Made by a program: the position numbers and the translations under genes. Of a stretch of DNA of 64,000 bases, positions 1 through 64,000 are shown piece after piece. Under the pieces are notes generated by a model. The model saw only the letters and a list, made by a program, of their open reading frames with translations. It made no database searches and was not told the DNA's origin. Location of the stretch: contig NZ_VIQO01000002.1 of NCBI RefSeq assembly GCF_007483665.1, forward strand, positions 186,001-250,000, given 5' to 3'. Numbering within the stretch: position 1 is the stretch's first letter; each line of letters begins with the position of its first letter. The stretch comes from Catellatospora sichuanensis (lineage in GTDB: Bacteria > Actinomycetota > Actinomycetes > Mycobacteriales > Micromonosporaceae).

Positions 1-908
1 CCGCCGACGACCTCGCCGAACTGCGCGCAGTCGCCGATGGCCGAGATGCGCCGGTCGGAGGTGGCCAGGCACTCGTCGACGACGATGCCGCGCTCCACGC
101 GCAGCCCCGCCGCGCGGGCCAGGCCGGTCTCGGCGCGCACCCCGCAGGCCAGCACCAGCAGGTCGGCGCGCAGGTTGCGGTCGTTCAGACGCAGCGTCAC
201 ACCGTCGTCGTCGGCGCTCACCCCGGTCGCCGACGACGCCAGGTGCACGGCCACGCCCAGCTCGGCGAGGGTGCGCACCAGCACCGCGCTGGCACCCTGG
301 TCGAGCTGGCGCTCCATCAGGTGGCCCACGCCGTGCACGACCTCGACGGCCAGCCCGCGTCCGGCCAGCCCGCGGGCGGCCTCGAGGCCGAGCAGCCCGC
401 CGCCGAGCACGAGCGCGGTGCGCGCGCCCTGGGCGGCGTCGAGGATGCGCCGGCAGTCCTCCAGCGTCCGGAACGTGGCGACACGCGGGTGCGGCTGCTC
501 CAGTCCCGGGATCGGCGGCGCGATCGCCTGCGACCCGGTGGCCAGCACCAGGTGGTCGTAGCCGAGTTCCTCGCCGTCGTCGAGGGTGATGGTGCGGGCG
601 GCGCGGTCGATGGCGGTGACGGCGACCCCGGTCCGGGTCTTCACCCCGTGCCCGGCGGCCTCGGTCAGCGTGATGTCGGCTTCGCCGTGCTTGCCGGCCA
701 GCACGCTGGACAGCAGGATGCGGTTGTAGGCGCGGTGCGGCTCGGCGCCGAGCACGGTGACCTCGACGCCGGAGGCGGCGGACAGTTCCGTCGCCAGCCG
801 GGCGCCGGCCATGCCGTACCCGATGACGATCACGTGGTTGGGGGAGGTGCGGGGTCGGTCGGCGGGCGGCATGGCCGTGCCATGCCGCGAGGTGTTGCCA
901 GGGTTCAT
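1..908 (-). CDS. FAD/NAD(P)-dependent oxidoreductase, NirB/NasB-like (3' end outside window)
   Basis: Partial gene of 302 codons, running off the left edge. The N-terminus has an FAD-binding Rossmann motif (GYGMAG, about residues 32-37). A second dinucleotide-binding motif for NAD(P)H (GGGLLGLEAARG) lies near residue 150, and the conserved AIGDCAQF segment near the edge is the FAD-contact motif of this family. Such proteins pass electrons from NAD(P)H to assimilatory nitrate or nitrite reductase. The ATG overlaps the stop of the upstream nitrate reductase by four bases (ATGA), so the two are almost certainly one operon. Whether it continues into siroheme and Fe-S domains (NirB) or is a short electron-transfer subunit (NasB) cannot be seen. 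The cytoplasmic role in nitrate assimilation is inferred from this linkage. Confidence 0.85.
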   Translation of the reverse strand, partial: MNPGNTSRHGTAMPPADRPRTSPNHVIVIGYGMAGARLATELSAASGVEVTVLGAEPHRAYNRILLSSVLAGKHGEADITLTEAAGHGVKTRTGVAVTAIDRAARTITLDDGEELGYDHLVLATGSQAIAPPIPGLEQPHPRVATFRTLEDCRRILDAAQGARTALVLGGGLLGLEAARGLAGRGLAVEVVHGVGHLMERQLDQGASAVLVRTLAELGVAVHLASSATGVSADDDGVTLRLNDRNLRADLLVLACGVRAETGLARAAGLRVERGIVVDECLATSDRRISAIGDCAQFGEVVG

Positions 909-3046
909 GGTGTCACCGGCTCGATTCGTACGGCACAGACCTTGAACTCCGGCATCCGTGAGATCGGGTCCAACGCGTCACCGGTGAGCGAGTTGGCCCG
1001 GCCCGTGCCGGAGTAATGGAAGGGCGCGAAGAGGGTGTCGGGTCGGATCGTGGTGACGACGCGGGCGGGCGCGATCATCTCGCCGCGGCGGCTGAGCACC
1101 CGCACCGTGTCGCCGTCGTCGATGCCGAGCCGCTCGGCCAGATCCGGGTGCAGCTCGACGAACGGCCCGCCGGGCAGCGCCGCGATGCGGCGGGTCTGCG
1201 CGCCGGACTGGTACTGCGCCAGGACCCGCCCCGTGGTGAGGTAGAGCGGGTACTCGGCGTCGATCTCCTCGGCCACCGGCCGGTGCTCCACCGCGACCAT
1301 GCGGGCGCGACCGTCCGGGGTCGGGAAGCCTTCTTCGAAGAGCCGCGGCGTGCCTGCCCGGTCCGCCGCGGGGCACGGCCAGAAAACGCCGTTCTCGGCG
1401 TCCACCCGCTCCCACGTGACGCCTGCGTAATCGGCCACCCCGCCGGCGGTGGCCCGCCGCAGCTCCTCGAAGACGGCGTACGGATCGGCGGAGAAACCGC
1501 CGGACCGCTCGCCACCGGCGACGGAGCGACCGTCCCCGGTTCGGCCGAGCCGGAAGGCCAGCTCGGCCATCACCGCCAGATCCGTCCCTGTCCCTGGCGG
1601 TGGCTTGCGGAGAGCCCGGCGCCGCAGCACCCGGCCCTCCAGATTGGTCATGGTTCCGTCTTCCTCGGCCCACTGTGCCACGGGAAGCACCACATCGGCG
1701 ATCGCGGCGGTCTCACTGAGCACGAAATCGCAGACGACCAGCAGGTCCAGCGACTTCAGCCGCTCGGTGATGCGGGCCGCGCGGGGCGCGGAGACCACCG
1801 GGTTGGAGCCGAACACCAGCATCGCCTTCGGTCCGCCGGGTTGCCCGAGCGCGTCGAGCAGCTCGTACGCGGACAGGCCGGGACCGGGCAGGCTGTCCGG
1901 GTCGACGCCCCACACGGCGGCGACGTGCGCCCGCGCGGCCGGGTCGTCGATCTTCCGGTATCCCGGCAGCTGGTCGGCCTTCTGCCCGTGCTCGCGGCCG
2001 CCCTGGCCGTTGCCCTGCCCGGTGAGGCAGCCGTAGCCGGAGCCGGGGCGTCCCGGCAGGCCGAGCGCCAGCGCCAGGTTGATGAAAGCGGTGACCGTGT
2101 CGACGCCCTTGGCGTGCTGCTCGGCGCCGCGGGCGGTCAGGATGATCGCGCGGTCGGCGGCGGCCAGCGTCCGCGCGGTGGCCTCCAGGTCGGCGACGGG
2201 CACTCCGGTGAGCAACTCCACCCGGGCGGGCCAGTAGCCGGCGACGGTCTTGCGGACCGCGTCCCAGCCGGTGGTGCGCTCGGCCAGGTAGGCCGGGTCG
2301 GTCAGGCCCTCGGCGACCACGATGTGCAGCAGGCCCAGGGCCAGCGCCAGATCGGTGCCGGGGGTGGGCTGCAGGTGCAGGGTGGCGGCGCGCGCGGTCG
2401 GGGTGGCCCGCGGGTCCACCACGATCTGGGTGCCACCGTGCTCGCGCTGCTCGGTGAGGTAGCGCGCGAAGGGCGGCATGGTCTCCGCGACGTTCGCGCC
2501 GATCAGCAGCAGGGTGTCGGCCTCGGCGATGTCGGCCATCGGGAACGGCAGCCCGCGGTCGATGCCGAAGGACCGGTTGCCGGCGGCCGCCGCCGAGCTC
2601 ATGCAGAAGCGGCCGTTGTAGTCGATGTTGGCGGTGCGCAGCGCGACCCGGGCGAACTTGCCCAGCGTGTACGCCTTCTCGTTGGTGAGCCCGCCGCCGC
2701 CGAACACGGCGACCGCGTCGCGCCCGTGCGCGTCCTGCACCCGGCGGATGCCGTCGACGATGAAGTCGTACGCCTCGTCCCAGGTCGCGGGCTGTCCCTT
2801 GATCAGCGGGGTGGTCAGCCGCTCCGGGTGGTCCAGCAGCTCGGCCGAGGTCCAGCCCTTCTGGCAGAGCCCGCCTCGGTTGGTGGGGAAGTCGCGGGCG
2901 GCGACCTCGACCCGCCCTTCCGGGGTCTCGCGCAGCGTCATGCCGCACTGGAGTGCGCAGTAGGGGCAGTGGGTGGCGACCTCACGCGCGGACCCGAGCA
3001 CCGGCAGGGCGGTGACTCGAGTGGCGGGTGGGGCCGATGGCGTCAT
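905..3046 (-). CDS. nasA: Assimilatory nitrate reductase catalytic subunit (molybdopterin, 4Fe-4S)
   Basis: A 713-aa protein of the bis-MGD molybdopterin family that reduces nitrate to nitrite in the cytoplasm. The N-terminal [4Fe-4S] ligands are Cys27, Cys30, Cys34 and Cys61, followed by the conserved Lys63. The likely molybdenum ligand is Cys148 in the NGRFCMSSAAAAGN segment, and the C-terminal MGD-binding domain begins near residue 590 (LTTGRVLAQYQSG). There is no Tat signal, which fits an assimilatory (NarB/NasA) rather than periplasmic enzyme, and the length matches that family. It is the first gene of an operon with the downstream FAD oxidoreductase (ATGA overlap). Two GAAAC sites 22 bp apart lie just upstream and may be a GlnR box. 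The alternative call, a formate dehydrogenase alpha subunit, is less likely because of the NarK transporter nearby. Confidence 0.88.
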   Translation of the reverse strand: MTPSAPPATRVTALPVLGSAREVATHCPYCALQCGMTLRETPEGRVEVAARDFPTNRGGLCQKGWTSAELLDHPERLTTPLIKGQPATWDEAYDFIVDGIRRVQDAHGRDAVAVFGGGGLTNEKAYTLGKFARVALRTANIDYNGRFCMSSAAAAGNRSFGIDRGLPFPMADIAEADTLLLIGANVAETMPPFARYLTEQREHGGTQIVVDPRATPTARAATLHLQPTPGTDLALALGLLHIVVAEGLTDPAYLAERTTGWDAVRKTVAGYWPARVELLTGVPVADLEATARTLAAADRAIILTARGAEQHAKGVDTVTAFINLALALGLPGRPGSGYGCLTGQGNGQGGREHGQKADQLPGYRKIDDPAARAHVAAVWGVDPDSLPGPGLSAYELLDALGQPGGPKAMLVFGSNPVVSAPRAARITERLKSLDLLVVCDFVLSETAAIADVVLPVAQWAEEDGTMTNLEGRVLRRRALRKPPPGTGTDLAVMAELAFRLGRTGDGRSVAGGERSGGFSADPYAVFEELRRATAGGVADYAGVTWERVDAENGVFWPCPAADRAGTPRLFEEGFPTPDGRARMVAVEHRPVAEEIDAEYPLYLTTGRVLAQYQSGAQTRRIAALPGGPFVELHPDLAERLGIDDGDTVRVLSRRGEMIAPARVVTTIRPDTLFAPFHYSGTGRANSLTGDALDPISRMPEFKVCAVRIEPVTP

Positions 3047-3363
3047 GTGCGAAATCCTGCGGGCCGGGAGTTTCGCTGCGACGTCCCTTGTGTTTCCAAC
3101 CTGCTAAGAGCGGCGCACGTCCTGCACGAAAGCGCTGTTGGTGACGGTGCCCACACCGAAGGGTGCGAAGGACTGGGCGTTTTACGGGCTCGGCCGTCCA
3201 GCGATGGCGATGATCGTCCGAATGGTCGATTATCCCATCCCGGCGCTTACGGTTACGATGACGTCACAGTGCGTGAAAGTGCTCAGAACGGGCCATTTTC
3301 ACTCACGCAACTGACATGAAGAACAGGATGACTCGTGGTCACACCGGGCGTAATCTAATCGGC
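3047..3363. other. Intergenic region between nasA and the MazEF-like pair
   Basis: This 317-nt divergent region has no credible ORF. It holds the candidate GlnR box next to nasA and must contain the promoter of the toxin-antitoxin pair on the right. I see no convincing -10/-35 pair. Confidence 0.5.
3070..3096 (-). promoter_or_regulatory. Putative GlnR-type box upstream of nasA
   Basis: On the nasA-coding strand, two GAAAC pentamers (3092-3096 and 3070-3074 as complements) are spaced exactly 22 bp start to start. They are separated by 6 + 5 + 6 bp, the geometry of the b-sites in the actinobacterial GlnR consensus. The a-sites between and upstream of them (GACGT, TTAGC) match poorly. GlnR is the known activator of nitrate assimilation genes in actinobacteria. 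Assignment here rests on spacing plus context. Confidence 0.45.
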
Positions 3364-3624
3364 ATGACTGCCAAAGTGACGCTGTCCTTCACGGACGAGA
3401 CGATTGAGGAAGCGCGCCGGTACGCCGAGCGCGACGGGCTGTCGCTGTCGGCTTGGATGGATCAAGCCGCGCGGGAGAAGGCCCTCAGGGAGTTGTTCAC
3501 CGCGCATGCCGACGTGGTGCGCCGGGCGGGCACCGACCGGCTGGAGAAGAACGCGCTGGACGATGAGCGCGAAGTCGAATTGGTACGCCTGGAACTGTCA
3601 GGACGGGGGCGGCGTGCTGCGTAG
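3364..3624 (+). CDS. Antitoxin of a MazEF/PemIK-like pair
   Basis: An 86-aa protein starting MTAKVTLSF. The N-terminal half (KVTLSFTDETIEEARRYAERDG) resembles a ribbon-helix-helix DNA-binding fold of type II antitoxins, and the C-terminal half is charged, as expected for toxin wrapping. I chose the ATG at 3364 over the upstream ATG at 3316 because the extra 16 residues look non-coding and the MTAKV start fits the fold. Its 3' end overlaps the toxin start by 11 bases, the usual antitoxin-then-toxin arrangement giving translational coupling. Such pairs normally repress their own promoter. The exact antitoxin family is not certain. Confidence 0.75.
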   Translation: MTAKVTLSFTDETIEEARRYAERDGLSLSAWMDQAAREKALRELFTAHADVVRRAGTDRLEKNALDDEREVELVRLELSGRGRRAA

Positions 3625-3907
3625 AGGCGAGATCTGGCGTATCGACGGGGCCCGGGAAAGGCTCGGCCTGGTCATCAGCTCGGATGTGTACAACAGCACC
3701 GATGTGCCGATCGTCATCGTCGCGGAGGTCGTCGAGGAGGACGAACTCCGCGACTCGCCGCTGGCGGTGCCGATGGGCGAGCTGATCATCATGCCCGACC
3801 GGGTGTCGTCACCCATGAAGAAGTGGTTCACCGACATGGTGGACGTCGTCGACACCGACACGATGCGCAAGGTCGGCCGGGCCTTGCGCATCATCCAGGA
3901 CCTCTGA
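3614..3907 (+). CDS. MazF/PemK-like endoribonuclease toxin
   Basis: A 97-aa protein starting at GTG (VLRRGEIWRIDG). The RRGEIW segment followed by a basic stretch and LVISSDVYN is the signature start of the MazF/PemK/CcdB fold. The body alternates beta strands (VPIVIVAEVV, LAVPMGELIIM) and ends with a helix (KVGRALRIIQDL), as in MazF toxins that cut mRNA. The length is typical (95-120 aa). The start lies inside the antitoxin gene in another frame. A hairpin downstream separates the pair from the convergent MarR gene. Toxicity and cleavage specificity cannot be read from the sequence. Confidence 0.82.
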   Translation: MLRRGEIWRIDGARERLGLVISSDVYNSTDVPIVIVAEVVEEDELRDSPLAVPMGELIIMPDRVSSPMKKWFTDMVDVVDTDTMRKVGRALRIIQDL

Positions 3908-3940
3908 GTCCCCAGGAGCCCGTCGGAGCGGCCGCTCGAT

Positions 3941-3967
3941 GTCATCCGCAGCGGAGCGGAGGATGAC
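3941..3967. terminator. Bidirectional hairpin between mazF-like toxin and marR
   Basis: Inverted repeat GTCATCC (3941-3947) / GGATGAC (3961-3967), with inner GC-rich partial pairing, lies between two convergent genes. It has no U-tract, as is common in actinobacteria. Confidence 0.5.
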
Positions 3968-4001
3968 GCCGATCAAGGCCGCGTAGCGGGCGACGCATAT
4001 T

Positions 4002-4496
4002 TCAGTCCTCGTCCTTCGGGCACTGCTCCCGCATCGAGGTGTGCAGCGGGGTGAACAACTCCGTCAGCTGCACCAGCTGCGGCGGGGTCAACCGGTCGAT
4101 GAAGATCGAGCGCACCAGCTCGACGTGATGCGGCGCGACCCGCTGGATCGTCTCCCACCCCTCGTCGGTGAGCACGGCGAACTGCCCCCGCCGGTCGGAC
4201 GGGCAGCTCTGCCGGCGCACCAGCCCGGCGCGCTCCATCCGGGTGATCTGGTGTGACAGCCGGCTCTTCTCCAGCAGCATCGCCTGTGCCAGCTCCGACA
4301 TGCGCAGGCGCCGCTCGGGCGCCTCGGACAGGGACACCAGCACCCCGTAGTCGGTCCCCGAGAGGTCGTGCTGTGCCATCCCGCGCTCGAGCTCGGCCAG
4401 CACGAGCTTGGCGGTGAGGATGAAACTGCGCCACGCCTCCTGCTCCTGGCCGTTCAACCAGGAGACCTCTTTCGTCTGCGTCGCGATGGTCACCAT
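4002..4496 (-). CDS. MarR-family transcriptional regulator
   Basis: A 164-aa winged-helix protein. Helices around residues 20-60 (dimerization) lead into the DNA-binding domain: LRMSELAQAMLLEKSRLSHQ (helix-turn-helix), then ITRMERAGLVRRQSCPSDRRG, the classical MarR wing with its DxRG motif. These proteins bind palindromic operators as dimers and are released by small ligands. It lies 53 bp downstream of a nitroreductase on the same strand. Palindromes sit just upstream of both genes (4513-4534 and 5185-5205), so it plausibly controls the nitroreductase and itself. The inducing ligand is unknown. Start chosen at MVTIATQ. Confidence 0.88.
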   Translation of the reverse strand: MVTIATQTKEVSWLNGQEQEAWRSFILTAKLVLAELERGMAQHDLSGTDYGVLVSLSEAPERRLRMSELAQAMLLEKSRLSHQITRMERAGLVRRQSCPSDRRGQFAVLTDEGWETIQRVAPHHVELVRSIFIDRLTPPQLVQLTELFTPLHTSMREQCPKDED

Positions 4497-4500
4497 GAAC

Positions 4501-4534
4501 CCACCCTAGAGGGGTGGGGACAGGCGTCCCCACC
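4501..4534. promoter_or_regulatory. Nested inverted repeats between nitroreductase and marR
   Basis: Two overlapping dyads: CCACCC/GGGTGG (4501-4517) and a perfect 9-bp pair GGTGGGGAC (4513-4521) / GTCCCCACC (4526-4534) with a 4-nt loop. In the minus direction this follows the nitroreductase stop and precedes the marR start. It could be a terminator, a MarR operator, or both. Confidence 0.5.
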
Positions 4535-4549
4535 TCTCATCGTCTCTTG

Positions 4550-5143
4550 TCAGGCAGTCGTTACGACATCGTCGTAGTCGAGCCGCGGGTTGCGGTCGAA
4601 CCACGCGCCCTCGCCGGGCTTGCCGATGTTCACCACGGCCAGCACCTTGTGCTCGCCGTCGGCGAAGAACTCCTTCTCGATGCCGGTCGCGTCGAAGCCG
4701 GTCATCGGGCCGGCGGCCAGCCCGGCCGCGCGTACGCCCAGGATGAAGTAGCCCACCTGCAGCGCGGCGTTGAACTGCGCCGTGTGGGCGCGGGCCGTGT
4801 CGTCACCGGTGAACCAGTCCCGCACGCCGGGGGCGTGCGGGAAGGTGCGGTCGAACTTGTCGTGGAAATTGGTGTCGGCGGCGAGGATCGCGACCAGCGG
4901 CGCCGCGCCGGTCTTCGCCTTGTTGCCGTCGGCCATCTGCTCGACCAGGCGCTCACGGGCCTGCTCGGAGCGCACCAGCACCACCCGCAGCGGCTGCATG
5001 TTGAGCGAGGTCGGCGCGTACTTGACCAGGTCGTAGATCGCCCGCACCTGCTCGCCGGTCACCGGCTCGTCGGTGAAGGTGTTGGCGGTGCGTGCGCTAC
5101 GGAACAGCAGCTCCTGCGCGTGGTTGTCGAGAACGAGCGACAT
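4550..5143 (-). CDS. Nitroreductase-family FMN oxidoreductase, malonic semialdehyde reductase (RutE)-like
   Basis: A 197-aa protein of the nitroreductase superfamily (usual length about 195). The N-terminal FMN-phosphate contact region contains the conserved Arg of LLFRSART. The central YAPTSLNMQPLRVVLVRS segment matches the 'PSS.N.QPWRF' type motif, in the variant typical of the RutE/HadB-like subgroup. RutE reduces malonic semialdehyde to 3-hydroxypropionate in pyrimidine breakdown. No rut genes are visible here and a MarR gene lies downstream, so detoxification of quinones or nitro compounds is equally possible. Cytoplasmic, probably a homodimer with FMN. A MarR-type palindrome lies upstream at 5185-5205. 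Confidence 0.82.
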   Translation of the reverse strand: MSLVLDNHAQELLFRSARTANTFTDEPVTGEQVRAIYDLVKYAPTSLNMQPLRVVLVRSEQARERLVEQMADGNKAKTGAAPLVAILAADTNFHDKFDRTFPHAPGVRDWFTGDDTARAHTAQFNAALQVGYFILGVRAAGLAAGPMTGFDATGIEKEFFADGEHKVLAVVNIGKPGEGAWFDRNPRLDYDDVVTTA

Positions 5144-5184
5144 TGTGTTTCCTCCGAAGTCGGTCTGGCTCTGTCAGCCACCTG

Positions 5185-5205
5185 TCACCAACTTTGGTGA
5201 AAGTT
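5185..5205. promoter_or_regulatory. Candidate MarR operator upstream of the nitroreductase
   Basis: Two overlapping dyads: TCACCAA/TTGGTGA (5185-5200, 7-bp arms) and AACTTT/AAAGTT (5190-5205, 6-bp arms, 4-bp centre). They lie 42-62 bp upstream of the nitroreductase start. Size and position fit a MarR dimer site, but the binding protein is inferred. Confidence 0.5.
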
Positions 5206-5253
5206 CAACTATTTCGCAAGTAACGACGCTGTGGCGTATCCGACACCGTTCAG

Positions 5254-5340
5254 CCCCATGATCAGCGGATTTGCCAGGCGAGTGGGCGTATCCGCGCTCA
5301 AGATACGCACGCCTGCCCGGCAAGTCGGGTGATCATGGGG
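5254..5340. repeat. Long imperfect inverted repeat, 39-nt arms
   Basis: Left arm 5254-5292 and right arm 5302-5340 are separated by a 9-nt centre (CGCGCTCAA). The outermost 11 bp (CCCCATGATCA) pair perfectly, then 8 mismatches follow. It lies between the nitroreductase promoter and the 3' end of the RelE-like toxin gene. It could be a MITE-like remnant, or a terminator of the toxin gene read on the minus strand. No second copy was found in the window. Confidence 0.6.
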
Positions 5341-5348
5341 GGTGCCGG

Positions 5349-5642
5349 TCACGGCCGACCGAAGATGTCGTGGGAGCCGATGCGGCGCCAGATGATGTGG
5401 GGACCCGGCTGCTCGGGCAGCTCCGCGCCGTACTGGAAGGTGGCGCGGCCGTCCGGTGCCCAGGTCAGCTCCCAGATGTCGGGGTGGCCGGCCATCTTCT
5501 TCACTCGCGGCCCTTTGCGGAACTCCCCGGTTCGCAGGTCGTCCACGAAGCTTCCGACGGCCTGGCGGAAGAGCGCCTTCTCGGCCTCGGTCAGCCGCTT
5601 GTAGTCGTGGAAGAAGCTGTCCAGTTGGTCGTGTGTCGGCAT
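5349..5642 (-). CDS. RelE/HigB-like toxin
   Basis: A 97-aa basic protein of the RelE/ParE fold. Two N-terminal helices (LDSFFHDYKRLTEAEKALF, then RQAVGSFVDDLRTG) are followed by a four-strand sheet: PDIWELTWAPDGRATFQYG and PHIIWRRIGSHDIFGRP. The strand-borne WELTW...RATF...IIWRRIG pattern is that of RelE/HigB ribosome-dependent mRNA interferases. It overlaps the upstream antitoxin-like reading frame by one base (TGATG). That antitoxin carries a frameshift, so the toxin may be inactive, silent, or controlled differently. The start ATG at 5642 is set by the coupling. Confidence 0.72.
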   Translation of the reverse strand: MPTHDQLDSFFHDYKRLTEAEKALFRQAVGSFVDDLRTGEFRKGPRVKKMAGHPDIWELTWAPDGRATFQYGAELPEQPGPHIIWRRIGSHDIFGRP

Positions 5643-5819
5643 CAGGCGTCGTCCAGTGCGGCGAGGAACTCCTCGTCACTGCCGTATCGGGTGTATCGCC
5701 CGGCCGTGAGATCGGCGTCGGCCTCTGCTTCGCGCGCCTGCCACCGCGGCGAGTGGAACCACTCCTGGTCGCGGGGGACGAGCGAGGCCGGTGTCCTGGT
5801 CGTGCTGTACCTCGCTCAT
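5642..5819 (-). pseudogene. Antitoxin gene split by a +1 frameshift at a C5 run
   Basis: An ATG at 5819 opens MSEVQHDQDTGLARP. The stop-proximal part, in the next frame, reads RDQEWFHSPRWQAREAEADA, continues through a GRYTRYGSDEEFL segment, and ends at the TGA at 5642 that overlaps the toxin start. The second part has the look of a type II antitoxin C-terminus but has no start codon of its own after an in-frame stop. Removing one C from the five-C run (5773-5777) joins the two halves into about 58 aa. This is either a real mutation, a phase-variable homopolymer, or a sequencing error. The antitoxin family is inferred from position and composition. Confidence 0.6.
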
Positions 5820-5914
5820 TCCGAAAGTCTGACAGGCAGAAAGTCCATCCGAAAGCAGGCAGGAAAATGCCCCGACCCCGGCGGCGCAGGGGTCGGGGCG
5901 GGAAGGGCAAAGGG

Positions 5915-7258
5915 TCAGACGCCCGCGTGGGCGAGGCTGGGCGCCTGCGTCACGAGGACGCGCCGACGCAGGTAGCACCACCAGGTGACGGCCAGGCAGG
6001 TGCCGTACATCACGGCGAACCAGCCGAAGGCGGTGCCGATGCCGCCGGTCGCGTTGATCGAGTCGCTGATGGCCCGGGGCAGGTAGAAGCCGCCCAGTGC
6101 GCCGACCGCGCCGGCGATGCCCAGGGTGGCCGCCGACTCCCGCTTCGCGGTGGCCAGGTCGACCGAGGTGGCCGCGAAGATCGCCGGGATCATGCGGTAG
6201 GTCGACCCGTTGCCCGCCCCGGCCGCCGTGAAGAGCAGCAGGAACGCGCCGAGGAAGCCGGCCATGCTCTTGGCCTGGACCGCCGTGATGACGCCGTAGG
6301 AGCCGAAGCCCATCAGCACGAAGCAGGCCGCGGTGACCCGGGCCCCGCCGACCTTGTCCGACAGCCAGCCGCCGAACGGACGGGACAGCGAGCCGACCAG
6401 CGGGCCGGTGAAGGCCAGGGTGATCGTCGCCGCGCCCAGGTGGGCGGTGGGCGCCTGCGGGAACTGCAGCTTGAGCACGAGCGGGAAGGCGGCGGAGTAA
6501 CCCAGGAACGAGCCGAAGGTGCCGATGTAGAGGAACGACATGATCCAGGTGTGCGCCCGCTTGACCGTGGCGAACTGCGCCTTCAGCGGCGACTTCGCCA
6601 CCTCGAGGTTGTTCATGAACAGGCGGGCGCAGAGCGCGGCGGCCAGCACCAGGGGCAGCCACATCAGTCCGCCGTACACCAGCCCGAACGACAGCGCGAT
6701 CGGCACCACCAGCTGCATCACGCTGATGCCGAGGTTGCCGCCGGCCGCGTTCAGGCCGAGCGCGACGCCCTTCTCCCGCTCCGGGTAGAAGAAGGAGATG
6801 TTGGTCATGGAGGAGGCGAAGTTGCCGCCGCCCAACCCCGCGGTCGCGGCGATGAGCAGCACCGCCCAGTACGGCGGCTTGGCGGTGACCGCGAACACCA
6901 TGCCCGCGATCGGGATCAGCAGCAGCAGCGCGCTGATCATGGTCCAGGTGCGTCCGCCGAACCGGGTCACCGCGAAGGTGTACGGGATGCGCATCAGCGC
7001 ACCGATCAGGTTCGGCAGCGCGACCAGCCAGAACTTCTGGTCGACGGTGAACGGGAAGGCGGTGGCCGGCATCGCCACCACCACGACGCTCCAGAGCGTC
7101 CACACCGAGAACCCCAGGTGCTCGGCGAAGATGGAGAAGACCAGGTTCCGCCGGGCGACACGGCGGCCGGTGGAGGCCCAGAACTGCGGGTCCTCGGGGT
7201 CCCAGTTGCTGATCGCGGCGGGCTTCGATGCCGGCGGCGCAGGCGCGATGGCGGTCAT
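5915..7258 (-). CDS. narK: Nitrate/nitrite transporter, NarK-type MFS
   Basis: A 447-aa, 12-helix major facilitator protein of the nitrate-nitrite porter family. The family glycine-rich signature appears twice: GLGGGNFASSMTNISFFYP in helix 5 and AAGAGNGSTYRMIP in helix 11. The cytoplasmic loop GFGSYGVI and the SRPFGGWLSDKVGG motif-A sequence are also MFS hallmarks. It imports nitrate and/or exports nitrite across the inner membrane, and so serves the nitrate reductase operon at 1-3046. A long upstream frame to 7576 is open by chance; MTAIAPAPPASK at 7258 fits family starts. A short dyad lies just upstream at 7273-7296. Divergent from rplM. Confidence 0.9.
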   Translation of the reverse strand: MTAIAPAPPASKPAAISNWDPEDPQFWASTGRRVARRNLVFSIFAEHLGFSVWTLWSVVVVAMPATAFPFTVDQKFWLVALPNLIGALMRIPYTFAVTRFGGRTWTMISALLLLIPIAGMVFAVTAKPPYWAVLLIAATAGLGGGNFASSMTNISFFYPEREKGVALGLNAAGGNLGISVMQLVVPIALSFGLVYGGLMWLPLVLAAALCARLFMNNLEVAKSPLKAQFATVKRAHTWIMSFLYIGTFGSFLGYSAAFPLVLKLQFPQAPTAHLGAATITLAFTGPLVGSLSRPFGGWLSDKVGGARVTAACFVLMGFGSYGVITAVQAKSMAGFLGAFLLLFTAAGAGNGSTYRMIPAIFAATSVDLATAKRESAATLGIAGAVGALGGFYLPRAISDSINATGGIGTAFGWFAVMYGTCLAVTWWCYLRRRVLVTQAPSLAHAGV

Positions 7259-7272
7259 GGCCAGCAAGTTAC

Positions 7273-7296
7273 GAACATGTGATTGCCATGATGTTC
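7273..7296. promoter_or_regulatory. Short dyad upstream of narK
   Basis: GAACAT (7273-7278) and ATGTTC (7291-7296) form a perfect 6-bp dyad with 12 bp between, 15-38 bp before the narK start. Candidate operator. It does not match the GlnR consensus. Confidence 0.35.
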
Positions 7297-7408
7297 CGAT
7301 GCCCGTACCCGTGGTGTGAACCCTGCCGCACCGCGCGACCCCGATCGCTGTGAGCGGAGGCCGCGAAAACGGACATCGAACGGCATACCACAGGGCAAGC
7401 AGGCCGTT

Positions 7409-7438
7409 TTGACCTCGCCGGGAGGCACCGGGTATCGT
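7409..7438 (+). promoter_or_regulatory. Predicted housekeeping promoter of rplM-rpsI
   Basis: TTGACC (7409-7414) and TATCGT (7433-7438) with an 18-bp spacer match a primary-sigma promoter. The leader to the rplM GTG is about 160 nt. Confidence 0.55.
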
Positions 7439-7508
7439 TAGCGGCTGTTGTGCGAGAGGTGGCGCCGAGCCGGTAGTCCTGATGCTCAGGTAGGCTTGTC
7501 GTTCGCGC

Positions 7509-7529
7509 GCCGGTCCGTTTGCGACCGGC
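7509..7529 (+). promoter_or_regulatory. Hairpin in the rplM leader
   Basis: GCCGGTC (7509-7515) pairs with GACCGGC (7523-7529) around a 7-nt loop in the 5' UTR. Leaders of rplM-rpsI operons in other bacteria bind L13 for autogenous control. Whether this hairpin does so is inference. Confidence 0.3.
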
Positions 7530-7605
7530 CGGCATCGCAGAATCCGTTGATCGTGGGCAGTTTCGCCCGCGGTCACACAGACCTACGACGAGACAAGGTA
7601 GACCT

Positions 7606-8049
7606 GTGCGTACGTACAGCCCGAAGCCGGGTGAGATCGAGCGTCAGTGGCACGTTATCGACGCTTCTGACGTCGTGCTGGGCCGGCTCGCCACCCACAC
7701 CGCCAATCTTCTGCGCGGTAAGCACAAGCCGACTTTCGCGCCGCACGTCGACACCGGCGACTTTGTGGTCATCATCAACGCCGGCAAGGTTGCCCTGACC
7801 GGCAACAAGCGCGCGACCAAGATCGCTTACCGGCACTCCGGTTACCCGGGTGGTCTGAAGCAGATCGGTTATGACGAGCTGCTCACCAAGCGCCCCGAGA
7901 AGGCGATCGAGCTTGCCGTCAAGGGCATGATCCCCCACAACAAGCTGGGCCGTCAGATCATGTCGAAGCTGAAGGTCTACGCTGGCGCGGAGCACCCGCA
8001 CGCGGCTCAGCAGCCGGTGCCGTTCGAGATCAAGCAGATCGCGCAGTGA
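7606..8049 (+). CDS. rplM: 50S ribosomal protein L13
   Basis: A 147-aa protein, the usual L13 length. Recognisable segments are [19 protein letters not shown] near the N-terminus, the core [16 protein letters not shown], and the C-terminal [20 protein letters not shown] with the L13 motif. It assembles early on 23S rRNA. The GTG start at 7606 ([12 protein letters not shown]) is preferred over upstream in-frame starts because it matches the conserved actinobacterial N-terminus. First gene of the classical rplM-rpsI operon. Its stop overlaps a GTG (8046) that is in frame with rpsI. Confidence 0.97.
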
Positions 8050-8069
8050 GCGCGGACGAAGGAATCACC

Positions 8070-8561
8070 ATGACCGACACTTCCGTGCCGACCCAGGCCG
8101 TGGTCGAGGCTGAGGCTGAGGCCTCGGTCGCCACCGCCGTCGCTGTCAAGCCGGCCACCCCGAAGTTCAAGGGCGACCGACCGATCCAGACCGTTGGCCG
8201 CCGCAAGCAGGCCATCGTCCGGGTGCGCCTGATCCCCGGCTCCGGCAAGATCACCTGCAACGGCCAGGAGCTGGAGAAGTACTTCCCCAGCAAGGTCGCG
8301 CAGCAGTCGGTGCGGGAGCCGCTGGTGACCGCGGAGAAGACCGAGGGCCTCGACATCATCGCCAACCTGCGTGGCGGTGGCATCAGCGGCCAGGCCGGCG
8401 CGCTGCGTCTGGCCATCGCGCGCGCCCTGTGCGAGCTCGACATCGACGACCGCCCGGCGCTGAAGAAGGCCGGCTTCCTCACTCGTGACGCCCGCGTCAC
8501 GGAGAGCAAGAAGTACGGTCTCAAGAAGGCCCGTAAGGCCCCGCAGTACTCCAAGCGTTGA
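8070..8561 (+). CDS. rpsI: 30S ribosomal protein S9
   Basis: A 163-aa S9 with the actinobacterial acidic N-terminal extension of about 35 residues before the conserved core [15 protein letters not shown]. The C-terminus [15 protein letters not shown] is the invariant basic tail that reaches the P-site tRNA. Start taken at ATG 8070, with AAGGA six bases upstream. The in-frame GTG at 8046 would add eight residues and overlap the rplM stop (GTGA), so coupled initiation there cannot be excluded. Confidence 0.96.
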
Positions 8562-8696
8562 TCGCTGTCTTCTGATCGGCCGGGCACGCTCCTGCTTCAC
8601 GGCGGGATGGCGTGTCCGGCCTTTCGACTTTGGCCCCTGATCCGGGGCCGGGTCGGCCCAACCCCTCCTTTCGCACCCCACAGAAAGGGCCACCGA

Positions 8697-10037
8697 ATGG
8701 CACGCCTTTTCGGCACCGACGGCGTACGCGGTCTGGCCAACGCGGACCTCAGCCCCGAACTCGCACTCTCGCTGGCTGTCGCCGCTGCACACACCCTGCC
8801 CGACCCCGATCGTGAGCAGCCGCCGCTGGTGGTGGTCGGCCGCGACCCCCGGGCCAGCGGGGAGATGCTCGAGGCGGCCGTGGTCGCGGGCCTGGCCAGC
8901 GCCGGCGCGAACGTGGTGCGGGTCGGCGTGCTGCCGACGCCCGGCGTGGCGTACCTGACCGGCGAGGTGCGGGCCGACTTCGGCGTGATGATCTCCGCCA
9001 GTCACAACCCGATGCCGGACAACGGCATCAAGTTCTTCGCCGCCGGCGGGCACAAGCTGACCGACGAGCAGGAGGACGCCATCGAGGCCGCGCTCGGCGC
9101 GACCTGGACGCGTCCCACCGGAGCGCAGGTCGGGCGCGTGCACGACCTGCTCGACGGCGCCGAGCACTACACCACGCACCTGGTGGAGGCGACCGGGCAC
9201 CCGCTCGCGGGGATCAAGGTCGTGGTCGACTGCGCGCACGGCGCCGCCAGCGACGTGGCGCCTGAAGCGTTCCGCGAGGCCGGGGCCGAGGTGATCGCCA
9301 TCAACGCCGAGCCCGACGGGCTCAACATCAACGACGAGTGCGGCGCGACCCATCTCGGTCCGCTGAAGGCGGCCGTGCTCGAGCACGGCGCGCACCTGGG
9401 CATCGCGGTCGACGGCGACGCCGACCGGTGCCTGGCGGTCGACGCGTCCGGCGCCGAGGTGGACGGCGACCAGATCATGGCCATCCTCGCGCTGGCCATG
9501 CGCGACGCCGGCACGCTGGTGAACGACACCCTGGTCGCGACCGTCATGAGCAACCTCGGGCTGCGCATCGCCATGCGCGAGGCCGGCATCACCCTGGTCG
9601 AGACGAAGGTCGGCGACCGGTACGTGCTGGAGGAGCTGCGGGCCGGCGGGTTCAGCCTGGGCGGGGAGCAGAGCGGCCACGTCGTGTTCACCGAGCACGC
9701 GACCACGGGCGACGGCGTGCTCACCGGCCTGCGCCTGCTGGCCCGCGTGGCGCAGACCGGCAAGCCCCTGGGCGAGCTGGCCGCCGTGGTGAACCGGCTG
9801 CCGCAGGTGCTGATCAACGTACGGGTGGCCGACAAGGCCGTGGCCCGCGCACCGGAGATCCTCGCCGCGGTCGCCGCGGCCGAGGCCCAGCTCAGCGGGA
9901 CCGGCCGGGTGCTGCTGCGCCCGTCGGGCACCGAGCAGCTGGTCCGGGTGATGGTCGAGGCGTCCGGCGAGGACATCGCGCGGAAGATCGCCGAGGACAT
10001 CGCCGCCGACGTGCGGGCGGCCAGCCCGGCGGTGTGA
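8697..10037 (+). CDS. glmM: Phosphoglucosamine mutase
   Basis: A 446-aa alpha-D-phosphohexomutase converting glucosamine-6-phosphate to glucosamine-1-phosphate for UDP-GlcNAc and cell-wall synthesis. The start [12 protein letters not shown] is the family N-terminus. The phosphoserine loop [12 protein letters not shown] puts the catalytic Ser at 102. The metal-binding loop is DGDADRC near residue 241, the sugar-binding loop GGEQSGHV near 322, and the phosphate-binding loop RPSGTE near 407. The start has AGAAAGG upstream. It follows rpsI after a 135-bp gap and ends at a strong hairpin, so it may have its own promoter. It works with glmS, 0.9 kb downstream. Confidence 0.97.
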
Positions 10038-10052
10038 CCGTCTCCATCGCAT

Positions 10053-10088
10053 GAATCAGGGCGTCCCCGAACGGGGACGCCCTGATTC
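10053..10088. terminator. Bidirectional terminator after glmM
   Basis: A perfect 16-bp stem (10053-10068 with 10073-10088) with a GAAC loop lies between the convergent glmM and the MmpS-like gene. Confidence 0.85.
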
Positions 10089-10100
10089 AGTTCTGCGGTG

Positions 10101-10697
10101 TCAGCCGGCCACGAACACGCTGATGCAGGTCGCCGACGTACCCGTGCCGTCGCGCTTCTGCCGCTCGGTGCCGTCGACGGAGATGGAGCAGCCGGTCACG
10201 TTCGAGTCGCTGCCCGTCGAGCGGAAGGCGATCACGGACAGGCCGAACGAGTCGCTGTTCAGCGTGAAGTTCTTGGTCCACGGCAGGGTCACCGTCTCGC
10301 TCTGCGTATTGCCCGGCCCCTCCGAGTACGTGATCAGCGCCTGGCCGGTGCCCTCGACGGCATAACGCACCGAGTGCGAGCCGGTGGCGTCGCCGGTCGC
10401 CACGCCGACGCTGGGGATCATGTTCGGCAGGTCCTCGATCGCCTCGCCGGCCTTGTAGAACAGGTAGTAGCCGCCGACGCCGCAGACCGCGCACAGCAGC
10501 AGCACGACGCCGAGGATGATGCCGACGATCATGCCGGTGTTGCTCTTCTTCGGCGACTGCACCGGCGAGGCCTGGTAAGCGGGAGCCCCGTAGGGCGGCT
10601 GCGGCTGGTTCGGGTTGTACGGGGGCGGCGGCGGCTGGTTCGGGTTGTACGCAGGCGGCTGCGCCTGGTTGGGGTCGTACGGAGGGGGGTAGCTCAT
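10101..10697 (-). CDS. MmpS-like single-pass membrane protein with Pro/Asn/Tyr-rich N-terminus
   Basis: A 198-aa protein. Residues 1-50 are a low-complexity cytoplasmic tail with repeated YNPNQPPPP units. One membrane helix follows near residues 55-78 (GMIVGIILGVVLLLCAVCGV). The extracytoplasmic domain (HSVRYAVEGTGQALITYSEG, then TVTLPWTKNF and ISVDG) has the pattern of the MmpS / DUF4333-like beta-sandwich domain that accompanies RND-type lipid exporters in actinobacteria. No exporter gene is adjacent. The start ATG at 10697 has a good AGGAG. Upstream, another frame ends in ADERSQEKNP and stops in an ATGA overlap with this start, the leader motif seen at several other genes here. Function unknown. 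Confidence 0.75.
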   Translation of the reverse strand: MSYPPPYDPNQAQPPAYNPNQPPPPPYNPNQPQPPYGAPAYQASPVQSPKKSNTGMIVGIILGVVLLLCAVCGVGGYYLFYKAGEAIEDLPNMIPSVGVATGDATGSHSVRYAVEGTGQALITYSEGPGNTQSETVTLPWTKNFTLNSDSFGLSVIAFRSTGSDSNVTGCSISVDGTERQKRDGTGTSATCISVFVAG

Positions 10698-10936
10698 GGG
10701 TTCTTCTCCTGGCTGCGCTCGTCGGCGGGGGAGGCGGCGCGTCGGGCCGCCGGGGACCCGCTCCGCTTGCTCACCCGCGGATGGTAGGCCCCCGGCGCTC
10801 ACCGGTCACAGGGTGAGGCTGCAATCCGTCACTTATCGGGCAGGCCGAGGTCCGTCCAGGTTGCAATCAAATCCGGTGCTTGATTGACCGGGTTCCGAAC
10901 ATGCAATGTGAGCGAAACTCCGCTAAGGTAACGGGC

Positions 10937-12847
10937 ATGTGCGGGATCGTGGGATACGTGGGCGGCCAGCAGGCGCTCGGTGTGGTGTTGGACGGGCTGC
11001 GGCGACTGGAATACCGGGGTTACGACTCCGCCGGCGTCGCCGTGCTGGCGGACAGCCGGCTGCTGCTGGCCAAGAAGGCCGGCAAGCTGTCGAATCTGGA
11101 GAAGATGCTGGCCGAGGCCGCCGAGGCGGACCTGCGCGCGGGGACCACGGGCATCGGTCACACCCGCTGGGCCACCCACGGCGGTCCCACCGATCGCAAC
11201 GCGCACCCGCATCTGTCGGCCGACGGCCGCGTCGCGGTGATCCACAACGGCATTATCGAGAACTTCGCGAAGCTGCGGGCCGAATTGCAGGCCGAAGGCA
11301 TCGAGTTCGCCAGCGACACCGACACCGAGTGCGTCGCGCACCTGCTGGCCAGCGAGCTGGCCGGGATCGCCGGCAGCCCGCAGGCGCTCGCCGACGCGAT
11401 GCGCCGGGTCTGCGGCCGCCTGGAGGGCGCGTTCACCCTGCTGGCCGTCGACGCGCAGGCGCCCGGCGCCGTGGTCGGCGCGCGCCGCAACTCCCCGCTC
11501 GTGGTGGGTCGCGGCAACGGCGAGAACTTCATGGCCAGCGACGTCAGCGCGTTCATCGAGCACACCCGGGAAGCGATCGAGCTGGGCCAGGACCAGGTCG
11601 TGCTGATCACCGCCGACACGATCGAGATCACCGACTTCGCGGGCAACCCCGCCGAGGGCCTCGACTACCACGTGGACTGGGACGCGCGGGCCGCCGAGAA
11701 GGACGGCCACGCCTGGTTCATGCTCAAGGAGATCGCCGAGCAGCCCCAGGCCGTGGCCGACACGCTGCGCGGCCGCATCGGCGAGACCGGCGAGATCATG
11801 CTCGACGAGGTCCGGCTCACCGACCAGGACCTGCGCGACGTGGACAAGGTCTTCATCGTCTCCTGCGGCACCTCCTACCACGCCGGCCTGGTCGCCAAGT
11901 ACGCGATCGAGCACTGGACCCGGATCCCGTGCGAGGTCGAGCTGGCCAGCGAGTTCCGCTACCGCGACCCGGTGCTCGACCGCTCCACGCTGGTCGTGGT
12001 CATCTCGCAGTCCGGCGAGACCATGGACACCCTGATGGCGCTGCGGCACGCCAAGGAGCAGAAGGCCCGGGTGCTGGCCATCTGCAACACCAACGGCTCC
12101 ACCATCCCGCGCGAGTCCGACGCCGTGCTCTACACCCACGGCGGCCCGGAGATCGCGGTCGCCTCGACCAAGGCGTTCCTGACCCAGCTCGCCGCCTGCT
12201 TCCTGGTCGGCCTGCACCTGGCCCAGGTGCGCGGCGTGAAGTACGCCGACGAGGTGGCCGCGGTCGTCGCACAGCTGCAGGAGATGCCCGCGAAGATCGA
12301 GAAGGTGCTGGCCGGCATGGACCCGGTCCGCGAGCTGGGCCGTGAGCTGGCCGACAACAAGGCGTCCACGGTGCTGTTCATCGGCCGTCACGTCGGCTAC
12401 CCGGTGGCGCTGGAGGGCGCGCTCAAGCTCAAGGAGCTGGCGTACATGCACGCCGAGGGCTTCGCCGCGGGCGAGCTCAAGCACGGCCCGATCGCGCTGA
12501 TCGCCGGGCCCGCCGACGACGAGTCCGGCAACCCGGTCGGCCACGGCACGCCCGTGATCTGCATCGTGCCCTCGCCGGCCGGTCGCGGCCTGCTGCACGA
12601 CAAGATCGTCAGCAACATCCAGGAGGTGCGGGCCCGTGGCGCCCACACCATCGTCATCGCCGAGGAGGGCGACGACGCGGTGATCCCGTACGCCGACGTG
12701 CTGGTGCGGGTGCCGCGCACGCCCACGCTGCTGGCCCCGTTCGTGACCACGGTGCCGTTGCAGGTGCTCGCCGCGGCGATCGCCGACGCCCGCGGACACG
12801 ACGTCGACCAGCCCCGCAACCTGGCCAAGTCCGTCACGGTCGAGTAG
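10937..12847 (+). CDS. glmS: Glutamine--fructose-6-phosphate aminotransferase (isomerizing)
   Basis: A 636-aa enzyme making glucosamine-6-phosphate, the first step to UDP-GlcNAc. The start MCGIVGYVG is fixed by the N-terminal nucleophile Cys2 of the class II glutamine amidotransferase domain (residues 2-230). Two SIS sugar-isomerase domains follow: CGTSYHAG and SQSGETMDT in the first, GRHVGYPVALEGALKLKE in the second. The terminal DQPRNLAKSVTVE is the conserved C-terminal tail of the active site. The frame extends upstream to 10880, but those codons are not conserved. No glmS ribozyme-like structure is evident. A hairpin follows at 12860-12902. Confidence 0.97.
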   Translation: MCGIVGYVGGQQALGVVLDGLRRLEYRGYDSAGVAVLADSRLLLAKKAGKLSNLEKMLAEAAEADLRAGTTGIGHTRWATHGGPTDRNAHPHLSADGRVAVIHNGIIENFAKLRAELQAEGIEFASDTDTECVAHLLASELAGIAGSPQALADAMRRVCGRLEGAFTLLAVDAQAPGAVVGARRNSPLVVGRGNGENFMASDVSAFIEHTREAIELGQDQVVLITADTIEITDFAGNPAEGLDYHVDWDARAAEKDGHAWFMLKEIAEQPQAVADTLRGRIGETGEIMLDEVRLTDQDLRDVDKVFIVSCGTSYHAGLVAKYAIEHWTRIPCEVELASEFRYRDPVLDRSTLVVVISQSGETMDTLMALRHAKEQKARVLAICNTNGSTIPRESDAVLYTHGGPEIAVASTKAFLTQLAACFLVGLHLAQVRGVKYADEVAAVVAQLQEMPAKIEKVLAGMDPVRELGRELADNKASTVLFIGRHVGYPVALEGALKLKELAYMHAEGFAAGELKHGPIALIAGPADDESGNPVGHGTPVICIVPSPAGRGLLHDKIVSNIQEVRARGAHTIVIAEEGDDAVIPYADVLVRVPRTPTLLAPFVTTVPLQVLAAAIADARGHDVDQPRNLAKSVTVE

Positions 12848-12859
12848 CCACGAGCTGTC

Positions 12860-12902
12860 CCGGCCCCGGCGGCCTGCCTGTCACGGCAGCCGTCGGGGCC
12901 GG
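12860..12902 (+). terminator. Terminator after glmS
   Basis: The long GC-rich stem pairs 12860-12878 with 12885-12902 (CCGGCCCCG.../...CGGGGCCGG), with small bulges and a 6-nt loop, 13 bp after the stop. Confidence 0.7.
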
Positions 12903-12986
12903 TCCATGTCCGCCTGACCCGGCAGTCCTGCCGCTGTCCGTGTGCACCCGTCACGGCGGCACGCAGGGGCGTCCGGCGCTCACCTG

Positions 12987-14738
12987 TCAGGGCAGAGGGC
13001 CGGTGCCGGTGCCGTGCTCGCCGGTCACGACCTGGGCCAGGCTCTGCAGAGCCGGGTTGTTCTCGTCGAAGTAGCGGCCGTGCGCGTCGAACGGGTCGGT
13101 GCCCGCATTCGACGCGAACACCCGCGCGCCGAACTGCTCCGACGACGGGTCGACGCCGTGCCACAGGTCGGCGTTGCCGCGTACCACCGCGTCCGTGGCC
13201 GAACCCGCGAAGATGAACGCGGGCCCGCCCAGCGCGTCGAGCGCCAGCTCGCCCGTCGAGGACGCGTACAGCACGATGTCGTTGCGGGCCGTGGACGCCC
13301 ACACGTGCCCGGGGCGCCCGAGGTCGGCCGCGCTCTCCACGCCCATGCCGGGGCTGCCCAGGGCGACGATCTCGTCGGCGACGACGGTGCCGTCCCGTTC
13401 GGCCACTCCCACCGCGAGGCTGCCGTAGGAGTGGCCGATCAGGCTCAGCCGTGCGGGATCGCCCTCGTGCGCGGCGGACAGCCCGGCCTGGAACGAGCTG
13501 AGGTCGCCGCGAGCGGCCAGCGCGGCGCGCTCGCTCATCGCGTCGATGCCGTCCGGCGGGTCGTAGCCCAGCCACATCACGGTCGCCGTGGTGGCGTCCG
13601 GGGCCACGGCCGAGGCACGCGCCTGCAGTGCCGCGGCCCGGTCCACCTCACCGGCGAACCGGTCCAGCGAGGTGCCCACGCCCGGCACGTACGTGGCCAC
13701 GTTGTCGCTGCCGTCGGGGTCGCCGAAGGCCACCACCACCCGGCCGTCCCCGCTCGGGTCCAGCCGCAGCAGGTAGGTCCGGACCGGAGCCTGGTCGAGC
13801 CGCTCGGCGAGACCGGTCAGCGCGGTCAACCGATGCTGCGCGCCCGGTTCCGGCGGGTGGGCCGCGACGGCGTCGCGCAGCCGGTCCAGCTCCCGGTCGA
13901 GCAGCTCCCGGTTGGCGCGGTCGCGCACCGCGGCGGGCACCCCGTCGAGCCGGCCCAGCTCCTCGGGCCGCATGGCCACCAGCCAGGCGCGCTCGGCCTC
14001 GGTCAGCCCGGCCCACCAGCGGGACACGTCCGCCGGCGTGCCGCCCGCGGGCAGCGACACCGGTGTGCCGGACCACGCCTGCCCGGCCGCCTTGGCCAGC
14101 GCGGTGAGGCGGCGGGCGGTCTCCTCGTCGCTCGCCCGTGCCTCCCGCACCACCGCGTCGATCTCGGCGGAGACCCGCACCGCCAGCGCCACCTCGGATG
14201 CTCCGGGCGCTCGGCCCGACGTCGGGACCGGGCTCGCCCCGCCACGCGGCGAAGCGGCATCACGCCCGGCGAACTCCGCCGGAACGTAGCCTCTGCCGCC
14301 CGGGACCTGCCCCGGGCTCTCCGGGGCGGCGCCCCGACCGCCGGACGTTTCCGGCGGACCGCCCCGCGGCATGTCCGGCACGACGACGCTCACCTGCCCG
14401 TCCCCGGACACCTGCACGGCGGTGCCGCGCACCGAGGACAGCGCCTCGGCCAGCCGCCGCTGCAGCAGCCGGATCCGCTCGGCGTGCCGCCACAGCAACT
14501 GGTCGACCTCGAGCAACGCCGGGGGAGCGGTGGCGATCCGCCGGGCCAGGGCCGCCCCGGACTCGCGGGCCGCGACGGCGGCGGTGCCGCCGTGCCAGGC
14601 CTGCTCCTGCCGGGCGAGCTGTCGCCCAAGGTCGTCGTGATGGTCGTCGAGTTCCCGGCTCAGCCGCCGCCAGGCGGCGGCGCTGTCGACCCAGCGCGCG
14701 GGATCGGCGGCCAGTAGCAGCGCGTACGAGACGGTCAT
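12987..14738 (-). CDS. DUF1023-type alpha/beta hydrolase, type VII-secretion-like substrate
   Basis: A 583-aa protein. Residues 1-110 are helical and WXG100-like in style (RLSRELDDHHDDLGRQLARQ, with a nearby QAWHGG turn), followed by a Pro/Gly-rich linker to about 170 and a second helical stretch to about 330. The C-terminal alpha/beta hydrolase has the nucleophile elbow GHSYGS and a preceding VMWLGYDPPDG strand, hallmarks of DUF1023. In actinobacteria such proteins follow small EspC/WXG partners. The ATG at 14738 overlaps the stop of the upstream 108-aa gene by four bases, supporting this start and the pairing. Probably exported by an ESX-like route; substrate unknown. A longer open frame reaching 16382 is accidental. 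Confidence 0.8.
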   Translation of the reverse strand: MTVSYALLLAADPARWVDSAAAWRRLSRELDDHHDDLGRQLARQEQAWHGGTAAVAARESGAALARRIATAPPALLEVDQLLWRHAERIRLLQRRLAEALSSVRGTAVQVSGDGQVSVVVPDMPRGGPPETSGGRGAAPESPGQVPGGRGYVPAEFAGRDAASPRGGASPVPTSGRAPGASEVALAVRVSAEIDAVVREARASDEETARRLTALAKAAGQAWSGTPVSLPAGGTPADVSRWWAGLTEAERAWLVAMRPEELGRLDGVPAAVRDRANRELLDRELDRLRDAVAAHPPEPGAQHRLTALTGLAERLDQAPVRTYLLRLDPSGDGRVVVAFGDPDGSDNVATYVPGVGTSLDRFAGEVDRAAALQARASAVAPDATTATVMWLGYDPPDGIDAMSERAALAARGDLSSFQAGLSAAHEGDPARLSLIGHSYGSLAVGVAERDGTVVADEIVALGSPGMGVESAADLGRPGHVWASTARNDIVLYASSTGELALDALGGPAFIFAGSATDAVVRGNADLWHGVDPSSEQFGARVFASNAGTDPFDAHGRYFDENNPALQSLAQVVTGEHGTGTGPLP

Positions 14739-15061
14739 CGGCGCGCACCCGCCGCGGCGATCTTGCGGGCCAGCCCGGAGTCGCGATCGGCATAGCTCAA
14801 CCCGGCCACGCACAGCCGCTCCCCGAAGGCGGTCAGGTCGTCGGAGAAGGTGGCCAGGTAGGCACCCACCTCGTGGGCCAGCCCGACCTGCGCCCCGCTC
14901 ACGGCCCAGCCCGACGGCCCGCTGGTGAGGCTGGTGGCGTGCGGCACCTCGCCCGCCACCGCCTCGGCCAGCCGGGCCAGCCCGCCACCCAGTCTGATCA
15001 GCTCGTCCGGCTCGACGTGCACCGGCTCGGGCACTGTTCCGGAAGGGTTCTCGGCATCCAT
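14735..15061 (-). CDS. Small EspC/WXG100-like helical protein
   Basis: A 108-aa protein starting MDAENPSG. After an acidic N-terminus it reads HVEPDELIRLGGGLARLAEA and SGAQVGLAHEVGAYLATFSD, two amphipathic helices separated by a GPSGWAVSG turn. This is the layout of the ESX-associated EspC / DUF2580 family. It is translationally coupled (ATGA) to the DUF1023 hydrolase, with which it may form a co-secreted complex. The start at 15061 was chosen because upstream codons in the frame cover DnaA-box DNA. No ESX core genes are in the window, so secretion is inferred. Confidence 0.7.
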   Translation of the reverse strand: MDAENPSGTVPEPVHVEPDELIRLGGGLARLAEAVAGEVPHATSLTSGPSGWAVSGAQVGLAHEVGAYLATFSDDLTAFGERLCVAGLSYADRDSGLARKIAAAGARR

Positions 15062-15102
15062 ACCCGCGATGCTTCCCGTCCCGCGGCGACCGCGGCCAGC
15101 CC

Positions 15103-15188
15103 TGTGGATAACTCGGAGCCCGGTTGCCCACAGGTTGTCCACAGCCCTTGTCCACAGGTGACGGCGCTGGTAGGGAGCCTGTGGACAA
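15103..15188. promoter_or_regulatory. Cluster of five DnaA-box sequences
   Basis: Within 86 bp: TGTGGATAA (15103-15111, exact complement of TTATCCACA), TTGCCCACA (15124-15132, one change), TTGTCCACA (15135-15143 and 15148-15156), and TGTGGACAA (15180-15188). TTGTCCACA is the preferred actinobacterial DnaA box. The cluster covers the space between the EspC-like gene start and the end of the amidohydrolase gene. No dnaA or dnaN is nearby, so it is not an obvious oriC. It may titrate DnaA or regulate the EspC-like operon. Confidence 0.7.
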
Positions 15189-15196
15189 CTGCCGGG

Positions 15197-16807
15197 TCAG
15201 CCGCCGTGAACCAGCCGGCCGGCCACCCAGGTCAGTTCGGCGTGCGCGCCCCCGATCTCCGACGGCGGCCCGGCGAACGGATCCCGGTCGAGCACGGTCA
15301 GGTCCGCCCGAAGGCCCGGCGCGATCCGCCCCGAGTCGTCGAAGTGGTTCACGTACGCCGAACCGGCCGTGTACGCCGCCAGCGCCGAGTCCAGGGAGAT
15401 CGCCTGCTCGGGGCCGAGCGGCGGCTCGTCGAACCGGTAGCCGACCCGGTTCACGGCCACGTGGATCGCGCGCATCGGGTCGGGGTCGGACACCGGCCAG
15501 TCGCTGCCCGCGGCCAGCCGGCCGCCGCCGCGCTGCACCCCGCCGAACGGATACTGCCAGGTCGTGCGCTCCGCCCCCAGGAACGGGATGGTCAGCTCGT
15601 CCATCGCGGGTTCGTGCACGGCCCACAGCGCCTGCATGGTGACGGTCAACCCGAGCTCGGCGAACCGGGGCACATCGGCGGGGTGCACCACTTGGACGTG
15701 GGCCACATGGTGGCGCAGCGGCGAGCCGGCGACCGGCCGCACCGCGTCCAGCACCTCGCGGGTGGCGCGGTCGCCGATGGCGTGGAAGTGGACCTGGAAA
15801 CCGGCCGCGTCCAGCGCCGGCACCACCTCGATCAGGTGGGCCGGGTCGACCCGGGAGAAGCCGCGGCGGTCGGTGGCGCAGCCGCAGCCGTCGAGGTACG
15901 GCTCGAGCATCGCGGCGGTGAAGTTCTCCGCCACCCCGTCCTGCATGATCTTCACGGTCTCGGCACGGAAGTTCGGCCCGCCCGCGCTGCGTGCCCGCTC
16001 CCGGCGTGCCCGCAGCTCGTCGAGCTGCTCCAGGCCGCGCGAGGGCTCCCACCACAGCGCGCCGCGCACCCGTGCGGTGAGCAGCCCCTCGGCGTCGGCG
16101 GCCAGGTAGGCCTCGAACGCGTCCGGCCAGCCGCCGTAGTCGCCCAGGATGGCGTCCTGCCAGGCGGTCACCCCCAGCGCGTGCAGCCGTGACTGGGCCA
16201 GCAGCAGGGCCTGGCGGATCTCGGCCGCGTCCGGCCGCGGCGCCACCTCGCCGACCAGCTCCATCGCGCTCTCGTGCAGTACCCCGGTGGGCTCGCCGTG
16301 GGCGTCGCGTTCGATCCGGCCGCCCTCCGGGTCGGGCGTGTGCCGGTCGATCCCGGCCAGCGCCAGCGCGCGGGAGTTGCACCAGGCGCTGTGCGCGTCG
16401 CTCACCGCGAGGTAGACCGGGCGGTCCGGGACCACCCGGTCGAGCATGGCCCGGTCCGGCTGGCCGCCGCCGAAGGCGTCGTACGACCAGCCCGCACCCA
16501 TCACCCAGGCACGGTCGGGATGGGCCTGGGCGTACCGCGCGACCTCGCCCAGGTAGGCCGCCGCGTCGTGCTGCTCGGTCAGCTTGCAGCGCAGCAGGTT
16601 CAGCCCGGCGAAGACCGGGTGCACGTGCGCGTCCTGGAAGCCCGGCAGCAGCAGCCGTCCGGCCAGATCCACCACCTCGGTACGCTCCGTGACCAGCTCT
16701 TTCACCGCGTCGTCGGGGCCGACGGCGACGATCACGCCGCGATCCACCGCCACGGCGGTCGCGCCCGGCGACCCGTACACGTTCCCGGAGCGAAGTACCA
16801 GATCCAC
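15197..16807 (-). CDS. YtcJ-like amidohydrolase (amidohydrolase family 3)
   Basis: A 536-aa metal-dependent hydrolase. The N-terminal beta-sandwich (VDLVLRSGNVYG) leads to the metal motif LLPGFQDAHVHP (HxH). Further likely ligands are in FHAIGDRATREVLDA and AAGSDWPVSDPDPM, the usual C-terminal His and Asp regions of this family. Length and arrangement match YtcJ-type proteins (about 530 aa), often annotated as exoenzyme-regulatory or N-substituted formamide deformylase-like. Substrate unknown. GTG at 16807 was chosen because the longer frame enters the acpS promoter region; it leaves 23 bp to the divergent acpS start. Confidence 0.85.
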   Translation of the reverse strand: MDLVLRSGNVYGSPGATAVAVDRGVIVAVGPDDAVKELVTERTEVVDLAGRLLLPGFQDAHVHPVFAGLNLLRCKLTEQHDAAAYLGEVARYAQAHPDRAWVMGAGWSYDAFGGGQPDRAMLDRVVPDRPVYLAVSDAHSAWCNSRALALAGIDRHTPDPEGGRIERDAHGEPTGVLHESAMELVGEVAPRPDAAEIRQALLLAQSRLHALGVTAWQDAILGDYGGWPDAFEAYLAADAEGLLTARVRGALWWEPSRGLEQLDELRARRERARSAGGPNFRAETVKIMQDGVAENFTAAMLEPYLDGCGCATDRRGFSRVDPAHLIEVVPALDAAGFQVHFHAIGDRATREVLDAVRPVAGSPLRHHVAHVQVVHPADVPRFAELGLTVTMQALWAVHEPAMDELTIPFLGAERTTWQYPFGGVQRGGGRLAAGSDWPVSDPDPMRAIHVAVNRVGYRFDEPPLGPEQAISLDSALAAYTAGSAYVNHFDDSGRIAPGLRADLTVLDRDPFAGPPSEIGGAHAELTWVAGRLVHGG

Positions 16808-16830
16808 ACCTGAGACCTTAAGGTCAACAC

Positions 16831-17205
16831 GTGATTGTCTCGGTGGGCAACGACGTCGTCCTGGTCGACCGCTTCGCACAGGCGCTGCGGCGCACCCCGA
16901 ATCTGACCGAGCGCCTGTTCACCGAGGCCGAGCGCACCACCCGCAGCGGCAACCCGCGCTCGCCGGAGTCGCTGGCGGCCCGGTTCGCGGCCAAGGAGGC
17001 CGTCGCCAAGGCACTCGGGGCGCCGGCCGGTATGCAGTGGCACGACTGCGAGATCGTCGTCGACGCCGACGGCCGCCCCTGGCTGACCGTCTCGGGCACC
17101 GTGGCCGCGGTCGCCGCCGAGCGCGGCGTCGAGCGCTGGCACCTGTCCCTGTCGCACGACGGCGGCATCGCCTCCGCCGTGGTCATCGCCGAGGCGGGAC
17201 TGTGA
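16831..17205 (+). CDS. acpS: Holo-[acyl-carrier-protein] synthase
   Basis: A 124-aa 4'-phosphopantetheinyl transferase of the short trimeric AcpS type. It activates acyl carrier proteins by moving phosphopantetheine from CoA. The [10 protein letters not shown] start gives the Mg-binding Asp8, and [14 protein letters not shown] contains Glu56 and the conserved K-E-A motif. The tail [18 protein letters not shown] is the family C-terminal strand. It starts with GTG. Its stop overlaps a GTG (GTGA at 17202) that opens a short frame reaching nnrD. Confidence 0.94.
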
Positions 17206-17408
17206 GCGCGGCAGGCAGGCCGGGCATGTTCGAGCAGGCCGACCCGTCGACGCGCGCCGAGGCGGTCCCGGCAGGCATGCCGCCGGCCGACTGGGCGGCC
17301 CGCGCCAGGAACGGCTTCGCCGGGCCGTTCGTCCCGGGTTCGGGCCCGGCCGGACGGCGCGCCGGGCGACACTCAGGCGCAGACGAGCGGAACGGAGTCC
17401 CCGCATGA
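17202..17408 (+). CDS. Possible bridging mini-ORF between acpS and nnrD (68 aa)
   Basis: This frame begins at a GTG overlapping the acpS stop (GTGA) and ends in a TGA overlapping the nnrD ATG (ATGA), so ribosomes could translate the whole 199-bp gap. The peptide is Pro/Ala/Arg-rich with no known domain and ends [10 protein letters not shown]. This resembles the ADERSEE-type endings of other bridging frames in the window. It may be a translational-coupling device rather than a functional peptide. It could also be chance, since stop codons are rare at this GC content. Confidence 0.35.
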
Positions 17409-18880
17409 GGTCGGTCTACCGGGTGGCGCAGGTGCGGGCCGCCGAGTCCGCGCTGATGGCGACGCTGCCCGCGGGCACGCTGATGCAGCGCGCGGCCGCG
17501 GGGCTCGCCCGCCGCTGCGCGGTCACCCTGCGCGGGCTCGGCGGGGTGTACGCCTCCCGGGTCGTGCTCCTGGTCGGCCCCGGCGACAACGGCGGCGACG
17601 CGCTGCACGCGGGAGCGCTGCTGGCGCGGCAGGGCGTCCAGGTCGGCGCGCTGCTGAGCGATCCGGACCGCGCACACGCCGAGGGCCTGGCCGCGCTGCG
17701 CGGCGCGGGCGGCCGGGTGCTGGCCGGCTGGCCGAAACAGCTCGACCTGGTCGTCGACGGGCTGCTCGGCATCGGCGCGACCGGCGCGCTGCGCGGCACC
17801 GCGCTGACCCTCGCCGAGCAGCTCGCCGAGCTGGCCCCGCGCCCGCCCGTGATCGCGGTGGACGTGCCGTCCGGGGTCGCCGTGGACACCGGTGACGTGC
17901 CCGGCACCGCGATCCGTGCCGACGTCACCGTCGCCTTCGGCTGCCTCAAGCCCGCGCACGTGGTCGGACCGGCCGCGGTGCTGGCCGGGCAGGTGGAACT
18001 CGTCGACATCGGGCTGGTTCCGTACCTGATCGGCGACCCGGCGCTGCGCGTCGCCGACACCGCAGACATCGCCGGCTGGTGGCCGCACCCCGGCCCGATC
18101 TCGGACAAGTACACCCGCGGCGTCGTCGGGGTGGCGACCGGTTCGGCGGGTTATCCCGGTGCCGCCCTGCTCTCCCTGTCCGGGGCGCTGGCCGGACCCG
18201 CCGGGCTGGTCCGTTATGCCGGTTCGGCGCACGAGATCGTGGTGCCCGCGCACCCCAGCGTCATCGCCGCGCCGCGCGTCGCCGAGGCGGGCCGGGTGCA
18301 GGCCTGGGTCTGCGGCAGCGGCCTCGGCACCGACGAGCGGGCCGCGGCCGAGGTGCGGGGCGTGCTGGCCGCGCCGGTGCCCGCCCTGCTCGACGCGGAC
18401 GCGATAACCCTGCTCGTCGACGGCTCGATGGCCGGCGAACTGCGCAGCCGTGACGCGCCGACGGTGCTGACCCCGCACGATCGGGAGTACGCCCGGCTCG
18501 CCGGAGCCGACCCCGGCGAGGACCGGGTCGCCGCCGCCCAGAAGCTGGCCTCGTGGACCCGCTCGGTGGTGCTGCTCAAGGGCGACCGCACCGTCGTGGC
18601 CGGACCGTCCGGCGAGGCCTGGGTCAACCCGACCGGTACGCCCGCGCTGGCCACCGGCGGCACCGGCGACGTGCTGTCCGGCCTGCTCGGCTCCCTGCTC
18701 GCGGCGGGGCTGCCCGCGATCCGCGCGGCGGTCACGGCGGCCTACGTACACGGGCTCGCCGGTCGCATCGCCGCCGAATCCGGCCCGGTCACCGCCGTCG
18801 ACGTAGCAGCGTCCTTACGCGCCGCGGTCGCCTCCCTCACCCGCACCCCCACCGGCACCGCCCCCGTCCGCCCCACCTGA
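17405..18880 (+). CDS. nnrD: Bifunctional NAD(P)HX epimerase / ADP-dependent NAD(P)HX dehydratase
   Basis: A 491-aa fusion that repairs hydrated NADH and NADPH. Residues 1-215 are the epimerase (NnrE/YjeF_N) domain with LLVGPGDNGGDALHAGALLA and VIAVDVPSGVAVDTG. Residues 225-480 are the ribokinase-fold dehydratase with AWVCGSGLGTDERAA, VLTPHDREYARL and the catalytic glycine-rich ATGGTGDVLSGLLGSLLA. It is placed with acpS and alr as in other actinobacteria. The ATG overlaps the stop of the bridging mini-ORF. The last 20 bp of the gene, including the stop, are duplicated exactly in tandem. Confidence 0.93.
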   Translation: MRSVYRVAQVRAAESALMATLPAGTLMQRAAAGLARRCAVTLRGLGGVYASRVVLLVGPGDNGGDALHAGALLARQGVQVGALLSDPDRAHAEGLAALRGAGGRVLAGWPKQLDLVVDGLLGIGATGALRGTALTLAEQLAELAPRPPVIAVDVPSGVAVDTGDVPGTAIRADVTVAFGCLKPAHVVGPAAVLAGQVELVDIGLVPYLIGDPALRVADTADIAGWWPHPGPISDKYTRGVVGVATGSAGYPGAALLSLSGALAGPAGLVRYAGSAHEIVVPAHPSVIAAPRVAEAGRVQAWVCGSGLGTDERAAAEVRGVLAAPVPALLDADAITLLVDGSMAGELRSRDAPTVLTPHDREYARLAGADPGEDRVAAAQKLASWTRSVVLLKGDRTVVAGPSGEAWVNPTGTPALATGGTGDVLSGLLGSLLAAGLPAIRAAVTAAYVHGLAGRIAAESGPVTAVDVAASLRAAVASLTRTPTGTAPVRPT

Positions 18881-18900
18881 CCCCCGTCCGCCCCACCTGA
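18861..18900 (+). repeat. 20-bp tandem duplication across the nnrD stop
   Basis: Positions 18861-18880 and 18881-18900 are identical (CCCCCGTCCG-CCCCACCTGA). The first copy encodes the last codons and TGA of nnrD and the second is non-coding. Probably a recent replication-slippage event. Confidence 0.9.
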
Positions 18901-18965
18901 CCCGCGACCAGGCCCGCCACGCCCCGCAGCCCTGCCCGCGGCCGACCGCGCCCGCCGGGCGGTAC

Positions 18966-19027
18966 TGCAGTTTCGGGGAAACTGCAGTAATCCAGGCGGG
19001 AGTTCGTGCAGTTTCCCCGAAACTGCG
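18966..19027. repeat. Double-palindrome element, copy A1
   Basis: A 62-nt element: a 21-nt palindrome (arms TGCAGTTTC/GAAACTGCA, centre GGG; the first palindrome extends to 18963-18989), exactly 20 nt of unrelated spacer ending TTCG, then a second 21-nt palindrome with CCC centre (19007-19027, last base G). It lies between nnrD and the DUF559 gene. Other copies are at 20017 and 43379. Confidence 0.9.
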
Positions 19028-19092
19028 ACCGCGAGGTGGGTTATCCACAGGGGGTGGAGCGGGGTTCGGGGTTTTGGGGCAGGGTGTGCGGG

Positions 19093-19995
19093 GTGTCTCG
19101 GATTCCGCGGCGGCCGCGCCAGCTCGTCAACAGGATCTTCTCGGCGCAGGAGGCGGTTGAGCGGGGTGTCGTCACGCTCGGCGAGCTGCGCAGCGCCGCG
19201 TGGCGTCCGGTCTTCCGCGGTGTGTATGCCGACGCCCAGATGGCCGTTTCCCACATGGCTCGATGCGAGGCCGCCACTCGGTGGCTCCTGCCCGCGGTGG
19301 CCGCCGTCGCCGGGCGGTCCGCAGCTGCGTACTACGGCGGGCCGATGCTCCATGAGAACGACCCGGTCGAGGTGATCACGCCACCCGCCTGCCGATTCGG
19401 GCCGGTACGAGGCCTCCACGTGCACACGACCGAGATCGACTCTGCCGAGCTGGCGACACATGGCGGGCTACGCGTCACTTCGCCGTTGCGTACCTGCTGG
19501 GACCTGGCGCAGTGGTGCGACCTCGACGAAGCCGTCGCACTCATCGACTCGCTGCTCGGCAAGGGCGTGGTCAAACAGGCGGAGCTGGAACGGTATGCGC
19601 TGGGCCGCACCGGGCGGCGGGGCGGGAAGCGCTTCGTCCGCGCGGTCGGCCTCGCCGATCCGGGTGCCGAGTCGCCACCGGAGTCCCGGACCCGGGTCGC
19701 CCTGGTGCTGGCAGGAATGCCACGACCGGTCACGCAGCACGTAGTCGAAGACCATGGCCGCTTCGTCGCACGCGTCGATCTGGCCTGGCCGGAGTACCGC
19801 GTCGCAGTCGAATACGACGGTGTCTGGCATGCGGAAGCGAGGCAGTTCCACCGCGACCGGCAGCGACTCAACCGCCTGGTCGGCCAGGACTGGATCGTCC
19901 TGCACCTGACCGCGCAGCGCCTGCGTGACGACCTCGACGGCTTCACCGCCGAGGTCCGTGCGGCTCTCCGCACCCGCGGCTGGCGCGCCCGCTGA
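19093..19995 (+). CDS. DUF559 (Vsr-like endonuclease fold) protein with AbiEi-like N-terminus
   Basis: A 300-aa protein. The N-terminal 150 residues (VNRIFSAQEAVERGVVTLGE, WRPVFRGVYAD, SPLRTCWDLAQWCDLDEAVA) resemble the winged-helix/AbiEi-like region found with DUF559. The C-terminal domain reads RVDLAWPEYRVAVEYDGVWH, then FHRDRQRLNRL and WIVLHLTAQRL. This is the DUF559 pattern related to the Vsr/PD-(D/E)xK nuclease fold, with catalytic candidates Asp and Glu before DG..H. It starts at GTG 19093, the best of several in-frame GTGs. Double-palindrome elements A1 and A2 lie 66 bp upstream and 22 bp downstream. Cleavage activity is an inference. Confidence 0.75.
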   Translation: MSRIPRRPRQLVNRIFSAQEAVERGVVTLGELRSAAWRPVFRGVYADAQMAVSHMARCEAATRWLLPAVAAVAGRSAAAYYGGPMLHENDPVEVITPPACRFGPVRGLHVHTTEIDSAELATHGGLRVTSPLRTCWDLAQWCDLDEAVALIDSLLGKGVVKQAELERYALGRTGRRGGKRFVRAVGLADPGAESPPESRTRVALVLAGMPRPVTQHVVEDHGRFVARVDLAWPEYRVAVEYDGVWHAEARQFHRDRQRLNRLVGQDWIVLHLTAQRLRDDLDGFTAEVRAALRTRGWRAR

Positions 19996-20016
19996 CCCGG
20001 CACCCCCGGGTGTCCT

Positions 20017-20078
20017 TGCACTTTCAGGGAAAGTGCAGCTACCAGCCGCTGGATTCGTGCAGTTTCCCCGAAACTGCA
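20017..20078. repeat. Double-palindrome element, copy A2 (with compensatory change)
   Basis: 62 nt with the same 21+20+21 layout as A1. The first palindrome has arms TGCACTTTC/GAAAGTGCA (centre AGG) and the second TGCAGTTTC/GAAACTGCA (centre CCC). The G-to-C change in the left arm is matched by C-to-G in its partner, so each small palindrome is preserved while pairing between the two units is weakened. It lies between convergent DUF559 and tsaE. Confidence 0.9.
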
Positions 20079-20144
20079 GCCGGAGCCCAGCGCCCCGCGC
20101 CCCACGCCCAGCGCCCCGCGGCGGAGCGCGGGCGTCATGCGGGG

Positions 20145-20636
20145 TCAGGCGTGTTCGGCGGCGGCTTCCGACAGGGTTGCGACGCGGTCGGTCCAGTCGC
20201 CGGCGTGGGCGATCAGCTCGATCACGCGGGCTTCGTCGTCGCGGCGGTCGATGCGGACTTCGAGGTAGGCGTCAGCGAGCTGCTCGACCATGCCCTCGCC
20301 CCACTCGACCAGCGTCACCGAGTCCTCGACGGAGGCATCCAGGTCCAGGTCGTCGACCTGCGCGCGGGGGTCGGTGACGTTGCCCAGCCGGTACGCGTCC
20401 ACGTGCACCATCGGCACCGTGCCGCCCGCGGCCCGGTCCGGGCGGTGCACCCGGGCGATGACGAACGTCGGCGACGTGACGTCGCCGAGCACCCGCAGCC
20501 CGCGCCCGACACCCTGGGCCAGCGCGGTCTTGCCGGCTCCCAGCGGCCCGGACAGCACGACGAGGTCACCGGGTCGCAGTACGGCGGCCAGCCGTACGCC
20601 GAAGTCGCGGGTGTCGTCGACGGTCTTGAGGATCAT
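20145..20636 (-). CDS. tsaE: tRNA N6-adenosine threonylcarbamoyltransferase complex ATPase TsaE
   Basis: A 163-aa P-loop ATPase of the t6A tRNA-modification complex. The Walker A is GPLGAGKTALAQGVGRGL, the TSPTFVIARVH segment follows, and the family motif is VTLVEWGEGMVE. It acts with TsaB and TsaD, encoded 3-5 kb away on the other strand. The ATG overlaps the stop of the upstream hydrolase gene (ATGA). The C-terminal 40 residues (AHAGDWTDRVATL) are variable among actinobacteria. Confidence 0.93.
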   Translation of the reverse strand: MILKTVDDTRDFGVRLAAVLRPGDLVVLSGPLGAGKTALAQGVGRGLRVLGDVTSPTFVIARVHRPDRAAGGTVPMVHVDAYRLGNVTDPRAQVDDLDLDASVEDSVTLVEWGEGMVEQLADAYLEVRIDRRDDEARVIELIAHAGDWTDRVATLSEAAAEHA

Positions 20637-21775
20637 AGAAGCTCCAGCTCGTCCAGGAAGGTGATGAGCGCCTGGTTGACCTCGTCGGCGTGCTCCAGCA
20701 TCACCACGTGGCCGCTGTCGGGGATCAGCACCAGCTTCGCGTGCGGCAGCAGCCGGCAGATCTCCTCGGAGTGGGACACCGGGGTGATCAGGTCGGCGTC
20801 GCCGACGACGACCATGACGGGCACCTGGTTGAGGGCGCGCAGGGCCGGGTAGCGGGCGTGGCTGTTGATGGTGCGCAGGTAGCGGGCGACGGTTTCGGTG
20901 GTGGTGCGGGAGTTCATCTGCTCCACGTACGACACGAGCGCGGCGCTGGGCGTGTCGCCGCCGAAGCCGTACCGCCGGGTCAGCAGCCAGGCGAGGTCGG
21001 TGCTGGCCTGCCGGGCCTTGTCGATCATCGGGCCGGTGAACCGGGCCGCGCCGGTGAGCAGGGCGAGCAGCGGGCCGCTGGTGCGGTTGAGGATGTCGGG
21101 CAGGTTGCCGTAGCTGACGCCGTCGAGCTGGCCGCCGGAGGTGGCGATGAGCACGGCGCCGGCGACCCGGTCGGCGAACAGGTCGGGGTGCTGCTCGGCG
21201 CAGGCCATGATGGCCATGCCGCCCATCGAGTGGCCGACCAGCACGATCGGGCCGACCGGGGTGGTGGCCTTGATGACGTCGTAGAGGGCGTCGCCGAGCG
21301 CGGGCAGCTCGTATTCGCCCTCGGTCAGCGCGCTGGACAAGCCGTGGCCGGGCTGGTCGTAGAAGACCATGCGGTGCTCGCCGAGGGCGTCGAGGGCCTT
21401 GCGCTGGAAGTGGTAGGTGCCCTGGTCGAGGCAGAACCCGTGGACGAAGATGATGGTCGGCTCGGGCGGGCCGGGCTTGCCGAACTCGACCGTGATCCCG
21501 TCCACCGGTTCGACGATCTCCACGTGCAGCTGTACGCCGTCGTCGGTGGTGACGGTCAGCGTTTCGTCGTAGGGCAGGCGGCCGAAGGGCTCGTCGGCGA
21601 ACGGGTCGGTGTCCTGGCGGCGGGTGCGCTTGACGACCAGGCGCTCGACGGCGACACCCGCCGCGACACCGGCCGCCGCGACACCGATGACCGCGCCGAT
21701 CAGCCCGGCCTTGCGGCGGGTGGCCGCCGGTTTGTCCTTGGCTGCGGTCTTGTCCTCAGTCGCCGCGTCGCTCAT
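20633..21775 (-). CDS. Membrane-anchored alpha/beta hydrolase
   Basis: A 380-aa protein. A charged N-terminus is followed by a hydrophobic segment near residues 23-46 (AGLIGAVIGVAAAGVAAGVA) that could anchor it in the membrane. The hydrolase domain has FVHGFCLDQGTYHFQ (oxyanion region), the nucleophile elbow GHSMGGMA, and the Asp and His regions VVVGDADLITP and IPDSGHVVMLE. The gene sits between alr and tsaE as in many actinobacteria, where it is annotated as a lipase or esterase. Substrate unknown. The ATG at 21775 (MSDAATEDK) is better than the longer frame reaching 21850. Confidence 0.85.
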   Translation of the reverse strand: MSDAATEDKTAAKDKPAATRRKAGLIGAVIGVAAAGVAAGVAVERLVVKRTRRQDTDPFADEPFGRLPYDETLTVTTDDGVQLHVEIVEPVDGITVEFGKPGPPEPTIIFVHGFCLDQGTYHFQRKALDALGEHRMVFYDQPGHGLSSALTEGEYELPALGDALYDVIKATTPVGPIVLVGHSMGGMAIMACAEQHPDLFADRVAGAVLIATSGGQLDGVSYGNLPDILNRTSGPLLALLTGAARFTGPMIDKARQASTDLAWLLTRRYGFGGDTPSAALVSYVEQMNSRTTTETVARYLRTINSHARYPALRALNQVPVMVVVGDADLITPVSHSEEICRLLPHAKLVLIPDSGHVVMLEHADEVNQALITFLDELELL

Positions 21776-21836
21776 GAGATCACCCCGCCGATGTGCCTGC
21801 CGTGCCCGGCCGGGTGCGGCCGTGGATGACGCTCGC

Positions 21837-22973
21837 TCACGCGGCATCACCGCGGTAGACCCGCGGCACCCGGGTGCTGCCGAAGCGCGTCACGATCTCG
21901 TAGTTGATGGTGCCGACGGCCTCGGCCCAGTCGTCGGCGGTGGGTTCGCCGTCGTCACCGGGCCCGAACAGCACCACCTCGTCGCCCTCGGCGACCTCGG
22001 CGTCGCCGACGTCGACCACGAACTGGTCCATGCAGACCCGCCCGGCGATGGTGTACCGGGCGCCGTTGAGCAGCACCGGCCCGATGTTGGAGGCGTGCCG
22101 GGGCACCCCGTCGCCGTAGCCGAGCGGTACCAGCGCCACGGTCGACGCCCGCTGCGTGACGTACGTGTGCCCGTAGGAGACGCCCTGGCCGGCGGGGACG
22201 CGCTTGGTCAGCAGCACCCGGGCGTGGGCGGTCATCGCCGGGCGCAGCGAGGCGCGCGCGGCGGGGTCGTCCAGCGGGGACAGGCCGTACGTGGCGATGC
22301 CGGGGCGGACCAGGTCGAAGTGGGTGTCGGGCCGGGTGAGCGTCGCCGCGGAGTTGGCCATGTGGCGCAGCTGCGGCTCGACGCCGAGGCGCTTGGCGAC
22401 GTCGAGGGCGTCGGTGAAGCCGGCCAGCTGGCGGTCGACGGTCTCGTGGCCCGGTGCGTCGGCGCAGGCGAAGTGGCTCCACACGCCGATGACCTCGACG
22501 TATCCGTCGGCCTGGGCCTTGCCCGCGGTCTCGACGAGCTGCGGCCACTCCGGCGCGGCCGCGCCGCTGCGGGAGAGCCCGGTGTCGATCTTGAGGTGGA
22601 TCCGGGCGGCCCGGCCGGCCTCGCGCGCGCCGGCGGTCACCGCCACGAGCTGCGACAGGCTCGCGACACTGAGGTCCACGTCACGCCCTATAGCTCGGCC
22701 GACCGGCTGGCCGGGCAGCCACAACCAGGCCAGCACCGGCGTGGTCAGGCCCGCGTCGCGCAGCCCGAACGCCTCGTCCAGGGTGCAGACGCCGAGCCAG
22801 GTCGCGCCGCCGGACAGCGCGGCCCGCGCCGAGGCGACCATGCCGTGCCCGTATCCGTCGGCCTTGACCACGGCCATCACCTCGGCGGGCGTGCTCGACC
22901 GCAGTGTGCGCACGTTGGCACGGATCGCGTCGAGGTCCACCACGACCTGGGACTGAGCGTCGGCCTGCCACAT
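21837..22973 (-). CDS. alr: Alanine racemase
   Basis: A 378-aa PLP enzyme making D-alanine for peptidoglycan. The PLP Lys is Lys37 in VMAVVKADGYGHG. The catalytic Tyr lies in GVSYGHTYV near residue 265, and VCMDQFVVDVGD carries the conserved C-terminal Met-Asp segment. The TIM barrel occupies the first 240 residues and a beta domain the rest. The start MWQADAQSQ at 22973 gives the usual length. A longer frame to 23135 runs into the intergenic palindrome. First gene of a minus-strand run alr, hydrolase, tsaE, divergent from tsaB. Confidence 0.95.
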   Translation of the reverse strand: MWQADAQSQVVVDLDAIRANVRTLRSSTPAEVMAVVKADGYGHGMVASARAALSGGATWLGVCTLDEAFGLRDAGLTTPVLAWLWLPGQPVGRAIGRDVDLSVASLSQLVAVTAGAREAGRAARIHLKIDTGLSRSGAAAPEWPQLVETAGKAQADGYVEVIGVWSHFACADAPGHETVDRQLAGFTDALDVAKRLGVEPQLRHMANSAATLTRPDTHFDLVRPGIATYGLSPLDDPAARASLRPAMTAHARVLLTKRVPAGQGVSYGHTYVTQRASTVALVPLGYGDGVPRHASNIGPVLLNGARYTIAGRVCMDQFVVDVGDAEVAEGDEVVLFGPGDDGEPTADDWAEAVGTINYEIVTRFGSTRVPRVYRGDAA

Positions 22974-23111
22974 GAGTCCCAGCCTACCCAGCAGTACGCC
23001 GTGGATCTCCGAGGGCCGCGCCCGGTCCCACGTGGTGCCGCGGGGCAGGCGCGTTCCGCGGCAGCGGAAGTCGATCAGGAAGTCGAGCCCACGACACGCC
23101 GCCGAACCTCT

Positions 23112-23139
23112 GAACGTGGCGCCGGGACGCGCCACGTTC
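23112..23139. repeat. 11-bp inverted repeat in the alr/tsaB intergenic region
   Basis: GAACGTGGCGC (23112-23122) and GCGCCACGTTC (23129-23139) pair perfectly around a 6-nt centre. Because the flanking genes diverge this is unlikely to be a terminator; it may be an operator. A shorter ATGATCATCATGAT palindrome follows at about 23153. Confidence 0.6.
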
Positions 23140-23195
23140 TGGCCACAGGTTCATGATCATCATGATCGGGTGGTGGGCACAGTAGGGTGGGGGGC

Positions 23196-23873
23196 GTGTT
23201 GGTGCTGGTGTTGGATACCGCTACGCCTGCGGTGACGGCGGCGCTGGCCGAGGTCCACCCGTCCGGGCACGCCGTGCTGGCGCAGCGGGCGACGGTGGAC
23301 GGCCGTGCGCACGGGGAGCTGCTCGCTCCGCAGATCGACGAGCTGCTGGCCGAGGCCGGGGTCAAACCCCGCGACCTCGCCGCGGTGGTCGCCGGGGTCG
23401 GGCCGGGCCCGTTCACCGGGCTGCGGGTCGGCCTGGTCACCGCGGCCTCGCTGACCATGGCGCTGAACATCCCCGCGTACGGCGTCTGCACGCTGGACGC
23501 GCTGGGTCTGCGCACCGCGGGCCGGGCGCTGGTGGCGACCGACGCGCGGCGGCGCGAGGTCTACTGGGCGGTGTACGCCGACGGCAGCCCGCTGACCGGC
23601 CCCGCCGTGGACAAGCCCGCCGACGTCGCGCCGCGGCTGGCGGAGTTCGCGGTGACCGCCGCGGTGGGCGAGGGCGCGGCGAAGTACGCCGACGTGCTCG
23701 GCCTGCCCGCCGGTGCGGCGCTCTACCCGGAGCCGTCGGCGATCGTCGAGCTGGCCGTGCAGCGGGTGCGCGACGGTGCGCCGAGTGAGCCGCTGACGCC
23801 GCTCTACCTGCGCAGGCCCGACGCGGTCGAGCCGTCCGCCCGCAAACCCGCGCTGTCCGCGAGCGAGCGATGA
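23196..23873 (+). CDS. tsaB: tRNA threonylcarbamoyladenosine biosynthesis protein TsaB
   Basis: A 225-aa ASKHA-fold scaffold protein that binds TsaD in t6A synthesis. The N-terminal strand VLVLVLDTATPAVTAALAE, the VAGVGPGPFTGLRVGLVTA motif and LVATDARRREVYWAVY are typical of TsaB. The GTG at 23196 is preferred (GGGGGG just before it); the in-frame GTG at 23187 is possible. It ends with an ATGA overlap with rimI, giving the standard tsaB-rimI-tsaD order. Confidence 0.93.
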   Translation: MLVLVLDTATPAVTAALAEVHPSGHAVLAQRATVDGRAHGELLAPQIDELLAEAGVKPRDLAAVVAGVGPGPFTGLRVGLVTAASLTMALNIPAYGVCTLDALGLRTAGRALVATDARRREVYWAVYADGSPLTGPAVDKPADVAPRLAEFAVTAAVGEGAAKYADVLGLPAGAALYPEPSAIVELAVQRVRDGAPSEPLTPLYLRRPDAVEPSARKPALSASER

Positions 23874-24310
23874 AGATCGAGCGGCTGCGCTGGTGGCAGA
23901 TCGAGGATCTGCTGCCGGTCGAGGCCGACCTGTTCGGCGCCGAGGCGTGGACCGCGGCGATGTTCTGGAACGAGCTGGCCAACGGCCACCACTACCTGAT
24001 CGCCACCGAGGACGACGGCACTGTGCTCGGATACGCCGGGCTGGCCGTCGGCCAGGGCGAGGGCTGGGTCAACAACATCGCGGTGCGCCGCGACGCGCAG
24101 CGGCACGGCATCGGCCGGGCCCTGCTGGAGGCGCTGCTGGCCGAAGGGCGGCGGCACCAGGTGAAGCAGGTGCTGCTGGAAGTCGCCGCGGACAACGCGC
24201 CCGCGCAGCGGCTGTACGCCGCCTACGGCTTCGAGGTGATCGGCATCCGCAAGGGCTACTACCAGCCCAGCAACGCCGACGCACTCGTGATGCGCCGGGA
24301 GGAGCCGTGA
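23870..24310 (+). CDS. rimI: Ribosomal protein S18-alanine N-acetyltransferase
   Basis: A 146-aa GNAT acetyltransferase. Acetyl-CoA-binding motif A is [24 protein letters not shown] (R-x-x-G-x-G/A), and the C-terminal [20 protein letters not shown] is the RimI hallmark. It acetylates the N-terminus of S18 and perhaps other proteins. Coupled to tsaB (ATGA). Its stop overlaps a GTG that opens the 33-aa bridging frame to tsaD. Confidence 0.92.
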
Positions 24311-24408
24311 CCCGGTGGGGCAAGGACGACACATCAGAGCGCAGCGAGCGAGCCATGGGGTGCGGGCAAGCTTGCGCCGCCGACGAGCGCAGCGAGGAGA
24401 AGGCGTGA
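24307..24408 (+). CDS. Bridging mini-ORF between rimI and tsaD (33 aa, SERSER...ADERSEEKA)
   Basis: This 34-codon frame starts at a GTG overlapping the rimI stop (GTGA) and stops in a TGA overlapping the tsaD GTG (GTGA). It fills the 94-bp gap completely. The peptide contains SERSERA and ends [11 protein letters not shown], encoded by the repeat GAGCGCAGCGAG. The same repeat supplies the AGCGAGGAGAAGG ribosome-binding site of tsaD. The same motif occurs at 10698-10740, 56873-56991 and in the array at 63695-64000. Probably a translational-coupling leader, not a functional peptide. Confidence 0.45.
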
Positions 24409-25451
24409 GCAGCGAACCCCTGGTCCTGGGTATCGAGAGCAGCTGTGACGAGACCGGCGTCGGCATCGTCCGGGGGCACACTCTGCTGGCCGACGCGCTG
24501 GCGTCGAGCGTGGACGAGCACGCCCGTTTCGGCGGGGTGGTGCCGGAGGTGGCCAGCCGTGCGCACCTGCAGGCGCTGGTGCCGACGCTGCACCGGGCGC
24601 TGGACGAGGCCGGGGTGACCCTGGCCGACATCGACGCCATCGCCGTCACCGCCGGTCCCGGTTTGGCCGGGGCGCTGCTGGTCGGCGTCGCCGGGGCCAA
24701 GGGCCTGGCGCTGGCCACCGAGAAGCCGGTCTACGGCGTGAACCACCTCGCGGCCCATGTCGCGGTCGACACCCTGGAGCACGGCCCGCTGCCGGAGCCC
24801 GCGATCGCGCTGCTGGTGTCGGGCGGGCACTCGTCACTGCTGCGGGTCGACGACCTGGTCCGCGGGGTGACGCCGCTCGGCGCGACCATCGACGACGCGG
24901 CCGGTGAGGCCTTCGACAAGGTGGCCCGGCTGCTGGGCATGCCGTTCCCGGGCGGCCCGCCGATCGACCGGGCGGCCCGCGACGGCGACCCGCTGGCGAT
25001 CACCTTCCCGCGCGGCCTGACCGGGCCCAAAGACCTGGTCGAGCACCGGTTCGACTTCTCCTTCTCCGGGCTGAAGACCGCGGTGGCGCGCTGGGTCGAG
25101 GCGCGCGAGCGCTCCGGCGAGCCGGTGCCGGTCGACGACGTCGCGGCGAGCTTCCAGGACGCGGTCTGCGACGTGCTGACCCGCAAGGCCATCGACGCCT
25201 GCCGGACCCAGGGCATCGACACGCTGGTCATCGGCGGCGGCGTGGCGGCGAACTCGCGGCTGAAGGCGATGGCGGCCGAGCGCGCGGCCAAGTACGGCAT
25301 CACCGTGCGGGTGCCGCGGCCCAAGCTGTGCACCGACAACGGGGCCATGGTGGCGGCGCTCGGCGCACATCTGGTCGCCGCCGGAAACGCACCGTCCAAG
25401 CTGGACTTCGCGGCCGACTCCGCGATGCCGTTGACGCTTGTCGGGGTGTAG
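24405..25451 (+). CDS. tsaD: tRNA N6-adenosine threonylcarbamoyltransferase, catalytic subunit TsaD
   Basis: A 348-aa ASKHA protein that transfers threonylcarbamoyl to A37 of ANN-decoding tRNAs. [17 protein letters not shown] is the N-terminal phosphate-binding motif. The metal-binding HxxxH is [10 protein letters not shown] (about residues 113-117). Further hallmarks are [24 protein letters not shown] and [13 protein letters not shown]. The GTG start at 24405 is preceded by GAGGAGAAGG from the leader repeat. Essential in most bacteria, working with TsaB and TsaE. Confidence 0.96.
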
Positions 25452-25477
25452 CTTTGCCCGGTGCTGAGGGCGACGAC

Positions 25478-25732
25478 GTGATCGTGCGTATGTGGGAGGT
25501 GCGCGCGTATCCGCGCACCTTCACGGATCTGCTGACCTGGGTGTGCGACGAGGCGGTGCCCCGGCTGGAGGTGGAGCCGCTGCACATCTCGAGCGAGGTG
25601 TTCTCCTCCACCGACCTGCGCGTCGTGGTGATCTCGCGCTGGCGCGGCGAGCCCCGCCCGCTGGCCGACCCGCCCGAGGGCCTGGCCGCCCGCTCGCCCC
25701 ACGTCTGGGACTTCGCCCCCGTCGACCGCTGA
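25478..25732 (+). CDS. Small conserved-looking hypothetical protein
   Basis: An 84-aa protein starting VIVRMWEVRAYPRTFTDLLT. It has an alternating beta/alpha layout: the MWEVRAYP strand, a WVCDEAVPRLE helix, strand SSEVFSSTDLRVVVISRW, and a C-terminal PHVWDFAPVDR. This resembles a ferredoxin-like, antibiotic-monooxygenase-sized domain, but I do not recognise the family. It follows tsaD by 26 bp and is probably cotranscribed. The start at GTG 25478 is chosen over ATG 25490 because the IV strand would otherwise be truncated. Confidence 0.55.
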   Translation: MIVRMWEVRAYPRTFTDLLTWVCDEAVPRLEVEPLHISSEVFSSTDLRVVVISRWRGEPRPLADPPEGLAARSPHVWDFAPVDR

Positions 25733-25884
25733 GGCCAGGTTCGCCGTCTGATGTCGAGATCTGCGCTCCCACCGCGGGAGGTGACACGAAACGCCGATCT
25801 TCCCGAGTGCGGCGGCGTGGCGTGCGGCCGGGGTGGTCACCCCCGGTGACGATGAGGGCCACCCCCTGGCCAGGTGGGGTGCGC

Positions 25885-27507
25885 ATGATCTCTCGTCGGG
25901 GTGTGCTGCTGGGCGGTGGCGCCGTGGTCGTCGCCGGGTTGTTCGGGCGGCCGGCGAGCGCGGAGGGCCCCGCGAGCGATCCGTTCACGCTGGGGGTCGC
26001 CTCGGGGGACCCGTGCCCGGACGGCTTCGTGCTCTGGACCCGGCTGGCGGTGGCGCCGATGTCCGACGACGGCCGCGGGGGCATGGCCGAGCGGGCGTAC
26101 GAGGTCTGGTGGCAGGTCGCCCACGACGAGCACTTCACCCGGCTGGCCGCGTCCGGCACGACCTGGGCGGAGCCGTCCTGGGCGCACAGCGTGCACGTCG
26201 AACCGTCGGGCCTGGCGTCCGGCCGGGAGTACTTCTACCGCTTCGGCGTCGACCGCTGGATCTCCCCGGTGGGCCGCACCCGCACCGCGCCGACCCGCAG
26301 TTCGCTGCCGACGGCGCTGGACCTGGCCTTCCTGTCCTGCGCGCAGTACGAGCACGGCTTCTTCACCGGCTACCGCCGGATCGCGGAGTCCGAACCGGAG
26401 CTGATCGTGCATCTGGGCGACTACGTCTACGAGTACGCAGCCCGCGTCTACAACGCCCCGAGCGGCAACGTGCGCGACCACGCCGGACCGGAGACGCAGA
26501 CGCTGGCGAACTACCGGCAGCGCTTCGCGCAGTACAAGCTGGACCCGGACCTGCAGGCGGCGCACGCGGTCGCGCCGTGGCTGGTGGTGTTCGACGATCA
26601 CGAGGTGGACAACAACTGGGCGGGCCCGGTGCCGGAGCGGCCGAACCCGCGCTTCGCGACGCGCCGCACCGCGGCGATGCGGGCGTACTGGGAGAACATG
26701 CCGCTGCGTAACGCCCGGCAGCCGCGCGGTACGGCGCTGCCGCTGCACCGCCGGGTGCGCTGGGGCCGGCTGGCCACCTTCCACCTGCTCGACACCCGCC
26801 AGTACCGCGACGACCAGGGCTGCGGCGACGGCTACCGGGACTGCCCGGCGGCGAGGGACCCGGCCCGCTCCATCCTCGGCGCGCCGCAGGAGAAGTGGCT
26901 GCTCGACGGGTTCCGGCGCAGCGGCGCCACCTGGGACATCCTGGGCCAGCAGGTCTTCTTCTCGCAGCGCGACCGGGATCCGGGGCCGGTGCTGAGCACG
27001 AGCCAGGACGCCTGGGACGGGTACTCGGCCGCGCGGCAGCGGGTGGTGCAGGGCTGGCTCGACGCGAAGGTGCGCAACGCGGTGGTGCTCACCGGGGACG
27101 TGCATGCGCACTGGGCGGCCGACGTGAAGCTGGACTTCGCCGACCCGCACGCGCCGGTGGTGGGCTCGGAGCTGATCTGCACCTCGCTGACCACGGGCGG
27201 CGACGGGCTCGACTCGGACCCGGCGACGCATCCGTTCCTGGCCCACAACAAGCACCTGCGCCTCTACAACGGCCAGCGTGGCTACGTACGGGCCACGGTC
27301 ACACCGGCCGAGCTGACCGCCGACTTCATGACCCTGCCGTACGTGCACCGCGCCGGGGCGCCCGCCCAGCGCAAGGCGGGTTTCGTGATCGCGGACGGGG
27401 TGCCCGGCCTGCAGCGGCGTTACCTGCGCCCGTTCACCGGGCCGCAGGCGCTGTCACCACAGGAGCAGGCGGACCGGACGGTGTGGGCGGAGACCGAACG
27501 CCCGTGA
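25885..27507 (+). CDS. phoD: PhoD-type alkaline phosphatase, Tat-exported
   Basis: A 540-aa secreted phosphodiesterase/phosphatase. The N-terminus MISRRGVLLGGGAVVVAGLF is a twin-arginine signal with cleavage after ASA near residue 26. PhoD motifs follow: FTLGVASGDP...VLWTRL, IVHLGDYVYEY (metal ligand), VFDDHEVDNNW, WDILGQQVFF and VVLTGDVHAHWA. The enzyme uses Ca2+ and Fe3+ to release phosphate from organic esters outside the membrane. The start at 25885 has AGGTGGGG upstream; the long frame reaching 25492 lacks the signal peptide at its N-terminus. No PHO box could be identified in the 150-bp upstream gap. Confidence 0.92.
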   Translation: MISRRGVLLGGGAVVVAGLFGRPASAEGPASDPFTLGVASGDPCPDGFVLWTRLAVAPMSDDGRGGMAERAYEVWWQVAHDEHFTRLAASGTTWAEPSWAHSVHVEPSGLASGREYFYRFGVDRWISPVGRTRTAPTRSSLPTALDLAFLSCAQYEHGFFTGYRRIAESEPELIVHLGDYVYEYAARVYNAPSGNVRDHAGPETQTLANYRQRFAQYKLDPDLQAAHAVAPWLVVFDDHEVDNNWAGPVPERPNPRFATRRTAAMRAYWENMPLRNARQPRGTALPLHRRVRWGRLATFHLLDTRQYRDDQGCGDGYRDCPAARDPARSILGAPQEKWLLDGFRRSGATWDILGQQVFFSQRDRDPGPVLSTSQDAWDGYSAARQRVVQGWLDAKVRNAVVLTGDVHAHWAADVKLDFADPHAPVVGSELICTSLTTGGDGLDSDPATHPFLAHNKHLRLYNGQRGYVRATVTPAELTADFMTLPYVHRAGAPAQRKAGFVIADGVPGLQRRYLRPFTGPQALSPQEQADRTVWAETERP

Positions 27508-27565
27508 CGATTTACGGGCCGAGCGGAGGTGCCGCGAGCGTCCCACACTCCGGTAGCCTCTGCGC

Positions 27566-28255
27566 GTGCTGGACATCCGGAGGGCGCGTCGGCGTGGCGC
27601 GATCCTGTTCGACCTCTACGAGACCCTGATCCCGGATCGGACACCGGCGCAGCGCGACGAGGTCAGCCGACGGATGGCCGGGGCGCTGGGCGTGGATCCG
27701 GACCGGTTCGCCACCCTGTTCCGAGGCACGGTGCTCGCCCGGATGCGCGGTGAGTTCGGCACGCTGGGCGAGACCATCCGCACGCTGGCCTACCGCCTGG
27801 GCGGCGAGCCGACGGACACGGCCGTGCGCTTCGCCGAGGTGGCCCGGCTGCGGTTCACCCGGGAGCTGCTGTGGCCCTCGGCCACCGTGCTGTCGGTGCT
27901 GGACGGGCTGCGCGCGGCGGGGCACCCCCTGGGGCTGGTCACCAACTGCTCGACGGAGACCGTGACGCTGTGGCGGGAGCAACCGCTGGCGACACGCTTC
28001 GACGTCGCGGGTTTCTCCTGCCTGCTGGGGGTGACCAAGCCCGATCCGGTGCTGTTCCTCAAGGTCTGCGGCGATCTGGGCGTCCCGCCGCAGGAGTGCG
28101 TCTTCGTCGGCGACGGGCATGGCGGCGAGCTGGCGGCCGCCGCGGCGCTGGGCATGCGGGTGGTGCGCACCGTCGAGCACGCCGACAGCGACCCGCACTG
28201 GACCGGGGAGACCATCCCTCGTCTGGGTGACCTGCCGGCCCTGCTGGCTGCCTGA
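27566..28255 (+). CDS. HAD-superfamily hydrolase, haloacid-dehalogenase-like subgroup
   Basis: A 229-aa protein with motif I LFDLYETL: nucleophile Asp16, with Tyr18 where phosphatases have a second Asp. That DxY arrangement is seen in 2-haloacid dehalogenase-like members. Motif II is LVTNCSTE, motif III the Lys in GVTKPDPVLF, and motif IV FVGDGHGGEL. A helical cap sits between residues 25 and 95. Cytoplasmic, substrate unknown. GTG start. 58 bp after phoD, so it could share its transcript. Confidence 0.85.
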   Translation: MLDIRRARRRGAILFDLYETLIPDRTPAQRDEVSRRMAGALGVDPDRFATLFRGTVLARMRGEFGTLGETIRTLAYRLGGEPTDTAVRFAEVARLRFTRELLWPSATVLSVLDGLRAAGHPLGLVTNCSTETVTLWREQPLATRFDVAGFSCLLGVTKPDPVLFLKVCGDLGVPPQECVFVGDGHGGELAAAAALGMRVVRTVEHADSDPHWTGETIPRLGDLPALLAA

Positions 28256-28310
28256 ACGCTGGAAAATCGCTGGCGCCCGACCGGGCGGGCCTAGTAAGGT
28301 CAGCGCCGCT

Positions 28311-30077
28311 ATGCGTTCCTTACCTCTGGCCGATCCCGGCACCCCCGACAGCAGGTCAGCCTCCCGGTATCTGTGGTGGCTGGCCTCGCACCAGTTCCGG
28401 ACCCTCGGCTTCGGCATGTTCTTCGGCATCACCTGGATGCTGGTGGGTGCGCTGATACCCATGGTCATCGGCAAGGCGATCGACGCCGGCATCACCACCA
28501 AGGACACCTCCGCCCTGGCCCGCTGGGCCGGGGCGTTCCTGCTGCTGGGGCTGGTGCAGGCGGGCAGCGGCATCATGCGCCACCGCAACGCGGTGTTCAA
28601 CTGGATGTCGGCGAACTTCCGCACCGTGCAGGCCGTGGTGCGGCACGCCAACCGGCTCGGCGCGACGCTGCCCAAGCGCATGGCCACCGGCGAGGTCGTC
28701 GCCATCGGCGCCGCCGACACCAGCCACATCGGCAACGCCCTCGACATCACCGCGCGCGGCTCGGCCGCGATCGTCAGCCTGATCACCGTCACCGTCATCC
28801 TGCTGACCGCGTCGGTCAAGCTCGGCCTGGTGGTGCTGCTCGGCGTGCCCCTGCAGATGGCCGTGGTGAGCCTGCTCATCAAGCCGCTGCACCGCCGCCA
28901 ACAGGCGTATCGCGACCAGCAGGGCGCGCTCACCGGCCGGGCCGTGGACATCGTCGCCGGCCTGCGCGTGCTGCGCGGCATCGGCGGCGAGCAGGTCTTC
29001 GCCGACCGCTACCGGACCCAGTCGCAGCAGCTGCGCGAGGCCGGGGTTCGGGCGGCGCGCATCGACTCGCTGCTGGAGTCGATCCAGGTGCTGATGCCCG
29101 GACTGTTCCTGGCCCTGGTCACCTGGCTCGGCGCGCGGCTCGCGGTCGCCGGGGAGATCGGACCGGGTGACCTCGCGGCCTTCTACGGATATGCCGCGTT
29201 CCTGGTCATGCCGATGCGCACGCTCGCGGAGATGCTGGAGAAGATGACGCGCGGCCACGTCTCGGCGGGCCGGGTGCTCAGGGTGCTGCGGCTCGAACCG
29301 GAGATCACCGCCCCGGCGTCACCGCGGGCCCTGCCCGAACACGGCACGCTGGTGGACGTGAAGTCCGGCCTGTCCCTGCGGCCTGGCGTGCTGACCGTGC
29401 TGGCCGCGGACCGGCCCGAGGACGCCATCGAGATCGCCGACCGGCTCGGCTGGTACGCCGAGGGCGAGGTGACCCTGGGCGGGGTGCCGCTGTCCGCCGC
29501 GACCCGGGACGAGGTGCGTGCGCGCATCCTGGTCGCCGACAACAACGCCCGGCTGTTCAGCGGCCCGCTGCGCGAGGAGCTGGACCCCACCGGGGCGGCC
29601 GGCGACGAGCAGATCATGTCGGCGCTGCGTACGGCCAGCGCGGAGGAGATCCTCGACGCGCTGCCTCCGCAAGTGGCTCGTCCCGGCGGCCCGCCTGGAC
29701 GGCGGACCCCCGAGGACTCCCCACCAGCGTCCGGGCTGGCCGCGTTCGTCGCCGAGCGCGGCCGGGAGTTCTCCGGCGGCCAGCAGCAGCGGTTGCGGCT
29801 GGCCCGGGCGCTGCTGGCCGACGCGCCGATCCTGATCATGGTCGAGCCGACCAGCGCCGTCGACGCGCACACCGAGGCCCGGATCGCGCGCCGCATCGGC
29901 CCCGCCCGCCGGGGTCGCACCACGCTGCTCGCCACCACCAGCCCGTTGCTGCTGGACCAGGCCGATCACGTCGTCTTCGTCGACGACGGCAAGGTCATCG
30001 CCGAGGGCACCCACCGCGAGCTGCTGACGAGCGAGCCTCGCTACCGCGCCGTGGTGACGAGGAGCGTGGACGCGTGA
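28311..30077 (+). CDS. ABC exporter half-transporter A, degenerate Walker A/B
   Basis: A 588-aa permease-ATPase fusion. Six membrane helices span about residues 25-310 (for example MFFGITWMLVGALIPMVIG). The NBD is unusual. The Walker A position (about 360) reads VLAADRPEDA with no GK(S/T), and Walker B is LIMVEPTSAVD, lacking the Asp. The signature REFSGGQQQRLRLARAL is intact. With half-transporter B, which has the opposite defects, it would form a heterodimer with one working ATP site. Start ATG 28311. Coupled to B through a 33-aa bridging frame. The transported substrate is unknown; lipid or drug export is typical. Confidence 0.88.
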   Translation: MRSLPLADPGTPDSRSASRYLWWLASHQFRTLGFGMFFGITWMLVGALIPMVIGKAIDAGITTKDTSALARWAGAFLLLGLVQAGSGIMRHRNAVFNWMSANFRTVQAVVRHANRLGATLPKRMATGEVVAIGAADTSHIGNALDITARGSAAIVSLITVTVILLTASVKLGLVVLLGVPLQMAVVSLLIKPLHRRQQAYRDQQGALTGRAVDIVAGLRVLRGIGGEQVFADRYRTQSQQLREAGVRAARIDSLLESIQVLMPGLFLALVTWLGARLAVAGEIGPGDLAAFYGYAAFLVMPMRTLAEMLEKMTRGHVSAGRVLRVLRLEPEITAPASPRALPEHGTLVDVKSGLSLRPGVLTVLAADRPEDAIEIADRLGWYAEGEVTLGGVPLSAATRDEVRARILVADNNARLFSGPLREELDPTGAAGDEQIMSALRTASAEEILDALPPQVARPGGPPGRRTPEDSPPASGLAAFVAERGREFSGGQQQRLRLARALLADAPILIMVEPTSAVDAHTEARIARRIGPARRGRTTLLATTSPLLLDQADHVVFVDDGKVIAEGTHRELLTSEPRYRAVVTRSVDA

Positions 30078-30175
30078 TCGAGCGCATCGGGCGGGACGAT
30101 GGGCCGCGGCAGCGAGCAGGCACGAGCGCCGCGCGGGCGACAGGCACCGACGTGAACGGGCAGGAGACAGCATGA
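30074..30175 (+). CDS. Bridging mini-ORF between the two ABC half-transporters (33 aa)
   Basis: This 34-codon frame starts at a GTG overlapping the half-transporter A stop (GTGA) and ends in a TGA overlapping the half-transporter B start (ATGA). It has exactly the same length as the rimI-tsaD bridge (102 nt). The peptide (VIERIGRDD... ending TDVNGQETA) lacks the DERSEE ending and may be a degenerate relative. The GGGCAGGAGACAGC before the ATG supplies the ribosome site. Likely a coupling device or chance. Confidence 0.35.
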   Translation: MIERIGRDDGPRQRAGTSAARATGTDVNGQETA

Positions 30176-31911
30176 GCAGGGTGCAGCTGCCGGTCGCGGA
30201 CGCAGCCGCGGTGCGCCGGTATGCCCGGCAACTGCTCGGCCGGCATCCCGCCGCGCTCGCCCGGGTGGTCGTGCTGCACGGGCTCGCCGCGCTGGCGGGC
30301 CTGGTCACGCCCTACCTGCTCGGGCGGCTGATCGGCGGCATCGGCAGTGGCATGACGCTGTCCGCCGTCGACGGCATCGCCCTCGCGCTGGTGACGTTCG
30401 TACTGGTGCAGGCGGTGCTGACCCGGTTCGCCGCGTTCTCCTCGGCGACGCTGGGCGAGCGGGTGCTGGCCGAGCTGCGCGAGGAGTTCGTCGACCGGGT
30501 GCTGGCCATCCCGCTGTCCATCGTGGAGCGGGCGGGCACCGGCGACCTCGTCACGCGTACCAGCCGGGATGTCGCGCAGCTGTCGCACAGCATGCGCCGC
30601 GGCGTACCGGAGACGCTGATCGCCCTGATCACGCTCGTGCTGACGGCGGCCGCCCTGGTCTGGCTGTCGCCGCTGATGGCGCTGCCCTGCCTGATCGGCG
30701 CACCGATCATCGTCGGCGGCGCCCGCTGGTACCTGCGCCGCGCGCCCAAGGCCTACCTGCGCGAGAACGCCGCCTCCTCGGAGGTCATCGACGGGCTGAC
30801 GGAGACCTTCGACGGTGCGCGCACCACCGAGGCGCTGCGCACCGGCGCGCGCCGCATCGCCCGCACCGACCACGACCTGCGCGAGCAGTACCGGGCCGAG
30901 CGGGGCACGCTGCGGCTGCGCACCTTCTTCTGGCCGATCGTGGACCTTGGCTTCACGCTGCCGGTGGCGGCCACGCTGTTCCTGGGCGGCTGGTTCTACA
31001 TCAAGGGCTGGGTGCCGCTGTCCGTGGTCGTCACGGCGGTGTTCTACGTGCAGCAGCTGATCGAGCCGATCGACCGGCTGCTCGGCTGGGCCGACGAGCT
31101 GCAGGTCGGCGCGACGTCGCTGGCCCGCCTGCTGGGCGTGGCCGAGATCGCCGACGACCGCGAGGTCACCGGCGTACGCCCCGACTCGGAACGGCTCACC
31201 GCGACGGACGTGCGCTACGCGTACACCGCCGGCCGCGACGTGCTGCACGGCGTCGACCTGTCCATCGCGCCCGGCGAGCGGCTGGCCATGGTCGGCCCGT
31301 CCGGCGCGGGCAAGTCGACCCTGGGGCGGCTGCTGGCCGGCATCGACGGCCCGCGCACCGGCACCGTCGCCGTCGGCGGCGCGCCGCTGGTCCAGCTGCC
31401 GCTGGAGGAGCTGCGCGGCCACGTCGCGCTGGTCACCCAGGAGCACCACGTCTTCGTGGGCACGCTGCGCGACAACCTGGCCCTGGCCCGGCCGGACGCG
31501 TCCGAGGAGCGGCTGCGCGAGGCGCTGGCCGCCGTCGACGCCCTGGACTGGGTCGACGAGCTGCCCGAAGGCCTCGACACCGAGGTCGGCGGCGGGCGGC
31601 ATGAGGTCTCGCCCGCGCAGGCACAGCAGCTCGCGCTGGCCCGCCTCGTGCTGGCCGACCCGCACACGCTGGTGCTGGACGAGGCCACCTCGCTGATCGA
31701 CCCGCGTGCGGCCCGGCACCTGGAGCGCTCGCTGGCCGCGGTGCTGGACGGCCGGACCGTGATCGCGATCGCGCACCGGCTGTTCTCCGCCCACGACGCC
31801 GACCGGGTCGCCGTGGTCGAGGACGGCCGCATCGCCGAGCTGGGCTCGCACGACGAACTCGTCGCGGCCGACGGCTCCTACGCCGCCCTCTGGCGCTCCT
31901 GGCAGTCCTGA
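30172..31911 (+). CDS. ABC exporter half-transporter B, degenerate signature motif
   Basis: A 579-aa half-transporter. Six membrane helices precede an NBD with a canonical Walker A (MVGPSGAGKSTL, about 376), Q-loop VTQEHH, Walker B TLVLDEATSLID (about 500) and switch His IAHRLFSAHD. Its ABC signature reads VSPAQAQQLALARL instead of LSGGQ, so the site formed with half-transporter A's missing Walker motifs is doubly dead. The other site, made of B's Walker A/B plus A's intact SGGQ, is complete. This complementary degeneration supports a true A-B heterodimer. Ends just before repeat element B1. Confidence 0.9.
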   Translation: MSRVQLPVADAAAVRRYARQLLGRHPAALARVVVLHGLAALAGLVTPYLLGRLIGGIGSGMTLSAVDGIALALVTFVLVQAVLTRFAAFSSATLGERVLAELREEFVDRVLAIPLSIVERAGTGDLVTRTSRDVAQLSHSMRRGVPETLIALITLVLTAAALVWLSPLMALPCLIGAPIIVGGARWYLRRAPKAYLRENAASSEVIDGLTETFDGARTTEALRTGARRIARTDHDLREQYRAERGTLRLRTFFWPIVDLGFTLPVAATLFLGGWFYIKGWVPLSVVVTAVFYVQQLIEPIDRLLGWADELQVGATSLARLLGVAEIADDREVTGVRPDSERLTATDVRYAYTAGRDVLHGVDLSIAPGERLAMVGPSGAGKSTLGRLLAGIDGPRTGTVAVGGAPLVQLPLEELRGHVALVTQEHHVFVGTLRDNLALARPDASEERLREALAAVDALDWVDELPEGLDTEVGGGRHEVSPAQAQQLALARLVLADPHTLVLDEATSLIDPRAARHLERSLAAVLDGRTVIAIAHRLFSAHDADRVAVVEDGRIAELGSHDELVAADGSYAALWRSWQS

Positions 31912-31939
31912 CCGGGGCGTCCGCGCATGGCTTTCAACA

Positions 31940-31998
31940 GACGTTGGCCTATCTGGTCGAGTTCGATCTTCGAAAACTCGATGAGATAGGCCAACGTC
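31940..31998 (+). repeat. 59-nt hairpin element, copy B1
   Basis: Outer 14-bp arms GACGTTGGCCTATC / GATAGGCCAACGTC (31940-31953, 31985-31998) and an inner stem TCGAGTT/AACTCGA close a short loop. Copy B2 at 59251-59309 has the same length and outer arms, and its inner stem differs by compensatory changes. GCTTTC occurs ten bases upstream in both copies. B1 lies between convergent genes, 2 nt from the stop of the methylase gene, and may act as a terminator here. Confidence 0.9.
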
Positions 31999-32000
31999 TA

Positions 32001-32966
32001 TCAAGCGGGCACGGGAGGGGCGGGCGTGCCGGTCAGGGCCGCGTGCACCGCGTCGGGGCCGCCGAGGCGGGTGGCCAGGGCGGGGGAGAGGTAGAGGGAC
32101 TCGACGGTGCGGGTGTGCCTGCCGTTGAGGGTGGCCTGCGAGGAGGTGCCCGCGTCCAGGTGCAGGTGGAGCAGGCCCAGGTCGGCCGGTAGCGGGTCGC
32201 CGTAGCTGCGTTCGCCGGTGCTGCCGTCGCGGGACAGGCCGTCGTACGACAGCAGGAACGACGTGCCCCGCCCGACCGCCTCGCGCAGTCGCGCCACGAA
32301 GGCCTCGCGCGGCAGCCCGGACATGTACCGGTGGTCCCGGGCCTGGCTCACGCCCTGGTAGGGCGGGTCGAGATAGACCACGTCCCCGGGTAGCGCCCGG
32401 CTCAGCACCTCGGCGTAGTCGGCGGTGTGCGCCCGGCAGCCGGCCAGCACGCGGGCGGTGGCGGCCAGCCGGCTGCGCATCGCGGCCGGGCGCGCGCCCA
32501 GCCGCCGACGGTCCGGGCCCTGGTTGAAGCCGCCCTCGCGGTTGTAGCGCACCGCCGCCTTGACGCAGCGGGCGAGCAGATAGAGCAGGCAGTGCGGCTC
32601 GTGGGTCTCGTTGAAGCGGGTGCGCACCGCGTCGTAGTACGCCTTCGGGTCGCTCAGTTGCTCGTGCCACAGCCGTTCGTAGTCGGCGGCCAGCGCCAGC
32701 GGCTCGGCCAGCACCCGCTGCCACAGCCGCATCAGCGGCTCGTTCACGTCGCTGATCTCGGCGGTCTCACCTATGCGCAGGTGGCGGGCGGCGATGGCGA
32801 CCGCGGCCGACCCGGCGAACGGCTCCAGCAGCCGGGCGGTGTCCGGCGGGAGCAGCGGCACGATCGCGTGCGCGAGCTGCCGTTTGCTGCCCTGGTAGGG
32901 GATCGCGTGCGGGACGTCGGCGAGGCCGGGCAGGCGGCGGGGCGGGAAAGGGGCCGGCACAACCAT
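32001..32966 (-). CDS. DNA adenine methylase (D12 class, N6-adenine)
   Basis: A 321-aa class D12 methyltransferase. IPYQGSKRQLAHAI is the family N-terminal motif and LLEPFAGSAAVAIAA the SAM-binding FxGxG-like motif I. DVVYLDPPYQGV is the catalytic DPPY motif IV, and the remaining residues form the target-recognition region. It modifies adenine in a DNA sequence that cannot be predicted. No restriction enzyme gene is adjacent, so it is probably an orphan regulator or part of a decayed or distant system. The annotated ATG lies inside an inverted repeat (32961-32984). A downstream start before the IPYQGSK motif is possible. Confidence 0.87.
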   Translation of the reverse strand: MVVPAPFPPRRLPGLADVPHAIPYQGSKRQLAHAIVPLLPPDTARLLEPFAGSAAVAIAARHLRIGETAEISDVNEPLMRLWQRVLAEPLALAADYERLWHEQLSDPKAYYDAVRTRFNETHEPHCLLYLLARCVKAAVRYNREGGFNQGPDRRRLGARPAAMRSRLAATARVLAGCRAHTADYAEVLSRALPGDVVYLDPPYQGVSQARDHRYMSGLPREAFVARLREAVGRGTSFLLSYDGLSRDGSTGERSYGDPLPADLGLLHLHLDAGTSSQATLNGRHTRTVESLYLSPALATRLGGPDAVHAALTGTPAPPVPA

Positions 32967-32984
32967 CCATTGTGCTGGATGGTT
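32961..32984. repeat. 9-bp inverted repeat covering the methylase start codon
   Basis: AACCATCCA (32961-32969) pairs with TGGATGGTT (32976-32984) around TTGTGC, and the pairing extends outward with one bulge. It sits between the ROK gene stop and the methylase ATG at 32966. It could be the ROK terminator, an operator, or an mRNA hairpin that hides the methylase start. Confidence 0.6.
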
Positions 32985-33002
32985 TGTGCTACCGGCCGGT
33001 AT

Positions 33003-34178
33003 TCACCCCAGCGGGTCGGCGAGCAGCTGCTCGAAGGCGAGCTCTGCGGCGCCGAGCAGGGCCGCGTCGCCGCCCAGCTTGGGGGTGCGCAGCCGGACGT
33101 GCTCGCGGGTGGCGGGCAGGCCGATGCTGTTGAGCCGGCTGCGCACCTGCGCCGCCGAGGCCAGGTACACGTCGCGCAGCGTGCCGCCGAAGATGACCAG
33201 TTCCGGGTTGAAGATGTTGACCAGGTTGGCCACGCCGAAGCCGAGCCAGTCGCCGACCTGGCGTACCGCGACCTGGGCGGTGGCGTCGCCGCGCGCGGCG
33301 GCCTCGACCACGGCCAGCACCGCTTCGCTGCCCAGCGCGGTGTCCCGGCCGGCGGCGCGCAGCAGCGCATGCTCGCCGATCTCGGTCTCCCAGCAGCCGC
33401 GGGAGCCGCAGCCGCAGGGGCGGCCGTGCGGGTTGACCACCATGTGGCCGACCTCGCCGCCGTATCCGCCGTGCCCGGTGACCCGGCGCCCGCCCGCGAT
33501 GATGCCCGCGCCGACGCCGACGTCGCCGTACATGTAGATGATGTTGTCGCAGCCCACGGCGACGCCGCGGGTGTGCTCGGCGAGCGCGCACAGGTCCGCC
33601 ACGTTGCCGACGGCGACCTGCGGCAGCAGGTCGGGCAGCCGGTCCTGCAGCGCGTGCCCGAGCGGCTCGTCCAGCCAGCCCAGGTGCGGTCCGAGCCGGA
33701 CCAGGCCGTCCTCGCGGCGGACCAGCCCGCACACGGCGATGCCGGCTCCGATGCACCGGGCCTGCGGCTTGACCTGCTCGGCCATCTGCGCGACGAACTC
33801 GGCCACGGGACGTACCGCCTCGATGGCCTCGCCGCGCGGGCGCGGCGCCTCCCGCTGGTCCAGGATGACGCCGCCCAGCCCGATCCGCGCCACCCGGACC
33901 CGGTCCACCTCCACGCTCGCGGCGTAGGCGTAGACCAGTTCCGAGGACGGGCGCACCACCAGCGACGGGCGGCCGGCCCGGCCGGTCTCCCGCGGCGCCT
34001 CCTCGCTGACCAGGCCGACAGCGGCCAGGTCAGCGGTGAGGGCGCCGATGGTGGAGCGGTTGAGACCGAGTTCGGAGGTGAGCTCGGCGCGGGAGATAGA
34101 GCCGCGCACGTGCACGAACCGCAGCAACGCGCCGAGGTTCTGCCGCCGGATCTCCTCCTGGCTCGGTCCCGCTCGCAT
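33003..34178 (-). CDS. ROK-family transcriptional repressor of the sugar ABC operon
   Basis: A 391-aa protein. An N-terminal winged helix-turn-helix (ISRAELTSELGLNRSTIGAL, residues 28-50) is followed by a ROK kinase-like domain with the phosphate loop YGDVGVGAG and the ROK zinc motif GCGSRGCWE. The N-terminal HTH identifies it as a repressor (XylR/NagC type) rather than a sugar kinase. It is the fourth gene after xylF, xylG and xylH, 29 bp after the permease. TTTGTTG/CAACAAA-type sites upstream of xylF are plausible operators. Xylose is the likely ligand only by analogy. Confidence 0.9.
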   Translation of the reverse strand: MRAGPSQEEIRRQNLGALLRFVHVRGSISRAELTSELGLNRSTIGALTADLAAVGLVSEEAPRETGRAGRPSLVVRPSSELVYAYAASVEVDRVRVARIGLGGVILDQREAPRPRGEAIEAVRPVAEFVAQMAEQVKPQARCIGAGIAVCGLVRREDGLVRLGPHLGWLDEPLGHALQDRLPDLLPQVAVGNVADLCALAEHTRGVAVGCDNIIYMYGDVGVGAGIIAGGRRVTGHGGYGGEVGHMVVNPHGRPCGCGSRGCWETEIGEHALLRAAGRDTALGSEAVLAVVEAAARGDATAQVAVRQVGDWLGFGVANLVNIFNPELVIFGGTLRDVYLASAAQVRSRLNSIGLPATREHVRLRTPKLGGDAALLGAAELAFEQLLADPLG

Positions 34179-34207
34179 GATTCTCCCGTTTACTGGCGTA
34201 CGTCGGT

Positions 34208-35470
34208 TCAGCTGCTCGCGGCGGAACGCCTGCGCGAGAAAGCGTCCACGCTCGCCGCCAGCAGCAGCACGATGCCGGTGGCGATGTACTTGTACGCCGA
34301 GCTCCAGCCGACCAGACCCATGCCGTTGATGATCATCGTGATGACCAGGCCGCCGAGCACCGCGTCGAGCACCCGGCCCTTGCCGCCGAAGAGGCTGGTG
34401 CCGCCGATGACCGCCGCGGCGACCGCGTACAGCAGCACGTTCGAGCCGCCCGTGTTCGGGTCGACGGAACGCGCCATGCTGGCGGCCAGGATGCCGCCGA
34501 CCGCTGCCATCGCCGAGCAGATGACGAACGCGGAGATGCGGATGCGGTCCACGGCGATACCGGCCCGGCGGGCCGCCTCGCGGTTGCCGCCGACGGCGTA
34601 GATGTGCCGGCCGAACGCGGTGCGGCGCAGCACGAACGTCCACAGCAGCAGGAGCACGCCGACGACGGGTACCACGATCGGCACACCCTTGAGCGAGAAC
34701 AGCGCGTTGCGGCTGCGCTCCTCGTTCAGCACCGCGACCACGAGGCCCACCAGGACGGCGAGGCCGATCACGCGGAAGGCCACGACCTGCCACAGCAGCG
34801 CGGGCAGCCCGCGGCGGCGGCGGTTGCGCTGCTGGATCAGCTGGGTGGTGGCGAAGCCGAGCACGGTCAGCGCGCCCAGGGCCCAGCCGACCATCGGCGG
34901 CATGAACTCGTTCTCCAGCGAGATGATGACCTCGTCGCGGACCGAGATGTTGGTGCCCTCCTTGAGCAGCCACAGCACCGTGCCCTGGAAGGCCAGGAAC
35001 GCCGCGAGGGTGACCACGAAGGAGGGGATGCCGACCTTCGCCACCAGGAAGCCCAGCAGCAGGCCGATCACGACACCGGTGACGACCGCCGCGGCCACGC
35101 CGACGTACCACGGGAAGCCGTGCGTGGTCAGCAGGATCGCCAGCACCGCGGCGCAGACCCCGGAGGCGTAGCCCGCGCTGAGGTCGATCTCGCCGAGCAG
35201 CAGCACGAAGACCAGGCCCATGCCGATGACGACGATGGGCCCTGCCTGCGTCAGCAGGTTGGCGAAGTTGAACGCGGTGAAGAAGGACGGTTGGGCGACG
35301 GAGAAGATGACCGACAGCACGATCAGGCCGAGCACCGCCGGCAGCGCGCCCATGTCGCCGCCGCGCACCCGCTGGCCGTAGTTGCGCAGGTAGCCCCAGA
35401 GGCCGCCGTCGTCCTTGGCCGGGGTGGCGACCTTGGCCGCCTCGTACGAATTCGTGGTGGTCGCGCTCAC
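34208..35470 (-). CDS. xylH: Sugar ABC transporter permease, XylH-like
   Basis: A 420-aa integral membrane protein of the branched-chain/ribose/xylose permease family. Many hydrophobic helices are visible, for example ALPAVLGLIVLSVIFSVAQP and VGVAAAVVTGVVIGLLLGFL. The conserved LLLGEIDLSAGYASG and AVGGNREAARRAGI loops mark the family. The length is greater than RbsC and typical of XylH. The ATG overlaps the stop of xylG (ATGA). It forms the membrane channel with XylG and receives sugar from the XylF lipoprotein. Confidence 0.9.
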   Translation of the reverse strand: MSATTTNSYEAAKVATPAKDDGGLWGYLRNYGQRVRGGDMGALPAVLGLIVLSVIFSVAQPSFFTAFNFANLLTQAGPIVVIGMGLVFVLLLGEIDLSAGYASGVCAAVLAILLTTHGFPWYVGVAAAVVTGVVIGLLLGFLVAKVGIPSFVVTLAAFLAFQGTVLWLLKEGTNISVRDEVIISLENEFMPPMVGWALGALTVLGFATTQLIQQRNRRRRGLPALLWQVVAFRVIGLAVLVGLVVAVLNEERSRNALFSLKGVPIVVPVVGVLLLLWTFVLRRTAFGRHIYAVGGNREAARRAGIAVDRIRISAFVICSAMAAVGGILAASMARSVDPNTGGSNVLLYAVAAAVIGGTSLFGGKGRVLDAVLGGLVITMIINGMGLVGWSSAYKYIATGIVLLLAASVDAFSRRRSAASS

Positions 35471-36237
35471 GCTGCGGCTCCTTCCTCGGCAAGGCCCAGC
35501 GCGCCGCTGCGGCCGGAGGTGATCAGCTCGACCACCTGCGAGTGGGTGACGTCCGACGTCTTCACCTGGGCCGCCATTCGTCCCAGGTAGAGCATCGCGA
35601 TCCGGTCGGAGACAGCGAACACGTCGTTCATGTTGTGCGAGATCAGTACAACGGCCAGACCGTTGTCGGCCAGGCGGCGGACCAGCTCCAGCACCTGCTG
35701 GGTCTGCGCCACGCCGAGGGCGGCCGTCGGCTCGTCGAGGATGACCAGCTTGCTGTTCCAGAGCACGGCCTTGGCGATGGCCACGGTCTGCCGCTGGCCG
35801 CCGGAGAGGCTGGCCACCCGCTGCCGCACCGACTTCACGGTACGTACGGACAGGCTGGCCAGGGTCTGCTGGGCGAGCTGCTCCATGGTCGGCTCGTCGA
35901 GGATCATGCCGCTGCGCCGTTCGCGGCCCAGGAACATGTTCTGGACGATGTCCAGGTTGTCGCAGAGAGCGAGATCCTGGTAGACGATCTCGACGCCGTG
36001 GCTCGCGGCGTCGCGGGGGTTGTGCACGTGGACCTGCTTACCCTCCATCAGGTATTCGCCTGAGTCGATGGGGTAGATCCCGCCGATGCACTTGACCAGC
36101 GTTGACTTGCCGGCGCCGTTGTCGCCGACGAGTGCGGTTACCTCGCCTGGGTGGACCGTGAAAGCGACGTCCCGCAGCACCTGCACCGGGCCGAAGCTCT
36201 TGTTGATCCCACGCAGTTCGAGTAGAGGGGTTCCCAT
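35467..36237 (-). CDS. xylG: Sugar ABC transporter ATP-binding protein, single NBD
   Basis: A 256-aa ABC ATPase. Walker A is LVGDNGAGKSTLVK, the Q-loop IVYQDLAL, the signature SLSGGQRQTVAIAKA, Walker B KLVILDEPTAALG and the switch LISHNM. It has a single nucleotide-binding domain, unlike enterobacterial XylG (two domains); the short form is common in actinobacteria. The VALGVAQTQQVLELVRRLAD region is typical of sugar-uptake NBDs. It overlaps xylH by four bases and follows xylF after an intercistronic hairpin. Confidence 0.92.
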   Translation of the reverse strand: MGTPLLELRGINKSFGPVQVLRDVAFTVHPGEVTALVGDNGAGKSTLVKCIGGIYPIDSGEYLMEGKQVHVHNPRDAASHGVEIVYQDLALCDNLDIVQNMFLGRERRSGMILDEPTMEQLAQQTLASLSVRTVKSVRQRVASLSGGQRQTVAIAKAVLWNSKLVILDEPTAALGVAQTQQVLELVRRLADNGLAVVLISHNMNDVFAVSDRIAMLYLGRMAAQVKTSDVTHSQVVELITSGRSGALGLAEEGAAA

Positions 36238-36278
36238 CCGGGCGCTCCGTTCGAGGGGTTACTGCCTGTTCCACAGAC

Positions 36279-36315
36279 GTGGTCCCCGGGGTGCCTTGCG
36301 ACCCCCAGGGACCAC
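36279..36315 (-). terminator. Intercistronic hairpin between xylF and xylG
   Basis: GTGGTCCCCGGGGT (36279-36292) pairs with ACCCCCAGGGACCAC (36301-36315) with a small bulge. Such hairpins after the binding-protein gene commonly stabilise or partly terminate the transcript, so that more binding protein than ATPase is made. Confidence 0.65.
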
Positions 36316-36335
36316 ATTCTGGTTGAGCGTGCAGG

Positions 36336-37421
36336 TCAGCTGATGCCGGCCTCGGTGCACTTGGCCGCGAAGTCGGCGGTGCACAGCTCTGCCTTGGTGA
36401 CGTAACCGTCGGTGACGACGTCCTTCACGTTGTTGAAGTAGATCGCCTGCGGCTCCAGCAGGACCGAGGGCACGTCCTTGCCGGTCTCGGAGTCCTTGGT
36501 GGTCTGCGAGACGGACTTGGTCTGACCCTGGGCCAGGGCGATCGCCAGCTCGGCGGTCGCGGTGGCCTCCTTCTTGACGGCCTTGTACACGGTCATGCAC
36601 TGGTCGCCGAGGAGGATGTTCTGCAGGCCCTGCACGGTCGCGTCCTGGCCGGTGACCGGGACCTTGCCGTTGAGCTTGTTCTTCTTCAGGATGGAGATCG
36701 CCGCGTTGCCCAGGCCGTCGTTCGCCGCGAGCACGCCGTCGATCTTGCCGTTCGCCTTCGTCAGCATCTGCTCGAAGATCACGCCGCCCTGCGCGTTGTC
36801 CCAGTCCGGCACGGCCTGGTCGTCGACGAGGGTGTAGTCCTTGGCGTCGTACTTCGGCTTCAGCACCGACACGCCGCCCTCCTTGAAGAGGGTCGCGTTG
36901 TTGTCCGTCGGCGAGCCGTTGAGCTGCGCGATGGCCGGGTTCTTCACGTTCTTCTCAGTGAGGCACTTGACCAGGCCCTCACCCTGCAGGCGGCCGACCG
37001 CGACGTTGTCGAAGGACACGTAGTACTTCGCGTTGCCGCCCAGCGTGAGCCGGTCGTAGTCGATCGTCGGAATGCCCTGCGCCGCGGCCTTGTCCAGCAC
37101 GGCCTTGCCGGTGCCGGAGTCGAGGTTGACGATGACCAGGACGGTGACGCCCTTGGTGATCATCTGGTCGGCGAGGCTCTGGAACTGGGTCTTGTCACCC
37201 TGGGCGTTCTGAATGTCGTACTTGACATTCGCGGCCTTGAAGGCCTCTTCCAGGTACTTGCGGTCCGCGGTCTCCCAGCGGGCCGAGGACTTGCTGTCCG
37301 GCAGGATGACGCCGATGTAGGGCGTCTTCGAGTCGCCGGGCTGGGCGTCTTCCGCACAGGCGGCCAAACCGGTGACGGCCATCAGGCCGGTCATGGTTAC
37401 AGCCAGGATCCCTTTGCGCAT
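36336..37421 (-). CDS. xylF: Xylose-type sugar-binding lipoprotein
   Basis: A 361-aa periplasmic-binding-protein-like lipoprotein. The signal peptide MRKGILAVTMTGLMAVTGLA ends at lipobox Cys22 (LAAC). The mature protein has the sugar-binding type 1 fold: IGVILPDSKSSARWETADRK, IPTIDYDRL, IAQLNGSPTDNN and VLAANDGLGNAAI, all close to XylF patterns. It captures extracellular sugar (xylose by analogy) and delivers it to XylGH. First gene of the operon. The 600-bp upstream region contains candidate ROK operators. Confidence 0.92.
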   Translation of the reverse strand: MRKGILAVTMTGLMAVTGLAACAEDAQPGDSKTPYIGVILPDSKSSARWETADRKYLEEAFKAANVKYDIQNAQGDKTQFQSLADQMITKGVTVLVIVNLDSGTGKAVLDKAAAQGIPTIDYDRLTLGGNAKYYVSFDNVAVGRLQGEGLVKCLTEKNVKNPAIAQLNGSPTDNNATLFKEGGVSVLKPKYDAKDYTLVDDQAVPDWDNAQGGVIFEQMLTKANGKIDGVLAANDGLGNAAISILKKNKLNGKVPVTGQDATVQGLQNILLGDQCMTVYKAVKKEATATAELAIALAQGQTKSVSQTTKDSETGKDVPSVLLEPQAIYFNNVKDVVTDGYVTKAELCTADFAAKCTEAGIS

Positions 37422-37543
37422 CGTTGCTCAAATCCTCTCGGATTCAGGGGTGTGTATTCAGGTGGTGCGGGCGGCCCCGCCGGGTTCCGGGACCAGGCGA
37501 GTCCAACAGCGTTCATCAGTGCGTGAGGCCGGTCACACGGGGT

Positions 37544-37616
37544 TTTGTTGTGTGCGACAACGTATGCGCAACAAATACAAACGCGCAAGCCCAAGGTTTG
37601 TTGTTGGCAATAACAA
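37544..37616. promoter_or_regulatory. Candidate ROK (XylR-type) operators upstream of xylF
   Basis: TTTGTTG (37544-37550) and CAACAAA (37569-37575) face each other across 18 bp. A second TTTGTTG begins at 37597, and TTGTT...AACAA (37601-37616) is another dyad. TTTGTTG/CAACAAA half-sites resemble Bacillus XylR operators. The patch lies 120-195 bp before the xylF start, in a locally AT-rich segment, and the operon encodes a ROK repressor. Confidence 0.55.
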
Positions 37617-37890
37617 TTCAGCAACGTCCCCGTAACCCGCCCGCTCGCTGCCCTTTCCCGGCCCGCAGATCTTGGGCGATGACAGGTCACGAGATGCCCA
37701 ATCCCGGCAATTGGACACGCCTTTCGCGCAGGACAAATATGATCTTGGCGGCGGCGGCGGCGGTTCGGGCGGCGGCGGTGGGCGCGGCCGGTCGCGGCTC
37801 GAGCCTTCGGCTCGGCGGCTGCCGCGCGCAGGCCGCCCTCGGGCGCCGCGAGACTGCCACAAAGCGGACATGATCGTGGAGCCTGCGGGT

Positions 37891-37958
37891 GATGATCCGT
37901 TTTTGTGGACGCTGACTGTCCCTATGGGGGCATCCAGCGTCCACAAAAACGGATCATC
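37891..37958 (-). terminator. Perfect 24-bp hairpin (element C) after ybaK
   Basis: Arms 37891-37914 and 37935-37958 are exact complements (GATGATCCG...GACGCTG), with a 20-nt loop that itself pairs (TGTCCC with GGGGCA). It lies 73 bp after the minus-strand ybaK stop. The T-run within the stem and the missing U-tract make it longer and more regular than an ordinary terminator. Confidence 0.6.
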
Positions 37959-38030
37959 AAGGAGAACGGCGAGGTGTCGGTCGGGCCAGGGCCGTGACCA
38001 CGCGTGGGCGCCGGTGCGTCCCGGCGCGGG

Positions 38031-38510
38031 TCAGGTGCGCGCGATGGGGGCGAGGGTGGCCGAGGTGAGGCGGACCAGGTCGGTGGGGGCCAGGCGGAGT
38101 TGGAGACCGCGCTTGCCGGCCGAGACGTAGATGAGGTCGCCGTCGAGGGCGGACTGGTCGATCACCGTGGGCAGGCGTTTGCGCTGGCCGAGCGGGCTGA
38201 TGCCACCGCGGACGTACCCCGTGGTCTTCTCGGCCAGGTCGCGGTCGGCCATCGCCGCCTTCTTGCCGCCGGCCGCCGTGGCCAGGGCCTTCAGATCGAT
38301 CTCGCCGGTCACCGGCACCACGGCCACGGTGAGCGCGCCGTCCACCTCGGTGACCAGCGTCTTGAACACCCGTGCCGGGTCGGCGCCGATGGCGTCGGCG
38401 ACCAGTGCGCCGTAGTTGGGGGAGTCCGGCGAGATCTCGTACGGATGCAGCGTGTGCTTCACCTTCTGCTTCGTGAGCAGTGCTGTCGCGGGCGTCCCCT
38501 GGCTGGCCAC
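38031..38510 (-). CDS. ybaK: YbaK/EbsC-type aminoacyl-tRNA deacylase (Cys-tRNA(Pro)/Cys-tRNA(Cys))
   Basis: A 159-aa single-domain editing protein. TLHPYEISPDSPNYGALVAD, ARVFKTLVTEVDGALTVAVVPV (with the catalytic Lys) and TGYVRGGISPLGQRKRLPTV (with the conserved GGxSPxG loop) are YbaK hallmarks. It hydrolyses mischarged Cys-tRNA(Pro) in trans. The length is exactly that of the family. It stands alone between the xylose operon and the THUMP-like methyltransferase. Start ATG 38510. Confidence 0.93.
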   Translation of the reverse strand: MASQGTPATALLTKQKVKHTLHPYEISPDSPNYGALVADAIGADPARVFKTLVTEVDGALTVAVVPVTGEIDLKALATAAGGKKAAMADRDLAEKTTGYVRGGISPLGQRKRLPTVIDQSALDGDLIYVSAGKRGLQLRLAPTDLVRLTSATLAPIART

Positions 38511-38702
38511 GCCGCGATGCTACCGCCGCCTCCCGCCGGGCCTCGGCTCACCCGCCCGCGCGTCCCACCCCGCTGCGCCGCCGGGCCGCCCGTGTGCCCA
38601 CCGGCCTGGCCGCCCCGCTGCTTGCGCCGCCCCGGCGTGGCGCTCGGTGATCACGGCGGCAGGGTGGGGGTACGCCGTCGCCGCACGTCCGTAAGTTCAT
38701 GA

Positions 38703-39872
38703 TCAACCGGGCGGGGCGACCGGGGTGGCGAGGATGGCGAGGGGGGTGGTGGAGGTGCGGGTGAGGAGGAGGGAGGCGGGGTTCGGGCCGGTGAGGCGGA
38801 GGTCGCGGCGGAGTTGTTCGACGTCGAGGGCGCTGCCGCGTTTGAGGATCTCGAGGCGGCCGACCTGGCGGTCGCGGAGGGTGGCGCGCAGGCGTTTCAG
38901 GGAGAACGGGAGGACGTCGTCGACGGCGAAGCAGCGGCCGAAGGGGGAGGCGATCGGGGTGTCGGACCAGACGTACGCGATGTTCGGGTCGGCGAGCCAG
39001 CCGTCGTGGGCGGCGGCGAACTCGGCGACCAGGTGGCTGCGGACCACCGCGCCGTCGGGGTCGGTGACGTAGCGGCCGGGTGGGGCGACCGGGGCGGCCT
39101 GCTCGCCGGTCCCGGTGAGTTCGTACGGGACGCCGTCGCGGAACACGGTGGCTCGGCGCGGCGTGCTCGCCAGCGGGCCGCACCAGGCGGCGGCCTCGAC
39201 CACGTCGCCGTCGACGGAGACCAGTTCCAGCTCGCAGCCCGCGGGCAGCAGCGCCTGGTCGATGCCGGGGGCGAGTTTGAGCACGGTGCGCGGCACCCGC
39301 TGCGGCAGGGACACCACCCAGTCCCAGGGCGGTGAGTAGTCCTCGGGGCGGAACACGCGCCGGCCGCCGCTGCGCCGGGCCGGGTCGCAGAACACCGCGT
39401 CGACCTGGCTCAGGTCGAAGTCGCGCGCGTCGCCGCAGGTCACCGTCGCTTCGGGGGCATTGAGCGCGGCGCAGGCGGCGGTCAGCGGGTCGGCGTCCAC
39501 GCCGTACGCCCGGATGCCGGTGGCGGCGACGGCGCGCAGGTCGGCGCCGAGGCCGCAGCCCAGGTCGGCGAGCGCCGTCGTCCCGGCGGCACGCAGCCGG
39601 GCCGCGCGGCGTTTCGCGACGATCTCGCGGGTGGCCTGTTCCAGCCCGGTGCGGGTGAGGAACACCTGCCCGGCGTCGGCGCCGAACTTGGCCGACGCCC
39701 GGCGGCGCAGCGCGACCTGGGTGAGCGCGGCGGCGGCCAGGCCCGGCGGCACGCCGCGGGCCCGCAGCGCCGAGGCGGCGGCCAGCTCGTCCGTCCCGGC
39801 CAGCTCCGCGGCCAGGTCCAGCGCCGCCACACCGTCGGGGGTACGCAGCTGCGCCAGCTGTTCGAGATCCAC
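38703..39872 (-). CDS. Class I SAM-dependent methyltransferase with THUMP-like C-terminal domain
   Basis: A 389-aa protein. The N-terminal helical part (residues 1-95) is followed by a SAM-binding Rossmann fold: TALADLGCGLGADLRAVAAT (motif I), AYGVDADPLTAA (motif II) and VDAVFCDPARRSGG, with the DPAR replacing the DPPY/NPPY motif IV. The C-terminus (RLEILKRGSALDVEQLRRDL) resembles the THUMP-like domain seen at the end of these actinobacterial proteins, suggesting RNA as substrate. Target unknown. Divergent from groES across a 450-bp region. Start ATG 39872 gives MDLEQLAQLRTPDG. Confidence 0.85.
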   Translation of the reverse strand: MDLEQLAQLRTPDGVAALDLAAELAGTDELAAASALRARGVPPGLAAAALTQVALRRRASAKFGADAGQVFLTRTGLEQATREIVAKRRAARLRAAGTTALADLGCGLGADLRAVAATGIRAYGVDADPLTAACAALNAPEATVTCGDARDFDLSQVDAVFCDPARRSGGRRVFRPEDYSPPWDWVVSLPQRVPRTVLKLAPGIDQALLPAGCELELVSVDGDVVEAAAWCGPLASTPRRATVFRDGVPYELTGTGEQAAPVAPPGRYVTDPDGAVVRSHLVAEFAAAHDGWLADPNIAYVWSDTPIASPFGRCFAVDDVLPFSLKRLRATLRDRQVGRLEILKRGSALDVEQLRRDLRLTGPNPASLLLTRTSTTPLAILATPVAPPG

Positions 39873-39895
39873 GGCCTCATTCTGGCAGCGACGCC

Positions 39896-39991
39896 GGCGG
39901 CTCCCGGCGACGGCGGCTCCCCGCGGTGGCCTTGCACGACCTCGGCGGCTCTCGGCGTCGGCGGCTCTCGGCGGTGGCCTTGCGCGACCTC
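39896..39991. repeat. 48-bp tandem repeat, two copies
   Basis: Copy 1 is 39896-39943 and copy 2 is 39944-39991. They differ at a handful of positions and share CGGTGGCCTTGC and GACCTC. A partial third copy follows. It lies just upstream of the methyltransferase start; function unknown. Confidence 0.8.
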
Positions 39992-40094
39992 GGCGGGCTC
40001 TCGGCAGCGGTCCGGGCCGCCTCGGACGGCGTCGGCGGGCGGATCGACGACGTCACAGTCGGCCGCGACACGCCCCCGCTGAGCGCTGGACACC

Positions 40095-40116
40095 AGGTGA
40101 ATCGGATAATTCACCT
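40095..40116. promoter_or_regulatory. Extra dyad upstream of the groESL promoter
   Basis: AGGTGAAT (40095-40102) and ATTCACCT (40109-40116) form a perfect 8-bp dyad with a 6-bp AT-rich centre, 20 bp before the groES -35 box. It is unrelated to CIRCE or to the HspR HAIR site. Candidate operator for a further regulator of groESL or of the divergent gene. Confidence 0.5.
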
Positions 40117-40124
40117 AGTGGCGG

Positions 40125-40151
40125 CTGGCACTCTCCTTGACTGAGTGCTAG
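40125..40151 (+). promoter_or_regulatory. CIRCE element 1 (HrcA operator)
   Basis: CTGGCACTC (40125-40133), nine bases, GAGTGCTAG (40143-40151). This matches the CIRCE consensus TTAGCACTC-N9-GAGTGCTAA with small changes at the left end, and overlaps the -35 box. Confidence 0.9.
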
Positions 40152-40165
40152 ACGCGGCATAATGT
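40137..40165 (+). promoter_or_regulatory. groES promoter
   Basis: TTGACT (40137-40142), a 17-bp spacer, and TAATGT (40160-40165): a near-consensus primary-sigma promoter between and overlapping the two CIRCE elements. Confidence 0.85.
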
Positions 40166-40171
40166 TCGGAG

Positions 40172-40198
40172 TTAGCACCCTGCCATGCAGAGTGCTAA
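40172..40198 (+). promoter_or_regulatory. CIRCE element 2 (HrcA operator)
   Basis: TTAGCACCC (40172-40180), nine bases, GAGTGCTAA (40190-40198). One mismatch from consensus, located at or just after the transcription start. Confidence 0.93.
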
Positions 40199-40325
40199 CG
40201 CATGACCCGCCCGGCGACGCCGACACCCGCGACGACGGCTGCGTTCGGGCAAAGACTTGACCAGAAGACAACACCCGGGTCTCGTGCCGCGAGAACCCGG
40301 GGCTATACCCCAGGAGGGTATGCTC

Positions 40326-40634
40326 GTGACTACCGCGACGAAGGTTGCGATCAAGCCGCTCGAGGACCGGATCCTGGTCCAGGCGAACGAGGCTGAGACC
40401 ACCACCGCGTCGGGCCTCGTGATCCCCGACACCGCCAAGGAGAAGCCGCAGGAGGGCACCGTCCTCGCTGTCGGCCCCGGCCGCGTCGACGACAAGGGCA
40501 CCCGCATCCCGGTGGACGTCAAGGTGGGTGACAAGGTCATCTACTCGAAGTACGGCGGCACCGAGGTCAAGTACGCCGGCGAGGAGTACCTGCTGCTCTC
40601 CGCCCGCGACGTCCTCGCGGTCGTCGAGAAGTGA
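40326..40634 (+). CDS. groES: Co-chaperonin GroES
   Basis: A 102-aa 10-kDa chaperonin that caps Gro[20 protein letters not shown] is the family N-terminus, the mobile loop is [20 protein letters not shown], and the C-terminal [20 protein letters not shown] is typical. The GTG at 40326 is chosen because AGGAGGG lies seven bases upstream; the ATG at 40320 is too close to that site. Regulation by HrcA is supported by two CIRCE elements. A hairpin separates it from groEL. Confidence 0.96.
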
Positions 40635-40640
40635 TCCGTG

Positions 40641-40680
40641 CGATGCCCCGGCACGCCCTCGCGGGCGGGCCGGGGCATCG
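40641..40680 (+). terminator. groES-groEL intercistronic hairpin
   Basis: A 12-bp stem CGATGCCCCGGC (40641-40652) / GCCGGGGCATCG (40669-40680) encloses a GC-rich loop. It may partly terminate or process the bicistronic mRNA, giving more GroES than GroEL. Confidence 0.65.
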
Positions 40681-40690
40681 TGACGTTTAA

Positions 40691-42343
<1,653 letters not shown>

Positions 42344-42361
42344 GCCTGAGCAGCTGACCTC

Positions 42362-42397
42362 GACAGCGGGTCCCGGCTTCGGCCGGGGCCCGCTGTC
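42362..42397 (+). terminator. Terminator after groEL
   Basis: A 16-bp stem (42362-42377 with 42382-42397, one G-T pair) and a UUCG tetraloop, 18 bp after the stop. Confidence 0.9.
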
Positions 42398-42445
42398 GCC
42401 TTTCCGTCCTTTGTGGCATGCACGTTGGTCGATAGGGTCCCTGGC

Positions 42446-43351
42446 ATGACAGGGCGCGGGATGCTGCGATACTTCGGCCTGGTGGGCCTGGCCTACCTGG
42501 TCGCGACGCTGGGCACCGGCCTGACCGACTACCTGACCGCGGCCGAGGTGAGCCGGACCAAGGCGCTGGTCATCTCCGGCAGCGTGGGCCTGGTCGTGGC
42601 GCTGCTGCTGGGCATGATCGACCTGGCCAAGAGCGGCAGCTCCCGGGCCGTGGCCATGGATCCGCCCGGGATACCGGCGGGCAGGGTCCCGCCGCCCGGC
42701 GGCTACACGATCCCGACACCGGCCGGCCGATACCCGGTGGACGGCCCCGGCGCGAGCTATCCCGGCGGTTACGGCGGCACTTTTCCGGCAGGCGCCTCGG
42801 CTCCGGCAGGCGCCGCAACGGCTCCGGCTCGGCGGCGCGGCGGTGTCGGGCTGGTGCTGAGCGCGCTCCTGCTGCTCGGCCTGTGCGCAGGCGGCGGCTA
42901 TCTGGCCACCACGGCGGTGCAGGCCGGGGTGCAGAAGCTGAGCGAGTTCGCGACCCCGCCGTGGATCAACAAGCGGAACGAGCAGGGGCAGGAACGGCTC
43001 GCCGCAGAGGTGTCCAAGACCGGTGGCCCGCTGACCATCACCGTGCTGAGCGTCGAGGTCACCAGCCAGGCCACCAAGGTCAAGATCCGGGGTGAGAACA
43101 CCGGCGGGGATGCGCTGACGCTGCCCACGTTCGGCCGGGCCCAGCTCACGGCCGCCGGTGAGACGCTGCTGCCGGACCCGGGCGCGAGCACCTGGCCGGA
43201 GACCGTGCCCGCGGGCGGCGAGGCGACCGGCGTGATCGTGTTCGACGGCGTGCTCGGCGCGGACACCGACTCCGTGCGCTTGTCCTTCAGCGTCATCCAC
43301 GGCAGCTTCGACGCCCCGCCCAACATCGCCGTCGACATCCCGCTCCAGTAG
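42446..43351 (+). CDS. Membrane protein with DUF4352-like extracytoplasmic domain
   Basis: A 301-aa protein. Two N-terminal membrane helices (YFGLVGLAYLVATLGTGL, then ALVISGSVGLVVALLLGMID) are followed by a Pro/Gly/Ala-rich linker (about 75-135). A third helix is GVGLVLSALLLLGLCAGGG. The extracytoplasmic beta-rich domain (PLTITVLSVEVTSQATKVKI, then SVRLSFSVIHG) resembles telokin-like DUF4352 domains. Function unknown. The start at 42446 (MTGRGML) follows the groEL terminator. Ends just before repeat element A3. Confidence 0.7.
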   Translation: MTGRGMLRYFGLVGLAYLVATLGTGLTDYLTAAEVSRTKALVISGSVGLVVALLLGMIDLAKSGSSRAVAMDPPGIPAGRVPPPGGYTIPTPAGRYPVDGPGASYPGGYGGTFPAGASAPAGAATAPARRRGGVGLVLSALLLLGLCAGGGYLATTAVQAGVQKLSEFATPPWINKRNEQGQERLAAEVSKTGGPLTITVLSVEVTSQATKVKIRGENTGGDALTLPTFGRAQLTAAGETLLPDPGASTWPETVPAGGEATGVIVFDGVLGADTDSVRLSFSVIHGSFDAPPNIAVDIPLQ

Positions 43352-43378
43352 CCCGACGCTCGCTCGCTCGGCTCGGCC

Positions 43379-43440
43379 TGCAGTTTCGGGGAAACTGCGG
43401 GTTCGCGTCGAGGCAAGGCTGCAGTTTCCCCGAAACTGCA
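43379..43440. repeat. Double-palindrome element, copy A3
   Basis: 62 nt with the same 21+20+21 layout as A1 and A2: TGCAGTTTC-centre GGG-GAAACTGCG (43379-43399), a 20-nt unrelated spacer, and TGCAGTTTC-centre CCC-GAAACTGCA (43420-43440). It lies between two plus-strand genes with no nuclease gene adjacent. Confidence 0.9.
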
Positions 43441-43556
43441 GCGCGACCGGAGATCCGCGGCGGCGGGGGCGGCGATGGCGGCGATGGCGAACGGTAAGGC
43501 ATCGGTAAGGCGTCGGGCGATGTCGTTCGGGGCGGGTTCGGAGCAGACTGGCACCC

Positions 43557-45113
43557 GTGGTGAGTCGGAGCAGGGCGATGATCGCGGGCGTGGCCTCGGC
43601 CGCGGTGGCGGTGGGGCTGGGCGAGCTGGTCGCGGTGTGGACAGGCCCGCGCAGCGCGCCGCTGATCGCGGTCGGCGGCACGGTGATCGACGCGGTGCCG
43701 GAGCCGGTCAAGGGCGCAGCGATCAGCGTCTTCGGGGTGTACGACAAGGTCGCCCTGCTGGTCGGCACATCGCTGCTGCTGGCGGGCTTCGCCGCGCTGG
43801 TGGGCCTGGCCGCGCGGCGGGACTTCCGCTGGGGCGTGGCCGGGATCGCGCTGTTCGGCGTGATCGGCGCCGTGGCCGCGCTGACGCGTCCGAACGCGGG
43901 GGCCGCCGCGGTGCTGCCGTCGCTGCTCGGCGCGGCCGCCGCGGTGGGGGTGCTGCGCATGCTGCTCGTCTCGGCCGCACACGCCGAGGGCGTCGAGGGC
44001 CCGGCTGCCGGGCTGCCTGACGGCCCGGTCACCGCGACCAGGCCTGTGGACGGGCGGCGGCGGTTCCTGCGGTTGAGCATCGCCGGGTTCGGCGTGGCGC
44101 TGGTCTCCGGCTACGTCGGGCGGGCGCTGGCCGCCCGCAAGGACGTGCAGCAGGCCCGTGCGGCGATCACCCTGCCGCCGCCGGCCACGCCCGCGCCCGC
44201 CCTGCCCAGCACGGTCGACCCGCCGGCGTCGGGCCTGTCCGATTACGTGACCGGCAACGATGTGTTCTACCGCATCGACACGGCGCTGATCGTGCCGCAG
44301 GTGGATCCGGCCGCCTGGCAGCTGCGCATCCACGGCCGGGTGGCCCGGCCGATGACGCTGAGCTTCGAGCAGCTGCTGGCCCGTCCCATGATCGAGCGGT
44401 ACATCACGCTGGCCTGCGTCTCCAACGAGGTCGGCGGCGATCTCATCGGCAACGCCCGCTGGCTCGGCGTGCCGCTGAAGGACCTGCTGGACGAGGCCGG
44501 CCCGCTGGACGGCGCCGACCAGGTGGTCAGCCGGTCGGTGGACGGCTGGACCTGCGGCACGCCCACCGCGGCGCTGCGTGACGGCCGCGACGCGATGCTG
44601 GCGGTGGCGATGAACGGCGAGCCGCTGCCGGTCGACCACGGCTTCCCGGTGCGCATGGTGGTGCCGGGCCTCTACGGCTACGTCAGCGCCACCAAATGGG
44701 TCACCGAGCTGGAGCTGAGCTCCTTCGCCGACTTCGACGCGTACTGGGTGCGCAAGGGCTGGGCCGCGCAGGGGCCGATCAAGACCGAGTCCCGGATCGA
44801 CACCCCGCGCGAGGGCGGCGCGGTCACCGCGGGCACGGTCGTGGTCGCCGGGGTCGCGTGGGCCCAGCACCGCGGGGTCACCGCGGTGGAGGTGCGCGTC
44901 GACGACGGGCCGTGGCAACCCGCCGATCTGGCCGGCACCGTGTCGCCGGACACCTGGCGGCAGTGGACCTTCCGCTGGGACGCCGCGCCGGGCGAGCACA
45001 CGCTCGCCGTGCGCGCGGCGGACACCAGTGGGCAGGTGCAGACGGAAGCCCGTGCCGATCCGTTCCCGGACGGGGCGTCAGGCTGGCACACGGTCAGCGT
45101 GCAGGTGCGCTGA
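43557..45113 (+). CDS. Membrane-bound molybdopterin-dependent (sulfite oxidase-like) oxidoreductase
   Basis: A 518-aa protein. Four to five N-terminal membrane helices (about residues 5-150) are followed by a twin-arginine-like RRRFLRLSIAGFGVALVSGY stretch near 165. The extracytoplasmic sulfite-oxidase fold has the Moco Cys in YITLACVSNEVGGDLIGNA and VVSRSVDGWTCGTP. The C-terminal Mo-co dimerisation domain is GVAWAQHRGVTAVEVRVDDG. This fusion of membrane helices to the SUOX/YedY catalytic domain is widespread in actinobacteria; the substrate is unknown. GTG start. The 3' end overlaps the convergent whiB gene by 20 bp. Confidence 0.87.
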   Translation: MVSRSRAMIAGVASAAVAVGLGELVAVWTGPRSAPLIAVGGTVIDAVPEPVKGAAISVFGVYDKVALLVGTSLLLAGFAALVGLAARRDFRWGVAGIALFGVIGAVAALTRPNAGAAAVLPSLLGAAAAVGVLRMLLVSAAHAEGVEGPAAGLPDGPVTATRPVDGRRRFLRLSIAGFGVALVSGYVGRALAARKDVQQARAAITLPPPATPAPALPSTVDPPASGLSDYVTGNDVFYRIDTALIVPQVDPAAWQLRIHGRVARPMTLSFEQLLARPMIERYITLACVSNEVGGDLIGNARWLGVPLKDLLDEAGPLDGADQVVSRSVDGWTCGTPTAALRDGRDAMLAVAMNGEPLPVDHGFPVRMVVPGLYGYVSATKWVTELELSSFADFDAYWVRKGWAAQGPIKTESRIDTPREGGAVTAGTVVVAGVAWAQHRGVTAVEVRVDDGPWQPADLAGTVSPDTWRQWTFRWDAAPGEHTLAVRAADTSGQVQTEARADPFPDGASGWHTVSVQVR

Positions 45114-45459
45114 CGTCCTCGGAGAGACGGGCCTCGAGCCGCTGCACGTCGACGCGCTCACCGCGTCGGTCGGCGCATTCGCGCCAGCCCAGTTGCAACA
45201 ACTGGTGCCGCTCGTGCTCGGTGAAGCCACCCCATACGCCGTATGGCTCGCGGGTGGTCAACGCATGCGCGGCGCATTCAGAGCGGACCGGGCAGCGATT
45301 GCATACCTGTTTCGCCGCGCTTTCGCGGCGGCCCCGAGATGAGCCTCTTTCACCATCGGGGTGAAAGAACTGCAGGCTGTCACGGCCTTTGCACGCGCCG
45401 TGATGCTGCCAGTCCCAAACGTCGGCTATCGGACCGGGAAGTCTGCGGAAGTGAGCCAT
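45094..45459 (-). CDS. whiD: WhiB-family redox-sensing regulator, WhiD/WhiB3 orthologue
   Basis: A 121-aa [4Fe-4S] regulator. The ligands are Cys23, Cys53, Cys56 and Cys62 (C-X29-C-X2-C-X5-C), followed by the GVWGG beta-turn (EPYGVWGGFTEHER) that contacts the sigma factor. The N-terminus RLPGPIADVWDWQ and FFHPDGERG match WhiB3 of Mycobacterium and WhiD of Streptomyces. The position beside groEL and guaB agrees with both genomes as I recall them. It modulates SigA-dependent transcription in development and redox response. AGGAGGT precedes the ATG. Divergent from the BldM-like gene. Confidence 0.9.
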   Translation of the reverse strand: MAHFRRLPGPIADVWDWQHHGACKGRDSLQFFHPDGERGSSRGRRESAAKQVCNRCPVRSECAAHALTTREPYGVWGGFTEHERHQLLQLGWRECADRRGERVDVQRLEARLSEDVSAPAR

Positions 45460-45659
45460 CTGACCTCCTAGGGGATGGGAGGCTTGTGTCCAAGCGAAGA
45501 GATTTAGGCAACGTCAGCACGTTACTCCGCGTACGTCCACTTGTCGCCATCCAGTGGATGATCAGGTAGTGCTGGACCGAGATTTCGACGGAATCCCCGG
45601 AAAGTGCGTAATGATCTGGGTGTCTCGTGGTCTTCTTCGCAGGAGAGAGGGGGATCACC

Positions 45660-46448
45660 GTGCAGACCGTTCTCGTATGCGTCCGCACCGCCGCGGCGGC
45701 CGCGACCATCGCCTCGTGTGCCGAGCGGCTGGGGGTGGCCGCGGGAGTGCGTACCGTGACCAGCGCCGCCGAAGCGATTGCGCAGCTTGCCGCGTTCCCG
45801 GCCGGGATCGTGCTGGCCGACACCGCGCTCACCCGGCCCGATACCGTGGGATTCACCCGAAAGGTGATGACCGCGGTGCCGCACGCCCAGCTGGTGCTGT
45901 TCGGCCCGGAGGAGCCCGCCGCCGCGCAGGCCGCCATCCGGGCCGGTGCCAGAGGGCTGATCGGCGGGACCGACCCTGATCCGGTGAGCACCGCCGCCAA
46001 GGCGCTGCTGCTGGTCAGTAGGCCCGCCACGCGCACCGCCGACGCCATCCGGCCCGCGGTCAGCGGGGTGATGGCCGGTGCCTCCCGTGCGCCCGCCGGA
46101 GCCGGCCGGGCCATGCCTCCGGCGGGTCCGGGCATGTCGGTGCCGTACGCCAACCGCGGTTCCGGCACCGTCTCCTCCGCGGTGGTGCCCGCCCAGCGCG
46201 GCGACCTGCCGGGAGAGGCTCCGCCCGGCGGCGCGGTGCGCCCGGCCCGCTCGGTCACCCTGACCGAGCGCGAGCTGCAGGTGCTCCGCGGGATGGCCGA
46301 CGGCCAGAGCAACGCCGAGATCGGCCGCGACCTGTTCGTCTCCGAGGACACCGTCAAGACCCACGCCCGGCGGCTGTTCCGCAAGCTCGGCGCGCGGGAC
46401 CGGGCCCACGCGGTGGCCGCGGGCTTCCGAGCCGGCCTGGTCTTCTGA
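45660..46448 (+). CDS. BldM-like regulator with degenerate receiver domain
   Basis: A 262-aa protein. The C-terminal LuxR/GerE HTH (LTERELQVLRGMADGQSNAE, then SEDTVKTHARRLFRKLGARD and AHAVAAGF) is nearly that of Streptomyces BldM. The N-terminal receiver keeps Asp54 (VLADTAL), but the acidic pair is replaced (VLVCVRTAAAA) and the conserved Thr and Lys positions are Gly-like (LVLFGPEE, GLIGGTDP). Phosphorylation is therefore unlikely. A 65-residue Pro/Ala/Gly linker makes it longer than BldM (about 200 aa). Divergent from whiD, as the bldM locus is. GTG start with GAGAGGGGG upstream. It probably regulates developmental genes. Confidence 0.85.
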   Translation: MQTVLVCVRTAAAAATIASCAERLGVAAGVRTVTSAAEAIAQLAAFPAGIVLADTALTRPDTVGFTRKVMTAVPHAQLVLFGPEEPAAAQAAIRAGARGLIGGTDPDPVSTAAKALLLVSRPATRTADAIRPAVSGVMAGASRAPAGAGRAMPPAGPGMSVPYANRGSGTVSSAVVPAQRGDLPGEAPPGGAVRPARSVTLTERELQVLRGMADGQSNAEIGRDLFVSEDTVKTHARRLFRKLGARDRAHAVAAGFRAGLVF

Positions 46449-46462
46449 CCGCAGCGCAGCGA

Positions 46463-46494
46463 GTCCCGGCGCGGACCCCCTCCCGCGCCGGGAC
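46463..46494 (+). terminator. Terminator after the BldM-like gene
   Basis: 12-bp stem GTCCCGGCGCGG (46463-46474) / CCGCGCCGGGAC (46483-46494) with an 8-nt loop, 14 bp after the stop. Confidence 0.8.
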
Positions 46495-46563
46495 CCGCCG
46501 TGCACAGGCCGTCCCCGGAGCACCGACGAGCCCGGCCGCCGAGGCACCCGGCCCGGGACACGC

Positions 46564-46598
46564 ATCAGGCCGTGTCGCACACCGCGACACGGCCTGAT
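46564..46598. terminator. Second, bidirectional terminator before DUF5319 gene
   Basis: Perfect 15-bp stem (46564-46578 with 46584-46598) with an ACACC loop, between convergent genes. Confidence 0.85.
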
Positions 46599-46613
46599 CG
46601 ACGTTCGGGAGGG

Positions 46614-46994
46614 CTACTCCTCGACCATGTCGTCCACGGCGTCGGCGTAGCCGCGGGCGTACTCCCAGGTCACGTAGTGGTCCGGGTCGGGGTCGTAGGC
46701 GGGCTCGTGCACCCGGGGGCGCCCGGAGTCGAGCAGGTGGCGCAGGTTGCCCCGGAGCAGGTCCCAGTCGAAGTAGTGCGGCTCCCGGCAGTCCTCGCAG
46801 TCGACAACGAGGCCGCGGATGCCCTTCGGGGAGAGCAGCACCTGGTAGACCTCGAGCTCGGCGAGGTCGGCGAGCAGGTCGGCGCGCTCCTGGGTCGAGA
46901 GCTCGCCGTACGCGTCGCCCTCGGGGTCGTCCAGGCCGGCCGTGGGGTCGGTCGGGTCCCCGTGGAAGGGATCAATGGGCTCGTCGTGCTGCAC
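46614..46994 (-). CDS. DUF5319 family protein
   Basis: A 126-aa acidic, soluble protein. A disordered N-terminus (QHDEPIDPFHGDPTDPTAGL) leads to a helix (LSTQERADLLADLAELEVYQ) and a VVDCEDCREPHYFDWDLLRG segment. Its Cys-x2-Cys plus His could bind a metal. The C-terminus (VTWEYARGYADAVDDMVEE) is helical. The family is conserved beside guaB in actinobacteria (an Rv3412-type position) with no assigned function. Start ATG 46994, divergent from guaB. Confidence 0.82.
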   Translation of the reverse strand: MQHDEPIDPFHGDPTDPTAGLDDPEGDAYGELSTQERADLLADLAELEVYQVLLSPKGIRGLVVDCEDCREPHYFDWDLLRGNLRHLLDSGRPRVHEPAYDPDPDHYVTWEYARGYADAVDDMVEE

Positions 46995-47035
46995 CCCTTC
47001 ACGTTAGACCCCTGAGCGCGGGAGCGGGGGCATGA

Positions 47036-48670
<1,635 letters not shown>

Positions 48671-48709
48671 CGTCTGCGAAGCTGAAGAGAACCGCGGAGA
48701 GGATCCACT

Positions 48710-49843
48710 GTGCGTGACATCGTCGAGATCGGCATGGGGAAGACCGCCCAGCGCGGCTACCACCTGGATGACATCGCGATCGTGCCGAGCCGCCGTACCC
48801 GCGATGTGGACGACGTCTCGACGAACTGGCAGCTCGACGCGTACAAGTTCGGCATCCCGTGCGTGGCGCACCCGTCCGACGCGATCATGAGCCCGGCCAG
48901 CGCGGTCGCGCTGGGCCGGCTGGGCGGGCTGGGCGTGCTCAACGTCGAGGGCCTGTGGACCCGGTACGAGGACCCGCGCAAGCAGCTCGAAGCGCTGGCC
49001 GAGGCCGGCGACGAGGAGAACCTGACCGCCCGGCTGCAGCAGCTCTACGCCGCCGAGCCGATCAAGCCGGAGCTGATCGCGGAGCGGGTGCGTGAGATGC
49101 GCGCGCTCGCGGGCGACGGCAACGTCACCGTGGCGGTGCGGGTGTCCCCGCAGCACACCCTGGCGCTCGCCCCGGTCATCCTCGACTCGGGCGTGGACCT
49201 GCTGGTCATCCAGGGCACCATCGTGTCGGCGGAGCACGTCTCCACGGTGGACGAGCCGCTGAACCTCAAGGAGTTCATCGCCGACCTGGACCTGCCGGTC
49301 ATCGTCGGCGGCTGCACCAATTACCAGACGGCGCTGCACCTGATGCGCACCGGCGCGGCGGGCGTCATCGTCGGCATCGGCGCGGACCACCTGACCACCA
49401 GCGAGGCCGTGCTCGGCATCCGGGTGCCGATGGCCAGCGCGATCGCCGACGCGGCGGCGGCGCGCCGCGACTACCTGGACGAGACCGGCGGCCGGTACGT
49501 GCACCTGATCGCCGACGGCGACCTGCACACCTCCGGCGACATCGCCAAGGCGCTGGGCTGCGGCGCGGACGCGGTCATGCTCGGCGCGCCGCTGTCGCTG
49601 GCCGAGGGCATGCCCGGCAACGGCCTGTGGTGGCACCCGTCGGCCAGCCACCCGAAGCTGCCGCGCGGCTCGATCGGGCTGACCCCCGAGCCGCTCGGCT
49701 CGCTGGAGCAGCTGCTCTACGGCCCGGCGACCGACCCCGACGGCCTGCTGAACCTGTTCGGCGGCCTCAAGCGGGCGATGGCCAAGTGCGGCTACCGCGA
49801 CCTGAAGGAGTTCCAGAAGGTCGGCCTGCTGCTCGACAACTGA
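48710..49843 (+). CDS. guaB3: GuaB3 family IMP dehydrogenase-related protein
   Basis: A 377-aa TIM-barrel protein of the IMPDH/GMP-reductase superfamily without CBS domains. MRDIVEIGMGKTAQRGYHLD is the GuaB3 N-terminus. VIVGGCTNYQTALHLMRTGA replaces the IMPDH catalytic Cys loop, and ALGCGADAVMLGAPL is the phosphate-binding region. Members are actinobacterial and cyanobacterial and have been linked to GMP reductase-like activity in purine recycling. The GTG start lies 39 bp after guaB, with GGAGAGGATC upstream, so the two are an operon. Terminator at 49862. Confidence 0.92.
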   Translation: MRDIVEIGMGKTAQRGYHLDDIAIVPSRRTRDVDDVSTNWQLDAYKFGIPCVAHPSDAIMSPASAVALGRLGGLGVLNVEGLWTRYEDPRKQLEALAEAGDEENLTARLQQLYAAEPIKPELIAERVREMRALAGDGNVTVAVRVSPQHTLALAPVILDSGVDLLVIQGTIVSAEHVSTVDEPLNLKEFIADLDLPVIVGGCTNYQTALHLMRTGAAGVIVGIGADHLTTSEAVLGIRVPMASAIADAAAARRDYLDETGGRYVHLIADGDLHTSGDIAKALGCGADAVMLGAPLSLAEGMPGNGLWWHPSASHPKLPRGSIGLTPEPLGSLEQLLYGPATDPDGLLNLFGGLKRAMAKCGYRDLKEFQKVGLLLDN

Positions 49844-49861
49844 GCCCGGCATCTGTTCGAC

Positions 49862-49904
49862 CGAAGCCCCGCCGCTGCCGTTCGCGCAGCCCGGCGGGGC
49901 TTCG
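49862..49904 (+). terminator. Terminator after guaB3
   Basis: 12-bp stem CGAAGCCCCGCC (49862-49873) / GGCGGGGCTTCG (49893-49904), 18 bp after the stop. Confidence 0.85.
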
Positions 49905-49979
49905 TGCAGGTTGAGCGCCGAGTCGCCGTACGGCGTCGGCGGCGGCGGTTAGGGTGGATGCTCTACGGCGGGAGGTCGC

Positions 49980-51407
49980 ATGGTCAGGCGTACGTGGGTC
50001 GTGGCGGCGGCGGTCACGGCCGCGCTGCTGGGTGGGTGCTCGGGTCCGACCCGGCCCCTGTTCGTCGAAGAGCAGCCCTTCCCCGACCCGGTCTCCGTGC
50101 CGGTCAACCTGGCCGGCGCCGGCGACCCCTACTTTCCCGGCTACGGCAACGGCGGCTACGACGTCTCGGCGTACGACCTGAAGATCAAGTATGAACCGCA
50201 GACGGACAAGCTGGCCGGCGTCGCCACGGTGACCGCCACCGCCACCACCGAGCTGTCGAAGTTCCACCTCGACCTGCACGGCCTCGTCGTCGACAAGATC
50301 ACTGTGGACGGCGCGGCGGCGACCTCGACCCGGCAGGGCGACGAGCTGGTCATCACCCCGGCCGCCCCGGTCGGGACCGGCAAGCAGTTCGTCACCGTCG
50401 TCACCTACGGCGGCGTGCCCAAGGCGATCACCGCGCCCGACCTCGGCATCACCGGCTTCCTGACCACTCCCGACGGCGCGTTCACCCTCGGCGAGCCCGA
50501 GTCGGCGACCACCTGGTTCCCGGTCAACGACCACCCCAAGGACAAGGCGCTGTACGCCATCGAGCTGACCGTGCCCGGCGACCTCGACGCCATCAGCAAC
50601 GGTCTGCTCGAAGGCAAGTCCACCAAGGACGGCTGGACCAGCTGGCGCTGGCGGGTCACCTCGCCGATGGCGCCCTACCTGGCCACCTTCGTGATCGGCG
50701 ACTACCGCACGGTCGAGGGCACGCACAAGGGCAAGCCGGTGCTGACCGCGATCGCCGAGTCGCTGCCCAAGGGAAACATCGACGAGGCGATGGCGCAGAC
50801 CACCGAGATCACCGACTTCCTGGAGCAGTACTTCGGGCCCTACCCGTTCGACGCCTACGGCGGCATCGTCATCGACGACGAGCGGGTGCGCTACGCGCTG
50901 GAGACGCAGACCCGGCCGGTCTACTCGAACGCGTTCTGGAGCCGTGGACAGAACACCATCGTGGTCGCCCACGAGCTGGCCCACCAGTGGTTCGGCGACA
51001 GCGTGTCGGTGGACCGCTGGGAGCACATCTGGCTCAACGAGGGTTTCGCGACGTACGCCCAGTGGATGTGGGGCGAGAAGATCGGCGTGTCCACGATCCA
51101 GGAGGAGTTCGACTCCCGGTACGACGACCCCGGCAGCCGGATCTGGGACATCGCCCCCGGCTCGCCCGGCGCCGACAACATCTTCTCCGGCAGCGTCTAC
51201 GACCGGGGCGGGATGACCCTGCACGCGCTGCGCAAGCTCGTCGGCGACGACAAGTTCTTCGAGATCCTGAAGACCTGGGCCGCCGAGCAGCGCGACGGCA
51301 ACGCCAACACCAGCGAGTTCATCACCCTCGCCGAGCGCATCAGCGGCCAGCACCTGGGCGACTTCTTCCAGAAGTGGCTCTTCGAAACCGGCCGCCCGGC
51401 CCAGTGA
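49980..51407 (+). CDS. M1-family aminopeptidase-like lipoprotein
   Basis: A 475-aa exported zinc metallopeptidase. The signal peptide ends at lipobox Cys20 (LLGGC). An N-terminal beta domain (YDVSAYDLKIKYEPQTDKLA) is followed by the substrate loop and the zinc site HELAHQWFG (about 331-335), with the second ligand in WLNEGFATYAQW. The GAMEN-type exopeptidase motif is not visible in the usual form; the corresponding strand reads YALETQTRP. Cleavage preference is therefore uncertain, and it is shorter than PepN. The ATG is preceded by GGGAGG. Likely on the outer face of the membrane, digesting peptides. Confidence 0.87.
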   Translation: MVRRTWVVAAAVTAALLGGCSGPTRPLFVEEQPFPDPVSVPVNLAGAGDPYFPGYGNGGYDVSAYDLKIKYEPQTDKLAGVATVTATATTELSKFHLDLHGLVVDKITVDGAAATSTRQGDELVITPAAPVGTGKQFVTVVTYGGVPKAITAPDLGITGFLTTPDGAFTLGEPESATTWFPVNDHPKDKALYAIELTVPGDLDAISNGLLEGKSTKDGWTSWRWRVTSPMAPYLATFVIGDYRTVEGTHKGKPVLTAIAESLPKGNIDEAMAQTTEITDFLEQYFGPYPFDAYGGIVIDDERVRYALETQTRPVYSNAFWSRGQNTIVVAHELAHQWFGDSVSVDRWEHIWLNEGFATYAQWMWGEKIGVSTIQEEFDSRYDDPGSRIWDIAPGSPGADNIFSGSVYDRGGMTLHALRKLVGDDKFFEILKTWAAEQRDGNANTSEFITLAERISGQHLGDFFQKWLFETGRPAQ

Positions 51408-51461
51408 CCCCCGGGCTCTGCGCCCGGCGCGGGCGTGGGCCGCACCAGCGGGCAAGGGTAT

Positions 51462-51535
51462 GTGTATTCCGACGGCGAGTGCTCGTTTCGGGACGCTGAA
51501 GCGTCCCGAAACGAGCACGCCGCACCGGCATACAC
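51462..51535. repeat. Long palindrome (element D) between the M1 peptidase and choD
   Basis: The core 51479-51518 is a perfect 19-bp inverted repeat (GTGCTCGTTTCGGGACGCT and its complement) with a 2-nt centre. Outer flanks 51462-51484 and 51513-51535 continue with 17 of 23 matches. It lies 55 bp after the peptidase stop and may terminate it, but it is far larger than needed. Confidence 0.8.
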
Positions 51536-51641
51536 GCCGGGAGCCGGAGCCGCGTCTATGCCTGCTGCCACCGCCGCGCCGAGAAGTGCGGACCGAAGGT
51601 GACCTCTTCCGCTTAGTTAACTGGCCGGTAATAATCTCGCC

Positions 51642-53285
51642 ATGCGCTACGACGTGGTGGTGATCGGCTCCGGGTTCGGCGGGAGCGTGGCGGCGCTGCG
51701 GCTGGCCGAGAAGGGTTACTCGGTGGCCGTCCTGGAGGCGGGTCGGCGCTTCGCCGACCAGGACTTCCCGAAGACCAGCTGGCGGCTGCGGCGTTTCCTG
51801 TGGGCCCCTGCATTGGGCTGCTACGGCATCCAGCGGATCACTTTGCTGCGTCCGGACAAGGGACACGACGGTGCGGGTGTGCTCGTCCTGTCAGGCGCGG
51901 GCGTCGGCGGCGGCTCGCTCGTCTACGCCAACACGCTGTACCGGCCGCTGGACGCGTTCTATCAGGACCCGCAGTGGCGCGACATCACCGACTGGCAGGC
52001 CGAGCTGGCCCCGCACTACGACACCGCGGAGCGGATGCTCGGGGTGACCGTCTACGACCGGACCACTCCGGCCGACGAGGCGATGCGCAAGGTCGCCGAG
52101 CGCATGGGCGTCGGTGGGACGTTCCATCCCACCCCGGTCGGCGTCTTCCTCGGTATGCCGGGCCAGTCCGTGCCGGACCCGTACTTCGACGGCAAGGGGC
52201 CGGCGCGGGCAGGCTGCCTGCACTGCGGCGAGTGCATGACCGGCTGTCGCCACAACGCGAAGAACACGCTGGTCAAGAACTACCTGTGGCTGGCCGAGCA
52301 GGCCGGTGCGCAGATCTTCCCGATGTCTACGGTCACTGCCGTGAAGCCGCTCGAGGGGGGCGGCTACCGGGTCGAGCTGGCCAGGACCGGGGCGCGGTTC
52401 GGCCGTCGTCGTCGGGCGGCCGGCGGCGGCGTGCTCGAGGCCGGGCAGGTGGTGTTCGCGGCGGGCGCGCTGGGCACGCAGCGGCTGCTGCACAGCATGA
52501 AGGCCTCAGGTGACCTGCCGAAACTGTCGGACCGGCTGGGCGCGCTGACCCGGACCAACTCCGAGTCGCTGGTCGGCGCGACCGTGCTGCCGGGCCAGGC
52601 CCGCAAGCGGGGGCTGAAGTACACCGAGGGTGTGGCGATCACGAGTTCGTTCCATCCGGACGAGCGGACGCACATCGAGCCGGTGCGCTACGGCAAGGGC
52701 TCCAACTCGATGGGGCTGCTGCAATCGGCGCTGACCGACGGCGGGCCGGGTCGCGGGCGGCGCTGGGCGGCTGCGATGTTCCGGTGGCCGTTCGCCTACC
52801 TGCGGGCAATGTCGGTGCGCGACTGGTCCAACCGCACCATCATCGCGCTGGTCATGCAGTCGGCGGACAACTCGCTGACGGTGCGGCTGCGGCGCGGAGG
52901 CCTGCGCTCGACGCAGGGCCACGGCGCGCCGAACCCGACGTGGATCCCGGCGGGCAACGAGGCGGTGCGCCTGCTGGCCGAGGAGATCGGCGGGCTGCCC
53001 GGCGGGGCGCTGCCGGAGGTGCTCGACATTCCGCTCACCGCGCACATCCTCGGCGGGGCCGTCATCGGGGCGGACGCCGAACACGGCGTCGTGGACCCGT
53101 ACCAGCGGGTCTTCGGGCATCCTGGGCTGCACGTCGCCGACGGCGCCGCGGTCGCCGCGAACCTGGGCGTGAACCCGTCACTGACCATCACCGCGCAGGC
53201 CGAGCGGGCGTTCGCGGCGTGGCCGGCGAAGGGGGAGCCGGATCGGCGGCCGCCGCTGGGCGAGCCGTACCGGAGGCTGGGCTGA
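51642..53285 (+). CDS. choD: GMC-family oxidoreductase, ChoD-like
   Basis: A 547-aa FAD oxidoreductase. VVVIGSGFGGSVAALRLAEKG is the FAD Rossmann motif. LSGAGVGGGSLVYANTLYRP is the conserved GMC segment, and ADGAAVAANLGVNPSLTITA is the C-terminal signature. A Cys-rich insert, AGCLHCGECMTGCRHNAKNT, resembles the [Fe-S]-like motif of mycobacterial ChoD-type proteins. Its position between guaB3 and guaA also parallels choD. Its sterol oxidase activity is not assured. Start ATG 51642; promoter not resolved in the 234-bp upstream gap. Confidence 0.85.
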   Translation: MRYDVVVIGSGFGGSVAALRLAEKGYSVAVLEAGRRFADQDFPKTSWRLRRFLWAPALGCYGIQRITLLRPDKGHDGAGVLVLSGAGVGGGSLVYANTLYRPLDAFYQDPQWRDITDWQAELAPHYDTAERMLGVTVYDRTTPADEAMRKVAERMGVGGTFHPTPVGVFLGMPGQSVPDPYFDGKGPARAGCLHCGECMTGCRHNAKNTLVKNYLWLAEQAGAQIFPMSTVTAVKPLEGGGYRVELARTGARFGRRRRAAGGGVLEAGQVVFAAGALGTQRLLHSMKASGDLPKLSDRLGALTRTNSESLVGATVLPGQARKRGLKYTEGVAITSSFHPDERTHIEPVRYGKGSNSMGLLQSALTDGGPGRGRRWAAAMFRWPFAYLRAMSVRDWSNRTIIALVMQSADNSLTVRLRRGGLRSTQGHGAPNPTWIPAGNEAVRLLAEEIGGLPGGALPEVLDIPLTAHILGGAVIGADAEHGVVDPYQRVFGHPGLHVADGAAVAANLGVNPSLTITAQAERAFAAWPAKGEPDRRPPLGEPYRRLG

Positions 53286-53376
53286 CCCGCCGACGGCCCG
53301 TTCGCGGAAGGAGTGGATCAGGTTTGGGCGCGGGACCACCTCCACAGGAACGGTCCGCCCGCATAAGGTGATCGCC

Positions 53377-54132
53377 ATGGGGAGGATCTTCACCGCTCGT
53401 ATGACGACGGTCGCCGTGCTGGCGCTGGCGCTGGCCGGGTGCGGCACGGCCGCGCGGCCCGAGTTCCAGCCGGCCGCGTCGCCGCAGCCGATGCCGTCGG
53501 TGGAGCCGTCGGCCGACGAGCCGTCGCCGTCCCCGTCGGCCAAACGGTCGCCGAAGCCGGCCAAGAACGCCGCCGTGCTGGAGCGCGGCGAGGGCACCTT
53601 CACCACCGCCGCGGGCAGCTCGCCGGTCGTCGGCGACGCCGGCACCCTGCGCCGGTATCAGGTGCAGGTGGAGGAGGGCATCACCGCGTTCGACCCGGAC
53701 GGCTTCGCGGCCGTGGTGGATGAGGTGCTGGCCGACGAGCACAGCTGGATCGCCTCGAAGAAGTGGCGCTTCCAGCGGGTCACCGCGGGCGCGAGCGCGA
53801 ACTTCCGCATCATGCTGTCCACGCCCGGCACCACCGACCGGCTCTGCGCCAAGGCCGGACTGCAGACCAACGGCATCTTCTCCTGCCGGTACGGCGACAA
53901 TGTGGTGATCAACCTGCGGCGCTGGACCAACGGCGCGGACGGGTTCACCGACATGGACGTGTACCGGCACATGGTCATCAACCACGAGGTGGGCCACTTC
54001 CTGGGCAAGGGCCACGTCAACTGCCCCGGCAAGGGCAAGCTCGCGCCGGTGATGCAGCAGCAGACCAAGTCGCTGCAGGGCTGCAAGCCCAACCCGTACC
54101 CGTACCCGGACGGGGTCCACTACGTGGGGTGA
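53377..54132 (+). CDS. DUF3152 lipoprotein with metzincin-like HExxHxxGxxH motif
   Basis: A 251-aa exported protein. The signal peptide ends at lipobox Cys22 (LALAGC). Residues 28-70 are a Pro/Ser/Ala-rich wall-spanning linker. The C-terminal domain contains INHEVGHFLGKGHVNCPGKG, an HExxHxxGxxH zinc motif, followed by LAPVM, a possible Met-turn. These are the hallmarks of metzincin-fold proteases. Four cysteines (in RLCAKAG, FSCRYG, NCPG, QGCKPN) could form two disulfides. Usually annotated DUF3152. Substrate unknown. Start ATG 53377, with AAGG upstream. guaA follows 27 bp later. Confidence 0.83.
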   Translation: MGRIFTARMTTVAVLALALAGCGTAARPEFQPAASPQPMPSVEPSADEPSPSPSAKRSPKPAKNAAVLERGEGTFTTAAGSSPVVGDAGTLRRYQVQVEEGITAFDPDGFAAVVDEVLADEHSWIASKKWRFQRVTAGASANFRIMLSTPGTTDRLCAKAGLQTNGIFSCRYGDNVVINLRRWTNGADGFTDMDVYRHMVINHEVGHFLGKGHVNCPGKGKLAPVMQQQTKSLQGCKPNPYPYPDGVHYVG

Positions 54133-54159
54133 CCTGCGTCGCACCCTAAGATTGACTGC

Positions 54160-55713
<1,554 letters not shown>

Positions 55714-55727
55714 ATCCCGCTTTCTGC

Positions 55728-55767
55728 TGATCGAGGCCTCACCCTTACCGGGTGGGGCCTTTGATCA
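55728..55767 (+). terminator. Terminator after guaA
   Basis: TGATCGAGGCCTCACCC (55728-55744) pairs with 55750-55767 (GGGTGGGGCCTTTGATCA), allowing small bulges, around a TTACC loop. It begins 15 bp after the stop. Confidence 0.85.
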
Positions 55768-55877
55768 CTTCTGGGGTAGGCCGAACGGCCGGTGCAAATC
55801 ATTTCATAACGGTGGAAACATGATCGTAAAATCGGACATCTTGTCGTGATCTTCTCGCCGGGGGAGAATGGTTTCTC

Positions 55878-56837
55878 GTGACCACCGCGCTGGAGCCGTT
55901 GCGGCGGATCGCCGCCTACGCCGTCATCACCAACGAGACCGGCCAGGTACTCCTGGTCCGGGCCTCCATGCAGTCCGGTACGCCGGGCGTGTGGTCCCTG
56001 CCTGGCGGGGCAGTGGACCACGGCGAGCATCCCAATGACACCGTCGTCAGGGAGACCGCCGCCGAGACCGGGTTGAGCGTGGCCGTGACCGGGCTGCGTG
56101 ACGTCCTGGCCGACATCCGGGCGCTGCCGCACCGCGGCGTCACCATCCACACCGACCGCGTCATCTACGCGGCCCGGGTTCGCGGCGGCGCGCTGCGGGA
56201 GCGCGTCGACCAGCCCACCGACCTGGTGCGCTGGCTCAGCCCCGAGGAGGCGGCCCTGCTGCCGCTGCGGCCGTTCACGGCGGGCGCGCTGGGCGTCACC
56301 GAGGCGGCGATCGACCTGCTGCCCGACGAGGTGCCCGACTTCCCGTCCTTCTTCGCCGCACCGGGCCCGGACGGGCTGCACCGCGCGCAGCGCTTCGCGG
56401 CGTACGCCGTGGTCACCGACCGTATGCAGCGGGTGCTGCTGACCCGGATCGCGGCCAACTACCCGGGTGCGGGCAAGTGGCACCTGCCCGGCGGCGGCAC
56501 CGACTACGGCGAGCAGCCCGGCGTCGCCCTGATCCGCGAGCTGGTCGAGGAGACGGGCCAGCGCGGCCGGCTCGGCGAGCTGCTCGGGGTGGCCAGCCAC
56601 CGCGACCCGGCCTCGCTGGGTCCGGAGGGCTACCCCATCGACTGGCACGGCGTGCGGGCCTTCTACCGGGTCCGCGTCGACCGGGCCACCAAGCCCAAGG
56701 TGTACGACGTCGGCGGCTCGACCGCCGAGGCCCGCTGGGTCACCAAGGACGAGCTGGGAGAACTCGGCCCGGAGGACGTCACCGAGGTCACCGCCGAAGC
56801 GCTGAAGGCGGCCTCGCTGGACCACCAGGTGGGCTGA
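55878..56837 (+). CDS. Double-NUDIX protein 1
   Basis: A 319-aa protein with two NUDIX hydrolase domains. The first box (about residues 43-65) is GGAVDHGEHPNDTVV then RETAAETGL; one of the two catalytic Glu positions is Ala, so it may be inactive. The second box (about 210-232) is GGGTDYGEQPGVALI then RELVEETG, complete. NUDIX domains cleave nucleoside diphosphates linked to another group; the substrate is unknown. Its neighbour at 56992 is a paralogue with the same two-domain layout, pointing to an old gene duplication. GTG start. Confidence 0.85.
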   Translation: MTTALEPLRRIAAYAVITNETGQVLLVRASMQSGTPGVWSLPGGAVDHGEHPNDTVVRETAAETGLSVAVTGLRDVLADIRALPHRGVTIHTDRVIYAARVRGGALRERVDQPTDLVRWLSPEEAALLPLRPFTAGALGVTEAAIDLLPDEVPDFPSFFAAPGPDGLHRAQRFAAYAVVTDRMQRVLLTRIAANYPGAGKWHLPGGGTDYGEQPGVALIRELVEETGQRGRLGELLGVASHRDPASLGPEGYPIDWHGVRAFYRVRVDRATKPKVYDVGGSTAEARWVTKDELGELGPEDVTEVTAEALKAASLDHQVG

Positions 56838-56872
56838 CCGGCCGTGTCGTGGGCGCCCGATAGCCTGTCGTG

Positions 56873-56991
56873 GTGAGCGGGCGCAGCGAGCGGATCATGA
56901 TGCTCGGTCATGCCGCCGACGAGCGTCAGCGAGGAGAAGGCGGTTCATGATGCTCGGTCATGCCGCCGACGAGCGTCAGCGAGGAGAAGGC
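56873..56991 (+). repeat. 50-bp tandem leader repeat with coupled mini-ORF before NUDIX gene 2
   Basis: 56891-56940 and 56941-56990 are identical except for one base, each ending GCGAGGAGAAGG. A 25-codon frame from GTG 56873 (MSGRSER... ending GGS) stops in an overlap with ATG 56947. That ATG reads in frame into the NUDIX gene. The DNA is a variant of the GAGCGCAGCGAG leader, with an inserted T that changes DERSEE to DERQRGE. The second copy supplies the ribosome site of the NUDIX gene. Confidence 0.8.
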
Positions 56992-57924
56992 ATGGAGAAA
57001 CGGCGGCGCATCGGGGCCTACGGCATAGCGCACGACGAGCGGGGCCGGCTGTTGCTGGTCCGCTCGTCGGCCAGGTCCAACTTCCCGGGCGTCTGGTTCC
57101 TGCCCGGCGGCGGCCTGGAGCACGGCGAGGACCCGGCGGCGGCCGTCGTCCGCGAGTTCCGGGAGGAGACCGGGCTGACCGCCCGGATCGCGGGCCTGCG
57201 CGAGGTGACCTCGGATCTCGTCGAGTTCCCGTGGCGCGGGGTGCTGCTGCACCACGACCGGATCATCTACGACATGGCGGTCACCGGCGGCGAGCTGACG
57301 GTGGAGACCGACGGCACCTCCGACCTGCCGGCCTGGATCGAGCCCTCCCGGCTCGGCTCGCTGGACCTCATTCCCTTCGCCTCCCGCACGCTCGGCCTGG
57401 AGACCGACGGCACCGCCACCGGGCAGCGGCCCGCCCGGCCCGACGAGGCAGGGGAGACCGGCCCCGACGGCCGCGACCTGGGCGGTGCCCGCAAGGTCGC
57501 CCGCTTCGGGGCGTACGGCGTGGTCACCGACCCGGCGGGCCGGGTGCTGCTGTCGCTGATCGCGGAGAACTACCCGGGCGCGGGCAAGTGGCACCTGCCC
57601 GGCGGTGGCACCGACTTCGGCGAGACCCCGGCGATCGGCCTGGTCCGCGAGGTCTTCGAGGAGTCGGCGCAGGTCGGCGAGGTGACCGAGCTGATCCGGG
57701 TGAACTCGACGCACAACCCCGCCGCGATGGGCCCCGAGGGCGAGCCCTACGACTGGTACGTCGTGCGCGCCGTGTACCGGGTCGTGGTGCCGGAGCCCAC
57801 AGTGCCGTCCGTCACCGAGGCGGCCGGCGGTTCCACCGCGCAGGCCCGCTGGTTCACCCCCGCTGAACTGGCCGATATTCCGCTGACGGAGTCGGCTCAC
57901 CGAGAATTGCGACATATTTCCTGA
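56992..57924 (+). CDS. Double-NUDIX protein 2
   Basis: A 310-aa paralogue of the preceding gene. The first NUDIX box is complete: GGGLEHGEDPAAAVV then REFREETGL. The second is GGGTDFGETPAIGLV then REVFEESAQ, with the Gly near the end replaced. So the complete domain is the first here and the second in protein 1, a complementary pattern. The start ATG 56992 (MEKRRRIGAYG) follows GAGGAGAAGG. An in-frame ATG at 56947 would add 15 leader residues. Substrate unknown. Confidence 0.85.
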   Translation: MEKRRRIGAYGIAHDERGRLLLVRSSARSNFPGVWFLPGGGLEHGEDPAAAVVREFREETGLTARIAGLREVTSDLVEFPWRGVLLHHDRIIYDMAVTGGELTVETDGTSDLPAWIEPSRLGSLDLIPFASRTLGLETDGTATGQRPARPDEAGETGPDGRDLGGARKVARFGAYGVVTDPAGRVLLSLIAENYPGAGKWHLPGGGTDFGETPAIGLVREVFEESAQVGEVTELIRVNSTHNPAAMGPEGEPYDWYVVRAVYRVVVPEPTVPSVTEAAGGSTAQARWFTPAELADIPLTESAHRELRHIS

Positions 57925-57949
57925 TTGCCGCTGTCGGGTAGACTCGGAT

Positions 57950-58012
57950 GCTGACAAGACGAACAGCCCCCGGAGCGCTTGTGCCCTCCGCGGGCGTATT
58001 GCCCCCGTCAGC
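57950..58012 (+). ncRNA. Candidate structured leader (three-way junction) upstream of pssA
   Basis: GCTGAC (57950-57955) can pair with GTCAGC (58007-58012). Within it lie CGGAG/CTCCG (57971-57975, 57986-57990) and GGGC/GCCC (57992-57995, 58001-58004). AGGGACGG and an in-frame ATG (58024) follow at once. This could be a regulatory leader of pssA. No known riboswitch class was recognised, and the stems are short. Confidence 0.3.
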
Positions 58013-58143
58013 AGGGACGGCGCATGAAGATCGCGCCGGGTATCGCCAAGGCACACGGACGTGTGCGATGGTGTAGGCCGCAAAAGCCGGTCGGTCCGCT
58101 GAGGCGGCGGAAAGGAACCGAAACCGGTATGGAGGGACGACAC

Positions 58144-59112
58144 GTGCCGAGAGCCTTATGGCGTCGGCGTCGCTTGACGGACAGCCCGCGACCCGCGGGC
58201 CGCCAGTGGACCGGCCGCTTGCGTGCCGGTGGCTCCTTCGCCCGGCAGATGCTGCTGGTGCCGGTGGGCCGCCTGCGCAAGGCTGATCACTCCGTTGCGA
58301 CGAGCACCGCGCTGCCTGGCCTTGACCCGGTCGAACTGCGCGCCATCGAACAGGCCGCCACGGCCGAGCCGGTGGAGCAGCCGACCCCGACCACGATCCC
58401 GCTGCTGCCGGGCGAGCGCACGCTCGACCGCCGCATCAAGTTCGCCCTCGTACAGGCCTGCACGCTGAGCAGCCTGCTGCTCGGCATGACCGCGATCTTC
58501 CTGGCGGTCACCCGGAACAACCCGATGTACGGCGCGCTCTGCCTGCTCGCCTGCATCACCTTTGACGGCCTCGACGGCGCCCTGGCCCGCAAGTTCGGCG
58601 TGGCCAGCCCGTTCGGCGTGCAGATGGACTCGCTGGGCGACATGACGTCGTTCGGCGTCGCCGCACCCGTCGTCGTGTTCGCCACGCTCCAGGGCACCGT
58701 GCCCACGCCGGTGCTCATCGCGGCCTGCGCCATGGTCGCCTGCTGCGCGGCGGTCCGGCTGGCCCGGTTCAACGTCTCGCCGAAGGACGGCCGCTTCTTC
58801 TGCGGCGTGCCGACCACCATGGCGGCGACCGTGCTGGCGGTGACCGTGCTGCTGAAGACCACGATGGGCAGCGCGCTGCCGGCCGGGGCGATGGTGTTCG
58901 GGGTGGTGCTGCTGGCCATCGCGATGGTCTCCAGCTTCCCGTATGCCAAGCTCGCGAAGGTGGTCAAGCTGCCGCCGACGCTGTTCCTGCTGCCGCTGGT
59001 CGGCCTGGTCTGGAACACGCAGGTCACCTTCGGCCTGCTGGTGCTGGTCTACCTGCTGAGCGGCCCGATCATCTGGGCCCGCCAGCGCAAGGCCACCGCC
59101 CGCATCGCCTGA
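58144..59112 (+). CDS. pssA: CDP-diacylglycerol--serine O-phosphatidyltransferase
   Basis: A 322-aa integral membrane enzyme making phosphatidylserine. The CDP-alcohol phosphotransferase signature D-x2-DG-x2-AR-x8-G-x3-D-x3-D is complete in FDGLDGALARKFG through FGVQMDSLGD. About eight membrane helices follow the 100-residue basic cytoplasmic N-terminus. GTG 58144 is chosen because GGAGGG lies seven bases before it; in-frame ATGs at 58129 and 58024 are alternatives. It faces psd, the next enzyme in phosphatidylethanolamine synthesis. Confidence 0.9.
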   Translation: MPRALWRRRRLTDSPRPAGRQWTGRLRAGGSFARQMLLVPVGRLRKADHSVATSTALPGLDPVELRAIEQAATAEPVEQPTPTTIPLLPGERTLDRRIKFALVQACTLSSLLLGMTAIFLAVTRNNPMYGALCLLACITFDGLDGALARKFGVASPFGVQMDSLGDMTSFGVAAPVVVFATLQGTVPTPVLIAACAMVACCAAVRLARFNVSPKDGRFFCGVPTTMAATVLAVTVLLKTTMGSALPAGAMVFGVVLLAIAMVSSFPYAKLAKVVKLPPTLFLLPLVGLVWNTQVTFGLLVLVYLLSGPIIWARQRKATARIA

Positions 59113-59127
59113 TCACAGATCCACACG

Positions 59128-59160
59128 GCGCCGCCCCGGTCCACTGGACCGGGGCGGCGC
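59128..59160 (+). terminator. Terminator after pssA
   Basis: Perfect 15-bp stem GCGCCGCCCCGGTCC (59128-59142) / GGACCGGGGCGGCGC (59146-59160), 3-nt loop, 16 bp after the stop. Confidence 0.92.
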
Positions 59161-59250
59161 TCTGTTCGTGCTCCGCGCTGGGCGGGGCCACGTGCCCGGG
59201 GCGGGCGGCCCGGCACCGCCTCCGTCGCGTCGCGTCGCGCGCTTTCGATC

Positions 59251-59309
59251 GACGTTGGCCTATCACATCGACTTTGATCTACGTACGGTCGATGTGATAG
59301 GCCAACGTC
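59251..59309 (+). repeat. 59-nt hairpin element, copy B2
   Basis: A perfect 22-bp stem (59251-59272 with 59288-59309) with a 15-nt loop. Outer arms GACGTTGGCCTATC / GATAGGCCAACGTC are identical to B1 at 31940. The inner stem differs, with two compensatory pair swaps. Strong terminators already exist on both sides (59128 and 59322), so termination is not needed from this element. Confidence 0.92.
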
Positions 59310-59321
59310 TATGCAAAAAGC

Positions 59322-59362
59322 GGACCGGGGCCGCGCCGCAGCGTGCGGCTAGGCCCCGGTCC
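59322..59362 (-). terminator. Terminator after psd
   Basis: 11-bp stem GGACCGGGGCC (59322-59332) / GGCCCCGGTCC (59352-59362), 16 bp after the minus-strand psd stop. Confidence 0.85.
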
Positions 59363-59378
59363 AGGGAAGCAGCGAAGG

Positions 59379-60635
59379 TCAGCGCAGGCGGGCGATGACC
59401 GTGGAGCCGCCGGAGACGCGGTCGCCGGGGGCGACCAGGGCCTCGGCCTTGTCCGCGGGCAGGTAGACGTCTGTGCGGGAGCCGAACCGGATCAGGCCGA
59501 ACCGCTCGCCCTTGGCCAGCAGCGCGCCGATCGGGGCCCGCTGCACGATGCGGCGGGCGATCAGGCCGGTGCGCTGGGCGACCACGACCCGGCTGCGATC
59601 CGGCGTCTCCAGCACGGTGTACGCGGCCACGTTGTGCTCCGCCTCCGGCTTCATCGCGTTGGCGTACCCGCCGTCCTCGACGAAGTAGTCGACGACCTTG
59701 CCGGCCACCGGGGCCCGGTTGACGTGCACGTCGAGCACGGACAGGAACACCGCGATGCGCAGGAACTCCTCGTCGGCGAAGCGCTCGTCGTAGATGTGCT
59801 CCACGCTGAGGACCCTGCCGTCGGCCGAGGCGACGACCGCGCTCGGGTCGGCGGGCACGTCGCGCTCGGGGTCGCGGAAGAAGGCGGCCACGGGGGCGGC
59901 GAGCAGCGCGGGCAGCACCCACGCCTTCGACTTCGGCCGGGTGGCCTTCAGGAACGCGGCCGCGCCCAGCGCGATGCCGGCCGCCGCGACGCCGTTGGAG
60001 TCGATGTTCATGGTGCCGAACAGCGGCACGCTCGACGGGCGGAAGGCCGGGCCGAGCTTGGCGGCCACGGCCGGGTCGACGTCGGTGAAGCGCAGGCGGT
60101 GCACGCGCACCGGCGGGGTGTTGCGCAGCACCAGGTCGGAGCCGATGCCCTGGCGGGCGGCGATGCGGTCGAGCTCGTCGGTCGCCCCGCCGGACAGGCC
60201 GGGCAGCGCCACCGCGGCGATGATCAGCAGACCGCCCTCGGCGACGTACTTGCTGAGCTGCTCGACGGTGTTGCGCGCCTCCTCGCCGGAGCCGACCACC
60301 GGCTCGGCGACGATGACCAGGTCGGCGGCCTCGGCCGCGGTGAGGTCGTCGACGACCTTGACCCGCTCGGCCAGGAAGCTGCCCAGGGTCGCCAGGTGTC
60401 CCGCGACACTCGTGTCGGCCGCGACCACGGTGAGCTTGTCGCCCGGCAGCAGCGCGTCCAGCGCCTCGGCCAGCACCAGCGAGTCCGCGGACGCGCCGAC
60501 CAGCAGGGCGGTCTTGGGGCCGGCGTGGCGGGCCAGCTCGGTGGTCAGGGTGCGAGCGGCCCGGTCGCCGATGCGGATCTTGCCGAGCGGGCCCAGCGCC
60601 GGGGTGCCGGGACGATCGGTCGGGTGTTGGCTCAT
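59379..60635 (-). CDS. psd: Phosphatidylserine decarboxylase with N-terminal methyltransferase-like domain
   Basis: A 418-aa protein. The C-terminal half (about 200-418) is a short-type Psd: NIDSNGVAAAGIALGAAAFL (membrane-associating), FFRDPERDVP, LSVLDVHVNRAPVAGKV, and the self-cleavage site FGSRTDVYLP near residue 385, where Ser becomes the pyruvoyl group. The N-terminal half (TALLVGASADSLVLAEALDA, LTVVAADTSVAGHLATLG, GGLLIIAAVALPG) looks like a class I SAM methyltransferase Rossmann fold, an unusual fusion. It makes phosphatidylethanolamine from PssA product, or acts on a related archaetidyl-type lipid. ATG 60635 has GAGGAG upstream. Confidence 0.9.
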   Translation of the reverse strand: MSQHPTDRPGTPALGPLGKIRIGDRAARTLTTELARHAGPKTALLVGASADSLVLAEALDALLPGDKLTVVAADTSVAGHLATLGSFLAERVKVVDDLTAAEAADLVIVAEPVVGSGEEARNTVEQLSKYVAEGGLLIIAAVALPGLSGGATDELDRIAARQGIGSDLVLRNTPPVRVHRLRFTDVDPAVAAKLGPAFRPSSVPLFGTMNIDSNGVAAAGIALGAAAFLKATRPKSKAWVLPALLAAPVAAFFRDPERDVPADPSAVVASADGRVLSVEHIYDERFADEEFLRIAVFLSVLDVHVNRAPVAGKVVDYFVEDGGYANAMKPEAEHNVAAYTVLETPDRSRVVVAQRTGLIARRIVQRAPIGALLAKGERFGLIRFGSRTDVYLPADKAEALVAPGDRVSGGSTVIARLR

Positions 60636-60737
60636 CTGAGGTTGCTCCTCGTCGTCGTCGACCGGTGGTTCACCGGTCAGCATAGAGCGCCCCCCACCGC
60701 GGGCTCGCGCGGTGAGGGGCGCTTGGTGAGGTGGTGC

Positions 60738-61004
60738 TCAGTCGGCGCGCTCAGGCTCCGGCTCAACGGCGGGGGTCTCGGCCGCCTCCGGTGCCGGCTC
60801 GACCGCGGCCGGTTCGGTGGGGCGCCGGGGCGACAGCGCCCCGAGCACGGCCAGCACGCCCAGGATGATCAGGCCGCCGGCGATGAACCAGCCCAGCGAG
60901 GGCAGTTTCACGGTGGTCAGCTCACCGACCAGGAAGGCGCCTGCCACGAGCAGGAAGATGAGGCCGAAGAACAGCGAGACCGAATCGGTGCGGTGGTTCT
61001 TCAC
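60738..61004 (-). CDS. Small two-helix membrane protein
   Basis: An 88-aa protein. Two hydrophobic helices, SLFFGLIFLLVAGAFLVGEL and LGWFIAGGLIILGVLAVLGA, resemble the N-terminal membrane segment of LiaF/PspC-associated proteins. A Pro/Glu/Ala-rich acidic tail follows. It overlaps the stop of the upstream PspC gene by four bases (ATGA), so it probably functions with it in envelope-stress sensing. Specific role unknown. Confidence 0.75.
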   Translation of the reverse strand: MKNHRTDSVSLFFGLIFLLVAGAFLVGELTTVKLPSLGWFIAGGLIILGVLAVLGALSPRRPTEPAAVEPAPEAAETPAVEPEPERAD

Positions 61005-62314
61005 CGGATCACCTCCGCGTGACCGAGGTTGACGTCGAGTTCGAGGTGCAGCTTGCCGGGGCCCGGCTTGCCGTCGTCGCCGAGGCTGGTCTGGGTGTCG
61101 CGCTGCCCGGCCCCGCTGATGCTGCGGCCGAAGACGTCGGCGTCGGCGAGGTTGACCTTGGTGACGACGGTGACGTCGACGTCCGGCGGCAGGATGACCT
61201 TCAGGCCGCCACCGGTGATCTGCGCGGTCACCTGCACGTCCTTGCCGGTCAGGTCGAGCCCGGTCAGGTCGAGGGTGGCTTCGCCGAAGCGGTGCTCGTA
61301 CCGGTCGTGCAGCTCGTCCATCGTGGTGGGCATCCAGGTGACGCTGCCGGCCTGGGTGCGCTCGCGGCTCCAGTCGCTGCCCGCGGCGACCATCGGCAGC
61401 ACCAGGGCGAGCACGATGCCGATCAGGATGTAGCCGCGGGCCCGGCCGAACCAGGCGCCGATGACCAGTCCGAGACCCACCACGGCCAGCGCGGTCGCCA
61501 CGTAGATGCTGCCCGGCACGGAGCGGCCGGTCATGTCGACCATGGCCAGGCCGCCGAGCGTGACCATGGCCAGCCCGAAGATCAGCCGGCCGAGCCGGGA
61601 CGGCTCCCGCTTCACCTTGAGCGGTTTGAGCGGGGGCGGCGGGGGCGGCGGCGCGGCGGGTGCGTACGGCCCGTGCGGGGCGAACGGGGGCCGGTAACCG
61701 GTGGGCTCCCCCGGCGGCACGGGCACGGTCACCGCGGAGGGCACGGGTGCGGCGGCCGGCACGGTGACCGGTGCCGCCGCGTAGTCCGGGGGCAGGTAGG
61801 TCGCGCCGGGCCGGCTGCGCGGCGGCTGGCCGCCGGTCGTGTTGCGGCTCACCACGAGCGCAGCGATGACCAGCCCGATCGCGGCGATGACGGCAACCTC
61901 GAAGCTGTCGGTGACCGCGCCGATCATGATCACCGTGAGTACGCCGATCACCAGCGTCAGCGTGGACGAGGTGCCCGAGTAGCCGCGGCCGAACAGCGCC
62001 TCGACCGGCGACGAGGAGTCGCCCTCAGCCGGGGTGAGCAGCCAGGCCGCCAGGTAGATGACGATGCCCACACCGAACACGGCGAGCACGCCGATCAGTA
62101 CCCGCCACAGCAGCGGGTCGGTCTTGGTGGCGCGGCCCAGCGCGCCGCACACGCCGGCCAGGTACCGGCCGTGCCGCGGCCGGATCAGGCCGTACGGCGC
62201 CGCCCAGGAGACATAGGGGGAGGATTCGCCCGGGGGAGGGGGTGGAGCCTGCGCCGCGGGCGGAGCCTCCGCGGAGGGCGCCGCGCCGGGGGGCGTCGGG
62301 GTCTCATCGCTCAT
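61001..62314 (-). CDS. PspC-domain membrane protein with LiaF-like C-terminus
   Basis: A 437-aa protein. A Pro/Ala-rich N-terminus leads to a PspC domain (RHGRYLAGVCGALGRATKTD, about 48-95), then two more helices near 115-155 and a long Pro-rich linker. Further helices (about 245-310) precede a C-terminal beta domain (DLTGKDVQVTAQITGGGLKV, ILPPDVDVTVV) like the LiaF / cell-wall-active-antibiotic-response domain. Such proteins repress a partner histidine kinase. The divergent gene at 62451 is exactly such a kinase, with its own PspC domain. Start ATG 62314. Confidence 0.87.
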   Translation of the reverse strand: MSDETPTPPGAAPSAEAPPAAQAPPPPPGESSPYVSWAAPYGLIRPRHGRYLAGVCGALGRATKTDPLLWRVLIGVLAVFGVGIVIYLAAWLLTPAEGDSSSPVEALFGRGYSGTSSTLTLVIGVLTVIMIGAVTDSFEVAVIAAIGLVIAALVVSRNTTGGQPPRSRPGATYLPPDYAAAPVTVPAAAPVPSAVTVPVPPGEPTGYRPPFAPHGPYAPAAPPPPPPPLKPLKVKREPSRLGRLIFGLAMVTLGGLAMVDMTGRSVPGSIYVATALAVVGLGLVIGAWFGRARGYILIGIVLALVLPMVAAGSDWSRERTQAGSVTWMPTTMDELHDRYEHRFGEATLDLTGLDLTGKDVQVTAQITGGGLKVILPPDVDVTVVTKVNLADADVFGRSISGAGQRDTQTSLGDDGKPGPGKLHLELDVNLGHAEVIR

Positions 62315-62450
62315 GCTGTCGATAGTCCCGCTGAGCTGGCCTGACCTGCCTCAGGCGGCGACCCTGAGCGGACCCTGAGAATGTGTGGCGGCCCATCTCC
62401 GGGGCCTCACCCGTGGGCGATGGCATCCACCTCGTGAAACCATCGACCCT

Positions 62451-63698
62451 GTGCAGCCCTCCGTGCCCGACTTCCCCCGCCTGACCCGCTCCCGTTCCGA
62501 CCGCCTGGTCGCCGGGGTGGCCGGGGGCATCGCCGCGAACGTACGGCTGTCACCCACGCTGATCCGGATCGCCTTCGTGCTGCTGCTGCCGATCAACGGC
62601 CTGGGCGCGCTGCTGTACGCCGCCTTCTGGGCCGTGCTGCCCGCCGGGCCGGGGGAGACCCGGCCCCGCTCGCTGCTGCGGCTGGCCCCCTTCGTGCTGG
62701 CCGGGCTGGCGCTGATGACGATCAGCACGCTGATCAACCACAACGGCGGCATCGGGATGACCGTCGGCTGGCTGGTCGCCCTGGTCGCGGTCGGCGCGGG
62801 CATCATCTGGCACCAGAGCGACCCGGACCGCCGCCAGCGCTGGTCCGACGAGTCGCCGTCGGCGCCCTGGCTGGCCGCCCTCTCCGACGGGGACCGCAGG
62901 ATCTACCTGCTGCGTTTCCTGGCCGGCGGGGTGCTGGTCGCGGTGGGCATCCTCGGGCTGGTCTTCCTCTACTCCCCGGTCGCCAACGTCTCCTGGGCGG
63001 ACATGTGGCGGGCGATCGCGTTCGCGCTGGTGGCGCTCGCCGGGGTGGGCCTGGTGGCGGCGCCCGTGCTGTGGCGCACGCTGACCGCGCTGCGTGCCGA
63101 GCGCGAGGGCCGCATCCGCGAGCAGGAACGCGCGGAACTGGCCGCGATGGTGCACGACCAGGTGCTGCACACGCTCGCGCTGATCCAGCGCAACGCGGGC
63201 GACCCGGCGGCGGTGCAGCGCATCGCCCGCGGCCAGGAGCGCAGCCTGCGCAACTGGCTCTACCAGCCAACCGGTTCGCCGACCGAGCACTTCGCCGCGG
63301 CGCTCCAGCAGGCGGCCGCGGAGGTGGAGGACACCTACGGCATCGCGGTGGAGGCGGTGGTGGTGGGTGACCGCATGGTGGACGACAAGGTTTCCGCGAT
63401 CGTGGCCGCGGCGCGCGAGGCCCTGGTCAACGCGGCCCGCCACGCCAAGGTCAAGACCGTGTCGTTGTACGCCGAGGCGGAGCCGACCATGCTGAGCGTG
63501 TTCGTCCGCGACCGCGGCACCGGGTTCGACCTCAACGGCGTCGAGGAGCGGCGGCACGGCGTCCGTGGTTCGATCATCGGGCGCATGTCGCGGCACGGCG
63601 GCCAGGCGGAGATCCGCAGCGAGGTCGGCGAGGGCACCGAGGTCAGGCTGACCATGGCGGTCACCTCGCCGAAGGAGCCGAAGGAGACGCCGGCATGA
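62451..63698 (+). CDS. PspC-domain sensor histidine kinase
   Basis: A 415-aa membrane kinase. The N-terminal PspC domain (SRSDRLVAGVAGGIAANVRL, about residues 14-70) and four to five membrane helices to about 205 precede a HisKA_3-type dimerisation helix with the phosphoacceptor His near 235 (MVHDQVLHTLALIQ). The HATPase domain has N-box AREALVNAARHAK and G-box RDRGTGFDLNGVEERRHG. It likely pairs with a LuxR-type regulator encoded beyond the window, and with the LiaF-like repressor upstream. The GTG at 62451 gives the conserved start; longer frames are non-coding. Its stop opens the mini-ORF chain. Confidence 0.9.
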   Translation: MQPSVPDFPRLTRSRSDRLVAGVAGGIAANVRLSPTLIRIAFVLLLPINGLGALLYAAFWAVLPAGPGETRPRSLLRLAPFVLAGLALMTISTLINHNGGIGMTVGWLVALVAVGAGIIWHQSDPDRRQRWSDESPSAPWLAALSDGDRRIYLLRFLAGGVLVAVGILGLVFLYSPVANVSWADMWRAIAFALVALAGVGLVAAPVLWRTLTALRAEREGRIREQERAELAAMVHDQVLHTLALIQRNAGDPAAVQRIARGQERSLRNWLYQPTGSPTEHFAAALQQAAAEVEDTYGIAVEAVVVGDRMVDDKVSAIVAAAREALVNAARHAKVKTVSLYAEAEPTMLSVFVRDRGTGFDLNGVEERRHGVRGSIIGRMSRHGGQAEIRSEVGEGTEVRLTMAVTSPKEPKETPA

Positions 63699-63760
63699 GC
63701 GGGCGGCGGCAGGCACGACAGGCATCGGGCATGGGCGAGCGCAGCGAGGAGCGGTCATGA
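63695..63760 (+). CDS. Coupled mini-ORF 0 after the kinase (21 aa)
   Basis: The ATG overlaps the kinase stop (ATGA) and the frame of 22 codons stops in another ATGA at 63757. It starts MSGRRQARQ and ends GERSEERS, a divergent first member of the repeat chain that follows. Translation is inferred from the overlaps only. Confidence 0.35.
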   Translation: MSGRRQARQASGMGERSEERS

Positions 63761-64000
63761 GCGAGCGCAGCGAGGCAATCGTGTGGCACGGGTTGGCTCA
63801 GGCATGTGACGAGCGCAGCGAGGAGCAGGCATGAGCGAGCGCAGCGAGGGAATCGTGTGGCACGGGTTGGCTCAGGCATGTGACGAGCGCAGCGAGGAGC
63901 GGGCATGAGTGAGCGCAGCGAGGGAATCGTGTGGCACGGGTTGGCTCAGGCATGTGACGAGCGCAGCGAGGAGCGGGCATGAGCGAGCGCAGCGAGGCAG
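63757..64000 (+). repeat. 74-bp tandem array of ATGA-coupled 25-aa mini-ORFs
   Basis: Three full units start at ATG 63757, 63831 and 63905, and a fourth at 63979 runs off the window. Each unit is exactly 74 bp and nearly identical. Each encodes 25 residues beginning MSERSE and ending ACDERSEE(Q/R)A. Each stop overlaps the next start (ATGA), and GCGAGGAGCGGGC sits before each start. The array joins the kinase gene to whatever gene follows the window, presumably its response regulator. Confidence 0.92.

Follow-up and report, generated by a model that had tools for sequence, protein, structure and literature searches.

Short dispersed DNA elements with folded ends beside a fixed tetranucleotide include REP elements and the MITEs derived from IS200/IS605. 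Mycobacteria carry a short repeat termed MIRU, the original paper on which is Supply 1997. MIRUs measure 40–100 bp and differ in copy number between isolates (PMC2734929); in a kinase–regulator operon, the units are 77 and 53 bp long, and a promoter has been reported in the senX3-regX3 intergenic region of M. tuberculosis (both PMC4213456). According to a 2025 review, MIRUs appear to be mobile, insert at start codons and carry an internal ORF coupled with −4 nt spacing, so that insertion has little effect on the gene; the same review names the ATGA overlap as the spacing seen most often between neighboring prokaryotic genes that lie close together (PMC12548453). A search of the open literature returned no report of such a family outside mycobacteria.

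The array considered here lies at a kinase/response-regulator junction in a window of 64,000 nucleotides of the Catellatospora sichuanensis genome. The upstream gene (62385..63698, + strand, with a putative start codon) encodes a sensor histidine kinase with PspC and HATPase domains (Pfam PF04024 and PF02518), and its TGA is part of the first ATGA. From there the + strand reads, in order, through a leader mini-ORF of 21 aa that overlaps the kinase stop (63695..63760, ending in a partial unit with the core at 63737), a further ATGA, three mini-ORFs of 25 aa each (63757..63834, 63831..63908 and 63905..63982) and an ATGA that opens the response-regulator ORF (63979..64000 within the window). The mini-ORFs were placed from the ORF list and the overlap chain, and the three full ones also by TRF, which scored the array at 495 with 95% matches. 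Because the window stops within the last, partial unit, the array was followed further along the same contig, where the regulator ORF continues at L009:4980-5654. This ORF is 224 aa long and of LuxR/NarL type, with a receiver domain (PF00072) and a LuxR domain (PF00196), and it begins with codons that belong to a partial unit (MSERSEAADMSGQRLRVFLVDDH). Six reading frames are joined in this way by five ATGA stop/start overlaps.

Much of the first-pass annotation of this array holds. The unit starts that it gave (63757, 63831, 63905 and 63979) are exact, its first link does overlap the kinase stop, by way of the leader ORF, and its count of five ATGA junctions is right once that ORF is included. 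The description of each unit as closing its own 25-aa ORF with a TGA over the next ATG applies to the three 74-bp units but not to the fourth ATG (63979), which runs in frame into the response regulator. Likewise, a GAGGAG had been placed at every junction and is found at four of the five, the kinase junction having AAGGAG, and the mini-ORFs called identical encode the same peptide in units 2 and 3, whereas unit 1 differs at 2 of 25 residues. A second copy of the element was found in the window by cluster search (24307..24408, + strand; L026); it consists of a single 33-codon mini-ORF with GTGA at both ends and co-directional genes on both sides, the following one of which we take, from its start, to resemble tsaD.

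The array is not a local oddity of a two-component operon, a possibility ruled out by 59 candidate clusters across the genome. The core GAGCGCAGCGAG occurs 113 times (55 + 58) in the window's genome, compared with 3 times (2 + 1) for a reversed control. Among the 100 of 113 matches listed, the surroundings were read for copies in fetched regions, and the common element around the core is about 71 bp long, running from ATGAGCGAGCGCAGCGAGCGAATC to GCCGACGAGCGCAGCGAGGAGAAGGCATGA. A script that begins in the coding frame upstream and moves on solely through [A/G]TGA overlaps found an unbroken chain from upstream gene through mini-ORFs to downstream gene in 45 of the 59 clusters, some of which are doubtful candidates (for example, the L207 cluster at 1571); the chain is broken in 12, and no same-direction upstream coding frame is present in 2. 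Mini-ORFs in the chains mostly have 17–36 codons, with 9 and about 50 also seen. The 12 loci with the core inside a gene gave no cluster and were judged by eye to be chance matches. A known Rfam family was rejected, as five searched loci gave no hits at the gathering score.

Within these clusters, the reading frame is conserved. Unit lengths were counted for 60 of 83 candidate rows (left end with at most 7 mismatches, length below 130 bp), and 58 of the 60 are 2 mod 3 (62, 68, 71, 74 and 107 bp), the exceptions being 69 and 70 bp; the frame is thereby kept, as a stop/start overlap of this kind needs. Moreover, 56 of the 60 units are open, against a mean of 39.9 (maximum 47) when interiors are shuffled at the same length and 13.9 (maximum 23) when the shuffle is combined with a one-base length jitter. 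Tandem and orthologous copies are not independent of one another.

Comparison with sister species shows the element present or absent at exact stop/start overlaps. Among 11 genomes, the window junction has a TAG and a short gap in three, a bare ATGA overlap in two and a partial or roughly single unit in five, and the window's genome has three units. The chain reaches the regulator in all eight genomes with an overlap at this junction; records of seven named Catellatospora species agree, five having the chain and two the TAG. Outside the genus, one of two genomes lacks the overlap, and the junction in the other was not located by script. For 13 other junctions, 90 places were read in eight sister genomes; an intact chain is present in 88 of them, and both breaks carry no element (94 junctions were located, and the four of locus L191 were left out). 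Of the 90 junction strings, 49 lack a mini-ORF and 31 contain the element, as one ORF in 25 and as two in 6; another 4 contain a single mini-ORF that lacks the core, and the last 6 did not parse into these classes. Copy number, compared between species only and at these 13 loci together with the window locus, is 0–2 in sister genomes at the 13 junctions and 1–4 there in the window's genome. Empty sites are exact: one species reads GGGC-ATGA-GCGAC where another reads GGGC-ATGA-[unit]-ATGA-GCGAC, each insertion adding one unit and one RTGA at the site. Loss of an internal junction turns two units into a single open frame of 46 or 47 codons. Unit changes that break junctions in relatives, which the first-pass annotation had considered, do occur in that an internal ATGA is lost, but the frame remains open to the last ATGA (37-codon ORFs at L042 and L043). 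Separately, L369 and L370, the counterparts of the L206 junction in two of the sister species, hold an unrelated 104-bp insert with GCAGTTTCGGGGAAACTGCA-type palindromes at the same ATGA, which is also open and 2 mod 3.

The element extends beyond Catellatospora. Its left core is found in 25 of 394 genomes of the class, the window's genome included, and a longer right core in 10 of 394, partly within other repeats. Of 30 loci, two belong to the window's genome; at the other 28, from seven families, every left-core copy reads in frame into a gene at least 60 codons long. For 27 of them the route is by closed units of 35–104 bp, 2 mod 3 in each case, and the remaining copy is fused directly to the gene. 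In 23 of the 28, the overlap is where the upstream coding frame stops; among the five others, one copy is the second in a tandem. Amplification of the core in Micromonosporaceae is confined to certain lineages, part of which lack the element's right end; genomes rich in GAGCGCAGCGAGG likewise do not all have that right end, and two extra bases reduce the counts to 2, 26, 17, 1 and 1 in five genera.

In the genus taken as Mycobacterium, 26 of 118 genomes have the left core within two mismatches, and a 65-bp family has a left end similar to that of the Catellatospora element. Among 30 loci, the 18 copies that meet a stricter pattern all lead in frame into a gene, 12 via mini-ORFs (65- or 32-bp units) and 6 by fusion. 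Elsewhere in this genus, junctions hold local tandem arrays in which the mini-units, with a core similar to that of the element, measure 35, 56, 62 and 77 bp; units of 27 and 36 bp (0 mod 3) also occur.

Several further observations concern individual loci. At L451, L458, L462, L467, L470 and L477, as at 63979 in the window, the left end continues in frame into the downstream protein and so extends its N terminus. An element or element-like insert lies directly before a gene starting MS(K/R)HTLS..., presumably related to ilvN/ilvH, at L183, L310, L320 and L323 in three families. A mycobacterial junction precedes a gene starting MSPRVGVTLSGRYRLQR, assumed here to be pknA-like, at L434, L435, L443, L446 and L448, where mini-units of about 35 bp reproduce the start of that gene. 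The cores in families f2, f36 and f39 (L211, L213, L214, L218, L220-L222, L224-L227, L229, L230, L233, L234 and L236) lie in other dispersed intergenic repeats with the core CGACGAGCGNAGCGAGGAG and were left out; these are mostly beside GAGGTG...CCTCGA or GTTGAG...CGAAACG and do not look like stop/start couplers.

The right end of the element carries a stem, TCAYGCC/GGCRTGA, that spans the next start codon. In a mutual-information scan of 80 sequences, the column pairs (-8,18) and (-10,20), both on one stem, rank first. Across 97 sequences, the stem is 84.1% paired with 23 double-change cells, compared with 25–42% and 4–18 cells for eight slid versions. Pair (-10,20) is Watson–Crick in 80 of the 97 (shuffles: mean 58.5, maximum 71), and covariation at (-8,18), (-7,17) and (-5,15) in the same set does not rise above the best shuffle. 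When 83 distinct right ends are folded as RNA, the mean z is −1.89 (13 above 0), compared with −0.13 in 120 control windows, and all three start-codon bases are paired in 52 of the 83 folds. The window's own unit folds weakly (z −0.41), and its internal guide base shows no pairing with the start codon.

The array is best read as a tandemly duplicated copy of a dispersed, MIRU-type mobile repeat that sits at stop/start overlaps and persists by being translationally transparent; we put the probability of this reading at roughly 0.8. Its insertion site would be an [A/G]TGA shared by the stop of one gene and the start of the gene downstream. The inserted mini-cistron would run from that [A/G]TGA to another one and would bring a Shine-Dalgarno-like GAGGAG of its own, together with a hairpin across the start codon that follows. 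A ribosome ending the upstream gene would re-initiate on the mini-ORF, open the hairpin as it translates and then re-initiate on the next cistron, a hand-on through the mini-ORF that would make insertion nearly neutral to operon expression. Once in place, a unit could duplicate in tandem. Two of the proposals in the first-pass annotation meet in this reading: its expanding selfish repeat is consistent with the element's dispersal, with copy numbers that vary patchily and with the exactness of the empty sites, and its chain of termination and re-initiation, by which the mini-ORFs would be translated, is compatible with the kept frame, the GAGGAG and the hairpin at the start codon.

The left end bears on one proposal for how the element would move: that it is a non-autonomous single-strand DNA transposon with folded ends serving as recognition sites for an HUH-type transposase (IS200/IS605- or RAYT-like), base 23 of the left end pairing with the base that opens the target RTGA. 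Base 1 of the left end (the A or G of the overlap) and base 23 are linked: among the 91 places listed of 143 in 25 genomes, the combinations are A/T in 50, G/C in 34, A/C in 6 and G/T in 1 (Fisher p 1e-17 among these matches; within-genome permutation, 84 observed and a mean of 73.8). Where neither base is constrained, the pair is A/T or G/C in 36 of 39 cases from the window's genome and in 28 of 31 from loci of the class, and in Mycobacterium there are 13 A/T, 5 G/C and no others. Each insertion also adds one unit and one RTGA. The letters between the two bases could pair as G-C steps alternating with tandem G.A, closed by a GNA-like triloop, a reading from the sequence that left-end folding energies do not single out. 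However, two old linked subfamilies would yield the same base table, and the two bases match in neither of the two T-start copies. Neither the DNA of the two ends nor the RNA of the left end folds better than shuffled sequence. Furthermore, the one transposase family tested, Y1_Tnp, occurs in 11 of the 22 genomes searched and is absent from some with many copies, among them G010, G052 and G066; none was identified for the element in these genomes, and a Y1 enzyme as a driver tracking copy number was rejected, since its presence does not follow the copies. The transposon proposal appears unlikely. Two hits with a C start and G at base 23 look like a different, non-coupled repeat.

A regulatory relay, in which the number of units tunes the regulator/kinase ratio as each re-initiation loses a share of ribosomes, is distinctly improbable. 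The architecture permits loss at every link and the hairpins cover start codons; nevertheless, copy number at the window junction and the 13 others ranges from none to four between close species, sisters have no, a partial or about one unit where the window's genome has three, and the same element lies between many different gene pairs. A promoter within the array that drives the regulator independently of the kinase has a precedent in senX3-regX3 (PMC4213456), but it would leave the frame conservation unexplained, and no sigma-70-like site was found in L009:3300-5900 (0.2 expected by chance), a weak test in an actinomycete; we consider it very improbable.

The peptides are under a different regime from their neighbors. 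Changes were counted in 14 ortholog pairs of single units, which are not independent; pairs whose members differ in length or at more than 22 positions were excluded. With 33 synonymous and 81 non-synonymous changes, the ratio after site correction is 0.79, whereas 139 flanking-gene blocks (1077 synonymous, 600 non-synonymous) give 0.24. The mini-ORF frame is kept while its peptide, unlike the flanking proteins, is constrained weakly. That the 25-aa SERSE peptides are functional small proteins kept for their sequence is scarcely credible and was rejected on these ratios: the open frames and the recurring SERSE...ERSEE peptide would suit it, but codons at the left-end tip vary (SER to EHR, ECR or ELR), with the letters on both sides mostly staying.

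The transparent-repeat reading carries the MIRU concept beyond the mycobacteria for which it was described, to several further families of actinobacteria. A broader and still tentative version, possible but more probably wrong than right, is a pan-actinobacterial class of mobile elements that target stop/start overlaps, with MIRU as one branch: an internal guide base would match the target RTGA, the mini-cistron would hand ribosomes on and operons would absorb several copies. The operons themselves form a natural series of 0 to 4 mini-cistrons between the same two genes, through which the expression cost per termination–reinitiation step becomes testable, as does the hiding of mobile DNA in operons by staying translatable.

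Compared with the MITEs of IS200/IS605 and with REP elements, the Catellatospora element is also short, dispersed and set beside a fixed tetranucleotide; it differs in having a mini-cistron and a sense orientation in operons, and the Y1 family does not track it. As to folded ends, covariation speaks for pairing and DNA folding energies do not stand out. It shares its junction with ordinary ATGA-coupled gene pairs, but here the upstream cistrons are repeats that are absent from the same junction in relatives. The closest likeness is to MIRU. Both are short and lie dispersed and in tandem between genes (a few Catellatospora units fall outside 40–100 bp), copy number at a locus varies, here as seen between species, and nearly all Catellatospora units are 2 mod 3, as are the 77- and 53-bp MIRU units, with a kinase–regulator operon among the hosts in both cases. 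Unlike MIRU with its mycobacterial host, the element occurs in Micromonosporaceae, here in Catellatospora, and in six or more further families of the class, and beside MIRU it has a shared left end with the A/T–G/C link and a right-end hairpin over the start codon, the likeness being one of description. The element is filed as the same kind as MIRU because its anatomy fits the description in the 2025 review (PMC12548453).
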